This document shows positions 1 to 47,057 of a DNA stretch of 47,057 bases, in pieces. A model generated the notes under the pieces. That model did not search any database. It had not been told where the DNA came from and saw nothing but the letters and a program-made list of their open reading frames with translations. A program made the position numbers and the translations under genes. The stretch's first letter is position 1. Each line of letters begins with the position of its first letter. The stretch covers positions 1 to 47,057 of the forward strand of contig CAIJWE010000094.1 of the NCBI GenBank assembly GCA_903824295.1, read 5' to 3'. This DNA comes from an uncultured Chlorobiaceae bacterium (GTDB taxonomy: Bacteria; Bacteroidota; Chlorobiia; Chlorobiales; Chlorobiaceae).

Positions 1-607
1 GATGCCTTGCGCTCTGCTGTAAATTCTATCTCACTTATTCTGGAATTTTGCAGACAGTGCCTGCAAAATCTGAAAGCAGGCAAAATGAGTTTCAAAGTGG
101 ACTACCGGAGGTTCAACAGGCACTGCCTGTTACATCTTTTGATGCCACTCTCAATGCCCCAAAAATGCTTCAGAATCTCACTGCAACACTGGCAGGAAGC
201 TTCTCTCTTGGATGGACACATTACGTTGCTTTGCTGACCATCACGAACGCTGATGAGCGCCGCTTCTACGAAATTGAAGCACACAAAAACAGTTGGGGTG
301 CCAGAGAGCTGGCGCTCTATGAACGGCCTGCGCTCAGCCGTGACAGGGAGAGAATCAGGCAACTCTCAGAGAAGGGGCTGATTATTGAAAAACCGGCGGA
401 TGAGCTTCCGACCATCGGCATTCTGTTGTGCCATCGCAAGCATGATGCGCTGGTTGAACTGACCCTCCCCCAGGATTCAAATATCTTTGCCTCAAAGTAT
501 CTCAGCTCTATCTGCCCTCAAAAAAGGAGCTGAAGAGGCAACTGGAAGAGGCTGCAGGCATTGAGCACTGCGAAAATCCCGATCAGGAGGAAAAAATCGA
601 TGTTTGA
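1..607 (+). pseudogene. Broken YhcG/DUF1016-type PDDEXK nuclease gene (partial at window edge)
   Basis: The frame is open from the window edge through position 535. It carries the N-terminal DUF1016 signature: LGWTHYVALLTI, then RRFYEIEAHKNSWGAREL and an LYERPALSRD-like segment. It then jumps from KPADEL directly to TIGILLC and the LPQDSNIFASKY motif that normally sits near the C-terminus of this family. The middle of the protein, with most of the nuclease core, is therefore missing. Shortly after the SKY motif the frame is also lost. The expected ending (QLYLPSKKELKRQLEE) continues in another frame and stops at 605-607. Intact relatives are about 330-380 residues. One internal deletion plus one frameshift make a functional product unlikely. 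Family assignment is from motif recall; the true 5' end lies outside the window. Confidence 0.7.
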
Positions 608-701
608 GAAATGGCTCAATCAGGATATCGGGAAAGGGAGCAACATCAACAAATTCGCCTTCAGTGCTTGGCACGACCGACGTGCCCTTTTATGGCAATA
701 A
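600..701 (+). CDS. Possible 33-residue ORF overlapping the nuclease remnant
   Basis: ATG at 600 follows a good ribosome binding site (AGGAGG, 9 bases upstream) inside the tail of the broken nuclease gene. It reads MFEKWLNQDIGKGSN and stops at 699-701. I recognise no family. It may be the truncated start of a gene that once followed the nuclease gene, which would fit the decay seen on both sides. It could equally be chance. Confidence 0.2.
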   Translation: MFEKWLNQDIGKGSNINKFAFSAWHDRRALLWQ

Positions 702-747
702 CCAAATACTGATGCAAACGGTGATTTTGGGGTAGTGAGGAGGTGAA

Positions 748-879
748 ATGAAGCACGAAGTATTATTGTTGAATAATTGTTTAAGGATCTTTTGCTATCT
801 TTATTTTCAGTTTATTGCGGATCTGTACAAGCCAAGGGAGCAGAAACAGCGAGGTTTTCTTATATTTGATTTTAAATAA
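748..879 (+). CDS. Possible 43-residue small protein, unknown
   Basis: A 43-codon ORF begins with ATG four bases after a strong Shine-Dalgarno (GGAGG) and ends at TAA 877-879. The product begins MKHEVLLLNNCLRIFCYLYF. It has a short hydrophobic, aromatic-rich stretch near residues 10-24 and a basic middle (KPREQKQR). No family is recognised. The ribosome site is the only positive evidence. The rest of the interval between the nuclease remnant and the next gene holds nothing else I can name. Confidence 0.3.
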   Translation: MKHEVLLLNNCLRIFCYLYFQFIADLYKPREQKQRGFLIFDFK

Positions 880-921
880 ATGAGATAAGACGATTAGTAA
901 GACGCGTTTCGAAACAGCATC

Positions 922-982
922 TTTAGTGAACAGCAGAGAAATGAAATTATGACTTTGACAGATATTCTTCCGTTTGTTCAGC
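922..982 (+). repeat. Direct repeat, copy 1 (leader plus start of an antitoxin-like gene)
   Basis: The stretch contains TTTAGTGAACAGCA, a short variable spacer and the first twelve codons of the gene at 949. A second copy of the same arrangement lies at 1457-1518. The two copies share the 14-base leader exactly and most of the coding bases. Differences sit mainly at third codon positions and in the spacer, so the copies diverged as genes before one was truncated. Confidence 0.75.
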
Positions 983-1302
983 AGTTACGGATAGTTGACA
1001 AACTCAGACTGATTCGGATTATAGCGGAACAGCTTGATGCGGAGGGAAATATTTTTCCGCTTGAACAGGGCAAAATTTACGATATGCCAACACCGTACAA
1101 TACGTTCGGAGTGGCAGAGATATTGATGAATAAACTCGAAATAACGAATACGAATAGAGATTTTGAACCTGTATGTCTCGTTTTTGCATGGGTTAAAAGT
1201 GATGTGCCGCTGATTCTCGGGCAAACAAATTTTTTTATGGAATTCGATGTCTGCTTTTACCGCTCGAAGTCAGAGTTTGAAATCATGCCGAAATCATCAT
1301 AA
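949..1302 (+). CDS. Antitoxin-like small protein, probably run-on or degraded
   Basis: Residues 1-64 match a common small antitoxin-like family: MTLTDILPFVQQL, DKLRLIRIIAEQLD, then a FPLEQGKIYDMPTPYNTFG segment and AEILMNKLE. Members I know end shortly after the EILMN motif at roughly 70-75 residues. Here the frame runs on to 117 residues through sequence without family character, which suggests a lost stop codon or a small indel. No toxin gene follows. A truncated paralogue of the first twelve codons lies at 1483. The ATG at 949 aligns with the family start. Function as an antitoxin is inferred. Confidence 0.5.
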   Translation: MTLTDILPFVQQLRIVDKLRLIRIIAEQLDAEGNIFPLEQGKIYDMPTPYNTFGVAEILMNKLEITNTNRDFEPVCLVFAWVKSDVPLILGQTNFFMEFDVCFYRSKSEFEIMPKSS

Positions 1303-1456
1303 TTTATCAGGATATCGCGCAAGGTTCCTTAACGCTGCTGTAGATGGTTAACGTTTTGAACCGTGACCTCATAGCTCTGAGGTTGTTTAAGCTAACCCAG
1401 GGTGATTCTTATTTTCCGTTTTTGGCCTATTCTTGTTTTCCAATCACAAAGCCCGC

Positions 1457-1518
1457 TTTAGTGAACAGCAAACGCTGAAAGTATGACGTTGACAGACATT
1501 CCTCCGCTTGTTCAGCAG
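1457..1518 (+). repeat. Direct repeat, copy 2 (truncated antitoxin-like gene start)
   Basis: This is the second copy of the 922-982 repeat: the same TTTAGTGAACAGCA leader, then ATG at 1483 and MTLTDIPPLVQQF. Similarity stops about six bases before the 3' end of hipA on the other strand, so the rest of this gene copy is gone. The truncation point marks the likely boundary of the hipBA segment. The interval 1303-1456 between the two copies holds no gene that I can support. Confidence 0.7.
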
Positions 1519-1523
1519 TTTGT

Positions 1524-2756
1524 TCATTCTCCCTTATTTTGCCCGATAGCCGTCAGCCCCTCATTCCACTCACTGAGCATGGCCTCACCAACAGACTTAA
1601 AATCCGCAAAATCGAGCGTATGCTGGCGCAAACCTGCAACGGTTTCAGCAACGGCATCGGCAACCTCTTCGATAATGAGTTTTGCTTTTGCTGGCTGAAG
1701 ATTACAGTGCATTTTTGCGAAGGCAATGAGTTTTTTTGCTGCGGGAAAGCGCTGGCTGCCGTCCAGAGTAAGCGCCAAAGTGTCCTTTTTGATATATGCT
1801 GTTGTTGAAACGATATCGAAAGCAGGTGCAAGGCGCACCGGTTTGTTTGATGCCGTGTAGAGTACACCGAAATTTTTGAGATGGGCATCACCGTTCCTCA
1901 CGATACAAGAGAGTGTGAGGGAACGGAAGTAAACCTCCAGGGCAGAGGCCTGAAGCTCAGGAGAGACAAACTGGCGAATCCGTTTGGCCAGCTTTTCATA
2001 GCTCCCGTCATACTTCTCTGCCGTGCCGATACCATTCAGGGAACAGAAATCTTCAAACCCAAGATACTCTCCCTCATCTGTCCGGTCAAACCTCTTGACC
2101 ACCAGGAATTGGTTGTTTTCCGAAAGAGTAAACTCCGGCACTTCCAACCCGCTTCGACGGGCAGCAGTCATGCAGAAAAACTCGTTAGCGGCCAAATGGG
2201 GATATTCATTGCGGTTCCAACCCTTGACGATATGCGTGGCTCCTTTCACCGTAACACAGGACTGAGCAAAAGCTTCCCCCTCTCCATGTACACCGTCTCT
2301 GATCAATACCTTGGGTTGCACTCCAGAGACACCTGAAACCGTAGAAAAACGCTCCAGGAGATCGATCAACAACTCTTCCGACCCATCATAGGCTATCAGT
2401 TCCGAAACACGTTGTAAGGGAACCTGATCAATCACACCGGGATCGTTGGCGAAACGCAACCTGCCAATCTGCGAACGCCCGACAACCTCCAGCAAGGAGA
2501 GTGCATCAAAGCCCTTGACACGCTTTCGGGATGAGAGCTCGATCGACTCCCGCAGCCTGCCTTCAGGAAGATTCATTTGAAAAACCGGATGTAACCCGTT
2601 TTGGTACCGATAACTTTCCAGTGACCACGGCATCGTCAGAGAAACATCCTCACCGGGCTGAATTGCTGAACGATAAGCAAACGTAGAAGCACCAGCTTCA
2701 CGTGAGTGGCGATCGAGTGAGCCGACAACATGAGGAGTAACCCATACATCCAGCAT
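1524..2756 (-). CDS. hipA: HipA-type serine/threonine kinase toxin
   Basis: This 410-residue protein has the HipA architecture. The N-terminal subdomain contains PEGRLRESIELS. The kinase core has the GVSGVQPKVLI loop, HIVKGWNRNEYPHLAANEFFCM, and FLVVKRFDR carrying a conserved kinase lysine region. The catalytic segment is NGDAHLKNFG, and PAFDIVST is the metal-binding Asp motif. E. coli HipA phosphorylates glutamyl-tRNA synthetase and causes growth arrest; the substrate here is not known. The ATG is one base after the stop of hipB, so the two are translationally coupled. All catalytic motifs look intact. The 3' end abuts a truncated antitoxin-like gene. Confidence 0.93.
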   Translation of the reverse strand: MLDVWVTPHVVGSLDRHSREAGASTFAYRSAIQPGEDVSLTMPWSLESYRYQNGLHPVFQMNLPEGRLRESIELSSRKRVKGFDALSLLEVVGRSQIGRLRFANDPGVIDQVPLQRVSELIAYDGSEELLIDLLERFSTVSGVSGVQPKVLIRDGVHGEGEAFAQSCVTVKGATHIVKGWNRNEYPHLAANEFFCMTAARRSGLEVPEFTLSENNQFLVVKRFDRTDEGEYLGFEDFCSLNGIGTAEKYDGSYEKLAKRIRQFVSPELQASALEVYFRSLTLSCIVRNGDAHLKNFGVLYTASNKPVRLAPAFDIVSTTAYIKKDTLALTLDGSQRFPAAKKLIAFAKMHCNLQPAKAKLIIEEVADAVAETVAGLRQHTLDFADFKSVGEAMLSEWNEGLTAIGQNKGE

Positions 2757-2757
2757 C

Positions 2758-3009
2758 CTAATTCTCCCGTTCGGTTATCAGCTCCTGCAAGGTTGGACGC
2801 TGTGAAGCATCTTTTACGGTGAGCTCAAGCCCAAGTGTTGCGCAGATGGCCATAACCTTCCGTATACCAATTTCCGGCAGTTTGCCATTTTCAAAACGGC
2901 TTAGCGTTACGCGGCTCATTCCATTTGCGCCGGCGACCTGCTGCTGTGACAATCCTAACGTTTTCCTTCGACGGTGAAGCAACTCGCCAATTTCCTGAAT
3001 ATCGCTCAT
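2758..3009 (-). CDS. hipB: HipB-type XRE antitoxin and repressor
   Basis: The protein has a Cro/C1-type helix-turn-helix: GLSQQQVAGANGMSRVTLSR followed by FENGK. It then has a hydrophobic segment (GIRKVMAICATLGLELTV) like that of HipB. I chose ATG at 3009 (83 residues; E. coli HipB has 88). The frame stays open to a GTG at 3072, but that codon lies upstream of the best candidate promoter -10. HipB normally binds HipA and represses its own operon. Two near-identical 15-base sites around the promoter are good candidate operators. Overlap-free coupling to hipA supports an operon. Confidence 0.88.
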   Translation of the reverse strand: MSDIQEIGELLHRRRKTLGLSQQQVAGANGMSRVTLSRFENGKLPEIGIRKVMAICATLGLELTVKDASQRPTLQELITEREN

Positions 3010-3012
3010 CTC

Positions 3013-3027
3013 TGTATCGTATACACT
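3013..3027 (-). promoter_or_regulatory. Candidate HipB operator 2
   Basis: Minus-strand sequence AGTGTATACGATACA is the second 15-base site, 41 bases (about four helical turns) from operator 1. It lies in the presumed leader just upstream of hipB. Two sites on one DNA face fit cooperative HipB binding as known in E. coli, although the base sequence differs from the E. coli operator. Confidence 0.45.
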
Positions 3028-3051
3028 ATATTTGTGCACTTTTTCTTTTAA

Positions 3052-3080
3052 AATGTAGCGTATACTCTTCACTTCAGCAA
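3052..3080 (-). promoter_or_regulatory. Candidate hipBA promoter
   Basis: On the minus strand TTGCTG (3075-3080) and TACATT (3052-3057) are separated by 17 bases. Transcription would begin near 3045, leaving a leader of about 36 bases before the hipB ATG at 3009. The upstream candidate operator (3054-3068) overlaps the -10 and spacer. Read by eye only. Confidence 0.4.
3054..3068 (-). promoter_or_regulatory. Candidate HipB operator 1
   Basis: Minus-strand sequence AGAGTATACGCTACA contains the palindrome GTATAC and overlaps the candidate -10 element. It matches operator 2 at 13 of 15 positions. A repressor bound here would block RNA polymerase. Confidence 0.45.
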
Positions 3081-3163
3081 ATTGTTTCTACAATATGGAA
3101 CGCCCTATAAGGGATAATTGAACATCTTAAAATTCAGATACTCTGTGTTACTCATCGCCCCCT

Positions 3164-4207
3164 TCAGCAAATCCTTGGCAATTGTTCGCCGAGAGGCAGG
3201 TCAATGATGCGCTGGCTGCCGAAGGCGGTACGCATCACCACCATGCCGGGATGAAGGTTGACCACTGATCCGATGATGACGGCATCACGGCCTTCTGCAA
3301 AAGAGCGCATCACCTCCAGAACTTTTGCGGCATCGACGGCGGCAACGGCCACAACAAGTTTGCCTTCGTTGGCGACGTGGAGAGGGTCGATGCCAAGCAG
3401 TTCGCAGGCGCCGCGCACCTCTGCTTTCACGGGAATGGTTGTTTCATTGATGGAAATACCGACGTTGGATGATACGGCAAGCTCATTCAGGGTAGCGGCC
3501 ACTCCTCCCCTTGTGGGGTCGCGCATGGCATGGATTGCGGGCGCGACGTCGAGCATGGCGGCAATCATGCCACTCAGAGCGGCACAGTCGCTCTTGATGC
3601 GTGACTGGAAGGAGAGCCCTTCACGCGAGGTCATGATGGCCATGCCGTGATCGCCCACCGTGCCTGAAAGAATGATGCTGTCACCAGGGTGCAGATTGCG
3701 GCATGAGAGGTTGACCCCCTCCCTGACAATGCCAATTCCCGAAGTGTTGATGAAAAGTTTGTCGCACTGCCCTTTGCCAACCACCTTGGTGTCGCCGGTG
3801 ACAATCATCACCCCCGCTTTCCGGGCGGCCTCAGCCATGCTGATGACAATGGTTTCAAGCTCGGCGAGCGAAAATCCCTCTTCGATGATGAAGCCTGCAC
3901 TGAGGTAGAGGGGACGCGCCCCGCCAACCGCGAGGTCGTTGACGGTACCGTTGACCGCCAACTCGCCGATCGTGCCGCCGGGGAAAAAAATCGGGCTCAC
4001 CACATAGCTGTCGGTGGTGAAGGCCACCATACCGGGAGGGAGGTCAAGCTTTGCCTGATCGTCAAGCAGGTCAAGATAGGAGTTGTGGATATGCGGCATG
4101 AAGACCCGCTGCATGAGTGACTGGGAGAGGCGTCCTCCGGCACCATGGGCCATTTGGACGGTTTCGTGCTGCATGATTGGTGTCGGGCAGAGAGGGAGAA
4201 CGGTCAT
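3164..4207 (-). CDS. hypE: Hydrogenase maturation protein HypE (carbamoyl dehydratase)
   Basis: HypE converts the carbamoyl group placed on its C-terminal cysteine by HypF into a thiocyanate, the source of the cyanide ligands of [NiFe] hydrogenase. The 347-residue protein shows the AIR-synthase-like fold motifs: [13 protein letters not shown] near the start, [15 protein letters not shown], and [15 protein letters not shown]. It ends in PRIC, the invariant C-terminal cysteine. Its ATG overlaps the hypD stop by four bases (ATGA). It is the last gene of the hyp operon. I see no convincing terminator between it and hipB. Confidence 0.97.
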
Positions 4208-5298
4208 AAGGCAAAATTTCGGTGATAGTTGTAATAGGCGGCACAGGCTCCTTCAGAGGAGACCATGGTGGCGCCGAGTGGGTGCTCCGGGGTGCACTCC
4301 CGCGCAAATGCCGGGCAACCGTCGGGCTTCAAGACCCCCTGGAGCACACTGCCACTCATGCAAAGCGGTGATTCGGAGGCGCAGATATGCGAAACATCAA
4401 ACTTTTTTTCGGCGTCATAGTGACTGTACGCTTCCCTCAAAGAAAGTCCGCTTCCGGGGATGAGGCCGATTCCACGCCACTGCCGATCGGTGACTTCAAA
4501 AACCTCGCTGATAATCTTTTGCGCTACGAGGTTCCCTTCACGGCTCACCACCCTTCCATAGCGGTTGACCACCTCTGCACGCCCCTCTTCAAGCAGCTCA
4601 ACGGTTTTGAGAATTCCTGCAAGCAGGTCAACCGGCTCAAAACCGGTCGGCACAATCGGCACGTGAAACTCACGGGCCACCGGCTCATACTCCTCATAGC
4701 CCATGACCGCGCAGACATGGCCCGCCGCAAGGAAGCCCTGAACCCGGTTGGCGGGCGAGGAGAGAATGGCACGCATGGCTGGCGGCACCATTACCTGACT
4801 GACCAGAACGCTAAAGTTTTTGATCCCCTCGCGTGCGGCCTGCCAGACCGCCATGGCATTGGCCGGTGCCGTCGTCTCAAAGCCGACGGCAAAAAAGACC
4901 ACCTCTTTTGAGGGGTTGTCGCGGGCAATCTGGAGGGCATCGAGCGGGGAGAAGAGGATGCGGACATCTCCCCCTTCACTGCGCACCATGAAGAGATCCT
5001 TTGCACTGCCGGGCACACGCAGCATGTCGCCGAAACTGGTGAAGATCACCTCTTTTCTTGCCGCAACAAGGAGTGCCCGCTCAATGGATTCAAGCGGCGT
5101 GACGCAGACCGGACAACCGGGGCCATGCACCAGCTCTATGGTATCTGGCAGCAGTTGATCAAAGCCGTTGCGCATAATCGAATGCGTCTGCCCTCCGCAG
5201 ATCTCCATGATGGTCCAGTGACGGGTGGCTGTTCGGCGGATTTCATCAAGCAGCTTCCGGGCAAGCTCCGGGTCGCGGTATTCGTCGATATATTTCAT
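4204..5298 (-). CDS. hypD: Hydrogenase maturation protein HypD
   Basis: HypD is the iron-sulfur scaffold that, with HypC, assembles the Fe(CN)2CO unit. In this 364-residue protein the conserved cysteines are visible: Cys34 in CGGQTH, and Cys62 and Cys65 in [12 protein letters not shown]-terminal cluster includes [17 protein letters not shown] and the GACAAYYNY segment, positions expected for the 4Fe-4S ligands. It starts 11 bases after the hypC stop and overlaps hypE. Length is normal. Confidence 0.97.
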
Positions 5299-5309
5299 GC
5301 GGCTCCGAT

Positions 5310-5591
5310 TTACAGCGATTCGAAGGTCGGGGGCTCCCGATCAGGCTCATCAGGCTGAAATGCCCCGCTTTCAATAAGCTCCTGCCAGAGTTTCAGGCTT
5401 TCTGCTGCATCCTCTTCGTCAATGATTTTCAGGGCGAAGCCTGCATGGACGATGGTATACTGGCCAAGCTGAATTTCGGGCACATATTCAAGGCAGGCCC
5501 TTGTTTTTGAACCGTTCACATCAACAATGCCCATTTTGAGGCCGTTTTCATTGGAGAGTTCAACGAGTTTTCCGGGAATGGCGAGGCACAT
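5310..5591 (-). CDS. hypC: Hydrogenase maturation chaperone HypC
   Basis: A 93-residue HypC/HupF family protein. It begins [12 protein letters not shown]; the cysteine at position 2, exposed after Met removal, binds the iron centre together with HypD. The middle segment [19 protein letters not shown] is typical of the family. It lies between hypF (56 bases upstream) and hypD. Confidence 0.95.
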
Positions 5592-5647
5592 TGGGCTTGG
5601 TGGTTTTTTTCAAAAGATAGTGGAATATAGGGGTTACAAGGCGTATA

Positions 5648-8152
5648 TCATTGCACTCCGAAATAGTTGCCTTTGAGGTACTCCCGGCCGATGACTGCCT
5701 GGCCGAGGGAGATGCCGCCGTCGCCGGAGGGCACAAGGGCGTGAGTCAACACCTTGTAACCGTCGGCTTGCAGTTCACTGACAAGGGTTTCAAAGAGGAG
5801 TTCGTTCTGGAAGACTCCGCCGCTGAGTACTACGGTTTTCATGCCGGTCGCTTGGGATGCCTTTTCGATTAACTCGTGAAAGCTGGTTACAAGGGTGCGG
5901 TGGAACCTCCGGCTGATTTCACCTGTGGCCATCCCTTCTTGCAGGGCAGCGGCTACATCCTGAATGAGTGGTGAGAGCAGCAGAGTCCAGCGACCTTTTG
6001 CCTCATGGAGGGCCTTTTTGCCGGTGCTTACTCCTGCAGTGTGTGTATGCGCCACACCAACTTCTGCTGCGTCGTTTGTGCCAGTAGGAAAACCTGCTGC
6101 GTGCACAGGCCCTGCAACTCCTGATGCGTCGGTTGTGCTCGCAGTGCCTACGGATGGTTGCATCGGCGCAAGAGCTTGCACGTTCTCATACTGCAACCCA
6201 TAACGAAACGACTTGAGGCCAATTCTTCCCCCGGCGGCGTGCATGAGCGCGATGGCCGCCTCTCCCTCGAAGGTGATCTCGCCCCGCAGGTTGCAGAGAG
6301 CGGCAACGGCGTCGAAGAGCCTGCCGCAACTGGAAGTTTCAACGACGTTGACTCTCTTTTCGAGCAGTTCAAGCACCGGTGATATCCCCCGCTCTTTTAG
6401 GAAGGGCAGGTCAGGCAATTCAGCACAACTTCGATGAAGATAGCCAAGTGCCGCCCGCCAGGGCTGAGTAACCGCCGCCTCTCCTCCCGGCAATGGCATC
6501 GGCTCAAGTGAGGCAAAGCGTTCCACACCGGCAGCGTTGCCAATGAGCAGCTCTCCGCCCCAGATTGTCCCGTCGGTTCCGTAGCCTGTGCCATCAAGTA
6601 TCAGGCCAATGGCTGGCCCCTCCTCCCTGTTTTCGGCCAGACATGCCGCAAGATGGGCATGATGGTGCTGGACACCAAGCAACGGGAGACCCTGCTTCAG
6701 CGCCCACTGCGTGGTCATGTAACCGGGATGAAGGTCGTGCACCAGAAGCTCGGGAGTGGCCTGAAACAGGTGCTGCAAATGGGCGACAACCTGCTCAAAA
6801 TGGCGATATGCCTCAAAGTTTTTCATGTCGCCGATATGCTGGCTCATCAGCGCATGGGTGCCTTTCAGAAGGGTAATCGTGTTTTTCAGTTCACCTCCGG
6901 TACCAAGTACGATGGCGCCCCCTTCGGGCAGGGAGATCGGTGCTGGCACATATCCCCTGCTCCGCCTGATCTGGCGCAACGCTCCTGCAAGGTGGATGGT
7001 GACCGAATCGTCGCATTTGAGCCAGATGGGACGGTCATGCACCAAAAAAGCGTCAGCAATGCCCTTGAGTCGCAAGAGTGCCTCTTCATTCTCGCTCGCA
7101 ATCGGCTCCTCGCTGAAATTGGCGCTCGTCATCACCAGGATATCAAGATTGCCATCGAAAAGCAGGGTGTGCAAGGGGGTATAGGGAAGCATGACGCCAA
7201 GCCGATCATTGCCCGGCGCTATGGATGGCGAAAGGACGGCACACTCCCTCTTTTTCAGGAGCACAATGGGCGCCTGGGCAGAACTCAAGGCGGCACCTTC
7301 ACCCTCACTCACCTCGCAGCAGCTCCGTACAAGCTCCACATTGCGCATCATGACGGCAAATGGCTTGGCTTCACGCCCTTTCCTCTCCCGCAGTCGCCGC
7401 ACCGCTTGCTCATTTCGAGCGTCGACAGCAAGATGAAAACCTCCAAGCCCTTTCAGCGCAACAATAAGCCCCTTTTCGAGCAGCGCCACAGCGGCAGCGG
7501 CAGCATCACCCGGGAGAGGTGCACCTGAAGCGTCAAGCAGGGCAAGAGAGGGGCCGCACACCGGGCAGGCAGTGGGCTCTGCGTGAAAGCGCCGGTCGAG
7601 CGGGTTGTGGTACTCCCGCTCACACTCACCACACATTGTAAAACGGTGCATCGAAGTAGATGCACGGTCATAAGGCAGACGCCCCACAATGGTGTAACGC
7701 GGGCCGCAATTGGTACAGTTGATGAAGGGGTAACGGAAGCGTCGGTTTGCTGGATCAAGCATCTCCCGGCGGCAATCGCTGCAAAGGGCAATATCGGGCG
7801 GAATGAGTGTCTCAACCCCGGCACTGGAAGTAGAGTCTCCGATCAAAAAAGCCTCTTCAGCAACACAGTCAATGGTGCTCTCCTCAATGGACTCTATGGC
7901 GGCAAGCGGCGGACGTTCACCCGGCAGGCGCAGCAAGAACGCTTCGAGGAGAGCGGGCGCCCCCTGCACCTCAATCAGCACACCGGAAGCGGTATTTCGG
8001 ATAAACCCCTTGAGACCACAACTGACAGCAAGTCGGTAAACAAACGGGCGGAAGCCGACGCCCTGCACGATACCGTGAACACGCAAACGCCTCCGCGTTT
8101 CAGCGCTGTTATCAGGGCTGCTCAGTGCTGTGCCATTTTCGCTTCGAGCCAC
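5648..8152 (-). CDS. hypF: Carbamoyltransferase HypF with an in-frame tandem repeat insertion
   Basis: HypF uses carbamoyl phosphate and ATP to carbamoylate the C-terminal cysteine of HypE. Domains in order: acylphosphatase (VHGIVQGVGFRPFVYRL), two zinc-finger pairs (CSDCRREM with CTNCGP, then CGECEREY with CPVCGP), a YrdC-like domain (LKGLGGFHLAVDA), and a Kae1-like domain with VQHHHAHLAACLAE and VLSGGVFQN. At 834 residues it is longer than the usual 750 or so. The excess is a Ala/Gly/Thr-rich segment at residues 669-710 made of two tandem copies. The start is uncertain: GTG at 8152 overlaps the hypB end by 31 bases, and no ATG precedes the acylphosphatase motif. Confidence 0.93.
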   Translation of the reverse strand: MARSENGTALSSPDNSAETRRRLRVHGIVQGVGFRPFVYRLAVSCGLKGFIRNTASGVLIEVQGAPALLEAFLLRLPGERPPLAAIESIEESTIDCVAEEAFLIGDSTSSAGVETLIPPDIALCSDCRREMLDPANRRFRYPFINCTNCGPRYTIVGRLPYDRASTSMHRFTMCGECEREYHNPLDRRFHAEPTACPVCGPSLALLDASGAPLPGDAAAAAVALLEKGLIVALKGLGGFHLAVDARNEQAVRRLRERKGREAKPFAVMMRNVELVRSCCEVSEGEGAALSSAQAPIVLLKKRECAVLSPSIAPGNDRLGVMLPYTPLHTLLFDGNLDILVMTSANFSEEPIASENEEALLRLKGIADAFLVHDRPIWLKCDDSVTIHLAGALRQIRRSRGYVPAPISLPEGGAIVLGTGGELKNTITLLKGTHALMSQHIGDMKNFEAYRHFEQVVAHLQHLFQATPELLVHDLHPGYMTTQWALKQGLPLLGVQHHHAHLAACLAENREEGPAIGLILDGTGYGTDGTIWGGELLIGNAAGVERFASLEPMPLPGGEAAVTQPWRAALGYLHRSCAELPDLPFLKERGISPVLELLEKRVNVVETSSCGRLFDAVAALCNLRGEITFEGEAAIALMHAAGGRIGLKSFRYGLQYENVQALAPMQPSVGTASTTDASGVAGPVHAAGFPTGTNDAAEVGVAHTHTAGVSTGKKALHEAKGRWTLLLSPLIQDVAAALQEGMATGEISRRFHRTLVTSFHELIEKASQATGMKTVVLSGGVFQNELLFETLVSELQADGYKVLTHALVPSGDGGISLGQAVIGREYLKGNYFGVQ
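6023..6148 (-). repeat. Two-copy tandem repeat inside hypF
   Basis: Copy 1 (6083-6148, 66 bases) encodes a unit beginning GTASTTDASGVAGPVHAAGF. Copy 2 (6023-6082, 60 bases) encodes a unit beginning GTNDAAEVGVAHTHTAGV. Both start with GT and end in PT or ST, and they follow each other without a gap. The copies differ widely at the DNA level, so the duplication is not recent. The insertion sits between the ends of two normal HypF segments (after FRYGLQYE and before RWTLLLSPLIQD). Confidence 0.7.
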
Positions 8153-8925
8153 TCCTGCAATGCCGCAAGCCCCTCTCCGGTTGTGGCCGAGAGTTCAAAC
8201 CACTCCAGATGGTGGTTGACCCGCATGGCATTTTCACGGCATTTGGCCGCATCAAACTCCACATAAGGCAGAAGGTCGATCTTGTTGAGAATGCAGATAT
8301 CGGCCTCATGGAAGATGGTTGGATACTTCAGCGGCTTGTCGTCTCCCTCCGTCACACTGATAATGACCACTTTCAGCGCCTCGCCGAGGTCAAAAAGTGC
8401 CGGACAGACCAGATTTCCGACATTTTCGATACAGAGCAGCGAATTGTTTTGCATCTCAAGCTCTTTCATGGCGCGATTAACCATCAGGGCATCAAGATGG
8501 CATCCCGAACCGGTATTGATCTGAATCACCGGCACACCGAGCGCCTGAATCCTGTCAGCATCATTGGTGGTCTGCTGGTCGCCCTCGATAACGGCAACCG
8601 GAAAACGCTGCTGCAGGGCTGGAATAATTTTTTCGAGCAGCGAGGTTTTGCCCGAGCCTGGAGAGCTGAGCAAATTGAGCGCAAAGATCCCCCTTGCCTC
8701 AAAATATCCACGGTTTCGTTCGGCGAGCAGATTGTTTTTTTGAAGCACATCCTGTTCAAGCAGAACCTTCCGACCTGATCCCTCATGATGATGATCGCCA
8801 TGCTCATGGCTGTGATGCTCACCATGAGCGTGTTCGTGCTCGTTGACATGAAGATGATAGTCACTCTGGCCGGGTTTACGGAGCACCGCCCCGCCTTCAG
8901 TTGAACAACCGCAGGTATCACACAT
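8122..8925 (-). CDS. hypB: Nickel-inserting GTPase HypB
   Basis: HypB is the GTPase that, with HypA, delivers nickel to the hydrogenase large subunit. Residues 1-7 carry the high-affinity metal site CDTCGC. A histidine-rich stretch follows (about residues 24-50, with HEHAHGEHHSHEHGDHHH) and may store nickel. The G domain has the P-loop SPGSGKTSL, EGDQQT and NKIDLLPY. Length (267) is normal for the His-rich class. The ATG lies three bases after the hypA stop. Confidence 0.97.
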   Translation of the reverse strand: MCDTCGCSTEGGAVLRKPGQSDYHLHVNEHEHAHGEHHSHEHGDHHHEGSGRKVLLEQDVLQKNNLLAERNRGYFEARGIFALNLLSSPGSGKTSLLEKIIPALQQRFPVAVIEGDQQTTNDADRIQALGVPVIQINTGSGCHLDALMVNRAMKELEMQNNSLLCIENVGNLVCPALFDLGEALKVVIISVTEGDDKPLKYPTIFHEADICILNKIDLLPYVEFDAAKCRENAMRVNHHLEWFELSATTGEGLAALQEWLEAKMAQH

Positions 8926-8928
8926 TGC

Positions 8929-9282
8929 TTATTCTTCCTCCTCTTCTATAGTCATTGATTGAATCAAAAATTCCTCACCGGAGAGAATCTTCACCTTGAG
9001 CGACCGGCAGGCGGGGCACTCTGCATAGTAAAAGTTGACCGGAAAGGTCGTGCCGCACTCCCCGCACTCGCCCACTCCTTCCGGCTCCTCAATGGCGAGC
9101 CGCGCTCTGGCAGCAAGGGTGCCTGCCGCCGCCGCTGAAAAACAGAATTTGAGCGACTCCGGTTCAATGCCGGCAAGCTTGCCGACAAGCAGCTCAATTT
9201 CTGAAATCCATCCAGCCCCCTCCTGCCGCGCCCTCTCTTCCACTGCTTCAACAATGGAGAGCGCAATACTCATTTCGTGCAT
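8929..9282 (-). CDS. hypA: Nickel metallochaperone HypA
   Basis: A 117-residue HypA. I start it at ATG 9282, giving MHEMSIALSIVE, because His2 of MHE is the nickel ligand of the family. A GAGGG ribosome site lies about nine bases upstream. A TTG five codons further up is rejected. The zinc site is CGECGTTF with a second CPACRS pair. It is the first gene of the hyp operon hypA-B-F-C-D-E and diverges from the Moco operon. Confidence 0.95.
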   Translation of the reverse strand: MHEMSIALSIVEAVEERARQEGAGWISEIELLVGKLAGIEPESLKFCFSAAAAGTLAARARLAIEEPEGVGECGECGTTFPVNFYYAECPACRSLKVKILSGEEFLIQSMTIEEEEE

Positions 9283-9327
9283 TGAAAGTACCCTCAAAAG
9301 GAGATTGGTCGATTATTTATTTTCATG

Positions 9328-9356
9328 TATTTATACCAAGTTCCGTAGATTAGCAA
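9328..9356 (-). promoter_or_regulatory. Candidate hyp operon promoter
   Basis: On the minus strand TTGCTA (9351-9356) and TAAATA (9328-9333) are spaced by 17 bases. The start would fall near 9321, about 40 bases before hypA. The interval 9283-9439 is the only divergent control region for the hyp and moaC operons. Assigned by eye. Confidence 0.4.
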
Positions 9357-9376
9357 AAATCTTTCAAAAGAATCCA

Positions 9377-9396
9377 CCCATTAGTCCAGTAATGGG
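9377..9396 (+). promoter_or_regulatory. Perfect hairpin in the moaC leader
   Basis: CCCATTA (9377-9383) pairs with TAATGGG (9390-9396) around a six-base loop, ending 43 bases before the moaC ATG. It has no following T-run, so it is not a terminator. It is too small to be a known Moco riboswitch by itself. It could be a protein-binding or translational control element. Confidence 0.4.
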
Positions 9397-9439
9397 CAGG
9401 AGAGGGATCATAACGCAGGTGCAAAAGGGGATAGACGTA

Positions 9440-10381
9440 ATGGATTTCAGCCATATTGACAACAACGGAAACATTGCCATGGTCGATGTTTCCGCGAAAC
9501 CAGGGACGCTCAGATGTGCAAGGGCCTCCGGTTCCATCCTCATGCAGCCGGAAACGATTGAGCTGCTCTCCCGTGACGGCTTGCCCAAGGGCAATGTTCT
9601 GACAACGGCCAAGATTGCGGGTATTCTGGCGGCAAAAAATACTGCTCACCTGATCCCCCTTTGCCACCAGCTCAATCTCTCCTGGGCGGATATTGTTTTT
9701 GACGTCCAGAAAGAGCGCATCAACATTGTTGCGACGGTGAAAACAAAAGAGGCTACCGGTGTAGAGATGGAGGCTTTGACGGCCGTATCGGTTGCCGCAC
9801 TGACCATCTATGACATGTGCAAGGCGGTAGACAAGAGTATGGAGATCGGCTCAATAATACTCGAAAAAAAAACAGGCGGAAAGTCTCATCAAACTGACGG
9901 ATACAGGCCGAAAACATCAATTCTTGTCTTGTCGGACTCCATCTCTTCCGGCCGCGCGGTTGACCGGTCGGGCCAACTGCTACGTGAAGGGTTTGAGGCT
10001 GCTGGCTGCCCGATTGGGGAGCTGAAGGTCATTGCCGACAATGAGGAGGAGATTGTTGCGGTTATTGATGAGTGGACTGCAGAAGGTATCGAGCTTATCG
10101 TTACAACCGGAGGAACGGGTCTCGGACCCCGTGATGTAACCGTGGATGCTCTGCTTCCAAAATTTTCCCGTAGATTACCGGGAATTGAGGCCGCGCTTTT
10201 TAACTGGGGACAAGGAAAAACAAGGACGGCCATGCTTTCGAGGCTCGCCGCAGGTATGGTGGGCTCTTCGATGGTGATCTGCCTGCCCGGCAGCACCGGC
10301 GCAGCAAATGATGCCGTTGAGCTGCTTGTACCTGTTGTGTTTCACGCTTTTGCCATGATGAAAGGAGAGGGACACCCATGA
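9440..10381 (+). CDS. moaC: Bifunctional MoaC - Mog/MoaB fusion
   Basis: The N-terminal half (about residues 1-155) is MoaC, which with MoaA makes cyclic pyranopterin monophosphate from GTP. Motifs are MVDVSAKPGTLRCARASG, HLIPLCHQLNL and the EMEALTAVSVAALTIYDMCK signature. The C-terminal half is a Mog/MoaB domain that adenylylates molybdopterin, with LVLSDSISSGRAVDRSG and TTGGTGLGPRDVT. Such fusions are known from Chlorobi and Bacteroidetes. I start at ATG 9440 (AGGGG upstream, 313 residues). The frame is open far upstream, but that part is antisense to hypA. Confidence 0.95.
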   Translation: MDFSHIDNNGNIAMVDVSAKPGTLRCARASGSILMQPETIELLSRDGLPKGNVLTTAKIAGILAAKNTAHLIPLCHQLNLSWADIVFDVQKERINIVATVKTKEATGVEMEALTAVSVAALTIYDMCKAVDKSMEIGSIILEKKTGGKSHQTDGYRPKTSILVLSDSISSGRAVDRSGQLLREGFEAAGCPIGELKVIADNEEEIVAVIDEWTAEGIELIVTTGGTGLGPRDVTVDALLPKFSRRLPGIEAALFNWGQGKTRTAMLSRLAAGMVGSSMVICLPGSTGAANDAVELLVPVVFHAFAMMKGEGHP

Positions 10382-11601
10382 TGATCACCGTTCAGGAGGC
10401 TCACAACCTCATCAATCACTCCGTTACCGTGTTGGGAATGGAGGAGCTGCCGCTCGGCCAACTGCAGGGAAGGGTGCTTGCCCGGGAGGTAAAGGCACCC
10501 TTTTCGCTCCCCCGTTTTACCAACTCGGCCATGGATGGCTTTGCCCTCAGGTGGAGTGATATCTCCACCGCGTCGAAAGAGTCCCCGGTTCGCCTCCAGA
10601 TTACCGAAAAGATTCCGGCGGGCACACTCTCCACGTTGCCGGTTACTCCTGGATGCTGTGCGGAGATCATGACTGGTGCGCCAATGCCGGACGGGGCTGA
10701 TACGGTTCTGGCGTTTGAAGAGAGCAGCGGCTTCGGGCAGGAATTTGTCGAAATCTACAAGGCACCGAAAAAGGGTGCCAATGTTCGTTACAGCGGTGAA
10801 GAGGTGGCTCTGGATGAAGTTGTTCTCCAGAAAGGGGTCACGCTCTCGCCCTCTGAAATTGCCGTACTTGCCTCATTCGGCTTTGCATCAGCTCCGGTAC
10901 ACAAGCAGCCGAGAGTTGCCATTGTTACCGTTGGTGATGAGGTGCGTAGCCCCGGTGAAGAGCTTTCCGGTGCAGAGATCTATAACTGCAATCGCTTTTT
11001 GCTTGAGTCGGCCTGCCGCTCAATCGGCATTGAGCCGGTCATGGTTCGCCATGCCCCCGATGAGAGAGCGTTGTTGCGTGAAGTGCTCGCACTGGCTCTC
11101 GGCGAAAGTGACCTGCTCATTACGGCAGGAGGCATCTCCTCCGGAGAGTATGACTTTGTCCAGGAGGAGCTCTCGGCACTTGGTGTCACAAAAAAATTCT
11201 GGAAGATTGCTCAAAAACCGGGTAAACCCCTCTATTTCGGCTCTACGGATGAAGGAAAAGCGGTTTTTGCCCTCCCCGGCAACCCGGTTTCGGCACTGGT
11301 CTGTTTTGTTGAGTATTGCCTGCCCGCCCTCTCTGCCCTGGCAGGAAAACCGGCGCCAGTAAAATTTCGTGCAGCTCTTGCCGAGCCCTTCACTTCCGAT
11401 AAAAAACGCCACCGCTTTTTGCTCGGAAGTGTCTGGGCTGAAGAGGGGCAGCTTTTGTGCAAAGCGTCGCCGAAAGTTGAATCACACATGATCACTGCCG
11501 TCGTTGGCTCAAACTGCCTGATCGAAGCGGAGCCATCCGAGGAGCCGCTTGCGAGGGGTTCGAAGCTGCTTTGCACCATGCTTCCCTGGTCAAACCGGTA
11601 A
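10378..11601 (+). CDS. moeA: Molybdopterin molybdenumtransferase MoeA
   Basis: MoeA inserts molybdate into adenylylated molybdopterin. The 407-residue protein has FTNSAMDGFAL, the EIMTGAPMPDGADTV segment, ITAGGISSGEYDF, KPGKPLYFG and ALPGNPVSALVCF, all canonical. It begins with two ATGs overlapping the moaC stop, so translation is coupled to the Mog domain that makes its substrate. Confidence 0.97.
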   Translation: MMITVQEAHNLINHSVTVLGMEELPLGQLQGRVLAREVKAPFSLPRFTNSAMDGFALRWSDISTASKESPVRLQITEKIPAGTLSTLPVTPGCCAEIMTGAPMPDGADTVLAFEESSGFGQEFVEIYKAPKKGANVRYSGEEVALDEVVLQKGVTLSPSEIAVLASFGFASAPVHKQPRVAIVTVGDEVRSPGEELSGAEIYNCNRFLLESACRSIGIEPVMVRHAPDERALLREVLALALGESDLLITAGGISSGEYDFVQEELSALGVTKKFWKIAQKPGKPLYFGSTDEGKAVFALPGNPVSALVCFVEYCLPALSALAGKPAPVKFRAALAEPFTSDKKRHRFLLGSVWAEEGQLLCKASPKVESHMITAVVGSNCLIEAEPSEEPLARGSKLLCTMLPWSNR

Positions 11602-11605
11602 CATC

Positions 11606-12697
11606 ATGCTCTTTCACCCTTTTGAAATAGCCTTTTGCGGTTATTCCGGCTCGGGAAAAACAACCCTCATCAGGGAGGTGGTTCGCCACCTCTCTCTGCG
11701 GCATTCCATTGCCTATTACAAACATGGCTGCCACCGCTTTGAGATCGACCGTGAAGGAAAAGATTCATGGGTAGTCGGTCGGGCGGGAGCCGAAACGGTC
11801 ATGATTTCTGATCCTGAAAAAAAAGCAGTTATCACCGGCTCTGGCACAGAAACGCTGCTTGAGCGTCACGCATTTGCAGAGCACGACCTGCTCATTGTTG
11901 AAGGGCTCAAGGAGTTGCCGCTGCAAAAACTTCTCGTGGTCGATTCAGAACGCAAAATACTCGACCTCGTCAAGAGTGGCTCCGTCACCAATGTTGCTGC
12001 ACTCATCGTTCCAGACGATCCAGCCGGCTATCCACCGTTCGGCATTCCCCTCTTTCAGCGCGATAACATCGGCGCCATCGCCATCTTTATTGAAACCCTC
12101 CTGCTTGACCGTGCGTTGAAAGAGCGACCGCTGCATGGTCTGGTACTGGCCGGGGGGCGCAGCTCACGCATGGGGTGCGACAAGGCGCTGCTTGCCTACC
12201 ATGCAAGCAACCAGCTTGTTCACACGGCAAAACTGCTGCAACGGCAATGCTCTAAAGTCTTTGTTTCCTGCAGGGAGGATCAGGCAGAAGTATACCGCGA
12301 CTTCGGTATTGAACTCATCGCCGACACGTACCTCGGTATCGGGCCTCTGGGGGGGCTGCTCTCTGCTCAACGCTCCTCTCCCGATGCAGCCTGGATTATT
12401 GCGGCATGTGATCTCCCCTTTGTTGATGAGGCCATCATCCGGCAACTCTCTTCAGAGCGCGATCCCCTGCGTTTCGCAACCGCATACCGCAACCCTCAGT
12501 CGGGCTGCATTGAGCCGCTCTGCGCCTGTTATGAACCAAAATCTCGCAACCGGCTTTTGCTCCGCCATTTGGATGGAAAAAATTCACTCGCCGCGTTTCT
12601 CAACAAGTCGCGCATCAAGGAGCTTGTGCTGCAAAAGAGCGACGCGCTGCAAAACATCAATGATCAGGCCGAAAGAAACGGCGTTCACTTTTCATGA
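11606..12697 (+). CDS. mobA: Bifunctional MobB-MobA fusion (molybdenum cofactor guanylyltransferase)
   Basis: The N-terminal part (residues 1-170) is MobB, a P-loop GTP-binding protein with FCGYSGSGKTTLIREV. The C-terminal part is MobA, with the nucleotidyltransferase motif LAGGRSSRMGCDKALL, GIGPLGGLLSA and ACDLPFVDE. MobA adds GMP to Mo-molybdopterin to make the MGD cofactor required by AioA. The ATG at 11606 is four bases after the moeA stop. An upstream extension of the frame is antisense-free but overlaps moeA, so I reject it. 363 residues; the MobB-MobA order is a known fusion. Confidence 0.93.
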   Translation: MLFHPFEIAFCGYSGSGKTTLIREVVRHLSLRHSIAYYKHGCHRFEIDREGKDSWVVGRAGAETVMISDPEKKAVITGSGTETLLERHAFAEHDLLIVEGLKELPLQKLLVVDSERKILDLVKSGSVTNVAALIVPDDPAGYPPFGIPLFQRDNIGAIAIFIETLLLDRALKERPLHGLVLAGGRSSRMGCDKALLAYHASNQLVHTAKLLQRQCSKVFVSCREDQAEVYRDFGIELIADTYLGIGPLGGLLSAQRSSPDAAWIIAACDLPFVDEAIIRQLSSERDPLRFATAYRNPQSGCIEPLCACYEPKSRNRLLLRHLDGKNSLAAFLNKSRIKELVLQKSDALQNINDQAERNGVHFS

Positions 12698-12775
12698 AAA
12701 GAAGGTGAAAAATGCTCGCGTCACACAGCTCAAACGTCCCGTTTCTCTCCTTATCGACACGGCAAACACCCGAAC

Positions 12776-12828
12776 CTTAAAGTAAGCTTAAAATAGACTT
12801 AAAATACTTTTAAAAAGGACGTTAAAAG
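12776..12828 (+). promoter_or_regulatory. Ladder of 11-bp-phased TTAAAA repeats upstream of aioB
   Basis: TTAAAG at 12777 is followed by TTAAAA at 12788, 12799 and 12810, each exactly 11 bases apart, and another TTAAAA at 12822 (12 bases). Two units share the nine bases CTTAAAATA. Tandem hexamers with five-base spacers are the geometry of PhoB/PhoP-type (OmpR family) response-regulator boxes. A possible -10 (TATATC, 12831-12836) follows. The array sits 135 bases upstream of the aioB start in the 265-base interval after mobBA. The regulator's identity is inference. Confidence 0.5.
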
Positions 12829-12962
12829 GTTATATCCAAAAAGGTTTCTTACGAAATTGTTTGTAAAAAATTCAAAGAATCGACAACTTGCGGTTGGACA
12901 AAAACGGTTCCGTGCATCCGGAGCTTAACAATTGCTACCATCAACCCACGCAGGAGGAAGTT

Positions 12963-13451
12963 ATGTCGGACATCTCTCGAAGAAAGTTTCTTCAAACAAC
13001 ATCTGCTTCAGCCCTTCTCCTCTTTTCAGGACTGAGCAACACCCAGGCCGCTCCAGCGAAGAGCTACCCATCCAAAAAAATTGGCAACATCAGGAATCTC
13101 AAGCCGAATGAACCTCTTGCGTTTAACTATCCTGATGAACAGTCACCCTGTCTCTTGGTAAAGGTTGATAACGAAACCATTGGCGGAGTTGGCCCTCAAA
13201 AAAACGTTGTCTCCTTCTCTACACTCTGTACGCACATGGGCTGCCCGTTAACCTACAGCAAAGGGCGCCTTGTCTGCAAATGTCACTACTCCATGTTTGA
13301 TGTCTCCCGGAACGGTCAAACCTTTCAAGGGCTTGCCTCACAGTGGGTTGCACAAATTGTGCTGCGTCTTGATGCTGCAACCGGCAATATTTATGCCGAA
13401 GGGGTTGAAGGCCTTATTTACGGAAGAATCGGTAATCTTAAATTGAGCTAA
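12963..13451 (+). CDS. aioB: Arsenite oxidase small subunit AioB (Rieske protein)
   Basis: AioB carries a Rieske 2Fe-2S cluster and passes electrons from AioA to a periplasmic acceptor. Residues 5-11 (SRRKFLQ) form a twin-arginine signal, followed by a hydrophobic stretch and a likely cleavage near TQAAP. The Rieske motifs are C89-T-H91-M-G-C94 and C105-K-C107-H108. The disulfide-forming pair (Cys94 and Cys107) is present. I start at ATG 12963 because CAGGAGG lies six bases upstream. An upstream in-frame ATG at 12888 would bury the Tat signal. aioA follows after 14 bases. Length 162 is close to other AioB proteins. Confidence 0.92.
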   Translation: MSDISRRKFLQTTSASALLLFSGLSNTQAAPAKSYPSKKIGNIRNLKPNEPLAFNYPDEQSPCLLVKVDNETIGGVGPQKNVVSFSTLCTHMGCPLTYSKGRLVCKCHYSMFDVSRNGQTFQGLASQWVAQIVLRLDAATGNIYAEGVEGLIYGRIGNLKLS

Positions 13452-13465
13452 GGAGAAAACGAGCT

Positions 13466-16033
13466 ATGTCACTCTTCAAAAGAAAAGACTCCCTTCCCAT
13501 TCCTCCGCTGGATGCGGAAAAATATACGACGGTCTGCCAGTACTGCAGCGCCGGTTGCGGTTACAACGTCTTTGTCTGGCCTGAAAAAAGAAGCGGAACA
13601 GCAAAATCGAATGCGTTTCAGGTTGATCTGTCGCAGCAAAATCAGTTACTGTCAGGGTTTTCCTACACGGAAACCATGCATAATGTCATTACCCGCAAAA
13701 ATGGCAATAAATACAATCTTGCCATCATTCCAGCAAAAGAGTCACGCATCAACAAGGGCGACTACTCCATCAGGGGCGGCACCAATGCACAGACAGCCTA
13801 CACGCCAACCGGGCACACCAAAGATCGTCTGAAAGATCCCCTGCTCAGAAAAGAGAACGGTTTTGTAGCCATATCATGGGATGATGCCGTTGAAATCATT
13901 GCAACGGTGACCAAAAGCTCCATCGACAAATACGGAGCCGACAGTATCGCCATGAAGTTTTATGACCACGGAAGTTCCGGCCTTGGATTTGAAGACAACT
14001 GGGGTGCCGGCAAGCTTTTTTTAAGCGGCATTCAAACACACTATCTCTCAATTCACAACCGTCCGGCATACAATTCCGAGGTGTGGGGTTCAAGAGAGCG
14101 CGGTATGCATGAGCTTAACTACGATGTTGATGATGCTCGTCTGGCCGATACCATTGTGCTCTGGGGAGCGAATGCCTACGAAAGTGCTACGGTTTTTTTC
14201 ACTGAGCACATTATGCCGAACCTTCAGGGTGGTTCCGTTGAAGAGAAAAAGCAGGAATTTGATGCTGGAGAGCCAGCCGAGGAGGGACGCATTATTGTTA
14301 TTGACCCTCGCAAAAATGCCACAATAACGGTCAGCCAGGAAATTAGCGCCGAGCGGGTTCTGCATCTTCGTCCAAACCTTGGCACAGACTGGATTCTGGC
14401 CAATGCCCTTGCAAGAATTGCATGGGAAAACAAATGGTACGACAATGACTATCTCCAGAAACGCACCGACATGGTGACTTTTGAAGCCTACAAGAGCAAA
14501 TCTCTGCAGCTTGCAAAGTCCCTCGACAGCGTTCTTGCTGAGGCCGAAAAGATTACAGGGATCTCCAGAAAGGAGATGGAAGAGGCTGCCTCATGGATTG
14601 CCAAACCAAAAACAGGCGGGTTCAAGCGCAGAACCCTCACCCTGTATGAAAAGGGCATCATCTGGAACATGAAGAACTATGACCAGGTTGCCGCCATAGC
14701 ACAGCTCAATGTCCTTACCAGCAATGTTGGAAGACCGGGCACCGGCTGCGGACGGCTTGGCGGTCATCAGGAGGGATATGTAAGACCGGGCGCTCCAACA
14801 CCTGGCTCCATCTATGCTGGAGGCCCTCCAAAAAATGTCGACAACTACATCACCGGCGGTGGCGGAAAGATCTATTGGGTAGGCGCAACAGACCCCTATC
14901 TCTCAACACCGAACAGCAAGTTCTTCAAAAAATCGGTGAAAAAACGGGCAACCAACCTGCTCGATTATCTTGATAACGGCGGGATTCCTTCTGACACGAA
15001 AGCCTATATCGCAAAGGTGCTTGAGGCATTCGAAAAAACTGACGGCCTCTTCATGATTGTGCAGGATCTTTACAGGACAAACACCTCCGAAGATGCCATG
15101 CTGATCCTTCCTGCCGCCGGATGGGGAGAAGCGGTTGATACCTCAATAAACTGCCACAGCCGTCTGTTGAGGATTTATGACAAGTTCCTCGATGCTCCTG
15201 GAGAAGCGCTTCCGGACTGGAAGATTCTCGCGCTTGTCGGCAATAAACTCAAAGCACTCTACGAAGCTGACGGGAACAAGGTGATGGCCGAGCGCTTCAG
15301 CGGTATGGATTGGAAGAACGATGCCGAGGTATTTGAGGCTGGATCGCAAGAATTCGGAGACAACAAAGCCACAGAGAGTGAGGAGGCGAAACTTTCAGCA
15401 GAATGCTATAAAGGCGTAACACACGAGATGCTGCGCAAACTTGGCAACGAAGGCATCCAGACTCCTGTTCGTCAGGATCCCGCAACCGGCAAGCTTATTG
15501 GTACCAAACGCCGTTACAAGTACAGCTTTGCATCAAAGGACGGACTCTTCAAATGGTACGGCACCGATGCCTGGACAGGCTATCCGGCTGAAGTGGCAAA
15601 GTATGTCGACAATCCGGCCTACCCATTCTGGTTCACCACAGGCCGCTCCCAGCATGTCTGGCAGACCATGTACAACGACAAGAGAATTCCTGCGAAACTT
15701 TTAACAGTTCCCCTTCCCTATCTGGAAATTCACCCGGATGATGCCCTCAAGCTCAATCTGAAAACCGGTGAGATGGCAGAGGTCTTCAATGAGGAGGGCT
15801 CATGTCTGGCCCTTGTCTATGTTAATGATGCCACAAAACCGGGACTGGCCTTTGGACTCATGTACCATGCGAAAGGGACAATGAACAACCTGATCTCTTC
15901 CTATACCGATCCAAAAACCACAATACCGTGGTACAAGGGGACGAAGGTTGCTGTGAAAAAGTATACCGGCAAGCTTGATGACGCTATTAAAACAGTAAGC
16001 CTCCTGTCAAACAACGATTTTACCACCGGATAA
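13466..16033 (+). CDS. aioA: Arsenite oxidase large subunit AioA (bis-MGD molybdoenzyme)
   Basis: This is a DMSO-reductase-family molybdopterin oxidoreductase of 855 residues (A. faecalis AioA has about 825). The cluster motif is C24-X2-C27-X3-C31, followed by Ser101 in DYSIRGG. A serine at the fourth position marks the 3Fe-4S cluster typical of AioA, where most relatives have cysteine and 4Fe-4S. Other family segments are AAIAQLNVLTSNVGRPGTGCGR, with GGHQEGYVRPG, and FTTGRSQHVWQTMYNDKR near the cofactor. It has no signal peptide and would be exported with AioB by the Tat system. AAGGAG precedes the start. No aioX/S/R genes or cytochrome c gene are adjacent. Confidence 0.92.
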   Translation: MSLFKRKDSLPIPPLDAEKYTTVCQYCSAGCGYNVFVWPEKRSGTAKSNAFQVDLSQQNQLLSGFSYTETMHNVITRKNGNKYNLAIIPAKESRINKGDYSIRGGTNAQTAYTPTGHTKDRLKDPLLRKENGFVAISWDDAVEIIATVTKSSIDKYGADSIAMKFYDHGSSGLGFEDNWGAGKLFLSGIQTHYLSIHNRPAYNSEVWGSRERGMHELNYDVDDARLADTIVLWGANAYESATVFFTEHIMPNLQGGSVEEKKQEFDAGEPAEEGRIIVIDPRKNATITVSQEISAERVLHLRPNLGTDWILANALARIAWENKWYDNDYLQKRTDMVTFEAYKSKSLQLAKSLDSVLAEAEKITGISRKEMEEAASWIAKPKTGGFKRRTLTLYEKGIIWNMKNYDQVAAIAQLNVLTSNVGRPGTGCGRLGGHQEGYVRPGAPTPGSIYAGGPPKNVDNYITGGGGKIYWVGATDPYLSTPNSKFFKKSVKKRATNLLDYLDNGGIPSDTKAYIAKVLEAFEKTDGLFMIVQDLYRTNTSEDAMLILPAAGWGEAVDTSINCHSRLLRIYDKFLDAPGEALPDWKILALVGNKLKALYEADGNKVMAERFSGMDWKNDAEVFEAGSQEFGDNKATESEEAKLSAECYKGVTHEMLRKLGNEGIQTPVRQDPATGKLIGTKRRYKYSFASKDGLFKWYGTDAWTGYPAEVAKYVDNPAYPFWFTTGRSQHVWQTMYNDKRIPAKLLTVPLPYLEIHPDDALKLNLKTGEMAEVFNEEGSCLALVYVNDATKPGLAFGLMYHAKGTMNNLISSYTDPKTTIPWYKGTKVAVKKYTGKLDDAIKTVSLLSNNDFTTG

Positions 16034-16057
16034 CGACTGGTGAGCTCTCTTGCAGTG

Positions 16058-16098
16058 AAAAAGGCGCTGACTCATGAAAAAAGAGCGGCGCCTTTTTT
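16058..16098 (+). terminator. Intrinsic terminator after aioA
   Basis: AAAAAGGCGC (16058-16067) pairs with GCGCCTTTTT (16088-16097) around a 20-base loop and ends in a run of six T. It closes the aioBA unit only ten bases before the first possible moaA start. Confidence 0.8.
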
Positions 16099-16108
16099 AT
16101 CTTAACGC

Positions 16109-17131
16109 ATGTTATTCCAATATTTCCCCTTCAGCATGAGCACTGCCTGTCAGAATGTCCTTGTCGATACATTTCACCGGCCTGTCGACTATGTCCGCAT
16201 TGCCGTCACTTCACAGTGCAACCTGAGATGCTCCTACTGCATGAGTGAAGCACATGAAGAGCGGTCAACGACGCTCTCGCCGTTAAGCAAAGAGGAGATT
16301 CTTACCACCATAAAAGTTCTTGCCACTCTTGGCGTTTCCAAGGTGCGTTTTACCGGTGGAGAGCCCCTTTTGCGCAAGGATATTGCAGAGCTGGTTGGTG
16401 AGGCAAAAAAAAACAGCACCATAACAACCGTCGGTCTCACAACAAACGGCCTTTTGCTCGACCGTTTTCTTCCCGCCCTGATTGATGCCGGTCTCGACGC
16501 CATCAATTTCAGTATCGACACGCTTGTTCGCCAGAGATACCACGCCATAACACGACGCGATGAGTACCTGCGGGTACGGAAAAATCTCGACCGACTGCTT
16601 GATACTGAGCATATTGCCGTGAAACTCAACGTGGTGCTTATGCGAGATATCAACAGTGATGAAATCCTGCGCTTTGTTGATTTTACCAGAGATCACGCGG
16701 TGACGGTGCGATTTATGGAGCTGCAACCCTTTGACGACCATCAAATCTGGCGAACCGGCCGATTTCTCAGCGCAGATAAAATCAAGGAGTTGCTGAACGC
16801 TCACTATCCCGATCTTCAGACCCTCACAGGCTCAGCAACCGAGTATTTCAGCTACACCCTGCCAGGGCACAAGGGCTCAGTTGCCATTATTCCTGCATTT
16901 ACCAGAAATTTTTGCAGCCAATGCAACAAGATCCGCATCACTTCGGATGGCAAAATTATCAGTTGCCTCTATGATAAAGAGGGGCTGGAGCTGCTTCCGC
17001 TGTTGCGCAATAACGCCAGCGATCAAGCTCTTGCCGATCTCTTCAGAAAAGCGGTGGCACTGAAACCTGAAGACGGAAAACACTCCGCCAGAGATGCTGT
17101 GAGAACCAGCATGTCGGAGATTGGAGGGTAA
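16109..17131 (+). CDS. moaA: GTP 3',8-cyclase MoaA (radical SAM)
   Basis: MoaA performs the first step of Moco synthesis with MoaC. The radical-SAM site is CNLRCSYC near residue 38. SAM-binding motifs FTGGEPLLRKD and TTNGLLL follow. The C-terminal second cluster is FCSQCNKIRITSDG with a further cysteine in ISCLYD. The protein ends in IGG, the conserved C-terminal Gly-Gly. ATG 16109 and ATG 16136 are both possible starts, and neither has a clear ribosome site. The aioA terminator directly upstream leaves little room for its own promoter. It converges with the MOSC gene six bases away. Confidence 0.96.
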   Translation: MLFQYFPFSMSTACQNVLVDTFHRPVDYVRIAVTSQCNLRCSYCMSEAHEERSTTLSPLSKEEILTTIKVLATLGVSKVRFTGGEPLLRKDIAELVGEAKKNSTITTVGLTTNGLLLDRFLPALIDAGLDAINFSIDTLVRQRYHAITRRDEYLRVRKNLDRLLDTEHIAVKLNVVLMRDINSDEILRFVDFTRDHAVTVRFMELQPFDDHQIWRTGRFLSADKIKELLNAHYPDLQTLTGSATEYFSYTLPGHKGSVAIIPAFTRNFCSQCNKIRITSDGKIISCLYDKEGLELLPLLRNNASDQALADLFRKAVALKPEDGKHSARDAVRTSMSEIGG

Positions 17132-17137
17132 GAAGAT

Positions 17138-17566
17138 TTACCTGACCGCCATACCCGGCACAATTGTCCCCCCCTGCAAAACCCGGCAGAAAATCCCCTC
17201 TTTTGGCATGATACACTCACCTGTTGCCACCTTGATGGCACACCCCGAATTATGGCACTCCTTGCCTATCTGTGTAATCTGAAGAAGAACCTCGTCGCCA
17301 ACCCGAAGAGAGTCACCAACGATGAGGCCCGAAAGATCGACACCCCTTGTTACAATATTTTCAGCGAACATGCCGTGGTCAAGCTCCGCCATTTTTTCGC
17401 GCATCCGGTCAATACTCTCGCCTGCAAGAATTGAGACCTGCCGATGCCAATCCCCTGCGTGGGCATCGCCCTCTATTCCCCACTGAGGCCTCAGAATGAT
17501 CTGGCTGACAACTTTTTTTATAGTACCCTTTTCCGTACTGATACAGACCGCTTCTACAAAACCCAT
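17138..17566 (-). CDS. MOSC-domain protein
   Basis: A 142-residue stand-alone MOSC (Moco sulfurase C-terminal) domain. Motifs are WGIEGDAHAGDWHRQVS, FAENIVTRGVDL, ITQIGKECH and the cysteine-containing CIMPKEGIFCRV. MOSC proteins bind Moco or transfer sulfur; the conserved Cys in IGKECH is the usual candidate. Its place beside moaA supports a role in Moco handling, but the substrate is unknown. AAGGG lies just upstream of the ATG. Confidence 0.88.
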   Translation of the reverse strand: MGFVEAVCISTEKGTIKKVVSQIILRPQWGIEGDAHAGDWHRQVSILAGESIDRMREKMAELDHGMFAENIVTRGVDLSGLIVGDSLRVGDEVLLQITQIGKECHNSGCAIKVATGECIMPKEGIFCRVLQGGTIVPGMAVR

Positions 17567-17603
17567 AACCCTTAATTAATTTGAGTGTTCCCCCCGTTGC
17601 GCC

Positions 17604-17717
17604 TCATTCATGAACCGGTGCAATAACCATCGCCCACTCCCTTTTCGGCTCAAGCATGCGTGACTGCAATATAATAGAGCGTACCGTCAAAGCAGAAATC
17701 TCTTCTTCAGAACTCAT
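17604..17717 (-). CDS. Possible 37-residue ORF upstream of the MOSC gene
   Basis: A minus-strand ORF begins MSSEEEISALTVRSIILQ and ends in VIAPVHE. Composition looks protein-like, but there is no ribosome site and no recognised family. It may be a small leader protein or the remnant of a larger gene. The rest of the 17567-17788 interval holds AT-rich sequence likely containing the pyrB promoter. Confidence 0.2.
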   Translation of the reverse strand: MSSEEEISALTVRSIILQSRMLEPKREWAMVIAPVHE

Positions 17718-17788
17718 GCGAGGTAGTTTTTGATCATGATTTTTTTGTACCTTTAAAAAATATATTTCAGAACAGCCACAATGACCTG

Positions 17789-18721
17789 TTGGATTTGAAA
17801 CACCTTACTGGATTATGCCATCTCCCGGCCAGTGACATCACCGGCATACTCGACATGGCCACCGGATTTAAAAATGAGTTGATTACCGCCAACCCCTCTT
17901 TTGAACCCTCTCTTCAAAACAAACGCATTGCGCTGGTTTTTTTTGAAAACTCAACCCGTACCCGGTTTTCTTTCGAAATAGCCGCTCGCTACCTTGGCGC
18001 AGGAACACTGAACTTCAGTGCCTCATCAAGCAGCGTCAGCAAGGGGGAAAGCCTGAGCGATACCATCAAAAACCTTGAGGCCATGCGTGTTGATGCCTTT
18101 GTTTTGCGGCACCCCTCTTCAGGAGCAGCCGATCTCATCACAAAAATCACCTCGAAAAACGTCATCAATGCAGGAGACGGATCGCATGAGCACCCGACAC
18201 AGGCGCTGCTCGATATGTTTACGCTTCGAGAACATTTTGGGAAAATTGAAGGGCTCAAGGTGATCATTATCGGTGACGTACTGCACAGCAGGGTTGCCCG
18301 TTCAAATATTTACGGTCTTCTTGCTGTCGGTGCAAAGGTTGGACTCTGCTGTCCGGTCACCCTCATGCCTCCCGATGCAGACCGGCTCGGCGTCACCCTC
18401 TTTACCGATCTCGATTCGGCTATTGCCTGGGCTGATTCTGCAATCGTGCTTCGGCTGCAGCTTGAACGGGCAACAGGAGGCTACCTGCCCTCTCTTGAAG
18501 AGTATTCTGTCCATTACGGCCTGACCGATGAACGGCTTGAACGGGTACAGAAACATCTGCTGGTGCTTCATCCTGGGCCGATTAACCGGGAAATTGAAAT
18601 ATCAAATAATGTTGCCGACCGCATACAGCCTCCAGGCTATTCAAAAAGCATGTTGCTGGAACAGGTGACCAACGGCGTCGCAGTCCGCATGGCGGTGCTG
18701 AAAACCCTTCTGGTCGGATAA
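17789..18721 (+). CDS. pyrB: Aspartate carbamoyltransferase catalytic subunit
   Basis: PyrB makes N-carbamoyl-aspartate in pyrimidine synthesis. It has the carbamoyl-phosphate motif FFENSTRTRFSFE, the SKGESLSDTI segment with its catalytic Ser and Lys, DGSHEHPTQALLDMFT, and HPGPINREIE. Length (310) is normal. The start is a TTG at 17789, or another TTG at 17795 (MKHLTGL), since the nearby ATG at 17781 runs into a stop. No pyrI regulatory-chain gene follows. Confidence 0.95.
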   Translation: MDLKHLTGLCHLPASDITGILDMATGFKNELITANPSFEPSLQNKRIALVFFENSTRTRFSFEIAARYLGAGTLNFSASSSSVSKGESLSDTIKNLEAMRVDAFVLRHPSSGAADLITKITSKNVINAGDGSHEHPTQALLDMFTLREHFGKIEGLKVIIIGDVLHSRVARSNIYGLLAVGAKVGLCCPVTLMPPDADRLGVTLFTDLDSAIAWADSAIVLRLQLERATGGYLPSLEEYSVHYGLTDERLERVQKHLLVLHPGPINREIEISNNVADRIQPPGYSKSMLLEQVTNGVAVRMAVLKTLLVG

Positions 18722-18771
18722 AACAACTCTATTACCATGACTGTCGCTCGCTAACCCATCAACTTTTCGCC

Positions 18772-19647
18772 ATGAAACAGAGATTCCACATCAACAAGGC
18801 GCTTTTCATTCTGACAGCGATACTCCTCGTCACCATGAGCAACGCCAAGGCAGAACCGCTGCTGCACCCCACCTTCAACACTCTCTTCAAACCGCTTCTC
18901 GCCGATCCGACAGAACCGAGAATTGCCGTCATGCCGTGGCTTGAAAAGAGCCATCTGCAACTCGATATCGGCAGTTCGGTCGATCTCTACCAGAGCGACA
19001 GCAAGAATTTTGCTGCCGGTGTTGATTTTGCCACCTGGTCTCTTTTAAACCGTGATGAGAATTTCAAGTTCCCGGTTGACGCCATCGATTATCTCTTTGG
19101 TATCAACGCAAGCTGGAAACAACCAGTCAACATCGGAGCACTCCCTTTTGATGAGTTGAGTGGAAAAATCCGGCTCAGCCACATTTCGGCCCATTTTGAA
19201 GATGGTCACTATGATGCGGCGACCCGCGACTGGATCCAGGGTGACAGCCCGTTCGACATACCCTTTACCTACAGCCGGGAGTTCGTCAACCTTGTTGTGG
19301 CGCTCAGTTCACCCCAGCACCGCCTCTATGCCGGATATCAGTACCTGTACCACTCCATCCCTGACGGGATCAATCCACACTCATTCCAGGCTGGCGTTGA
19401 GCTCTCCACGCCCGGCAACACCTACCTCGCCGCAGACTTCAAGCTGCTGCCAATCTGGCAGCCGTCGCTTGACGAGACAAAAGGATACCGCGGAACATGG
19501 AATCTGCAGGCCGGCATGCGTCTCAACAGCATTGGGCTTGAAAAAGTCAGAGTCGCCTGCAACTATTTTTCAGGAATGAGCCGCCACGGCATGTACTTCT
19601 ACCGTCCCGAGAGCTATACAACCGTAGGAATAATGGTCGATCTTTGA
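18772..19647 (+). CDS. DUF1207-like outer-membrane protein
   Basis: A 291-residue protein with a signal peptide (residues 1-27, KALFILTAILLVTMSNAKA). The mature part begins with FKPLLADPTEPRIAVMPW, resembling the opening of DUF1207 proteins. It continues as alternating beta-strand-like segments with many aromatic residues and ends in TTVGIMVDL, compatible with a small beta-barrel. Function unknown. It starts 50 bases after pyrB, possibly by read-through. Confidence 0.65.
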   Translation: MKQRFHINKALFILTAILLVTMSNAKAEPLLHPTFNTLFKPLLADPTEPRIAVMPWLEKSHLQLDIGSSVDLYQSDSKNFAAGVDFATWSLLNRDENFKFPVDAIDYLFGINASWKQPVNIGALPFDELSGKIRLSHISAHFEDGHYDAATRDWIQGDSPFDIPFTYSREFVNLVVALSSPQHRLYAGYQYLYHSIPDGINPHSFQAGVELSTPGNTYLAADFKLLPIWQPSLDETKGYRGTWNLQAGMRLNSIGLEKVRVACNYFSGMSRHGMYFYRPESYTTVGIMVDL

Positions 19648-19896
19648 GAAAAGCAGGAAATCGAGTACTATAGACGTGTATTCGCAAAAATAAATCCGAT
19701 TTATAAAGAAAATAGAACTCACTGAGGGGATAAAAATATCGGTTTGTTCGTTTTGTAATATTTTTATTACATTTACCCATGATAGTAAACACTATATTTA
19801 CTTTTCTGATTCCGTTTCGCACCTTATTAAGTTAAGGCTATGAACCGTTTTTCTTGTTAACACACACACAAACACACAACCTAACGGAGAAGACAG

Positions 19897-20961
19897 ATGA
19901 AAAAAATGCTTTCGCTTGCAGCAATGCTTGCAGTAATCTCTTATGCATCACCGGCATCGGCCGAGCTGAAAATCGGCGGAGACGCTTCTGTACGCGTGAG
20001 AAGCGAGTTCAACGATTACGAAATAAACAGCACGCATTTATATGACAGCGAAGATCTCAAGTACCAGTACAGGATCCGCCTGAAAGCTTCGGCAGACCTT
20101 GGTGACGGCTACTTCTTCAAGGCTTTGGTCCAGAACGAAGATTATGCAGGAAGCTGGGCAACAGTCAGTGATAACAACACAGAAACTTATGGTCTTGATG
20201 TTTCTAACTTCTACTTTGGTCGGATGATGGAAGATAGCCACTACCAGATCGGTCGTCTTCCGCTCAACAGCTTCAACAACCCGATTTTTGATTTGGCCCT
20301 TTACCCGACGAGTCCTGTTGATGTGCCGGTAGCCACATATAACTTCGACCGTGTCTTCGGCCTCAACTATGGCACCAAGGTCGGCAACGGTGATCTCAAC
20401 GCAACACTTGTTGTTCTTGACAACAACAGCAACACTGCAGGCGATAAAGGCCTCTTTAACGATGGCTATGTACTCCATGTCGACTACAAAACCACTCTCG
20501 GCAATGTCACGATTGAACCACAGGCGCTCATCGCTTTGACTGATCTGAGCGGTAAAGATTTCAGCAACATATCACCAAACACCTTCGGCGCCAATGCGAT
20601 CATTCCGGCAGGTGATGCAAAGATCGGCCTGAGCGCATTCTACACCATCTGTGATGACACCAATCCCGACACAAATCTCCATGTCGACTACAATGGCTAC
20701 CTCCTGAGGCTCAAGGCTGAATCCGGTCCGGTCATGGCATGGATTGACTACAACAGAACCAACCTTAATGCACCAATGGATGAAACTTATGACAACCTCT
20801 TTGTCTGGGCACAGTACAATGTCAAGGTGCATGAGTCAGCTCTTGGTACCTTCAGTGTAACTCCAACCATCCGCTACCGTGCTTCTGGTGAGGACTCGTC
20901 AGGTGTTACTTTTGACAACAGCCAGCTTCGTGCCGAGCTCTATGCAACCGTGACCTTCTAA
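19897..20961 (+). CDS. Porin-like outer-membrane beta-barrel protein
   Basis: A 354-residue protein with a typical signal peptide (MKKMLSLAAMLAVISYASPA, cut after ASA). The first mature strand is ELKIGGDASVRVRSEF, many amphipathic strands follow, and it ends in ATVTF, the C-terminal aromatic signal for BAM insertion. It resembles the abundant porins of green sulfur bacteria. CGGAG lies upstream of the ATG, after a CA-rich leader (19858-19880). Codon choice looks biased, as in a highly expressed gene. A strong terminator follows. The 249-base upstream interval holds two inverted repeats (GTAAT/ATTAC at 19755-19770; AGTAAA/TTTACT at 19784-19802). Confidence 0.8.
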   Translation: MKKMLSLAAMLAVISYASPASAELKIGGDASVRVRSEFNDYEINSTHLYDSEDLKYQYRIRLKASADLGDGYFFKALVQNEDYAGSWATVSDNNTETYGLDVSNFYFGRMMEDSHYQIGRLPLNSFNNPIFDLALYPTSPVDVPVATYNFDRVFGLNYGTKVGNGDLNATLVVLDNNSNTAGDKGLFNDGYVLHVDYKTTLGNVTIEPQALIALTDLSGKDFSNISPNTFGANAIIPAGDAKIGLSAFYTICDDTNPDTNLHVDYNGYLLRLKAESGPVMAWIDYNRTNLNAPMDETYDNLFVWAQYNVKVHESALGTFSVTPTIRYRASGEDSSGVTFDNSQLRAELYATVTF

Positions 20962-20978
20962 GTCACGCTTGACCTTTC

Positions 20979-21013
20979 AAAAAAAAGGCCGCAGGCAACT
21001 GCGGCTTTTTTTT
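20979..21013 (+). terminator. Strong intrinsic terminator after the porin gene
   Basis: GCCGCAG (20988-20994) pairs with CTGCGGC (20999-21005) around a GCAA tetraloop. The stem is extended by an A-run before and a run of eight T after, so it could work in both directions. Confidence 0.9.
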
Positions 21014-21194
21014 ACCTGTGCATTCCTGAAAAGGTATTTTTGTTTTACAGGCTCCAATCCTGAAGATAACAATTGACACGTCACGATTTTTTCACGATAT
21101 TACCATGAAAAAATCCTGATAAAGTACAAAACAGACCGCTCTCTATTCTACAGCGGTGATGGCGGTTCCTTTTTCTTGTCGAAGTTCAGTTTTT

Positions 21195-21253
21195 CGTCTC
21201 GAATAGACGGCTTGCATGAGCAAGCACCATGAGTGTCTGACTGGAAGACCAGT
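21195..21253 (+). promoter_or_regulatory. Three consecutive hairpins upstream of the stress-protein gene
   Basis: CGTCT/AGACG (21195-21209), GCTTGC/GCAAGC (21210-21225) and ACTGG/CCAGT (21240-21253) follow each other within 60 bases. They lie 70 bases before the universal stress protein start. Each is short, but their succession in a 362-base gene-free interval suggests a structured leader or small RNA. Nothing else in the interval 21014-21323 was recognised. Confidence 0.3.
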
Positions 21254-21323
21254 TTTACTGTTCTTTTTTTGCAATACGACATTAACTCTTTTTATTCACT
21301 AATTTAAACACAACAGCGGTACT

Positions 21324-21761
21324 ATGATTACCATTAAAAAAATCATCTGCCCGGTTGATTTCTCTGGTTTGTCGCGCAAGGCGCTGCAATACGCCAACGA
21401 GTTCGCAAAACTCTCCAACGGGAAAGTTTTTCTTGTTGGCGTTATCGAGAACGACCCAACCATCACCTATTCCCGTGGCCTTGAAAAGGAGCGTGCTGAA
21501 GAAGAACAGAAACTTGTTGCGTTGATCGAAGAGGAGAAGATGGCGGGTATTGTGGCCGATTACGTCATCTACGAAGGATTTGCCGAAGAGTGCATTCTCG
21601 ACTATGCAAAACGGCAGGAGGCTGACGTCATCATCATGGGCTCGCACGGTCGCCGCGGCCTGAAACGGATGATCCTCGGCAGCGTTGCAGAACATGTGAT
21701 CCGTCGCGCTCCATGCCCGGTGCTTGTCGTCAAGGAGAACGAGCATGAGTTTATCAATTAG
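21324..21761 (+). CDS. Universal stress protein (UspA family)
   Basis: A 145-residue single Usp domain. The N-terminus is KKIICPVDFSGLSRKALQYA. The ATP-binding signature is G-X2-G-X9-G-S, seen in MGSHGRRGLKRMILGSVAEH, followed by CPVLVV. The nucleotide-binding residues are intact. It lies 77 bases before the MHS transporter gene, possibly one unit. Its exact stress role cannot be told from sequence. Confidence 0.92.
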   Translation: MITIKKIICPVDFSGLSRKALQYANEFAKLSNGKVFLVGVIENDPTITYSRGLEKERAEEEQKLVALIEEEKMAGIVADYVIYEGFAEECILDYAKRQEADVIIMGSHGRRGLKRMILGSVAEHVIRRAPCPVLVVKENEHEFIN

Positions 21762-21838
21762 GAGAGCGCTTCTTGCTTGAAGCAAAGACAAGACGAGTTA
21801 CTTGCATTTCATTTTTTTAACAATCAAAGAAAACTTTT

Positions 21839-23416
21839 ATGGCACAAAATGTCACAAACGTTTCCCAAACCGAAGAGGTCTCCAGCACCCGCAGGGTTAT
21901 TGCGGCTTCCTCGGTCGGGACGCTTATCGAGTGGTATGATTTTTATATTTTCGGTACCCTTGCCAAAATCATTTCCGAACAGTTTTTTCCAAAAGATAAC
22001 CCGACGGCGGCACTGCTTGCCACGTTGGCTACTTTTGCCGCAGGTTTTGTTATCAGACCATTCGGCGCACTCTTCTTCGGGCGGCTTGGTGATCTTATCG
22101 GACGCAAGTACACCTTTCTTGTGACCCTGGTAATCATGGGCGGCTCCACCTTTGCTATCGGTCTTGTTCCCGGCTATAAAACGATCGGCTTTTTTGCTCC
22201 GGCGATTGTCTTCATTTTACGGCTGCTGCAGGGTCTTGCTCTTGGAGGTGAGTATGGCGGTGCGGCCACTTATGTAGCCGAACACTCTCCGGCCGGGCAA
22301 CGGGGTTTCTGGACCAGCTTTATCCAGACAACGGCAACCCTGGGTCTCTTTCTGGCACTCGGTGTTATTCTCATTGTCCGTCAGACGCTTGGTGTTGAAA
22401 CATTCTCTGACTGGGGATGGCGTATTCCTTTCATCCTTTCAGCACTATTGGTCGGAGTTTCGGTCTTTATCCGTATGAAGATGTCGGAATCGCCGATGTT
22501 TGTAAAAATGAAAAAAGAGGGCAAAACCTCGTCAAACCCTCTTGCCGAAAGCTTCAAGGAGAAGGATAACCTGAAAATGGTACTTATCGCCCTTCTTGGT
22601 GCAACCGCCGGTCAGGGTGTTGTCTGGTATACCGGTCAGTTCTATGCACTCTCCTTTTTGCAGAATGCCTGTAACGTTGAATTTGTGCAGAGCAACATGA
22701 TCATTTCGATCGCCCTGCTTATCGGCACGCCATTCTTCATTGTCTTCGGCGCACTTTCTGACAAGATCGGACGCAAGTACATCATGATGGCCGGCATGCT
22801 TATAGCGGTCATCTCCTACAAGCCTATTTACCAGGCAATGTACGACGAGGCTGCACTCAAAACGAAAGTTGAGATGGTTGACAAAACAACCGTCGAAACC
22901 AAAGAGGCAGTCAAAGGCACCGACACCATCACCACAACAGTGACGAAGAAAGCTTATGAAGATGGCACAACCTACAAGGAGACTGTCAAATTGACCGTCC
23001 CGCTCGATCCGGTAAAAAAAGCTGAACTTGTGGCTGCCGACAAATTGAAGCCTGAGACAAAAAAGGAGGTAACCCTTCCCGAGAATTCCTACTACAAGAT
23101 GATTGGCTTTGTCTTGATTCAGGTTATTTTTGTCACCATGGTCTATGGCCCGATTGCTGCGTTTCTGGTTGAAATTTTCCCGACGCGCATCCGCTACACC
23201 TCGATGTCTTTGCCATACCATATCGGCAACGGTGTCTTTGGTGGACTGGTACCGCTTATTTCAACCCGTCTTGTTGAAGCAACCCGTCCGGCTCCAGGCC
23301 TTCCTCCTGCGGATCCGCTTGCCGGTCTCATGTACCCGATACTGATTGCAAGCGTAAGCTTCGTAATTGGCATGCTGTACATCTCGAACAAAACCAACAA
23401 CATGGACGTTGAATAA
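21839..23416 (+). CDS. MHS-family MFS transporter with a periplasmic-type insertion
   Basis: A 525-residue metabolite:proton symporter. Motifs are SSVGTLIEWYDFYIFGTL in TM1, RPFGALFFGRLGDLIGRKYTF (MFS motif A), GLALGGEYGGAATYVAEH and the repeat SDKIGRKY in the second half. Residues about 328-417 form a hydrophilic, Thr/Lys-rich, predicted extracytoplasmic or loop segment between TM helices (KTKVEMVDKTTVETKEAVKG). Ordinary MHS proteins of about 430-450 residues lack it. The substrate is unknown; relatives carry organic acids, osmolytes or shikimate. Confidence 0.88.
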   Translation: MAQNVTNVSQTEEVSSTRRVIAASSVGTLIEWYDFYIFGTLAKIISEQFFPKDNPTAALLATLATFAAGFVIRPFGALFFGRLGDLIGRKYTFLVTLVIMGGSTFAIGLVPGYKTIGFFAPAIVFILRLLQGLALGGEYGGAATYVAEHSPAGQRGFWTSFIQTTATLGLFLALGVILIVRQTLGVETFSDWGWRIPFILSALLVGVSVFIRMKMSESPMFVKMKKEGKTSSNPLAESFKEKDNLKMVLIALLGATAGQGVVWYTGQFYALSFLQNACNVEFVQSNMIISIALLIGTPFFIVFGALSDKIGRKYIMMAGMLIAVISYKPIYQAMYDEAALKTKVEMVDKTTVETKEAVKGTDTITTTVTKKAYEDGTTYKETVKLTVPLDPVKKAELVAADKLKPETKKEVTLPENSYYKMIGFVLIQVIFVTMVYGPIAAFLVEIFPTRIRYTSMSLPYHIGNGVFGGLVPLISTRLVEATRPAPGLPPADPLAGLMYPILIASVSFVIGMLYISNKTNNMDVE

Positions 23417-23442
23417 CCAAGAACCTTTTAATTTGATCCATT

Positions 23443-23667
23443 ATGTCATTAATAAAAAAGTTGTTCGGTATTGTCTGGTCAATCATGGGGGTTGGTATTA
23501 TCCCTTTGGTGATCATGCAGGCCATGAAAGAGATTGCCGCAAAACCCAGTGAAGAGAACTGGATTTTCTGGTCGATCGTCATTGTTGTTCTTATGCCTAT
23601 TATCTCATTCAGTCTCATTACCTTCGGGATCTTTGCACTGAAAGGTGAGTATGATGTTCTTGCATAG
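23443..23667 (+). CDS. Small two-helix membrane protein following the transporter
   Basis: A 74-residue protein with two predicted membrane helices (about residues 7-27 and 41-65) joined by a short polar loop with KEIAAKPSEEN. It starts 26 bases after the transporter stop and is followed by a terminator, so it is likely co-transcribed. Small membrane proteins are found beside MFS genes in Bacteroidetes and Chlorobi, where a subunit or stabilising role is plausible. No function is established here. Confidence 0.7.
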   Translation: MSLIKKLFGIVWSIMGVGIIPLVIMQAMKEIAAKPSEENWIFWSIVIVVLMPIISFSLITFGIFALKGEYDVLA

Positions 23668-23698
23668 GCATTAAAGCACACTCCTGTTCTTTTTTCTC

Positions 23699-23735
23699 AA
23701 GGAAAAGCCGCATCTTTCGTGCGGCTTTTCCTTTT
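23699..23735 (+). terminator. Intrinsic terminator before uvrC
   Basis: AAGGAAAAGCCGCA (23699-23712) pairs with TGCGGCTTTTCCTT (23720-23733) around a seven-base loop and is followed by more T. It ends the transporter unit. Confidence 0.9.
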
Positions 23736-23769
23736 TCAGGCAAACACTAAAAAAACTCCAATTTGACCG

Positions 23770-25623
23770 ATGGATATTCAGGATGAGCTTGCTGCCCGCA
23801 CCGATATTAAACATGCTCTCGCGGAAAAACTTGCCACACTTCCAACCTCTCCTGGTGTCTACCAGTTCAGGAATGCAAGTGGCCGGGTGATCTATGTCGG
23901 CAAGGCAAAGAACCTCCGCAACCGGGTTCGCTCCTATTTCAGAAGTTCACAGCAGCTCTACGGCAAAACGCTGGTGCTTGTTACCCATATTGCCGATTTT
24001 GAACTCATTATCACCTCTTCGGAGGTAGAAGCGCTGATTCTTGAAAACAATTTGATCAAGGAGCTGAAACCGCGCTACAACGTAAATTTGAAGGATGATA
24101 AAACCTACCCTTATCTGGTCATTACCAATGAGCCCTTCCCGCGCATCCTCATCAGCCGCCAGCGAAGAAAGGATGGCTCCACGTGGTTCGGCCCCTATAC
24201 TGAATCCCGTCAGCTTCACTCCATTCTTGACCTTATCGGCTCCATTTTTCCGGTACGGAGCTGCAAATTCCGCCTGAACGAAGAGAATATTGCCGCAAAA
24301 AAATACAAGGTCTGCCTCGACTACCACATTCACAAGTGCAAGGGGCCCTGTGAAGGGCGACAGACGGAAGAGGAGTATCTCCTTATGATCGAAGAGATTA
24401 CGCGCCTCCTGAAAGGAAAGACTGCCACCATGATACGCTCGCTCACCAGCACCATGCAGCTCTTTGCCCGCGAGCTGAAGTTTGAGCAGGCGGCGGAGAT
24501 AAAGGTGCAGCTTGAGAGCCTGAAGCGCTATGCTGAACGGCAGAAGGTGGTGTCGGGTGATGGTCTCGACAGGGATGTGTTTGCCGTTGCCACCGGCGAG
24601 GAGGATGGCTGCGGCGTCATCTTCAAAATACGGGAGGGCAAACTGCTCGGCTCCCGGCACATTTACATGAACAACACCGCAGGAGAGAGCGACGCCGGAC
24701 TGCAGGCAAGGGTGATGGAAAAATATTATCTCGAAACCCTTGAGCTTTTGCCTGATGAAATTCTACTCCAGGAGCCACTTGGCACCGACGAGGAGGAGAT
24801 ATTGAGAGCCTTCATACAAAAACCCATTCGCTTTGTGGTGCCGCAAATTGGCGAAAAGGCACACCTGGTCGAGATGTGCCGCCAGAATGCCCGGCACCAT
24901 CTGGAGGAGTACCTGATACAGAAACAGCAACGGGGAGAAGCGGTGCGCGAGCACTACGGCCTTACCGCCCTAAGGGAGTTGCTGCACCTGCCGAAACTCC
25001 CGCAACGGATTGAGTGTTTCGACAACTCCCATCTTCAGGGCACCGACTATGTGAGTTCAATGGTCTGTTTTGAGAAGGGAAAACCAAAAAAAGCGGATTA
25101 TCGGAAGTTTAAAATGAAGAGTTTTGAAGGGTCAGACGACTATGCCGCCATGGAGGAGGTGATCCGGCGACGCTACAGCGGATCGCTTGCAACCACGCTT
25201 CCCTGGCCTGATCTTATTGTGGTCGATGGCGGCAAAGGCCAGGTCAATACCGCTTTTCACACCCTGAACGCCCTCGGACTCTCCATTCCGGTTATCGGTC
25301 TGGCAAAACGCATTGAGGAGATCTTTACGCCGCAGGCCAGCGACCCCTTCAATCTGCCAAAAACCTCTCCTGCACTTAAACTGCTCCAGCAACTGCGCGA
25401 TGAGGCACACCGCTTTGCCATCACCTATCACCGTCAACTGAGATCGGAAAGAACACTGAAAACAGAACTTACCACGATAAAAGGAATTGGCGAGAAAACC
25501 GCGTTCAGGCTGCTTGAGCGCTTCGGCTCCGTTGACGGTGTGGCGAAGGCAACCCTTGAGGAGCTGACGGCGGCGGCTGGCAAAAAAACAGCGGAAGCTC
25601 TCTACCATTTTTACCGGCCATGA
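23770..25623 (+). CDS. uvrC: Excinuclease ABC subunit C
   Basis: UvrC makes both incisions in nucleotide excision repair. The GIY-YIG domain is near residues 20-105 (SPGVYQFRNASGRVIYVGKA). A cysteine cluster follows (CKFRLNEEN... then KVCLDYHIHKCKGPCEG), matching the iron-sulfur ligands reported for UvrC. Then come a UVR coiled-coil motif, the RNase H-like nuclease domain with ECFDNSH and IVVDGGKGQ, and C-terminal helix-hairpin-helix repeats (IKGIGEKTAFRLLERFG). 617 residues, normal length. Confidence 0.97.
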   Translation: MDIQDELAARTDIKHALAEKLATLPTSPGVYQFRNASGRVIYVGKAKNLRNRVRSYFRSSQQLYGKTLVLVTHIADFELIITSSEVEALILENNLIKELKPRYNVNLKDDKTYPYLVITNEPFPRILISRQRRKDGSTWFGPYTESRQLHSILDLIGSIFPVRSCKFRLNEENIAAKKYKVCLDYHIHKCKGPCEGRQTEEEYLLMIEEITRLLKGKTATMIRSLTSTMQLFARELKFEQAAEIKVQLESLKRYAERQKVVSGDGLDRDVFAVATGEEDGCGVIFKIREGKLLGSRHIYMNNTAGESDAGLQARVMEKYYLETLELLPDEILLQEPLGTDEEEILRAFIQKPIRFVVPQIGEKAHLVEMCRQNARHHLEEYLIQKQQRGEAVREHYGLTALRELLHLPKLPQRIECFDNSHLQGTDYVSSMVCFEKGKPKKADYRKFKMKSFEGSDDYAAMEEVIRRRYSGSLATTLPWPDLIVVDGGKGQVNTAFHTLNALGLSIPVIGLAKRIEEIFTPQASDPFNLPKTSPALKLLQQLRDEAHRFAITYHRQLRSERTLKTELTTIKGIGEKTAFRLLERFGSVDGVAKATLEELTAAAGKKTAEALYHFYRP

Positions 25624-25739
25624 ATGTTCCCATTCTCACTCCAGCCCGAGCTCCAGAATATTTTTGTTAAGAAAATTCTGTTATATTTGACCTTGTGTAC
25701 CGCGACACGGTGAACTGAAGAAACTCTTTACGATTGCTT

Positions 25740-27137
25740 ATGAATGTGCCTGATTTTTTCGACGATAACCGCCATTACCCAACGGGTGCATCAGGAAAAG
25801 AACAGCCCGACCTTGATGGTCTTGATTCGATGTTTGATTCGGAGGATATGCTTGACCGGATCATCCAATATAATGAAGAGGGGTTCCAGCTTGAAGCGCT
25901 GGCCGTTGCCCGTCGTCTTGCTGTAATAGCTCCCTCCAACACGGAGAGCTGGTTCTACCTCGGCAATTGCCTGACCCTCAATGGCTCTTTTGAAGAGGCT
26001 CTCGAAGCGTTCAAGATGGCTGCGGTCTTCAGCCCGATGGACAGCGAAATGCGCCTGAATCTGGCGCTTGCCTGGTTCAATACCGGCGACCACGAAGAGG
26101 CGATCAGAGAGCTTGATGATATGATTGTTGACTCCTCGATTGAAAAGGAGTACCACTACTACCGCGGTATCATTCTGCAGCGGCTTGAGCAGATTGTAGA
26201 AGCTGAATCAAACTTCGAATACGCCCTGACGCTTGATGCCGAGTTTGCCGATGCGTGGTATGAACTTGCCTACTGCAAGGATGTGCTGGGCAAGCTTGAG
26301 GAGAGTACCTCATGCTACCGCAAAACGCACGATTATGACCCCTACAATATTAATGCATGGTACAATAATGGCCTTGTACTGAGCAAAATGAAGCGCTACG
26401 ACGAGGCGCTCGACTGTTACGACATGGCCATAGCCATTTCCGATGATTTCAGCTCGGCCTGGTATAACCGGGCAAACGTTCTTGCTATCACCGGGCGTAT
26501 TGAGGAGGCTGCCGAAAGCTATCTGAAAACACTGGAGTATGACCCTGACGATATCAACGCCCTCTATAATCTTGGCATCGCCTACGAAGAGCTTGAGGAG
26601 TACACCGAGGGCATCGTCTGCTATCGCCGCTGCATTGAGCTGAGCAGTGATTTCAGTGACGCATGGTTTGCCCTTGCCTGTTGCCATGAAGCGCTTGATG
26701 AGTACCAGGAGGCATTTGCGGCCACTGCGGAGGCTTTGAAGTTGGCACCCGAGAGCATCGAGTTCCTGCTGCTCAAAGCGGAGATTGAGTATAATCTTAA
26801 CGATCTTGACCTCTCCATTGCGACCTACCAGCAGATCATGACGCTTGATCCTGAAAATCCGCAGATCTGGGTCGATTTTGCCATTGTGCTCAGGGAGGCT
26901 GGCCAAATCAATGCTTCAATTGATGCGCTGCAGCAATCGCTGAAACTTCAGCCGCTGTCGGCCGATGCCCACTTTGAAATTGCCGCCGCCTATTTTGCCA
27001 TGGGCGACAAACTCAGTACACTCAAGGCACTGAGCAAGGCATTCAAGATTGATCCGGAGAAAAAAGAGCTGTTTCAGAGCACCTTTCCGGAGCTCTATCA
27101 GCAGGATTCCGTCCGTCGGATGCTCGGAATTGCATGA
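25740..27137 (+). CDS. Tetratricopeptide-repeat protein
   Basis: A 465-residue soluble protein with an acidic N-terminal tail (about 45 residues) followed by at least ten TPR units of 34 residues. Examples are [36 protein letters not shown] and [18 protein letters not shown]. No catalytic domain and no signal peptide. I start at ATG 25740 rather than a TTG two codons upstream. Its last codons overlap aroE, so it heads an operon with aroE and probably lspA-tatD. Role: a protein-interaction scaffold, partners unknown. Confidence 0.88.
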
Positions 27138-27979
27138 AGAGAGCAACAAAAATCCTCGGACTTATCGGTCGTGCCGTTGATTATTCCTACTCCCCGCTCA
27201 TCCATAACAGGGCGTGCGGGTTGCTTGGGCTTGAGTATCATTATACCATCTTCAACATCTCGGATCCCAGCTTGATCGGTGACGCCCTTCGCGGAGCAAA
27301 AGCGCTCGGGATTGCGGGCTTTAATGTCACCATCCCCTACAAAAAAACCGTTGTACCTTTTCTCGACGCCCTCTCCGAAGAGGCGGCCTCAATACTGGCG
27401 GTCAACACCATTGTTAACGACGGGGGAAAACTGATTGGCCACAACACCGATATTGCCGGATTTGCCGCTCCTCTTCTCCCCTATCGGGAGAGCATAACGG
27501 GCACAACACTCTCCATTTTTGGCGGAGGTGGAGCTGCCCTCGCAGCCATTGAGGCGTTCAACCGTTTTTTTGCTCCAAAAGAGATTTTGATCTTTGTGCG
27601 TGACCCTGAGAAAACCCGTTCGTTGCTTGAAAAGAGCGCCCATGACAATCTCACCATACTCCACTCCGGCGATCCCGCAAAAATGAGGGAGTGCCGCGTT
27701 ATGGTCAATGCTACGCCCATCGGTACCAGAGGCAGTAACACTTCTTTTCTCCCTTTTGAGCGGGAGCTGCTCCATTCAGGCCAGATTGTCTACGACATGG
27801 TCTACAACCCTCTTGAGACTCCCCTCCTGCAGGCGGCAAAGCAGGCTGGAGCGACAACCATATCGGGCATTGAGATGCTCATCGGCCAGGCTGAACGCTC
27901 ATTCACCCTATGGACTGGTATGCAGATGCCAACCATGGCCGTAAGAGAGAGTCTTCTGCAAGAGATTCATCAACAATAA
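27134..27979 (+). CDS. aroE: Shikimate dehydrogenase (NADP+)
   Basis: AroE reduces 3-dehydroshikimate in chorismate synthesis. Substrate-site motifs are YSYSPLIHN and FNVTIPYKK with the catalytic Lys. [16 protein letters not shown] and the Rossmann glycine motif [12 protein letters not shown] follow, then NATPIG and [13 protein letters not shown]. 281 residues. Its start overlaps the stop of the TPR gene (ATGA). Confidence 0.96.
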
Positions 27980-28004
27980 CCCTCTGCCCGCGGGCATCTT
28001 ACCC

Positions 28005-28514
28005 ATGAAACTCTTTTTTACGGTTATCCTTCTCATCATCACCCTTGACCAGTGGACAAAAAAACTTGCCGTAACGTTTCTCCGCGATGGAGTGCAAAGC
28101 ATCACCATCATCCCTGATTTTTTTTCACTCACCTACGCGGAAAACCGGGGAGTGGCCTTCGGGCTTGAATTTGCTCCGCCGGCGGTTCTCCTCCTTTTGA
28201 CCGGACTCATTACGGCCATCGTCCTCTTTTATGTCATCCGCTCAAAAAACCGGAGCGCTCTTTTTCTGCTCCCTTTTGCCTTCATCACTGGCGGAGGGAT
28301 TGGCAACATGATTGACCGTATGACGCTCGGCAGGGTTGTTGACTTCATCTACTTCGATCTCTACCACGGCCATATTTTCGGCACCTGGGTCTCCCTGTGG
28401 CCTATTTTCAATGTTGCTGATTCAGCCATCACCATCGGAGCCTGCATGTTGATCCTCTTTCATAACAAGCTCTTTCCAGTCGGGAGCCCTGAGGTGAAAA
28501 GCGATGTTCGTTGA
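28005..28514 (+). CDS. lspA: Lipoprotein signal peptidase
   Basis: LspA cleaves the signal peptide of diacylated prolipoproteins. The 169-residue protein has four predicted membrane helices, [11 protein letters not shown] in the first, and [11 protein letters not shown]. The catalytic aspartates lie in [15 protein letters not shown] and [11 protein letters not shown]. It starts 25 bases after aroE and overlaps tatD by 11 bases. Confidence 0.96.
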
Positions 28515-29274
28515 TATCCACTGCCACCTCTCCTTCCCTGAGTTCGACGTGGATCGAAGAGAGGTGATCAATCGTCTGACCGAAGGGGGTGTGGGGCTGC
28601 TTATCGATCCGGGCGTTGACGTTGCCTCAAGCAGAAAATCGGTTGAACTTGCCAGCAATTTTGATTTTATTTACGCCAACGTCGGACTTCACCCCCATGA
28701 AGCGACCCTCGCTGTCGAAGAGAGTGTTTTTGGAGAGCTGCTCTCTCTTGCCCGCTCGCCGAAAGTGGTCGCCATCGGAGAGATCGGCCTCGACTATCAC
28801 TATCCCGACTATAACCGCTCTGCCCAGCAGGGCGCATTCCGTGAAATGCTGAAGATGGCCCGCTCGCTCGATATGCCGGTGGTGATCCATTGCCGCGATG
28901 CATGGGAGGATATGCTGCAGATTTTGACAGAAGAGAGCCATTCAGCCATGCGTGGCGTGATGCACTGCTTTTCAGGTGACACTCTTATCGCAAAGGAGTG
29001 TATCCGGAAAGGGTTCAAGCTCTCCATTCCAGGCACCATAACCTACAAGCGTTCCCTCTTGCCGGAGGTAGTCAGAACGGTTTCTCTTGATGATCTCCTC
29101 ACGGAGACCGATGCTCCTTACCTTGCTCCCGTGCCATATCGGGGCAAAAGGAATGAACCGGCCTTTGTCAGCACGGTCACGACGGCCATTGCCCGTCTCA
29201 GGGAGATCTCCCTCAAAGAGGCGGCGGAAGGCATTGCAAAGAACAGCGTTGAATTGTTTAGACTGCCGAATTGA
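28504..29274 (+). CDS. tatD: TatD-family metal-dependent hydrolase/DNase
   Basis: A 256-residue TIM-barrel hydrolase. Metal-binding residues appear in [44 protein letters not shown] and [10 protein letters not shown]. The family includes 3'-5' DNases and D-aminoacyl-tRNA deacylase-like enzymes, so the symbol marks family rather than proven function. Confidence 0.93.
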
Positions 29275-29351
29275 CCATATTTTGAAAATCACGCAAACTT
29301 GCTTAGGTTGAGGGCCGACCGTAACCAATGCAGCAACCATAACTACGAGCC

Positions 29352-30044
29352 ATGAACGATATACAGACCTCCACTCCCGTCCAGCAGAGCATGAAACCCT
29401 CTGCAGAAGACAATCTGCTCTACATTGCCATAAAGTATAAATCGGCAATTATCGGCGCACTCATCCTCCTCATCTGCCTTGGAGCAGGTAGTTTTTTCTG
29501 GATTCGCTACCAGCAGACACGTGAGCTTGATGCAGCAATGGAACTCTCAAGGATCGCTCCCTTTCTTGATCGTGGAGAGTACAAAATCGCCATCAACGGT
29601 GACGGAAAGATTGACGGCCTGAAAAAAATTGCTGATGTATACGCCGGCAAATATGCTGGCACCCCGAGTGGCAATATGGCCAGTCTGCTGCTTGCCAATG
29701 CCTACTACTCCACCAATGAGTTTGACACAGCCCTGAAGGCTTTCAGTAGCGTATCAATCAAAGATAACGATCTTGCCGCCGCCGCACTGGCTGGAGCCGC
29801 TGACTGTTACGTTGGTAAAAATCAGTTTGCGCCAGCAGCCGAAAGCTATCAGGAGGCATCAAAACAGGCTGAAAACAATGTTCTGAAGGCTCAGTACCTC
29901 GCTCGTGCAGCCGACTGTTTCCGGCAGACGAACCAGCTTAAAAAGGCGGCTGAACTGTATACAAAAATCGTCGCGGACTATCCCGGCACAACAGGAGCGG
30001 CTACGGCACAGCGCTCACTCTGGCAGATTTCCGGAATTCTTTAA
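29352..30044 (+). CDS. Membrane-anchored TPR protein (YfgM-like)
   Basis: A 230-residue protein with a cytoplasmic N-terminus, one membrane helix (about residues 31-53, KSAIIGALILLICLGAGSFF) and then an extracytoplasmic TPR region (LLLANAYYSTNEFDTALKAF, AADCFRQTNQLKKAAELYTK). This layout is that of YfgM/TPR_21 proteins, which work with periplasmic chaperones. The neighbouring cyclophilin gene fits such a folding role, by inference. Confidence 0.75.
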   Translation: MNDIQTSTPVQQSMKPSAEDNLLYIAIKYKSAIIGALILLICLGAGSFFWIRYQQTRELDAAMELSRIAPFLDRGEYKIAINGDGKIDGLKKIADVYAGKYAGTPSGNMASLLLANAYYSTNEFDTALKAFSSVSIKDNDLAAAALAGAADCYVGKNQFAPAAESYQEASKQAENNVLKAQYLARAADCFRQTNQLKKAAELYTKIVADYPGTTGAATAQRSLWQISGIL

Positions 30045-30077
30045 GAAGCAGCAACCACTATCTAAATATATTTCAGC

Positions 30078-30569
30078 ATGCCTGAACAGTTTATTATCAA
30101 GACAAGCCTTGGCGACATTACCATCAGCCTCTACGACGATACCCCGCTGCACCGCGACAACTTCGTCAAGCTCACTGGCGAGAATTACTACGACGGCATC
30201 CGCTTTCACCGGGTTATTGAAGGGTTCATGATACAGACCGGCGATCCCCTGTCGCGCCATGAGGAAAAACGCTCCCTGCATGGAACCGGCGGCCCCTCGA
30301 CTCGCATTCCGGCCGAAATCAAATTTCCGAACAAAAAAGGAACACTTGCTGCGGCGAGAGACAACAATCCACAGAGAGCCTCATCCGGCAGCCAGTTCTA
30401 TATCAACCACTCAGACAATGGATTTCTTGACGGCCAGTACACCGTTTTCGGTGTCGTTGAAGCTGGCATGGATGTGGTAGAAAAAATCGCTGCGGTCAAG
30501 ACCGATCCCAACGACAACCCGCTTGTTCCGGTCGTCATAGAGTCGATCGTTCCAGTTGCCAAGTCTTGA
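30078..30569 (+). CDS. Cyclophilin-type peptidyl-prolyl isomerase
   Basis: A 163-residue cyclophilin with FHRVIEGFMIQTGDP (active-site Arg and Phe region), AARDNNPQRASSGSQFYIN and LDGQYTVFGVVEAGMDVV. No signal peptide is evident, so it is probably cytoplasmic. It catalyses cis-trans isomerisation of proline peptide bonds. It follows the TPR gene by 33 bases. Confidence 0.95.
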   Translation: MPEQFIIKTSLGDITISLYDDTPLHRDNFVKLTGENYYDGIRFHRVIEGFMIQTGDPLSRHEEKRSLHGTGGPSTRIPAEIKFPNKKGTLAAARDNNPQRASSGSQFYINHSDNGFLDGQYTVFGVVEAGMDVVEKIAAVKTDPNDNPLVPVVIESIVPVAKS

Positions 30570-30584
30570 GAGGCTGAAAGAGAG

Positions 30585-31274
30585 ATGGAGAGTATTGCGG
30601 CCAACATAGAGGATATTCAGGAGCAAATCACCGCGGCCTGCATTGAGGCGGGCCGAGACAGGGCCGAGGTACGTCTGATCGCCGTTTCAAAAACCCACCC
30701 GGCCTCTCTCGTCAGGGAGGCCTTCAATTCGGGCCAGATCGAGTTCGGCGAGAGCTATGTGCAGGAGTTTTTGGAAAAGCACGACGACCCACAGCTTGAA
30801 CATCAAGGAATTGAGTGGCACTTTATCGGCCACCTGCAGTCGAACAAGATTCGCTCGATTATCGGCAAGGTGAGCCTTATTCACGGCATCGACAAACGCT
30901 CAACGGCTGAAGAGCTCTCAAAACGGGCTCTCCAGCAAAACCTGCAGGTCAACTATCTCCTTGAAGTCAACACATCCGGCGAAGCATCCAAGTATGGCAT
31001 GGCGCCGGAAGAAGTTCTTTCAGTGGCAGAGGCGCTCTTTTTGCTCCCCAACATCACCCTCCGCGGTCTGATGACCATCGCCTCACCGGATAGGGTCAAA
31101 GCACAGGAGGAGTTCCGCCAACTGCGTCTGCTGCTTGAAGCACTGAAAGCGGTTGCACCAGATCCATCACAACTTGCCGAGCTCTCCATGGGTATGAGCG
31201 GCGACTTCAGGGAGGCCATTCATGAGGGAGCGACCATGATCCGTGTCGGCACGGCAATCTTCGGCTGGAGATGA
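30585..31274 (+). CDS. YggS/PROSC family PLP homeostasis protein
   Basis: A 229-residue alanine-racemase-like barrel without the C-terminal domain. The PLP lysine is in LIAVSKTHP. EFGESYVQEFLEK, WHFIGHLQSNKIR and SMGMSGDFREAIHEGATMIRVGTAIFG are family signatures. YggS proteins buffer pyridoxal phosphate and influence amino-acid pools; no enzymatic activity is established. It lies 15 bases after the cyclophilin gene. Confidence 0.95.
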   Translation: MESIAANIEDIQEQITAACIEAGRDRAEVRLIAVSKTHPASLVREAFNSGQIEFGESYVQEFLEKHDDPQLEHQGIEWHFIGHLQSNKIRSIIGKVSLIHGIDKRSTAEELSKRALQQNLQVNYLLEVNTSGEASKYGMAPEEVLSVAEALFLLPNITLRGLMTIASPDRVKAQEEFRQLRLLLEALKAVAPDPSQLAELSMGMSGDFREAIHEGATMIRVGTAIFGWR

Positions 31275-31346
31275 GACTAACGGCTTTCCGGCTGGCTCAA
31301 ACACGTTTTGTACTACTTGTCAATTAACCTGTAAAACAACCCCATC

Positions 31347-32168
31347 ATGATCTCACAGAAGGCAAAAATTCAGGAAGCAGTCGCCTTTATCAGAAAAAAA
31401 ACATCCCTCGACTACCCTGTCGGAATTGTTCTGGGAACGGGCCTCGGTGCTCTTGTCAAGGAGATTGATATTGATTTTTCCCTCGACTACAGTGATATTC
31501 CCAACTTCCCGGTCTCAACGGTTGAAACTCACCTCGGCAAACTGATTTTTGGAACCCTTGCAGGCAAAAATGTTGTGGCCATGCAGGGGCGCTTCCACTT
31601 CTACGAGGGCTACTCCATGCACCAGATTGTCTTTCCGATCAGGGTCATGAAGCATCTCGGCGTCAAAACCCTCGGCATCACCAATGCCTGCGGCGGCCTG
31701 AATCCTGCCTACAAAAAAGGCGAAATCATGCTGATCGACGACCACATCAACCTGCTCGGCACCAACCCGCTGATCGGGCCAAACGACCCTGAAATCGGCT
31801 CACGTTTTACTGACCTCTGCGCACCCTACTCTCCCCGTATTCTTGCCCTGGCCGAGCAAGTTGCCCTCGACCACAGAATCAAGGTACAGCGTGGCGTCTA
31901 TGTCGCACTCTCCGGCCCCTGCCTCGAGACCCGAGCTGAATACCGCATGTTACGCATTCTTGGCGCCGATGTCGTCGGTATGTCAACCGTACCGGAGGTG
32001 ATCGCCGCCGTCCATCAGGGAACAGAGGTCTTCGGCATGTCCATTATTACCGACGAGTGCTTCCCCGACTGCCTCAAATCAGTCAGCATCGAAGAGATCA
32101 TTGAGGTCTCCAACCATGCCGAACCAAAAATGACCTCCATCTTCAAGTCTATTGTAGCAAACCTTTAA
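31347..32168 (+). CDS. Trimeric purine nucleoside phosphorylase, possibly MTA phosphorylase
   Basis: A 273-residue PNP/MTAP family protein with the phosphate site GTGLGAL, MQGRFHFYEGYS, ITNACGGLNP, the ribose and base site SGPCLETRAEYRMLR, and VGMSTVPEVIAA. In the base-specificity segment it reads IITDECFPD. An Asp stands where human PNP has Asn243 (ITN). Asp at this place goes with 6-aminopurine substrates such as adenosine or methylthioadenosine. The next gene is mtnA, 15 bases on, which consumes methylthioribose-1-phosphate. An MTA role is therefore likely but not proven. Confidence 0.9.
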   Translation: MISQKAKIQEAVAFIRKKTSLDYPVGIVLGTGLGALVKEIDIDFSLDYSDIPNFPVSTVETHLGKLIFGTLAGKNVVAMQGRFHFYEGYSMHQIVFPIRVMKHLGVKTLGITNACGGLNPAYKKGEIMLIDDHINLLGTNPLIGPNDPEIGSRFTDLCAPYSPRILALAEQVALDHRIKVQRGVYVALSGPCLETRAEYRMLRILGADVVGMSTVPEVIAAVHQGTEVFGMSIITDECFPDCLKSVSIEEIIEVSNHAEPKMTSIFKSIVANL

Positions 32169-32183
32169 TCGTCACAAACACCT

Positions 32184-33248
32184 ATGATAGACGCCATATC
32201 GTTCAAAGACAACACGCTTCACTACCTCGACCAGCGTTATCTGCCGCTCAAGGAGAATTACGTTGCAACCAAAGATTACCGGGAGGCCATAGAGGCAATC
32301 AAGACGCTTGCCGTGCGCGGCGCACCACTGATCGGCGTTGCAGCAGCCTATACCATCATCCTCGGCATCAACAGCTTCAAAGGCACCAAAGAGGAGTTCC
32401 CTCCTTTTTTCAAGGCGCTTGTTGCAGAAGTTGAAGCCTCACGCCCGACCGCCGTCAACCTCTTTTTTGCGGCGGCCCGTATGAAAAAGGTCTATAATGA
32501 AAATTTTGAGGCCGACACCATCGAGGTACTCTTTGCAAAAATGAGCGTTGCCGCCGGCAAAATTCATACCGATGAAATTGCCAACTGCGATGCCATGTCG
32601 CGCCACGGTGTTGAGCAGATCAAGACCGACTTGGCCCACATCCTCAAAACCCGCAAGCTCAACGTTCTGACTCACTGCAACACCGGCACCCTTGCCTGCT
32701 GTGGGACTGGTTCGGCGCTTGGCGTCATCAGGCTTGCCTGGCAGGAGGGGCTGATTGAGCGCGTCATCACCTCCGAAAGTCGTCCGCTTTTGCAAGGGCT
32801 CCGTCTTACAGCCTGGGAACTTGAGCAGGATGGCATACCCTTTGTCTCCATTTCCGACTCCTCATCAGCATTTCTGATGCAGCGCGGGATGATTGATTTC
32901 GGTATTGTCGGCGCAGACCGGATTGCTGCCAACGGTGACACCGCCAACAAGATCGGCACCTGTGCCCACGCCATCAGCGCCTGGCACCACAACCTGCCTT
33001 TCTACATCGCCGCGCCGGTATCAACCATTGATATCACGATTCCAGACGGCACTTGCATCCCGATAGAAGAGCGCAACGCTGATGAGCTGAGAACCATTTT
33101 CGGCACACAAGTGGCATCACCAACCACGCCGGTGCTCAACTACGCCTTCGACGTCACCCCCGGCAAATTACTGAGGGGGATCATTACCGATAAAAAGGCG
33201 GTTGTCGGCGATTATGTGACGGGACTTGCGGCGTTGATGGTGGAGTAA
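32184..33248 (+). CDS. mtnA: S-methyl-5-thioribose-1-phosphate isomerase
   Basis: MtnA converts methylthioribose-1-phosphate to methylthioribulose-1-phosphate in the methionine salvage pathway. The 354-residue eIF2B-like protein has VRGAPLIGVAAAY, RPTAVNLFFA, THCNTGTLACCGTGSALGVI with the catalytic Cys, ESRPLLQGLRLTAWEL, and GADRIAANGDTANKIGT with the catalytic Asp. It forms an operon with the phosphorylase. Later mtn genes are not in the window. Confidence 0.97.
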   Translation: MIDAISFKDNTLHYLDQRYLPLKENYVATKDYREAIEAIKTLAVRGAPLIGVAAAYTIILGINSFKGTKEEFPPFFKALVAEVEASRPTAVNLFFAAARMKKVYNENFEADTIEVLFAKMSVAAGKIHTDEIANCDAMSRHGVEQIKTDLAHILKTRKLNVLTHCNTGTLACCGTGSALGVIRLAWQEGLIERVITSESRPLLQGLRLTAWELEQDGIPFVSISDSSSAFLMQRGMIDFGIVGADRIAANGDTANKIGTCAHAISAWHHNLPFYIAAPVSTIDITIPDGTCIPIEERNADELRTIFGTQVASPTTPVLNYAFDVTPGKLLRGIITDKKAVVGDYVTGLAALMVE

Positions 33249-33281
33249 ACGGGGAATCATCTCGCTATATCGCTACATGTT

Positions 33282-33321
33282 AAAACGCTCACCGTTAATT
33301 GATCTTGATGGTGAGCGTTCT
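33282..33321. terminator. Convergent hairpin between mtnA and the minus-strand gene
   Basis: AACGCTCACC (33284-33293) pairs with GGTGAGCGTT (33310-33319) around a 16-base loop. On the minus strand the stem is followed by TTTT, so it would best end the gene at 33418-33735. On the plus strand the T-run is missing and termination of mtnA would be weaker. Confidence 0.6.
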
Positions 33322-33417
33322 GTCTTGCAAAATTTGATCATCCCACTCCAGTATCGTCATCCCTTTTGATTATCAGGTCGTAGATAACTTTTCTTGTGCA
33401 TGGAGTGAGATTGTGTC

Positions 33418-33735
33418 CTACTCTGACTTATCTTTTTCTATCCTTGGAGCTAATGGGCGACATATTGCTGCCAGTCTTTTCATATCCTCTATATCATCTT
33501 GAACTCGTTTCGGTAGCGATGATTGGATTCGATCAAGTGCTTCTTTTGGAAATTCTGGGATAATGGTATCATCTACCTTAAGCTTTTCTCCTTGCAGAAA
33601 CTCGATGAAATCTTCTTGGGACGTCGGATCTGCGGTAGCAAAGCCTGGAGTTATGATTATTCCTTCTCCAATTACCTTGCCCGTCTCTGGATCAATGTAC
33701 TGGATGGTATCACCTATCTTTGGACCTTTACTCAT
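33418..33735 (-). CDS. Hypothetical protein, 105 residues
   Basis: It reads MSKGPKIGDTIQYIDPETGK with an IGEGIIITPGF segment, then an acidic middle (TSQEDFIEFLQGEKLKVDD) and a charged helical C-terminus (IEDMKRLAAICRPLAPRIEK). No membrane segment or signal peptide. I do not recognise a family. It lies beside a toxin-antitoxin pair in an AT-richer accessory patch. A TA-related role would be a guess. The ORF is coherent and probably real. Confidence 0.55.
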   Translation of the reverse strand: MSKGPKIGDTIQYIDPETGKVIGEGIIITPGFATADPTSQEDFIEFLQGEKLKVDDTIIPEFPKEALDRIQSSLPKRVQDDIEDMKRLAAICRPLAPRIEKDKSE

Positions 33736-33890
33736 GATTGTAAGTTATTTTAATGCGTTGACTATTGGCATAACTTCACAGATATGAAAAAATTTATGGT
33801 GTGTTCATTAATTTTTTAAGCAATTTTTTCCATATTCCATCATTTTCCACAAAAAACGCAAAGTAGAAACTAAAGTATGGTTAGCGTTTT

Positions 33891-34121
33891 TTACGCGTAC
33901 TCGAACACATCCATAGGAACTGATTTCGCCGGTTCCTGGTGGCTGTGAACAATTCGTCGAATTCTCTCTGTCGTCTCCCGGCTAAACGTTTTATCACCAC
34001 ACCGAGCACAAACTTTAGCGGGAATACCCTCTACCAACACGTGCTTTCCGTTGAGGTTAAATACTTCATCAACGATTTCTGCTCGGGCCTCACCTGAACC
34101 GCAATTATGACAATGAAACAT
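33891..34121 (-). CDS. YgiT-type zinc-finger antitoxin
   Basis: A 76-residue protein with the two zinc-binding pairs C-H-N-C (MFHCHNCGSGEA) and VCARCGDKTFS, as in MqsA/YgiT N-terminal domains. Then comes a helical tail (RETTERIRRIVHSHQEPAKS). It lacks the HTH half of MqsA. It begins two bases after the stop of the DUF4258 gene. This toxin-first order is shared with mqsRA and the DUF4258-YgiT pairs seen in many genomes. Confidence 0.82.
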   Translation of the reverse strand: MFHCHNCGSGEARAEIVDEVFNLNGKHVLVEGIPAKVCARCGDKTFSRETTERIRRIVHSHQEPAKSVPMDVFEYA

Positions 34122-34123
34122 AC

Positions 34124-34441
34124 CTACCTCCTCACTGAATAGTTCTTAATCCATCTCTCTCCATCGGGCTCATAGATTGTAATAATCTTGATCAAGCCCT
34201 CGCCGGTCTCTACTCGCGTGACCTGTATATGAACTGCTCGCCCTGACTGCAAGAATCCCAAAAGAAGGCAACTCGGGGCATACTTATCATCAGGGTAATC
34301 CTCTATAATTTCTACGTTATCTCCAATTTCCCGTATTTCACTTTCACTGATGTTGCGCTCAACAGCTCGTTTGAACGCATGATAACTGAACTCAAATTCG
34401 CCACGCGTCAAATGCTCTCGTATCTCTTCAATAGTTTTCAT
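34124..34441 (-). CDS. DUF4258 toxin-like protein
   Basis: A 105-residue protein with FEFSYHAFKRAVERNISESEI near the start, VEIIEDYPDDKYAPSCLLLG in the middle, and IITIYEPDGERW at the C-terminus. These are the DUF4258 signatures, a RelE/MqsR-like fold thought to act as an mRNA-cleaving toxin. The partner is the YgiT-type antitoxin immediately downstream. Toxicity is inferred from family and context. Confidence 0.8.
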   Translation of the reverse strand: MKTIEEIREHLTRGEFEFSYHAFKRAVERNISESEIREIGDNVEIIEDYPDDKYAPSCLLLGFLQSGRAVHIQVTRVETGEGLIKIITIYEPDGERWIKNYSVRR

Positions 34442-34468
34442 CGTACAATGGCACGAAGTCTGGCTGCT

Positions 34469-34645
34469 TTATAAAATCTGCACCGTTTTCACGTTGTCCT
34501 TCCAGCAAATAGGGCTCCTGCAATTATTGCCTGGAATAAAAGTCAGAATACACAAAAGCCACGACAACAACAATACAGTCACGATGAACGCTTGCTTTGA
34601 ATCATGATTCAGGGCAACACTCTCTTTCACCTGACAACATTTCAT
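34469..34645 (-). CDS. Possible 58-residue single-helix membrane peptide
   Basis: ATG at 34645 begins MKCCQVKESVALNHDSKQ, followed by one hydrophobic helix (AFIVTVLLLSWLLCILTFI) and a Cys-containing tail ending in VQIL. It would be the first gene ahead of the DUF4258-YgiT pair, 27 bases upstream. The shape (short N-terminus, one helix, Cys near the exit) recalls Hok-type peptides, but I see no sequence signature. The same DNA holds the cydA control region, so it may be noncoding. Confidence 0.22.
   Translation of the reverse strand: MKCCQVKESVALNHDSKQAFIVTVLLLSWLLCILTFIPGNNCRSPICWKDNVKTVQIL
34598..34611. promoter_or_regulatory. Perfect 14-base palindrome upstream of cydA
   Basis: TGAATCATGATTCA is a perfect palindrome 96 bases before the cydA start. 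It is preceded by T, giving TTGAATCATGATTCAG. This resembles a CRP/FNR-type site except that the half-sites are two bases too far apart, so FNR binding is doubtful. A dimeric regulator of the oxidase genes could bind here. Confidence 0.35.
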
Positions 34646-34707
34646 AATTCTCGTTACATTCCCCTTATAAGTCAAACAACGATCAGAAAGGAATACAAAA
34701 GGGATTT

Positions 34708-36063
34708 ATGGACACACTTTTTCTTGCGCGCTCCCAGTTTGCCTTCACCTCGATTTTTCACTTCTTCTTTGTCCCGCTGACGCTCGGGCTCTCCATCTTT
34801 ACAGCCATTCTTGAAACGGCCTATGTAAGAACCGGCAAGGAAAAGTATCGCCAACTGACCAAATTCTGGGGCACCCTTTTCCTTATTAACTTTGCGGTCG
34901 GCGTGGTCACCGGCATTGTGATGGAATTTCAGTTCGGCATGAACTGGTCGCACTATGCACGATTTGTCGGCGATATTTTTGGCGTGCCGCTTGCCGTAGA
35001 GACACTCCTCGCCTTTTTCGTTGAATCAACCTTTCTTGGCCTCTGGGTATTCGGATGGGAGAAGCTTCCCAAGGCGCTCCATGCCGCATCAATCTGGATT
35101 GTTGCCTTCGGCTCAACCATGTCGGCTTTCTGGATTCTGGTTGCAAACTCCTTTATGCAGTCCCCCACAGGATACGCAATGGCCGCAAAAGCCACTCGCC
35201 TTGAACTGGTCGATATTATGGCCCTCCTGCTCAACCACAATGTGTGGCAACAGTTTCCCCACGTTCTTGCTGGCGGAATGGTCACCGCAGGATTCTTCGT
35301 CATTGCCATCAGCTCATGGCATCTCGGAAAAGGAACAACAGAGCGAAACGCTTTTGAAGCCTCCCTCAAGTTCGGCGCCATCTTTGCCTTTATCGGCACC
35401 ATCCTGGTCATTCTGGCTGGCCACTCCCAGATGCAAAATCTGCTCAAAACCCAGCCCATGAAAGTTGCCGCGGCTGAAGCGCTGTGGGAGAGCGAAAACC
35501 CTGCAAGCTTCTCCCTCTTCACCATTGGTGATGAAGAAGGGCTCAAGGACGTTTTTTCAATACGGGTACCAAAACTTCTCTCCTTTCTTGCTTACAACTC
35601 CTTTGAGGGTGAAGTGAGGGGAATCAAGAACCTGCAAAAAGAGTACGAAGTTCAGTACGGCCCAGGCAACTACATGCCCTCCATTGTCACCGCTTACTGG
35701 AGTTTCCGGCTGATGGCCGGGTCAGGCGCGCTGATGCTCTTCATCGCTCTCTTGGCCCTCTCAAGGGTGATCAAGGAGAGCTACACCTTTTCTCCGCTGG
35801 TCAGCGCCCTGCTCTTCTGGTCAATGCTCCTGCCCTGGATAGCGAACTCGTCGGGGTGGATTCTTGCGGAGATGGGTCGTCAACCCTGGATTGTGTTTGG
35901 CCTGCTGAAAACTGAACAGGGCATTTCACCCGCAACGGTGGTCAGCAGCACCGAGCTGATGATCTCTCTTGCGCTCTTTGTAACACTCTATGCGGCGCTT
36001 GCCGTGACCGATCTTTTGCTGATGAAAAAGTATGCATCCGCAGGCATCGAAAGGACTGAATAA
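34708..36063 (+). CDS. cydA: Cytochrome bd quinol oxidase subunit I
   Basis: CydA carries hemes b558, b595 and d and oxidises quinol. The 451-residue protein begins LARSQFAFTSIFHFFFVPLT with the heme-ligand His near residue 18. It continues with GIVMEFQFGMNWSHYARFVG, a long membrane core and GWILAEMGRQPWIVFGLLKT. It is shorter than E. coli CydA (522), consistent with the short Q-loop class. An AGAAAGG-type site lies about 20 bases upstream, without a strong Shine-Dalgarno. cydB follows after 177 bases. Confidence 0.96.
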   Translation: MDTLFLARSQFAFTSIFHFFFVPLTLGLSIFTAILETAYVRTGKEKYRQLTKFWGTLFLINFAVGVVTGIVMEFQFGMNWSHYARFVGDIFGVPLAVETLLAFFVESTFLGLWVFGWEKLPKALHAASIWIVAFGSTMSAFWILVANSFMQSPTGYAMAAKATRLELVDIMALLLNHNVWQQFPHVLAGGMVTAGFFVIAISSWHLGKGTTERNAFEASLKFGAIFAFIGTILVILAGHSQMQNLLKTQPMKVAAAEALWESENPASFSLFTIGDEEGLKDVFSIRVPKLLSFLAYNSFEGEVRGIKNLQKEYEVQYGPGNYMPSIVTAYWSFRLMAGSGALMLFIALLALSRVIKESYTFSPLVSALLFWSMLLPWIANSSGWILAEMGRQPWIVFGLLKTEQGISPATVVSSTELMISLALFVTLYAALAVTDLLLMKKYASAGIERTE

Positions 36064-36240
36064 CCTATCGAAAAGAGAAGCCATGAACCTATTGTCCTGA
36101 ACAAGTATTTTTTCTGCAACCATTTTAACACTGCTCAAGGGAAGCTCCATTGCTTGCTGGAAGAAAATCGTGGCCGCACAGGGCAAACCCCTGAAAATGA
36201 GCATACTCAGAACTAACCTGTAAAAGGGAGCATTACAACG

Positions 36241-37254
36241 ATGGATTTACAAACACTCTGGTTCATAGTCATCGCATTTCTCTTCACCGGCTTTTTTGTG
36301 CTCGAAGGGTTTGATTTCGGTGTCGGAATTCTGCTCCCCTTCATAGGCTGCGACGACCGTGAACGCCGCACCGTCATCAACACCATCGGCCCCTTCTGGG
36401 ACGGTAATGAGGTGTGGCTGATCGCCGCCGTCAGTGGGATGTTTGCCGCATTTCCTGACTGGTACGCCACCCTCTTCAGCGCCATCTATCTGCCGGTCGT
36501 GATCATGATTATGGCCCTTATTTTCCGCGGTGTCGCCTTTGAGTTCCGCAGCAAGCATGACAATCCGGCATATCGTCGGTTCTGGGACTGGAGCATTTTC
36601 GGGGGAAGCGTTATCCCTGCGCTGCTTTGGGGCATGGCCCTCGCCAATTTCATTCGGGGAGTACCCGTTGACAGCTCCATGAATTATACCGGCGGTATTC
36701 TGAACCTCATAAACCCCTACGCCCTGCTCTGCGGAATAACCTCATTGCTGATTTTCACCCTCCACGGCGCCATCTTTCTTGCCCTCAAAACCACCGAATC
36801 CCTCCAGAAAAAAGCGATGAACTTCGCCAAAAAGCTCTGGGCTCCGGCAACACTCCTTTGCATCCTCTTCATGGCCTTTTCCGGCACTGAAACTGACCTC
36901 GTCACTCATCTCGGCATCAATCCTGGCACCATTCCAGTCTTCAGTGTGCTGGCCCTCGTCTCAGTAATCTTTCTGCTGCAAAAAAACGCCGCAGGCTGGG
37001 CTTTTGTTATGACCTCTGTCGCCATAGCCTTCTCCACCATCACCATATTCATGGGGCTCTACCCTCGCCTGCTTGTTTCGAGCCTCAACGCAGCATGGAG
37101 CCTTACCATCTACAACAGCTCAGCATCTGACTACTCCCTCGGCCTTGTCTCCATGGTCGCCCTGATTTTCATTCCGATAATGATACTTTACCAGGGATGG
37201 AGCTACCGGGTTTTCCGCCAGAGAATTTCGGTGGATTCAGAACTTGAATACTGA
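36241..37254 (+). CDS. cydB: Cytochrome bd quinol oxidase subunit II
   Basis: A 337-residue CydB with eight or nine predicted helices. Motifs are FFVLEGFDFGVGILLPFIG, TIGPFWDGNEVWLIAAVSGMF and FRGVAFEFRSKHDNPAYRRFWD, all canonical. GGGAG precedes the ATG. The 177-base gap after cydA holds no gene that I can support, only a stop-to-stop frame without a start. No cydX-like ORF was found after it. Confidence 0.96.
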   Translation: MDLQTLWFIVIAFLFTGFFVLEGFDFGVGILLPFIGCDDRERRTVINTIGPFWDGNEVWLIAAVSGMFAAFPDWYATLFSAIYLPVVIMIMALIFRGVAFEFRSKHDNPAYRRFWDWSIFGGSVIPALLWGMALANFIRGVPVDSSMNYTGGILNLINPYALLCGITSLLIFTLHGAIFLALKTTESLQKKAMNFAKKLWAPATLLCILFMAFSGTETDLVTHLGINPGTIPVFSVLALVSVIFLLQKNAAGWAFVMTSVAIAFSTITIFMGLYPRLLVSSLNAAWSLTIYNSSASDYSLGLVSMVALIFIPIMILYQGWSYRVFRQRISVDSELEY

Positions 37255-37370
37255 TGAACAATGGAATATGAAGTCGTAACAATTGTCAATTAAAATCAGC
37301 AAATAATGTACGATCGGATATTTTATTCGACTCAACATCTCATATTTTTCACTATATTTTTCCTTTAGCA

Positions 37371-37422
37371 GTCAGAGAAGGCTTTTCTGTTGGTTACTCC
37401 AACTGCCGTCTGACGTTCTCTG
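37371..37422 (+). promoter_or_regulatory. Leader structure with two exclusive pairings before ccoN
   Basis: GTTGG/CCAAC (37389-37403) forms the inner hairpin, and GGC/GCC extends it. The outer arm can pair two ways: GTCAGA (37371-37376) with TCTGAC (37409-37414), or CAGAGAA (37373-37379) with TTCTCTG (37416-37422). The two left arms overlap, so the helices exclude each other. It lies 35 bases before the ccoN start in a 202-base interval that must also hold the promoter. Confidence 0.4.
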
Positions 37423-37456
37423 TTTATTTTCCTTAAAAAATGATCCGGAGGAAGGG

Positions 37457-38848
37457 ATGAGCGAAGCAGGGTACAATTACAAAATAGTCCGCGGTTTTGC
37501 CTTTTCAGCGCTCTTCTGGCTTGTCATTGGTCTGGTGGTGGGGCTCTGGATGGCGTTTGAAATGTTCTATCCTGCGCTGAATCTGACACCATGGCTCAGC
37601 TTCGGGCGTCTTCGGGTTGTTCATACCAACGGGCTTGGGCTCGGGTTTGCCCTCGCGGCTATTTTTTCGACATCATACTATATTCTGCAACGCCTTAACA
37701 GGGTAGCGCTTCCCTTTCCCCGCCTTGCCCAAGCGCATCTCTACCTCTTCAATGCGGCAATAGCCTTGGCGGCCCTGAGCCTCTTTGCCGGCATGAATAC
37801 CACAAAAGAGTATGCCGAACTTGAATGGCCTCTTGATATCGGTGTCGTGATCTTGTGGGTCATGTTTGCCATCAATGTCTTTGGCACGCTGATCAAACGC
37901 CAGGAAAAACAGATGTACATCTCACTGTGGTACATCATAGCCATGACGGTGGCTATTGCCATCCTCTATATTGTCAACAACCTTGAAATTCCCGTCAACC
38001 TCTTCAAGTCCTACTCGATCTATGCGGGAGCCAACGATGCCAATGTCGAGTGGTGGTACGGTCACAACATCGTGGGCTTCATCTTTACGGTGCCGATACT
38101 GGCGATGTTCTACTATTTTCTTCCCAAAGCAACAGGCCTTCCCATTTACAGCCACCGCCTCTCCATCGTCTCTTTCTGGGCACTGAACTTTGCCTACCTC
38201 TGGACAGGAGCACACCACCTCATGCTGACCCCCCTGCCGGAATGGATTCAGACCGTCGCGATGGCTTTCAGCATCTTTCTGATTGCCCCCTCATGGGGTT
38301 CGGTGGTTAACGGTTATTATACGCTTCAGGGAAACTGGGATCAGATGCGCAGCAATTATCTTGTCAAATTTTTCATTGCCGGCATCACTTTTTACGGGCT
38401 TCAGACCATCCAGGGGCCGCTTCAGGGATTACGGACGCTTAACGCATTTTTCCACTATACCGACTGGGTTGTCGGCCATGTGCACATGGGAACAATGGGA
38501 TGGGTTACCATGGTCGTTGCCGCATCATTCTACTACATGATTCCGCATATTACCAATACCGAGATCTACAGCATCAAGCTTGCCAACATTCAGTTCTGGC
38601 TGACTCTCTTCGGCCAGGTGATATGGACTGCCACCATGTGGATTGCGGGCATCCAGCAGGGTGCCATGTGGAAAGCCACGAACCCCGACGGTTCGCTGAT
38701 GTACAATTTTCTTGATACCGTCTCGTCTCTCTACCCATACTACCAACTGCGATTTGCGGCAGGGCTTATTTTCTTTATCGGCATACTGATTTTTGTCTGG
38801 AATCTGATCATGACGGTCAGAAAGCAACCTCGCCCAGTTGAAGCATAA
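37457..38848 (+). CDS. ccoN: cbb3-type cytochrome c oxidase subunit I
   Basis: CcoN is the heme-copper catalytic subunit. The 463-residue protein has about twelve helices. RVVHTNGLGLGF carries a heme b ligand, WWYGHNIVGFIFTVP gives the CuB His and the crosslinked Tyr region, TGAHHLML the CuB His pair, and DWVVGHVHMGTMGW the high-spin and low-spin heme ligands. CGGAGG precedes the ATG. It opens the operon ccoN-O-Q-P-G-H and the downstream assembly genes. Confidence 0.97.
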   Translation: MSEAGYNYKIVRGFAFSALFWLVIGLVVGLWMAFEMFYPALNLTPWLSFGRLRVVHTNGLGLGFALAAIFSTSYYILQRLNRVALPFPRLAQAHLYLFNAAIALAALSLFAGMNTTKEYAELEWPLDIGVVILWVMFAINVFGTLIKRQEKQMYISLWYIIAMTVAIAILYIVNNLEIPVNLFKSYSIYAGANDANVEWWYGHNIVGFIFTVPILAMFYYFLPKATGLPIYSHRLSIVSFWALNFAYLWTGAHHLMLTPLPEWIQTVAMAFSIFLIAPSWGSVVNGYYTLQGNWDQMRSNYLVKFFIAGITFYGLQTIQGPLQGLRTLNAFFHYTDWVVGHVHMGTMGWVTMVVAASFYYMIPHITNTEIYSIKLANIQFWLTLFGQVIWTATMWIAGIQQGAMWKATNPDGSLMYNFLDTVSSLYPYYQLRFAAGLIFFIGILIFVWNLIMTVRKQPRPVEA

Positions 38849-38877
38849 CCGACTCATAACAAACAGGAGCTGCCATC

Positions 38878-39549
38878 ATGGGGATCACTTCAAAACCGGT
38901 TGTTTTTGCTGTTCTTTCAGCCGCGGTCATCCTGATCGGGACCACGGTAACTGTCTTTATTCCTCTTTTCATGCCCTCTACACAGCCGATCAGCTCATCC
39001 ATAAAGCCCTACACAGCGGTTGAACAGGAGGGGCGCGACATCTATATGCGTGAGGGGTGCAACAACTGCCACACCCAAACCGTAAGACCTCTGAGAACCG
39101 AGGTGCTGCGGTACGGCGAATACTCAAAACCGGAAGAGTTTGCCTACGACCGCCCCTTCCTCTGGGGTTCCCGCCGTACCGGGCCTGATTTGAACCGAGT
39201 CGGAGGAAAGTATCCCGACTCCTGGCACTATACCCATTTGATGAGCCCGCAGGGAATGTTCGAAAAATCCAACATGCCCCCTTACGCTTGGCTTGCAAAG
39301 AGCAAGCTTGATACTGGCTACTCATACAAAAAATGCTCAGTACTCGGCTATGGCTATTCAAAAAGCGATGTTGAGCTGCAGATTGGCCAATACCAGGCAA
39401 CCGTGACCGATGGCGCCTATCCATCAAAAGTGAGCCGTGACAAAGTAACACCGCCGGAACTGCGCAAGGAGCTCACCGAGATGGACGCGCTGATTGCATA
39501 CCTTCAGAAGTTGGGACGGGATGTCAAACAGATGGAGGCCAAAAAATGA
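38878..39549 (+). CDS. ccoO: cbb3 oxidase monoheme subunit II
   Basis: A 223-residue membrane-anchored cytochrome c. One N-terminal helix (about residues 9-32) is followed by the heme motif C61-N-N-C64-H65, TQTVRPLRTEVLRYGEYSKP, and a distal Met in the SPQGMFEKSNMPPYAWL segment. This is a normal CcoO. Its stop overlaps the ccoQ start (ATGA). Confidence 0.97.
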   Translation: MGITSKPVVFAVLSAAVILIGTTVTVFIPLFMPSTQPISSSIKPYTAVEQEGRDIYMREGCNNCHTQTVRPLRTEVLRYGEYSKPEEFAYDRPFLWGSRRTGPDLNRVGGKYPDSWHYTHLMSPQGMFEKSNMPPYAWLAKSKLDTGYSYKKCSVLGYGYSKSDVELQIGQYQATVTDGAYPSKVSRDKVTPPELRKELTEMDALIAYLQKLGRDVKQMEAKK

Positions 39550-39689
39550 CACTTTCAGGCTTGGCATACCTCCTCTTTACCATGCTTCTCGCTGTCGTTA
39601 TGGGAGGAATAATTGTTTATTACTACAATCCCGGGCGAAAAGAGACGATTGAAGAGCCAAAACGCAGAATGCTCGATGAAGAGCAATGA
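39546..39689 (+). CDS. ccoQ: Small cbb3 subunit CcoQ
   Basis: A 47-residue protein too short for most gene finders. One helix (residues 4-26, GLAYLLFTMLLAVVMGGIIV) is followed by YYYNPGRKETIEEPKRR, the classic CcoQ/FixQ layout. It sits between ccoO (four-base overlap) and ccoP. It probably stabilises CcoP in the complex. Confidence 0.88.
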   Translation: MTLSGLAYLLFTMLLAVVMGGIIVYYYNPGRKETIEEPKRRMLDEEQ

Positions 39690-39719
39690 ATAACCGAAAT
39701 CCGCCAAAAGGAGAGATCT

Positions 39720-40181
39720 ATGTATGAAACCCAGGAACCCCAGGATGGCCATGGTAAAATCCCCAAAGGGTGGCTGCTCTTTTTTTTCGGGGGAATTATT
39801 TTTCTGATAGGCTATATCGCCTCTTACACACCGGCCATTTCCGGCTGGTCGTTCTACAAGGAGTATGAAAAGGAGATGGCGGCGGCGGCAAAAACAGAGA
39901 AACCGGTTGTCATGAAGGAGTATTCCGACGACAAGGAAGCAATTCATGAGGGTAAGGAGATTTTTGCGAACACCTGTGCCCCGTGCCACAACGCTGATGC
40001 AACAGGCGGAATCGGCCCCAGTCTGACCGCACCCACACTCAAATACGGCTCTACCCAAAAGGATCTCTACGAAAGCGTGACCAACGGCCGCCCAAACGGA
40101 ATGCCATCATTCCTTCCGCAGATTGGCGCAGAGAAAATCAGCAAGGTAATAGCCTTTCTGGAAACCCTTAGAAAAAAATAA
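39720..40181 (+). CDS. ccoP: Short monoheme CcoP-like subunit III
   Basis: A 153-residue protein with the CcoP N-terminus: GHGKIPKGWLLFFFGGIIF, one helix, then an ISGWSFYKEYEKEM linker. It has a single heme site C86-A-P-C89-H90 and a distal Met in NGMPSF. Classical CcoP has two helices, or one helix and two heme domains, at about 290-310 residues. Here one cytochrome domain is absent, so electron entry must use a single c heme. The reading frame is intact and ends normally. Confidence 0.9.
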   Translation: MYETQEPQDGHGKIPKGWLLFFFGGIIFLIGYIASYTPAISGWSFYKEYEKEMAAAAKTEKPVVMKEYSDDKEAIHEGKEIFANTCAPCHNADATGGIGPSLTAPTLKYGSTQKDLYESVTNGRPNGMPSFLPQIGAEKISKVIAFLETLRKK

Positions 40182-40208
40182 TTTCCACCAATTCCGGAGT
40201 TTGCCATT

Positions 40209-41315
40209 GTGTGGAGAACATACAGAAGAACCGTTGAAATCCTGCAGGCCGTTATCGTAACCGGCCTGCCGTTTCTTTTTATAAACGGCGAAAGCGCATT
40301 CCGGTTTGACATTCCGACCCTCAAGCTTCATCTTTTTGGATCAGTTCTATGGATGCGGGAATTTTATCTCATTCTTGCCGCATCCCTTTTTTTTCTGCTT
40401 TTCATTGCCTTTGTTACCATCACCCTGGGACGAGTCTGGTGTGGCTGGTTCTGCCCCCAGACCGTCCTGCTTGACCTGAATGAAAGTATCGCAAGCATAG
40501 TCGGGAAAAAGTACAGAAAACCTTTGCAGAAACTCATACTGATCCCGCTCTCTGCACTGGTGTCAGTCACCATGATCTGCTATTTCGTCCCGCCTGCGGA
40601 GACCTTCAAAACCATCTTTGTTGCACCGACCATCACTGCATTTTTCCTTGTTCTCTGGCTGCTGGTCTACCTTGAACTGGCTTTTCTCGGAAGAAACTTC
40701 TGTATATCGATCTGCCCCTACGCCATGTTGCAGAATCTGCTGTTCGACAAGGATACCCTTGTGATCGAGTATGATGTTTCCCGGGATGCGACCTGCATGA
40801 AATGCGATGCATGCGTCAAGGTATGCCCTGTCGGCATCGACATCAAAAAAGGATTAAGCTCAGCCTGCATTGCCTGCGCAGAATGCATCGACGCCTGCAG
40901 GAGTATGACGGCGAAGAGAGGTATGCTTCCCTTCCCGAATTACAAGGGGAGGATGCTGCGCCCGAAAACATACTGGCTTGGTGGCGCAACCGCAATTGCC
41001 GGAATCGCCCTTATTCTGCTGATCTGGAGTCGTCCGGCGGTTGATTTTCTTGTCATCCGCGACAATGCTCCGCTGCCACCGGGTCTGAACCGTTATGCAT
41101 ACACCATCCATAACAACAGCGGAGAAAAACGGGCACTTGAACTCTCCTCATCTGACAACGGCGTTATTCTTATTGGCGAGCAAACCCTTCTGTTGCAGCC
41201 ATTTTCAGCCATTCATGGAAGTATCCTGGTTAAATCGAAGGGCAAACGGGAGCATCTCCATCTCAGGATCTCCGGGAATGGCATTGTCATCAACAGGGAA
41301 ACCGCTTTTCTATGA
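40209..41315 (+). CDS. ccoG: Cytochrome oxidase accessory iron-sulfur protein
   Basis: CcoG (FixG/RdxA) is linked to copper delivery to cbb3 oxidase. The 368-residue protein has helices at the N-terminus, WCGWFCPQTV and FCISICPYAMLQ. Two ferredoxin motifs follow (CMKCDACVKVCPVG and CIACAECIDAC), then a helix and a C-terminal IG-like domain. The start is GTG 40209, with GGAG nine bases upstream. It is shorter than typical CcoG (about 470), mainly in the C-terminal region. Confidence 0.93.
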   Translation: MWRTYRRTVEILQAVIVTGLPFLFINGESAFRFDIPTLKLHLFGSVLWMREFYLILAASLFFLLFIAFVTITLGRVWCGWFCPQTVLLDLNESIASIVGKKYRKPLQKLILIPLSALVSVTMICYFVPPAETFKTIFVAPTITAFFLVLWLLVYLELAFLGRNFCISICPYAMLQNLLFDKDTLVIEYDVSRDATCMKCDACVKVCPVGIDIKKGLSSACIACAECIDACRSMTAKRGMLPFPNYKGRMLRPKTYWLGGATAIAGIALILLIWSRPAVDFLVIRDNAPLPPGLNRYAYTIHNNSGEKRALELSSSDNGVILIGEQTLLLQPFSAIHGSILVKSKGKREHLHLRISGNGIVINRETAFL

Positions 41316-41752
41316 AGCTCTTTTTCTACATCATCTATCCGCTTTTTTTCTTTGCCATGGGCTGCGGCATCTATGTGGCCTTCAGGAATGCCGAAGGGCT
41401 GGTCGACAACAACTATTATGAAAACAGCACGCGCTATTTTCAGGCAAAAGCCAATGAGGAGAGACGCGGTATTGAGGTGAGCAAACCTGATTCGCTCAAA
41501 AAGGGATACAACGACATCCGTATCAAGGCAACAACTCATGGAAAACCGCTCGAAAAAGCCGTGCTCTCTCTCTTCACAGGCAACCTCTCGACCACCGGTT
41601 ACGACTCTACCATAACCATGAAGGAAATCTCTCCCGGCCTCTATCAAGCGACCCCAACCATTCCCTTCAAAGGGGTCTGGCTTGCAAAAGTTGACCTCAA
41701 GCAGCAACAACAACTCATAACCACAAAAAAATGGTTTTTCAACGTACAATAG
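41312..41752 (+). CDS. ccoH: CcoH/FixH-type assembly protein
   Basis: A 146-residue protein with one N-terminal helix (LFFYIIYPLFFFAMGCGIYV). Next is NAEGLVDNNYYENSTRYFQ, the conserved FixH stretch, then a beta-rich extracytoplasmic domain ending KKWFFNVQ. CcoH stabilises cbb3 during assembly. The start overlaps the ccoG stop by four bases. Confidence 0.85.
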   Translation: MKLFFYIIYPLFFFAMGCGIYVAFRNAEGLVDNNYYENSTRYFQAKANEERRGIEVSKPDSLKKGYNDIRIKATTHGKPLEKAVLSLFTGNLSTTGYDSTITMKEISPGLYQATPTIPFKGVWLAKVDLKQQQQLITTKKWFFNVQ

Positions 41753-42150
41753 TTTCACTGGCGCTCTTCGCCTCCATGCTGATTGCAGGGAGCACACTCA
41801 GCGCAAACCCTGTGGATAACACTATCCATGAAAAAGCCTGCACTATCACGTCAGGCAGCTATACCGTAACGCTGAATATTGATCCAAAGCCGGTCAAGCA
41901 CATGAAAGAGCTCACCTTCAGCGTGACGGTATCACCATGCGACAAGCTGCCCGCCAGCCTGCTCCTTGACCTTTCCATGCCGGGAATGGCGATGGGCAAA
42001 AATCAGGTGACGCTTGTCAAAAAGAGCGCCTGCACGTACGAAGGAAACGGAATCATTGTCCGCTGCATGAGTGGCCGGACACTCTGGCAGGCAACTATTC
42101 TCTCTGATGAGCTGAACAATCCCGCTTTTACCTTCAATGTCAGGGAATAA
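41731..42150 (+). CDS. Second FixH/YtkA-like periplasmic protein
   Basis: A 139-residue protein with a signal peptide (IVSLALFASMLIAGSTLSA) and a beta-sandwich domain like YtkA or the FixH periplasmic part: LTFSVTVSPCDKLPASLLLD, then LSMPGMAMGKNQVTL. The Met-rich MPGMAMG and three or four cysteines could bind copper, which is a guess. It overlaps ccoH by 22 bases and ccoI by 14, so it is firmly in the operon. Two successive FixH-type genes are unusual. Confidence 0.7.
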   Translation: MVFQRTIVSLALFASMLIAGSTLSANPVDNTIHEKACTITSGSYTVTLNIDPKPVKHMKELTFSVTVSPCDKLPASLLLDLSMPGMAMGKNQVTLVKKSACTYEGNGIIVRCMSGRTLWQATILSDELNNPAFTFNVRE

Positions 42151-44584
42151 ATCCTCATCTCCCGCGAAAGTGCTGTGCGACCATTGCAGCCAGGAGACGA
42201 TTAAAGCCTCGGCCATTACCGCCTTCATTGACGGTAAAACAAGGTACTTCTGCTGCCATGGCTGCCTTGGTGTCTATGAACTCATCCACAGCAACTCGCT
42301 TGATGCCTTCTACAACCAGCGATGCGACTGGCAACCGGGCCCTCCGGCCACCCAGGTAAAGCTCGAAACCACAGCCTTTCGAGACACCGTAACCATTAAC
42401 GGCAAAGAGAGCCGAATTGATCTCATGCTCTCAGGCATCAGATGCGCCTCATGCATCTGGCTCATCGAAAAGTTTCTGATGAAGCACGAAGGCCTCCTCT
42501 CGGCAAGAGTCAATTATGCCACCCACAAGGCAACCATCACCTGGGACTCAGAACAAATTACTCTTGATACTATCCTGAATGCCATCCGATCCATAGGCTA
42601 CCTGCCCCATCCTTCCCGTCACAACAGCAGCGCTGAACTCTTTGCACATGAAAAACAGGAACTGCTCCTGCGCTTCGGCACTGCCGGTTTTTTTTCCATG
42701 CAGCTCATGCTCTTCACCGCCGCGCTCTATGCCGGCTTTTTTGAAGGAATGGAGGAGCGTTACCGGCTTGCCTTCCAGCTTATTTCATGGGCACTGGCCA
42801 CACCGGTACTCTTCTACTCGGGCTATCCCTTTCTCTTCAGCGCATTCCGATCACTGAGGCGGTTGACACTCAACATGGATGTTCTCGTCGCCCTCGGCTC
42901 GCTCTCCGCCTACGGCTATAGCATTGCCATGATTGTATTGGGTGGTGAAGTTTTTTTCGACACCGCCGCCATGATCATTACCTTCATTTTGCTTGGCCGG
43001 TTTCTGGAGGCGGGCTCAAGACTCAAGGCGGGCAACGCCATGGCCGAACTGGCTGAACTTCAGCCGCACGAAGCACTGCTGCTCTCCGAAAGCGGCGAAA
43101 CAATCATGGTGGCGATTGCCACGGTGAAGATCGGCGACCGGATCGAGATCATCCCCGGCGACAGAATCCCGCTTGACGGCACCGTTGTGGAAGGCGAAGC
43201 GGAGGTAAACGAAGCGATGCTCACCGGAGAGTCAAACCCTGTGCTGAAAGAGCCGGGCAGCAAGGTTTTTGCCGGAAGCTTTTCGATGAACGGGCGGCTC
43301 AGCATCCGGGTTACCGGCAATGCTGGAAACACCCTGCTGGCGCGAATTATCAGCACGGTAGAGGAGGCTCAGGCACGCAAGGCCCCAATTCAGGGGGTAG
43401 CCGACAAAACCGCAGGCTACTTTGTCCCAGCCACCATCACGCTCGCCCTCGCGACCTTTCTCTACTGGAAACTCACCACTGGCAACACCGTCACCGCCCT
43501 GATGAACGCCGTCTCGGTGCTCGTCATCGCCTGCCCCTGCGCACTTGGTCTTGCCACACCGCTCGCCATTCTGGTCGGCACCACGGCAGCCGGAAAAAGA
43601 GGGATTCTCGTCAAAGGGGGCGATATTTTTGAAACCGTCTCAAAAACCACCACTGTCGTGCTCGACAAAACCGGCACCATCACCACCGGCAAACCCTCCA
43701 TGACCGACAGTCACGACTACGGCCTCACGCCAACGTTTATGCAGCATATCGCTTCGCTCGAAGCGGCCTCGGAGCACCCAACCGGACGCGCCATTGTTGC
43801 CGCATGGCAGGGAGAGCGACTGAGAGTAACGCAGTTCCGCGCAACACCGGGCAGAGGTGTGTCAGGAATCATGGAAGGAGCAATCTGGCGGGCAGGATCG
43901 AGAGCCTTTATGGTGCAGGAGCAGGTTGAGCTTCAGCCGCTCCATGAAAGCTGCGCCTCAGCGCTCGAAACTGAGGGAAAAACCGTCGTGATGGTCGCCT
44001 GCGGCAACAAGCTTGCCGGTATTATCGGTCTGATTGACGACCTGCGCCCGGACGCCCTTCCGCTGATAGCAGGGCTCCGAAAAAAAGGGCTCTCCCTGAA
44101 AATCCTCACCGGCGACAACCAGGGAGTAGCCAACTACATCGCGGCCAAATGCGCCATCACCGATGTCGAAGCCGGGCTCGGACCGATTGAAAAAGCCGCA
44201 GTTATCCGCGCCCTCAAAGCAAAGGGCGAGTGCGTCATGATGGTTGGCGACGGCATCAACGACGCCCCAGCACTGACCGAAGCCGACACCGGCGTCACCC
44301 TCGGCCACGCCTCCGGCATTGCTCTCGAAAGCGCCAGCGTCGCCATCCTCAACGATGACCTCCGGCTCATCAACACCCTGATGGAAAGCTCCATGAAATG
44401 TTTTTCCATCATCCGCCAGAACCTTCTCTGGGCCTTTTCGTATAATCTCATAGCGCTGCCACTTGCCGTATCGGGGGTGTTGCACCCCATCATCTCAGCA
44501 CTGCTCATGGTCATCAGCTCCCTTGTGGTGGTAAGCAACTCACTGAGGCTTCAGGGGAGGAATAAACAAAATCTGACCGACTAA
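42137..44584 (+). CDS. ccoI: Copper-exporting P-type ATPase CcoI/FixI
   Basis: CcoI supplies copper for the cbb3 CuB site. The 815-residue protein starts with a Cys-rich domain (CDHCSQE, then FCCHGCLGVYELI) typical of the CcoI class. A heavy-metal-associated domain with GIRCASCIW follows, then the membrane core with C466-P-C468 (ACPCALGLATP), TGES, the phosphorylation site D510 in DKTGTITTG, and GDGINDAPAL. All catalytic motifs are intact. Confidence 0.96.
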   Translation: MSGNKSSSPAKVLCDHCSQETIKASAITAFIDGKTRYFCCHGCLGVYELIHSNSLDAFYNQRCDWQPGPPATQVKLETTAFRDTVTINGKESRIDLMLSGIRCASCIWLIEKFLMKHEGLLSARVNYATHKATITWDSEQITLDTILNAIRSIGYLPHPSRHNSSAELFAHEKQELLLRFGTAGFFSMQLMLFTAALYAGFFEGMEERYRLAFQLISWALATPVLFYSGYPFLFSAFRSLRRLTLNMDVLVALGSLSAYGYSIAMIVLGGEVFFDTAAMIITFILLGRFLEAGSRLKAGNAMAELAELQPHEALLLSESGETIMVAIATVKIGDRIEIIPGDRIPLDGTVVEGEAEVNEAMLTGESNPVLKEPGSKVFAGSFSMNGRLSIRVTGNAGNTLLARIISTVEEAQARKAPIQGVADKTAGYFVPATITLALATFLYWKLTTGNTVTALMNAVSVLVIACPCALGLATPLAILVGTTAAGKRGILVKGGDIFETVSKTTTVVLDKTGTITTGKPSMTDSHDYGLTPTFMQHIASLEAASEHPTGRAIVAAWQGERLRVTQFRATPGRGVSGIMEGAIWRAGSRAFMVQEQVELQPLHESCASALETEGKTVVMVACGNKLAGIIGLIDDLRPDALPLIAGLRKKGLSLKILTGDNQGVANYIAAKCAITDVEAGLGPIEKAAVIRALKAKGECVMMVGDGINDAPALTEADTGVTLGHASGIALESASVAILNDDLRLINTLMESSMKCFSIIRQNLLWAFSYNLIALPLAVSGVLHPIISALLMVISSLVVVSNSLRLQGRNKQNLTD

Positions 44585-44589
44585 CCATC

Positions 44590-44781
44590 ATGTACACAAC
44601 ATTTTACCTTATCGGCATCGGCCTCTTTGTCGGCGTCGCCGCATGGTTCCTCTTCATCTGGGCAGTAAAAAGCGGCCAGTTCGACGACACGGAAGCGCCC
44701 AAATACCGGATGCTTGACGATGACGATGAGCCCGTCAAACCCTTAAAATCAGCAAAGCCCGTAAACAAAAACAGCCCATGA
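44590..44781 (+). CDS. ccoS: cbb3 oxidase maturation protein CcoS
   Basis: A 63-residue protein with one helix (residues 5-27) and the CcoS motif WAVKSGQFDDTEAPKYRMLDD, then a Lys/Pro tail. CcoS is needed for cofactor insertion into cbb3. It starts six bases after ccoI and overlaps the next gene by four. Confidence 0.93.
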   Translation: MYTTFYLIGIGLFVGVAAWFLFIWAVKSGQFDDTEAPKYRMLDDDDEPVKPLKSAKPVNKNSP

Positions 44782-45452
44782 TCGCACCCCTCCTCGCCAT
44801 GCTCCTCTCCGGACTTGCCGGAGGATTCGGCCACTGCATCAGCATGTGCGGTCCGGTGGTAGCAGCATTCACGGTGGGTGAAACCCGAAAAGGGATACTC
44901 CACCACCTGCTCTACAACCTCGGACGAATCACCACCTACACCATCCTTGGCGCAATGGTCGGCCTCTCCGGCTCATTCCTCGTCCTGACAGCATCCATTG
45001 AGTCGCTCCAGCGGGCCATCATGATCATTGCCGGGCTCTCCATCATCATCATGGGCCTCACCACAGCAGAGTGGCTGCCACTCCCCTCTCCAAAAAAGGG
45101 ATGCAGCCCCGGCAACTCACTCATGCAAAAGATCATGGCGCTCTTCAAGGCCCCGCGCTCCATCGGCGCCTACTACCCGATGGGCATCGTCCTCGGCTTT
45201 CTCCCCTGCGGCCTCACTTACACCGCCCTCCTCGCCGCCGCACGAGCCGGTATGCAAGCTCATCACCCTTTTGCCGGGATGCTCCAGGGTGCCCTGATGA
45301 TGATGCTCTTCGGCATCGGCACCGCCCCTGCGCTGATTCTTGTGGGGAAGGTGGTGAACACCATCAGCAGCAAAATGCGGAAATGGTTTTACCGGATAGC
45401 GAGCGTAATTATGATTGCAACCGGGGTTTGGTTTGTGGTGGCGGGGTGGTGA
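44778..45452 (+). CDS. TauE/SafE-like (UreH-domain) membrane protein of the cco operon
   Basis: A 224-residue protein with about six helices. GGFGHCISMCGPVVAAFTVG with its C-X3-C near the start and FLPCGLTYTALLAAARAG in the second repeat are signatures of the SafE/UreH-like group that often ends cco operons. The paired cysteines suggest metal or thiol handling for oxidase assembly. Transport of sulfite is only a family label. Translationally coupled to ccoS. Confidence 0.85.
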   Translation: MIAPLLAMLLSGLAGGFGHCISMCGPVVAAFTVGETRKGILHHLLYNLGRITTYTILGAMVGLSGSFLVLTASIESLQRAIMIIAGLSIIIMGLTTAEWLPLPSPKKGCSPGNSLMQKIMALFKAPRSIGAYYPMGIVLGFLPCGLTYTALLAAARAGMQAHHPFAGMLQGALMMMLFGIGTAPALILVGKVVNTISSKMRKWFYRIASVIMIATGVWFVVAGW

Positions 45453-45543
45453 GAAACAAGACCGGTTGCTTATCGTAACATTCCTCTGTAAATTACCAAG
45501 TATATACTCATGGCAAAATTAAAAATATTTACAAGAACAGTCT

Positions 45544-45801
45544 GTGCCCACGATACTTGTCATACTCGGATGGAGATTATTTTTTTATGCCAATGAGGGC
45601 AACGAGCCGCTTCATGTCCATTGCCGAAATGGAGACATGGAATGCAAATACTGGTTAAAAAGAGAGATATTCGATATTGAAGAGGCTTTTTCCTACAATA
45701 TGACACAGAGAGATCACAAGCAAGTAAGGAAAATTATTTTCGATCATTTTGAGTACATCGAGACACAATGGGATGATTTTCAAAGGAGACGCCAGCAATG
45801 A
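45544..45801 (+). CDS. DUF4160 protein (toxin-antitoxin-like)
   Basis: An 85-residue protein starting with GTG: MPTILVILGWRLFFYANEGN, then EPLHVHCRNGDMECKYWL and a C-terminal helix with HFEYIETQWDDF. These are DUF4160 features. It overlaps the following DUF2442 gene by four bases. DUF4160-DUF2442 pairs are widespread in accessory regions and are predicted to be a toxin-antitoxin-like unit. The biochemical activity is unknown. Confidence 0.8.
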   Translation: MPTILVILGWRLFFYANEGNEPLHVHCRNGDMECKYWLKREIFDIEEAFSYNMTQRDHKQVRKIIFDHFEYIETQWDDFQRRRQQ

Positions 45802-46055
45802 ACAAACATCATGATATTAAGAACATACAGTTTGATGGAGACATTTTTGAAATAACTGTTGATGGAACAACCAGAAAATTTGAACTGCAACAGATATCGC
45901 CGTTGCTGCATCAAGCATCTGAAGCAGAAAGGATAATGTTCGAGGTCTCACCATCCGGGTATGGGATACATTGGCCACTCCTGGATGAGGATATCTCCAT
46001 TGATGCGCTTTTGGGCATTGCCAGTGCACCTGCAAGGAACAGAAAAACTGCATGA
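45798..46055 (+). CDS. DUF2442 protein (partner of DUF4160)
   Basis: An 85-residue protein with IFEITVDGTTRKFELQQISP and YGIHWPLLDEDISIDALLGI, typical of DUF2442 (NE0471 N-terminal domain-like). Overlap with the preceding gene and with an ATG at 46052 shows tight packing. Regarded as the possible regulator of the pair. Function not established. Confidence 0.8.
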   Translation: MNKHHDIKNIQFDGDIFEITVDGTTRKFELQQISPLLHQASEAERIMFEVSPSGYGIHWPLLDEDISIDALLGIASAPARNRKTA

Positions 46056-46068
46056 CAAAAGAGTTTCA

Positions 46069-46554
46069 ATGCCGGTGCAGCACTTCACAACAATTCCCAG
46101 CTATTACGTCGCTCGGCGAGCGCGTGACATTGTACAGGCAGCAAGACAGGAACTCACAATTGAGTGGTGGGATAACCATCGTTCCCGTTACGAATTGCTT
46201 TCATCCCAAATCGTTCTTGATGAGTTGGCGCGTGGAGAACAAGCAATGGCTATGAAAAGACTGCAACTGATTGAGAATATTTCTTTACTTGTGATAAGTG
46301 AACCGGTGATAAAAATCGCAGAAGAATTACTTCGGGAAGGAATTGTTCCACAAAAGGCGGCAGATGACGCATTTCACATCGCATGTGCAGGGGTTCATCG
46401 TGTTGATTTTCTGTTAACATGGAACTGCATCCACATCGCCAACCCTCATAACAGAAACCGCATTGAGCGTTGTTTTACTCGATATCAAATTAAAATGCCA
46501 GTAATATGTACCCCTGAAGAATTTATTGGAGACGATTATGCAGACTATAACTGA
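46069..46554 (+). CDS. PIN-domain protein with an altered N-terminus
   Basis: A 161-residue VapC-like PIN protein: TTIPSYYVARRARDIVQAAR, TIEWWDNHRSRYELLSSQIV with LDEL, KAADDAFHIACAGVHRVDFL and LLTWNCIHIAN. Family members begin with a Tyr-Val-Glu-Thr-Thr-Ile-Pro motif whose Glu binds the catalytic metal. Here the aligned residues are His-Phe-Thr-Thr-Ile-Pro, so the first acidic residue is missing. An ATG at 46052 overlaps the DUF2442 stop but is in another frame, so the true start may have been lost by an indel. Possibly inactive. Confidence 0.7.
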   Translation: MPVQHFTTIPSYYVARRARDIVQAARQELTIEWWDNHRSRYELLSSQIVLDELARGEQAMAMKRLQLIENISLLVISEPVIKIAEELLREGIVPQKAADDAFHIACAGVHRVDFLLTWNCIHIANPHNRNRIERCFTRYQIKMPVICTPEEFIGDDYADYN

Positions 46555-46765
46555 TCAAAAAACAGATTCAATCATTCGAGAAGTCCGTTGCCTGAAAGAA
46601 GAGAATGCCGCTGAATACGATTTCGACATCCGATTGATCGCAGCAGCAGCGCAATTGAGGCAACGCCAGCATCCTGAACGAATCGTGACAAGGATACTGA
46701 CGGATGCTGAAAAAGTGCATGGAAACGACGCGCTAACACGCCGCGTAACGGAGCATGAGTTATAA
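46538..46765 (+). CDS. Antitoxin partner of the PIN protein
   Basis: A 75-residue protein (ATG 46538) with SIIREVRCLKEENAAEYDFD and a polar C-terminus. This matches the small proteins that accompany this PIN subfamily, which carry an IVxEVR...LAxxxxYDI motif. It overlaps the PIN gene by 17 bases. Named by context and motif. Confidence 0.65.
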   Translation: MQTITDQKTDSIIREVRCLKEENAAEYDFDIRLIAAAAQLRQRQHPERIVTRILTDAEKVHGNDALTRRVTEHEL

Positions 46766-46817
46766 GTTGTAAAATTTTTTAGAAATTGATTTTACCAATT
46801 AAAATCAGGCCACTATT

Positions 46818-47006
46818 ATGTCAACGGTGATGAAAAAGGAAGACGCACACAAAATCATTGACCTTATGCCCCCGAAAGCTACATGGGATGACCTGATGCA
46901 CGAAATATACATTCGTGAGGCAATTGAACGCGGCTTGGCGGACAGCAATGCAGGCCAAACCAATGATGTGCAGGAAGTCCGGGCGAAATACGGTTTACCG
47001 GAATGA
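46818..47006 (+). CDS. Antitoxin-like small protein
   Basis: A 62-residue protein: KEDAHKIIDLMPPKATWDDL, MHEIYIREAIERGLADSNAG, then a VQEVRAKYGLP tail. It resembles the short Phd-like or RelB-like antitoxins with an ATWDDLMxEIYxRxxIExGL core that precede RelE/ParE toxins. Its partner would be the gene beginning at 47041, which is cut by the window end. Confidence 0.65.
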   Translation: MSTVMKKEDAHKIIDLMPPKATWDDLMHEIYIREAIERGLADSNAGQTNDVQEVRAKYGLPE

Positions 47007-47040
47007 AACACAGTGATACAATAAAATAAGGAGAAACGCA

Positions 47041-47057
47041 TGAACACAGACGCTACA
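47041..47057 (+). CDS. Start of a further gene, cut by the window end
   Basis: ATG at 47041 follows AAGGAG seven bases upstream and reads MNTDA before the window stops. Its position 34 bases after an antitoxin-like gene makes a toxin possible, but it cannot be identified. Confidence 0.45.

Follow-up and report, generated by a model that had tools for sequence, protein, structure and literature searches.

The stretch of DNA analyzed here (the window) is a contig of 47,057 nucleotides from an uncultured Chlorobiaceae bacterium, on which the arsenite oxidase genes aioB and aioA follow a MobB–MobA fusion gene on the same strand. The features of this region are listed below, with the start codon of aioB being ATG 12963.

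11549–12697, plus strand: MobB–MobA fusion gene, upstream of the gap (PF03205 and PF12804)
12777–12827, minus strand: ladder of five TTAAA(G/A) hexamers (sequence, shuffles, top three-unit site of the regulator matrix)
12925–12937, no strand: palindrome-like element TTAACAATTGCTA (family consensus TTAACAATTGTTA)
12936–12941, plus strand: TACCAT, a possible weak −10 hexamer overlapping the palindrome (similar hexamers in several relatives)
12952–12957, plus strand: Shine-Dalgarno AGGAGG of aioB (sequence)
12963–13451, plus strand: aioB, Rieske subunit of arsenite oxidase, 162 aa (TIGR02694, 170 bits, cut-off 95.65; PF00355)
13466–16033, plus strand: aioA, molybdopterin subunit of arsenite oxidase, 855 aa (TIGR02693, 1058 bits, cut-off 359)

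On the strand opposite to this aio/molybdenum-cofactor cluster, NiFe-hydrogenase maturation genes (a hypE-like AIRS gene, hypD, hypF and a hypB-like gene) occupy positions 3164–8925 of the window. The genes of the usual AioXSR system had been described as absent from the aio locus. This was borne out by a domain scan of the main genes at 1524–27137, among which no aioX, aioS or aioR was found beside aioBA, nor any regulator, kinase or AioX-type domain. A sigma-54/AioR promoter at aioB was also rejected, as the upstream DNA (12698–12962) contains no match to the −24/−12 pattern GG-N10-GC. In a survey of arsenic islands, the regulation of aioBA in the absence of aioXSR was called unclear, Chlorobi included (PMC3834237).

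All five hexamers reported by the sequence-only reading were found upstream of aioB, with TTAAAG or TTAAAA starting at 12777, 12788, 12799, 12810 and 12822 in steps of 11, 11, 11 and 12 bp. Read on the minus strand, the ladder consists of TTTAAG-N5 units with an 11-bp period (the last step being 12), an arrangement of tandem direct half-sites at about 11 bp as in sites of the OmpR/PhoB family. It ends 136 bp and begins 186 bp before the start codon of aioB, within the 265-bp gap that follows the MobB–MobA fusion gene. The hexamer TATATC, which had been put forward as a possible −10, is present at 12831–12836; however, it is not conserved in relatives (here and below, Chlorobiaceae/Chlorobium metagenome assemblies) and is passed over by a promoter scan, and it was therefore discarded. 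When the gap was shuffled 20,000 times with its dinucleotide composition preserved, two 11-bp pairs arose once and three never did, which excludes a chance origin of the ladder. Across 399 kb of the same genome, TTAAA pairs are most frequent at spacings of 11, 22 and 33 bp (11, 8 and 5 pairs, respectively, with 0–3 at other spacings), while control AAATT pairs show no peaks at these distances. Three TTAAA at an 11-bp period were matched 48 times in 86 Chlorobiaceae genomes, against 3 matches for the reversed pattern and 4 for a 10-bp period. The enrichment in this genome and in the 86 genomes marks the aio ladder as one instance of a motif family.

A scan of the DNA of the same genome for TTAAA spaced by multiples of 11 bp pointed to contig C123, where the motif lies upstream of a three-gene operon encoding, in order, a small membrane protein, an OmpR-family response regulator (DNA-binding domain at 26100–26321) and a histidine kinase. 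The membrane protein, for which no NCBIfam match was obtained, is taken by us to be of the DUF4405 type. In 41 of 42 genomes, covering both genera, the promoter of this operon carries four 11-bp units in tandem, and a −10 hexamer (TACATT or a variant) comes exactly 11 bp after them. Such a promoter, with a tandem array ending 11 bp upstream of its −10, is what an autoregulated activator of the OmpR/PhoB family would be expected to have. The distance from the PhoB boxes to the −10 downstream of them is 10 bp in Escherichia coli (PMC1906773).

The regulator and kinase of the C123 operon appear closest, among curated models, to the CopR/CusR/CzcR heavy-metal families, with both scores below cut-off (TIGR01387, 224.7 against 279.2, for the regulator; TIGR01386, 258.3 against 292.55, for the kinase). 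The operon differs from CopRS, CusRS and CzcRS in these sub-threshold scores, in its additional DUF4405-type first gene and in its targets, as no metal-efflux gene was found among the array targets examined. The model for PmrA gave the regulator a lower score than the CopR/CusR-type models (158, cut-off 330). PmrA (BasR) of the enterobacteria belongs to the same protein superfamily as the C123 regulator and binds head-to-tail CTTAAT/CCTAAG half-sites 5 bp apart (PMC3973317); its box, however, has two half-sites, whereas the Chlorobiaceae arrays have three to five units. It should also be noted that the predicted periplasmic domain of the kinase (here at L062:8280–9839) contains, in most relatives, a stretch rich in Asp and Asn whose length varies. 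This stretch hints at a cation signal, without being evidence of one.

A matrix trained solely on the regulator-operon promoters was used to rank sites in 469 kb of the 2.85-Mb genome, and the aio ladder came out as the top three-unit site (35.4 bits, minus strand). The same layout of array, 11 bp and −10 was found in this genome before an ApbE gene (contig C9), before a thioredoxin gene preceding a DUF3570-type gene, and, on contig C85, before a large RTX-type adhesin gene (two arrays) and a gene for a FISUMP protein. In relatives it precedes genes for TPR proteins, SWM-repeat adhesins and a cupredoxin-like protein. ApbE together with DUF3570 and thioredoxin is discussed as an extracytosolic flavinylated redox grouping (PMC8238504). 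No literature on a TTTAAG 11-bp motif in Chlorobium was found in the open-access papers searched. A decayed DUF4405-type paralogue on contig C103 (L145:2223, minus strand) retains an intact regulator array and −10. On contig C117 of G031, the gene for a cadherin-like surface protein is preceded by three near-identical array-bearing segments spaced approximately 170 bp from one another, indicating duplication of the arrays themselves.

The number of units can vary by 11-bp steps, the aio ladder of G032 being one unit shorter than that of its close relative G073, and this would suit a simple 11-bp minisatellite or an array of phased A-tracts without a dedicated regulator. However, the sequence of the spacers does not recur from unit to unit, the reversed pattern shows no enrichment and the grid is found at a constant 11 bp from the −10 boxes of many unrelated promoters. 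Such an origin was rejected on these points and is considered extremely improbable.

From these comparisons, the aio ladder is probably a binding array for the OmpR/PhoB-family response regulator of the C123 operon and is likely to modulate aioBA. Protomers of the regulator would line up head to tail along a single face of the double helix, each occupying one 11-bp unit (TTTAAG-N5). At the C123 operon and the other targets, the regulator would act as an activator replacing the −35 element, a role suggested by the distance of exactly 11 bp from the end of the array to the −10 hexamer. It should be noted that the motif could also be shared by one of the four further OmpR-type regulators in this genome.

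The arrangement at aioBA is different, as the array there is in inverted orientation compared with those of the other targets, and no −10 is found at 11 bp from it. To examine its conservation, 18 aio loci of Chlorobiaceae were compared. At least two TTAAA units are present upstream of aioB in this genome and in G079, G073, G082 and G064, with G066 and G074 keeping one clear unit. Taking a site as significant when its score with the regulator matrix was reached by at most 3 of 400 shuffles, such sites were found at 7 of the 18 loci, with the remaining 11 lacking one. The ladder thus recurs at the aio loci of related strains, and its link to aio is lineage-specific. In five of the seven loci (this genome, G079, G073, G064 and G082) the significant array is inverted; in the other two (G065 and G012) it has the other orientation.

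It might be argued from the inverted orientation and the patchy presence of the array that the C123 regulator, though binding here, represses aioBA or has no effect on it, the array being, for instance, the remnant of a leftward promoter that has been lost. The sequence at the place expected for a leftward −10, TGCCGT, is one mismatch from TANNNT. However, no leftward −10 is conserved, and a leftward promoter driven by the ladder was rejected. The five inverted arrays have also been kept at similar distances from aioB (−133 to −160) while their flanks diverged, and the two arrays of the other orientation look as if regained for aioBA. Repression or lack of effect is therefore regarded as unlikely. 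For an inverted array 136–186 bp before the start codon, modulation of aioBA from an upstream position would be the most likely action of the C123 regulator, with activation somewhat favored over repression in view of the activator role that this regulator appears to have at its other targets.

The sequence-only reading had proposed that the tandem hexamers place aioBA under a PhoB-like regulator. This was a reasonable idea, as PhoBR is established to control aioBA in Halomonas HAL1, which is without aioXSR (PMC4563254), and direct phosphate control of the same kind would make the ladder a PhoB box. PhoB-type proteins also use 11-bp tandem sites, and the cyanobacterial Pho boxes are CTTAACCT repeats of 8 bp with a 3-bp linker (PMC1906773). 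In addition, the genome has a PhoB-like gene directly after arsD-arsA. The part of the proposal that stands is the type of site, namely that of an OmpR/PhoB-family response regulator; PhoB itself does not, as described below.

The same repeat was sought upstream of phosphate genes, where its absence had been named beforehand as refuting the proposal, and this test went against PhoB: an 11-bp TTAAA/TTTAA pair was found in 0 of 30 pstS promoters, and the regulator matrix likewise gave significant sites in none of the 30. The pstS promoters of the main pst operon share another conserved block, ATTTCAAAGTTA...TATCTT. A ladder of its own precedes the porin-pstS operon in 18 loci (GTTCACAATCT TGTAGCACTCC CTTAACAATTC CTCAACAGAAC). 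It comprises four units of TTAACA type with an 11-bp period (GTTCACA / TGTAGCA / CTTAACA / CTCAACA at L068:12408, minus strand) and is presumably what this genus uses as a Pho box. A matrix built on this Pho-type ladder scored the porin promoter at 36.5 bits and the aio ladder at 7.6, whereas the DUF4405-linked regulator matrix gave the aio ladder approximately 35 bits against fewer than 8 with the porin-pstS matrix. The Chlorobiaceae arrays thus resemble the Pho boxes of cyanobacteria and E. coli (SphR/PhoB) in having tandem units with an 11-bp period just upstream of a −10 (PMC1906773), but differ in that this genus has a separate TTAACA-type ladder at the porin-pstS promoter.

The genome also encodes a PhoB-like regulator and a PhoR-like (PhoR/PnpS-like) kinase on contig C6, in an operon separate from that of C123. 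Against the PhoB equivalog TIGR02154 (cut-off 296.2), the C6 regulator scored 228.2 and so is nearer to PhoB than the C123 regulator (198.7), with neither reaching the cut-off. That the aio ladder is a PhoB box is considered highly improbable. Direct regulation by PhoB through the ladder is not supported by these sequence comparisons, and phosphate might still act on aioBA indirectly. On contig C6 (13470–8818, minus strand), the phoB-like gene comes within 4 bp after arsD-arsA and precedes the phoR-like kinase gene, with a phosphatase gene nearby. This adjacency is kept in three close relatives and is not found in ten more distant arsDA loci; it is possibly an arsenic-phosphate link separate from the aio ladder.

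It is tentatively suggested that a two-component regulon extending across the Chlorobiaceae (a DUF4405-type protein, response regulator and histidine kinase acting on 11-bp TTTAAG arrays), absent from the literature searched, may couple extracytosolic redox and surface functions (ApbE, thioredoxin/DUF3570 and adhesins) to arsenite oxidation. Acting at aioBA through inverted, copy-variable and distant arrays, it would be a third two-component control besides AioXSR and PhoBR. It would resemble these in being a two-component control of aioBA (PMC3834237; PMC4563254), but would differ in that aioB is without a sigma-54 promoter here and the candidate response regulator is another one. Tandem-site regulons of the OmpR/PhoB family are already known, and this one of the Chlorobiaceae is judged to be new. 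A candidate regulator, a motif and other targets can now be named for aioBA control in Chlorobi without AioXSR, which makes this open question testable and argues against PhoB as direct regulator through the ladder. The motif also allows a Chlorobiaceae regulon to be read from sequence alone.

Closer to aioB, the palindrome TTAACAATTGTTA is kept at at least 11 of its 13 positions in 16 of the 18 aio loci, in both genera, 24–38 bp upstream of the start codon. It runs into TACCAT or TACTAT in several loci of the Chlorobium type. TACCAT at 12936–12941 was not chosen by a consensus promoter scan of the DNA upstream of aioB. The element (TTAACAATTGCTA in this genome) probably belongs to the core promoter or operator of aioBA. 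It was rejected as a Pho box, having just one TTAACA half-site and its inverse and a best Pho-matrix score of 7.7 bits. We take the palindrome to resemble CRP/FNR-type TTAACANNTGTTAA sites. It is also present upstream of a CxxCH outer-membrane-type gene on contig C85 of the same genome (L067:4918) and, in relatives, upstream of a similar CxxCH-type gene, a gene for a NiFe hydrogenase small subunit and cysK.
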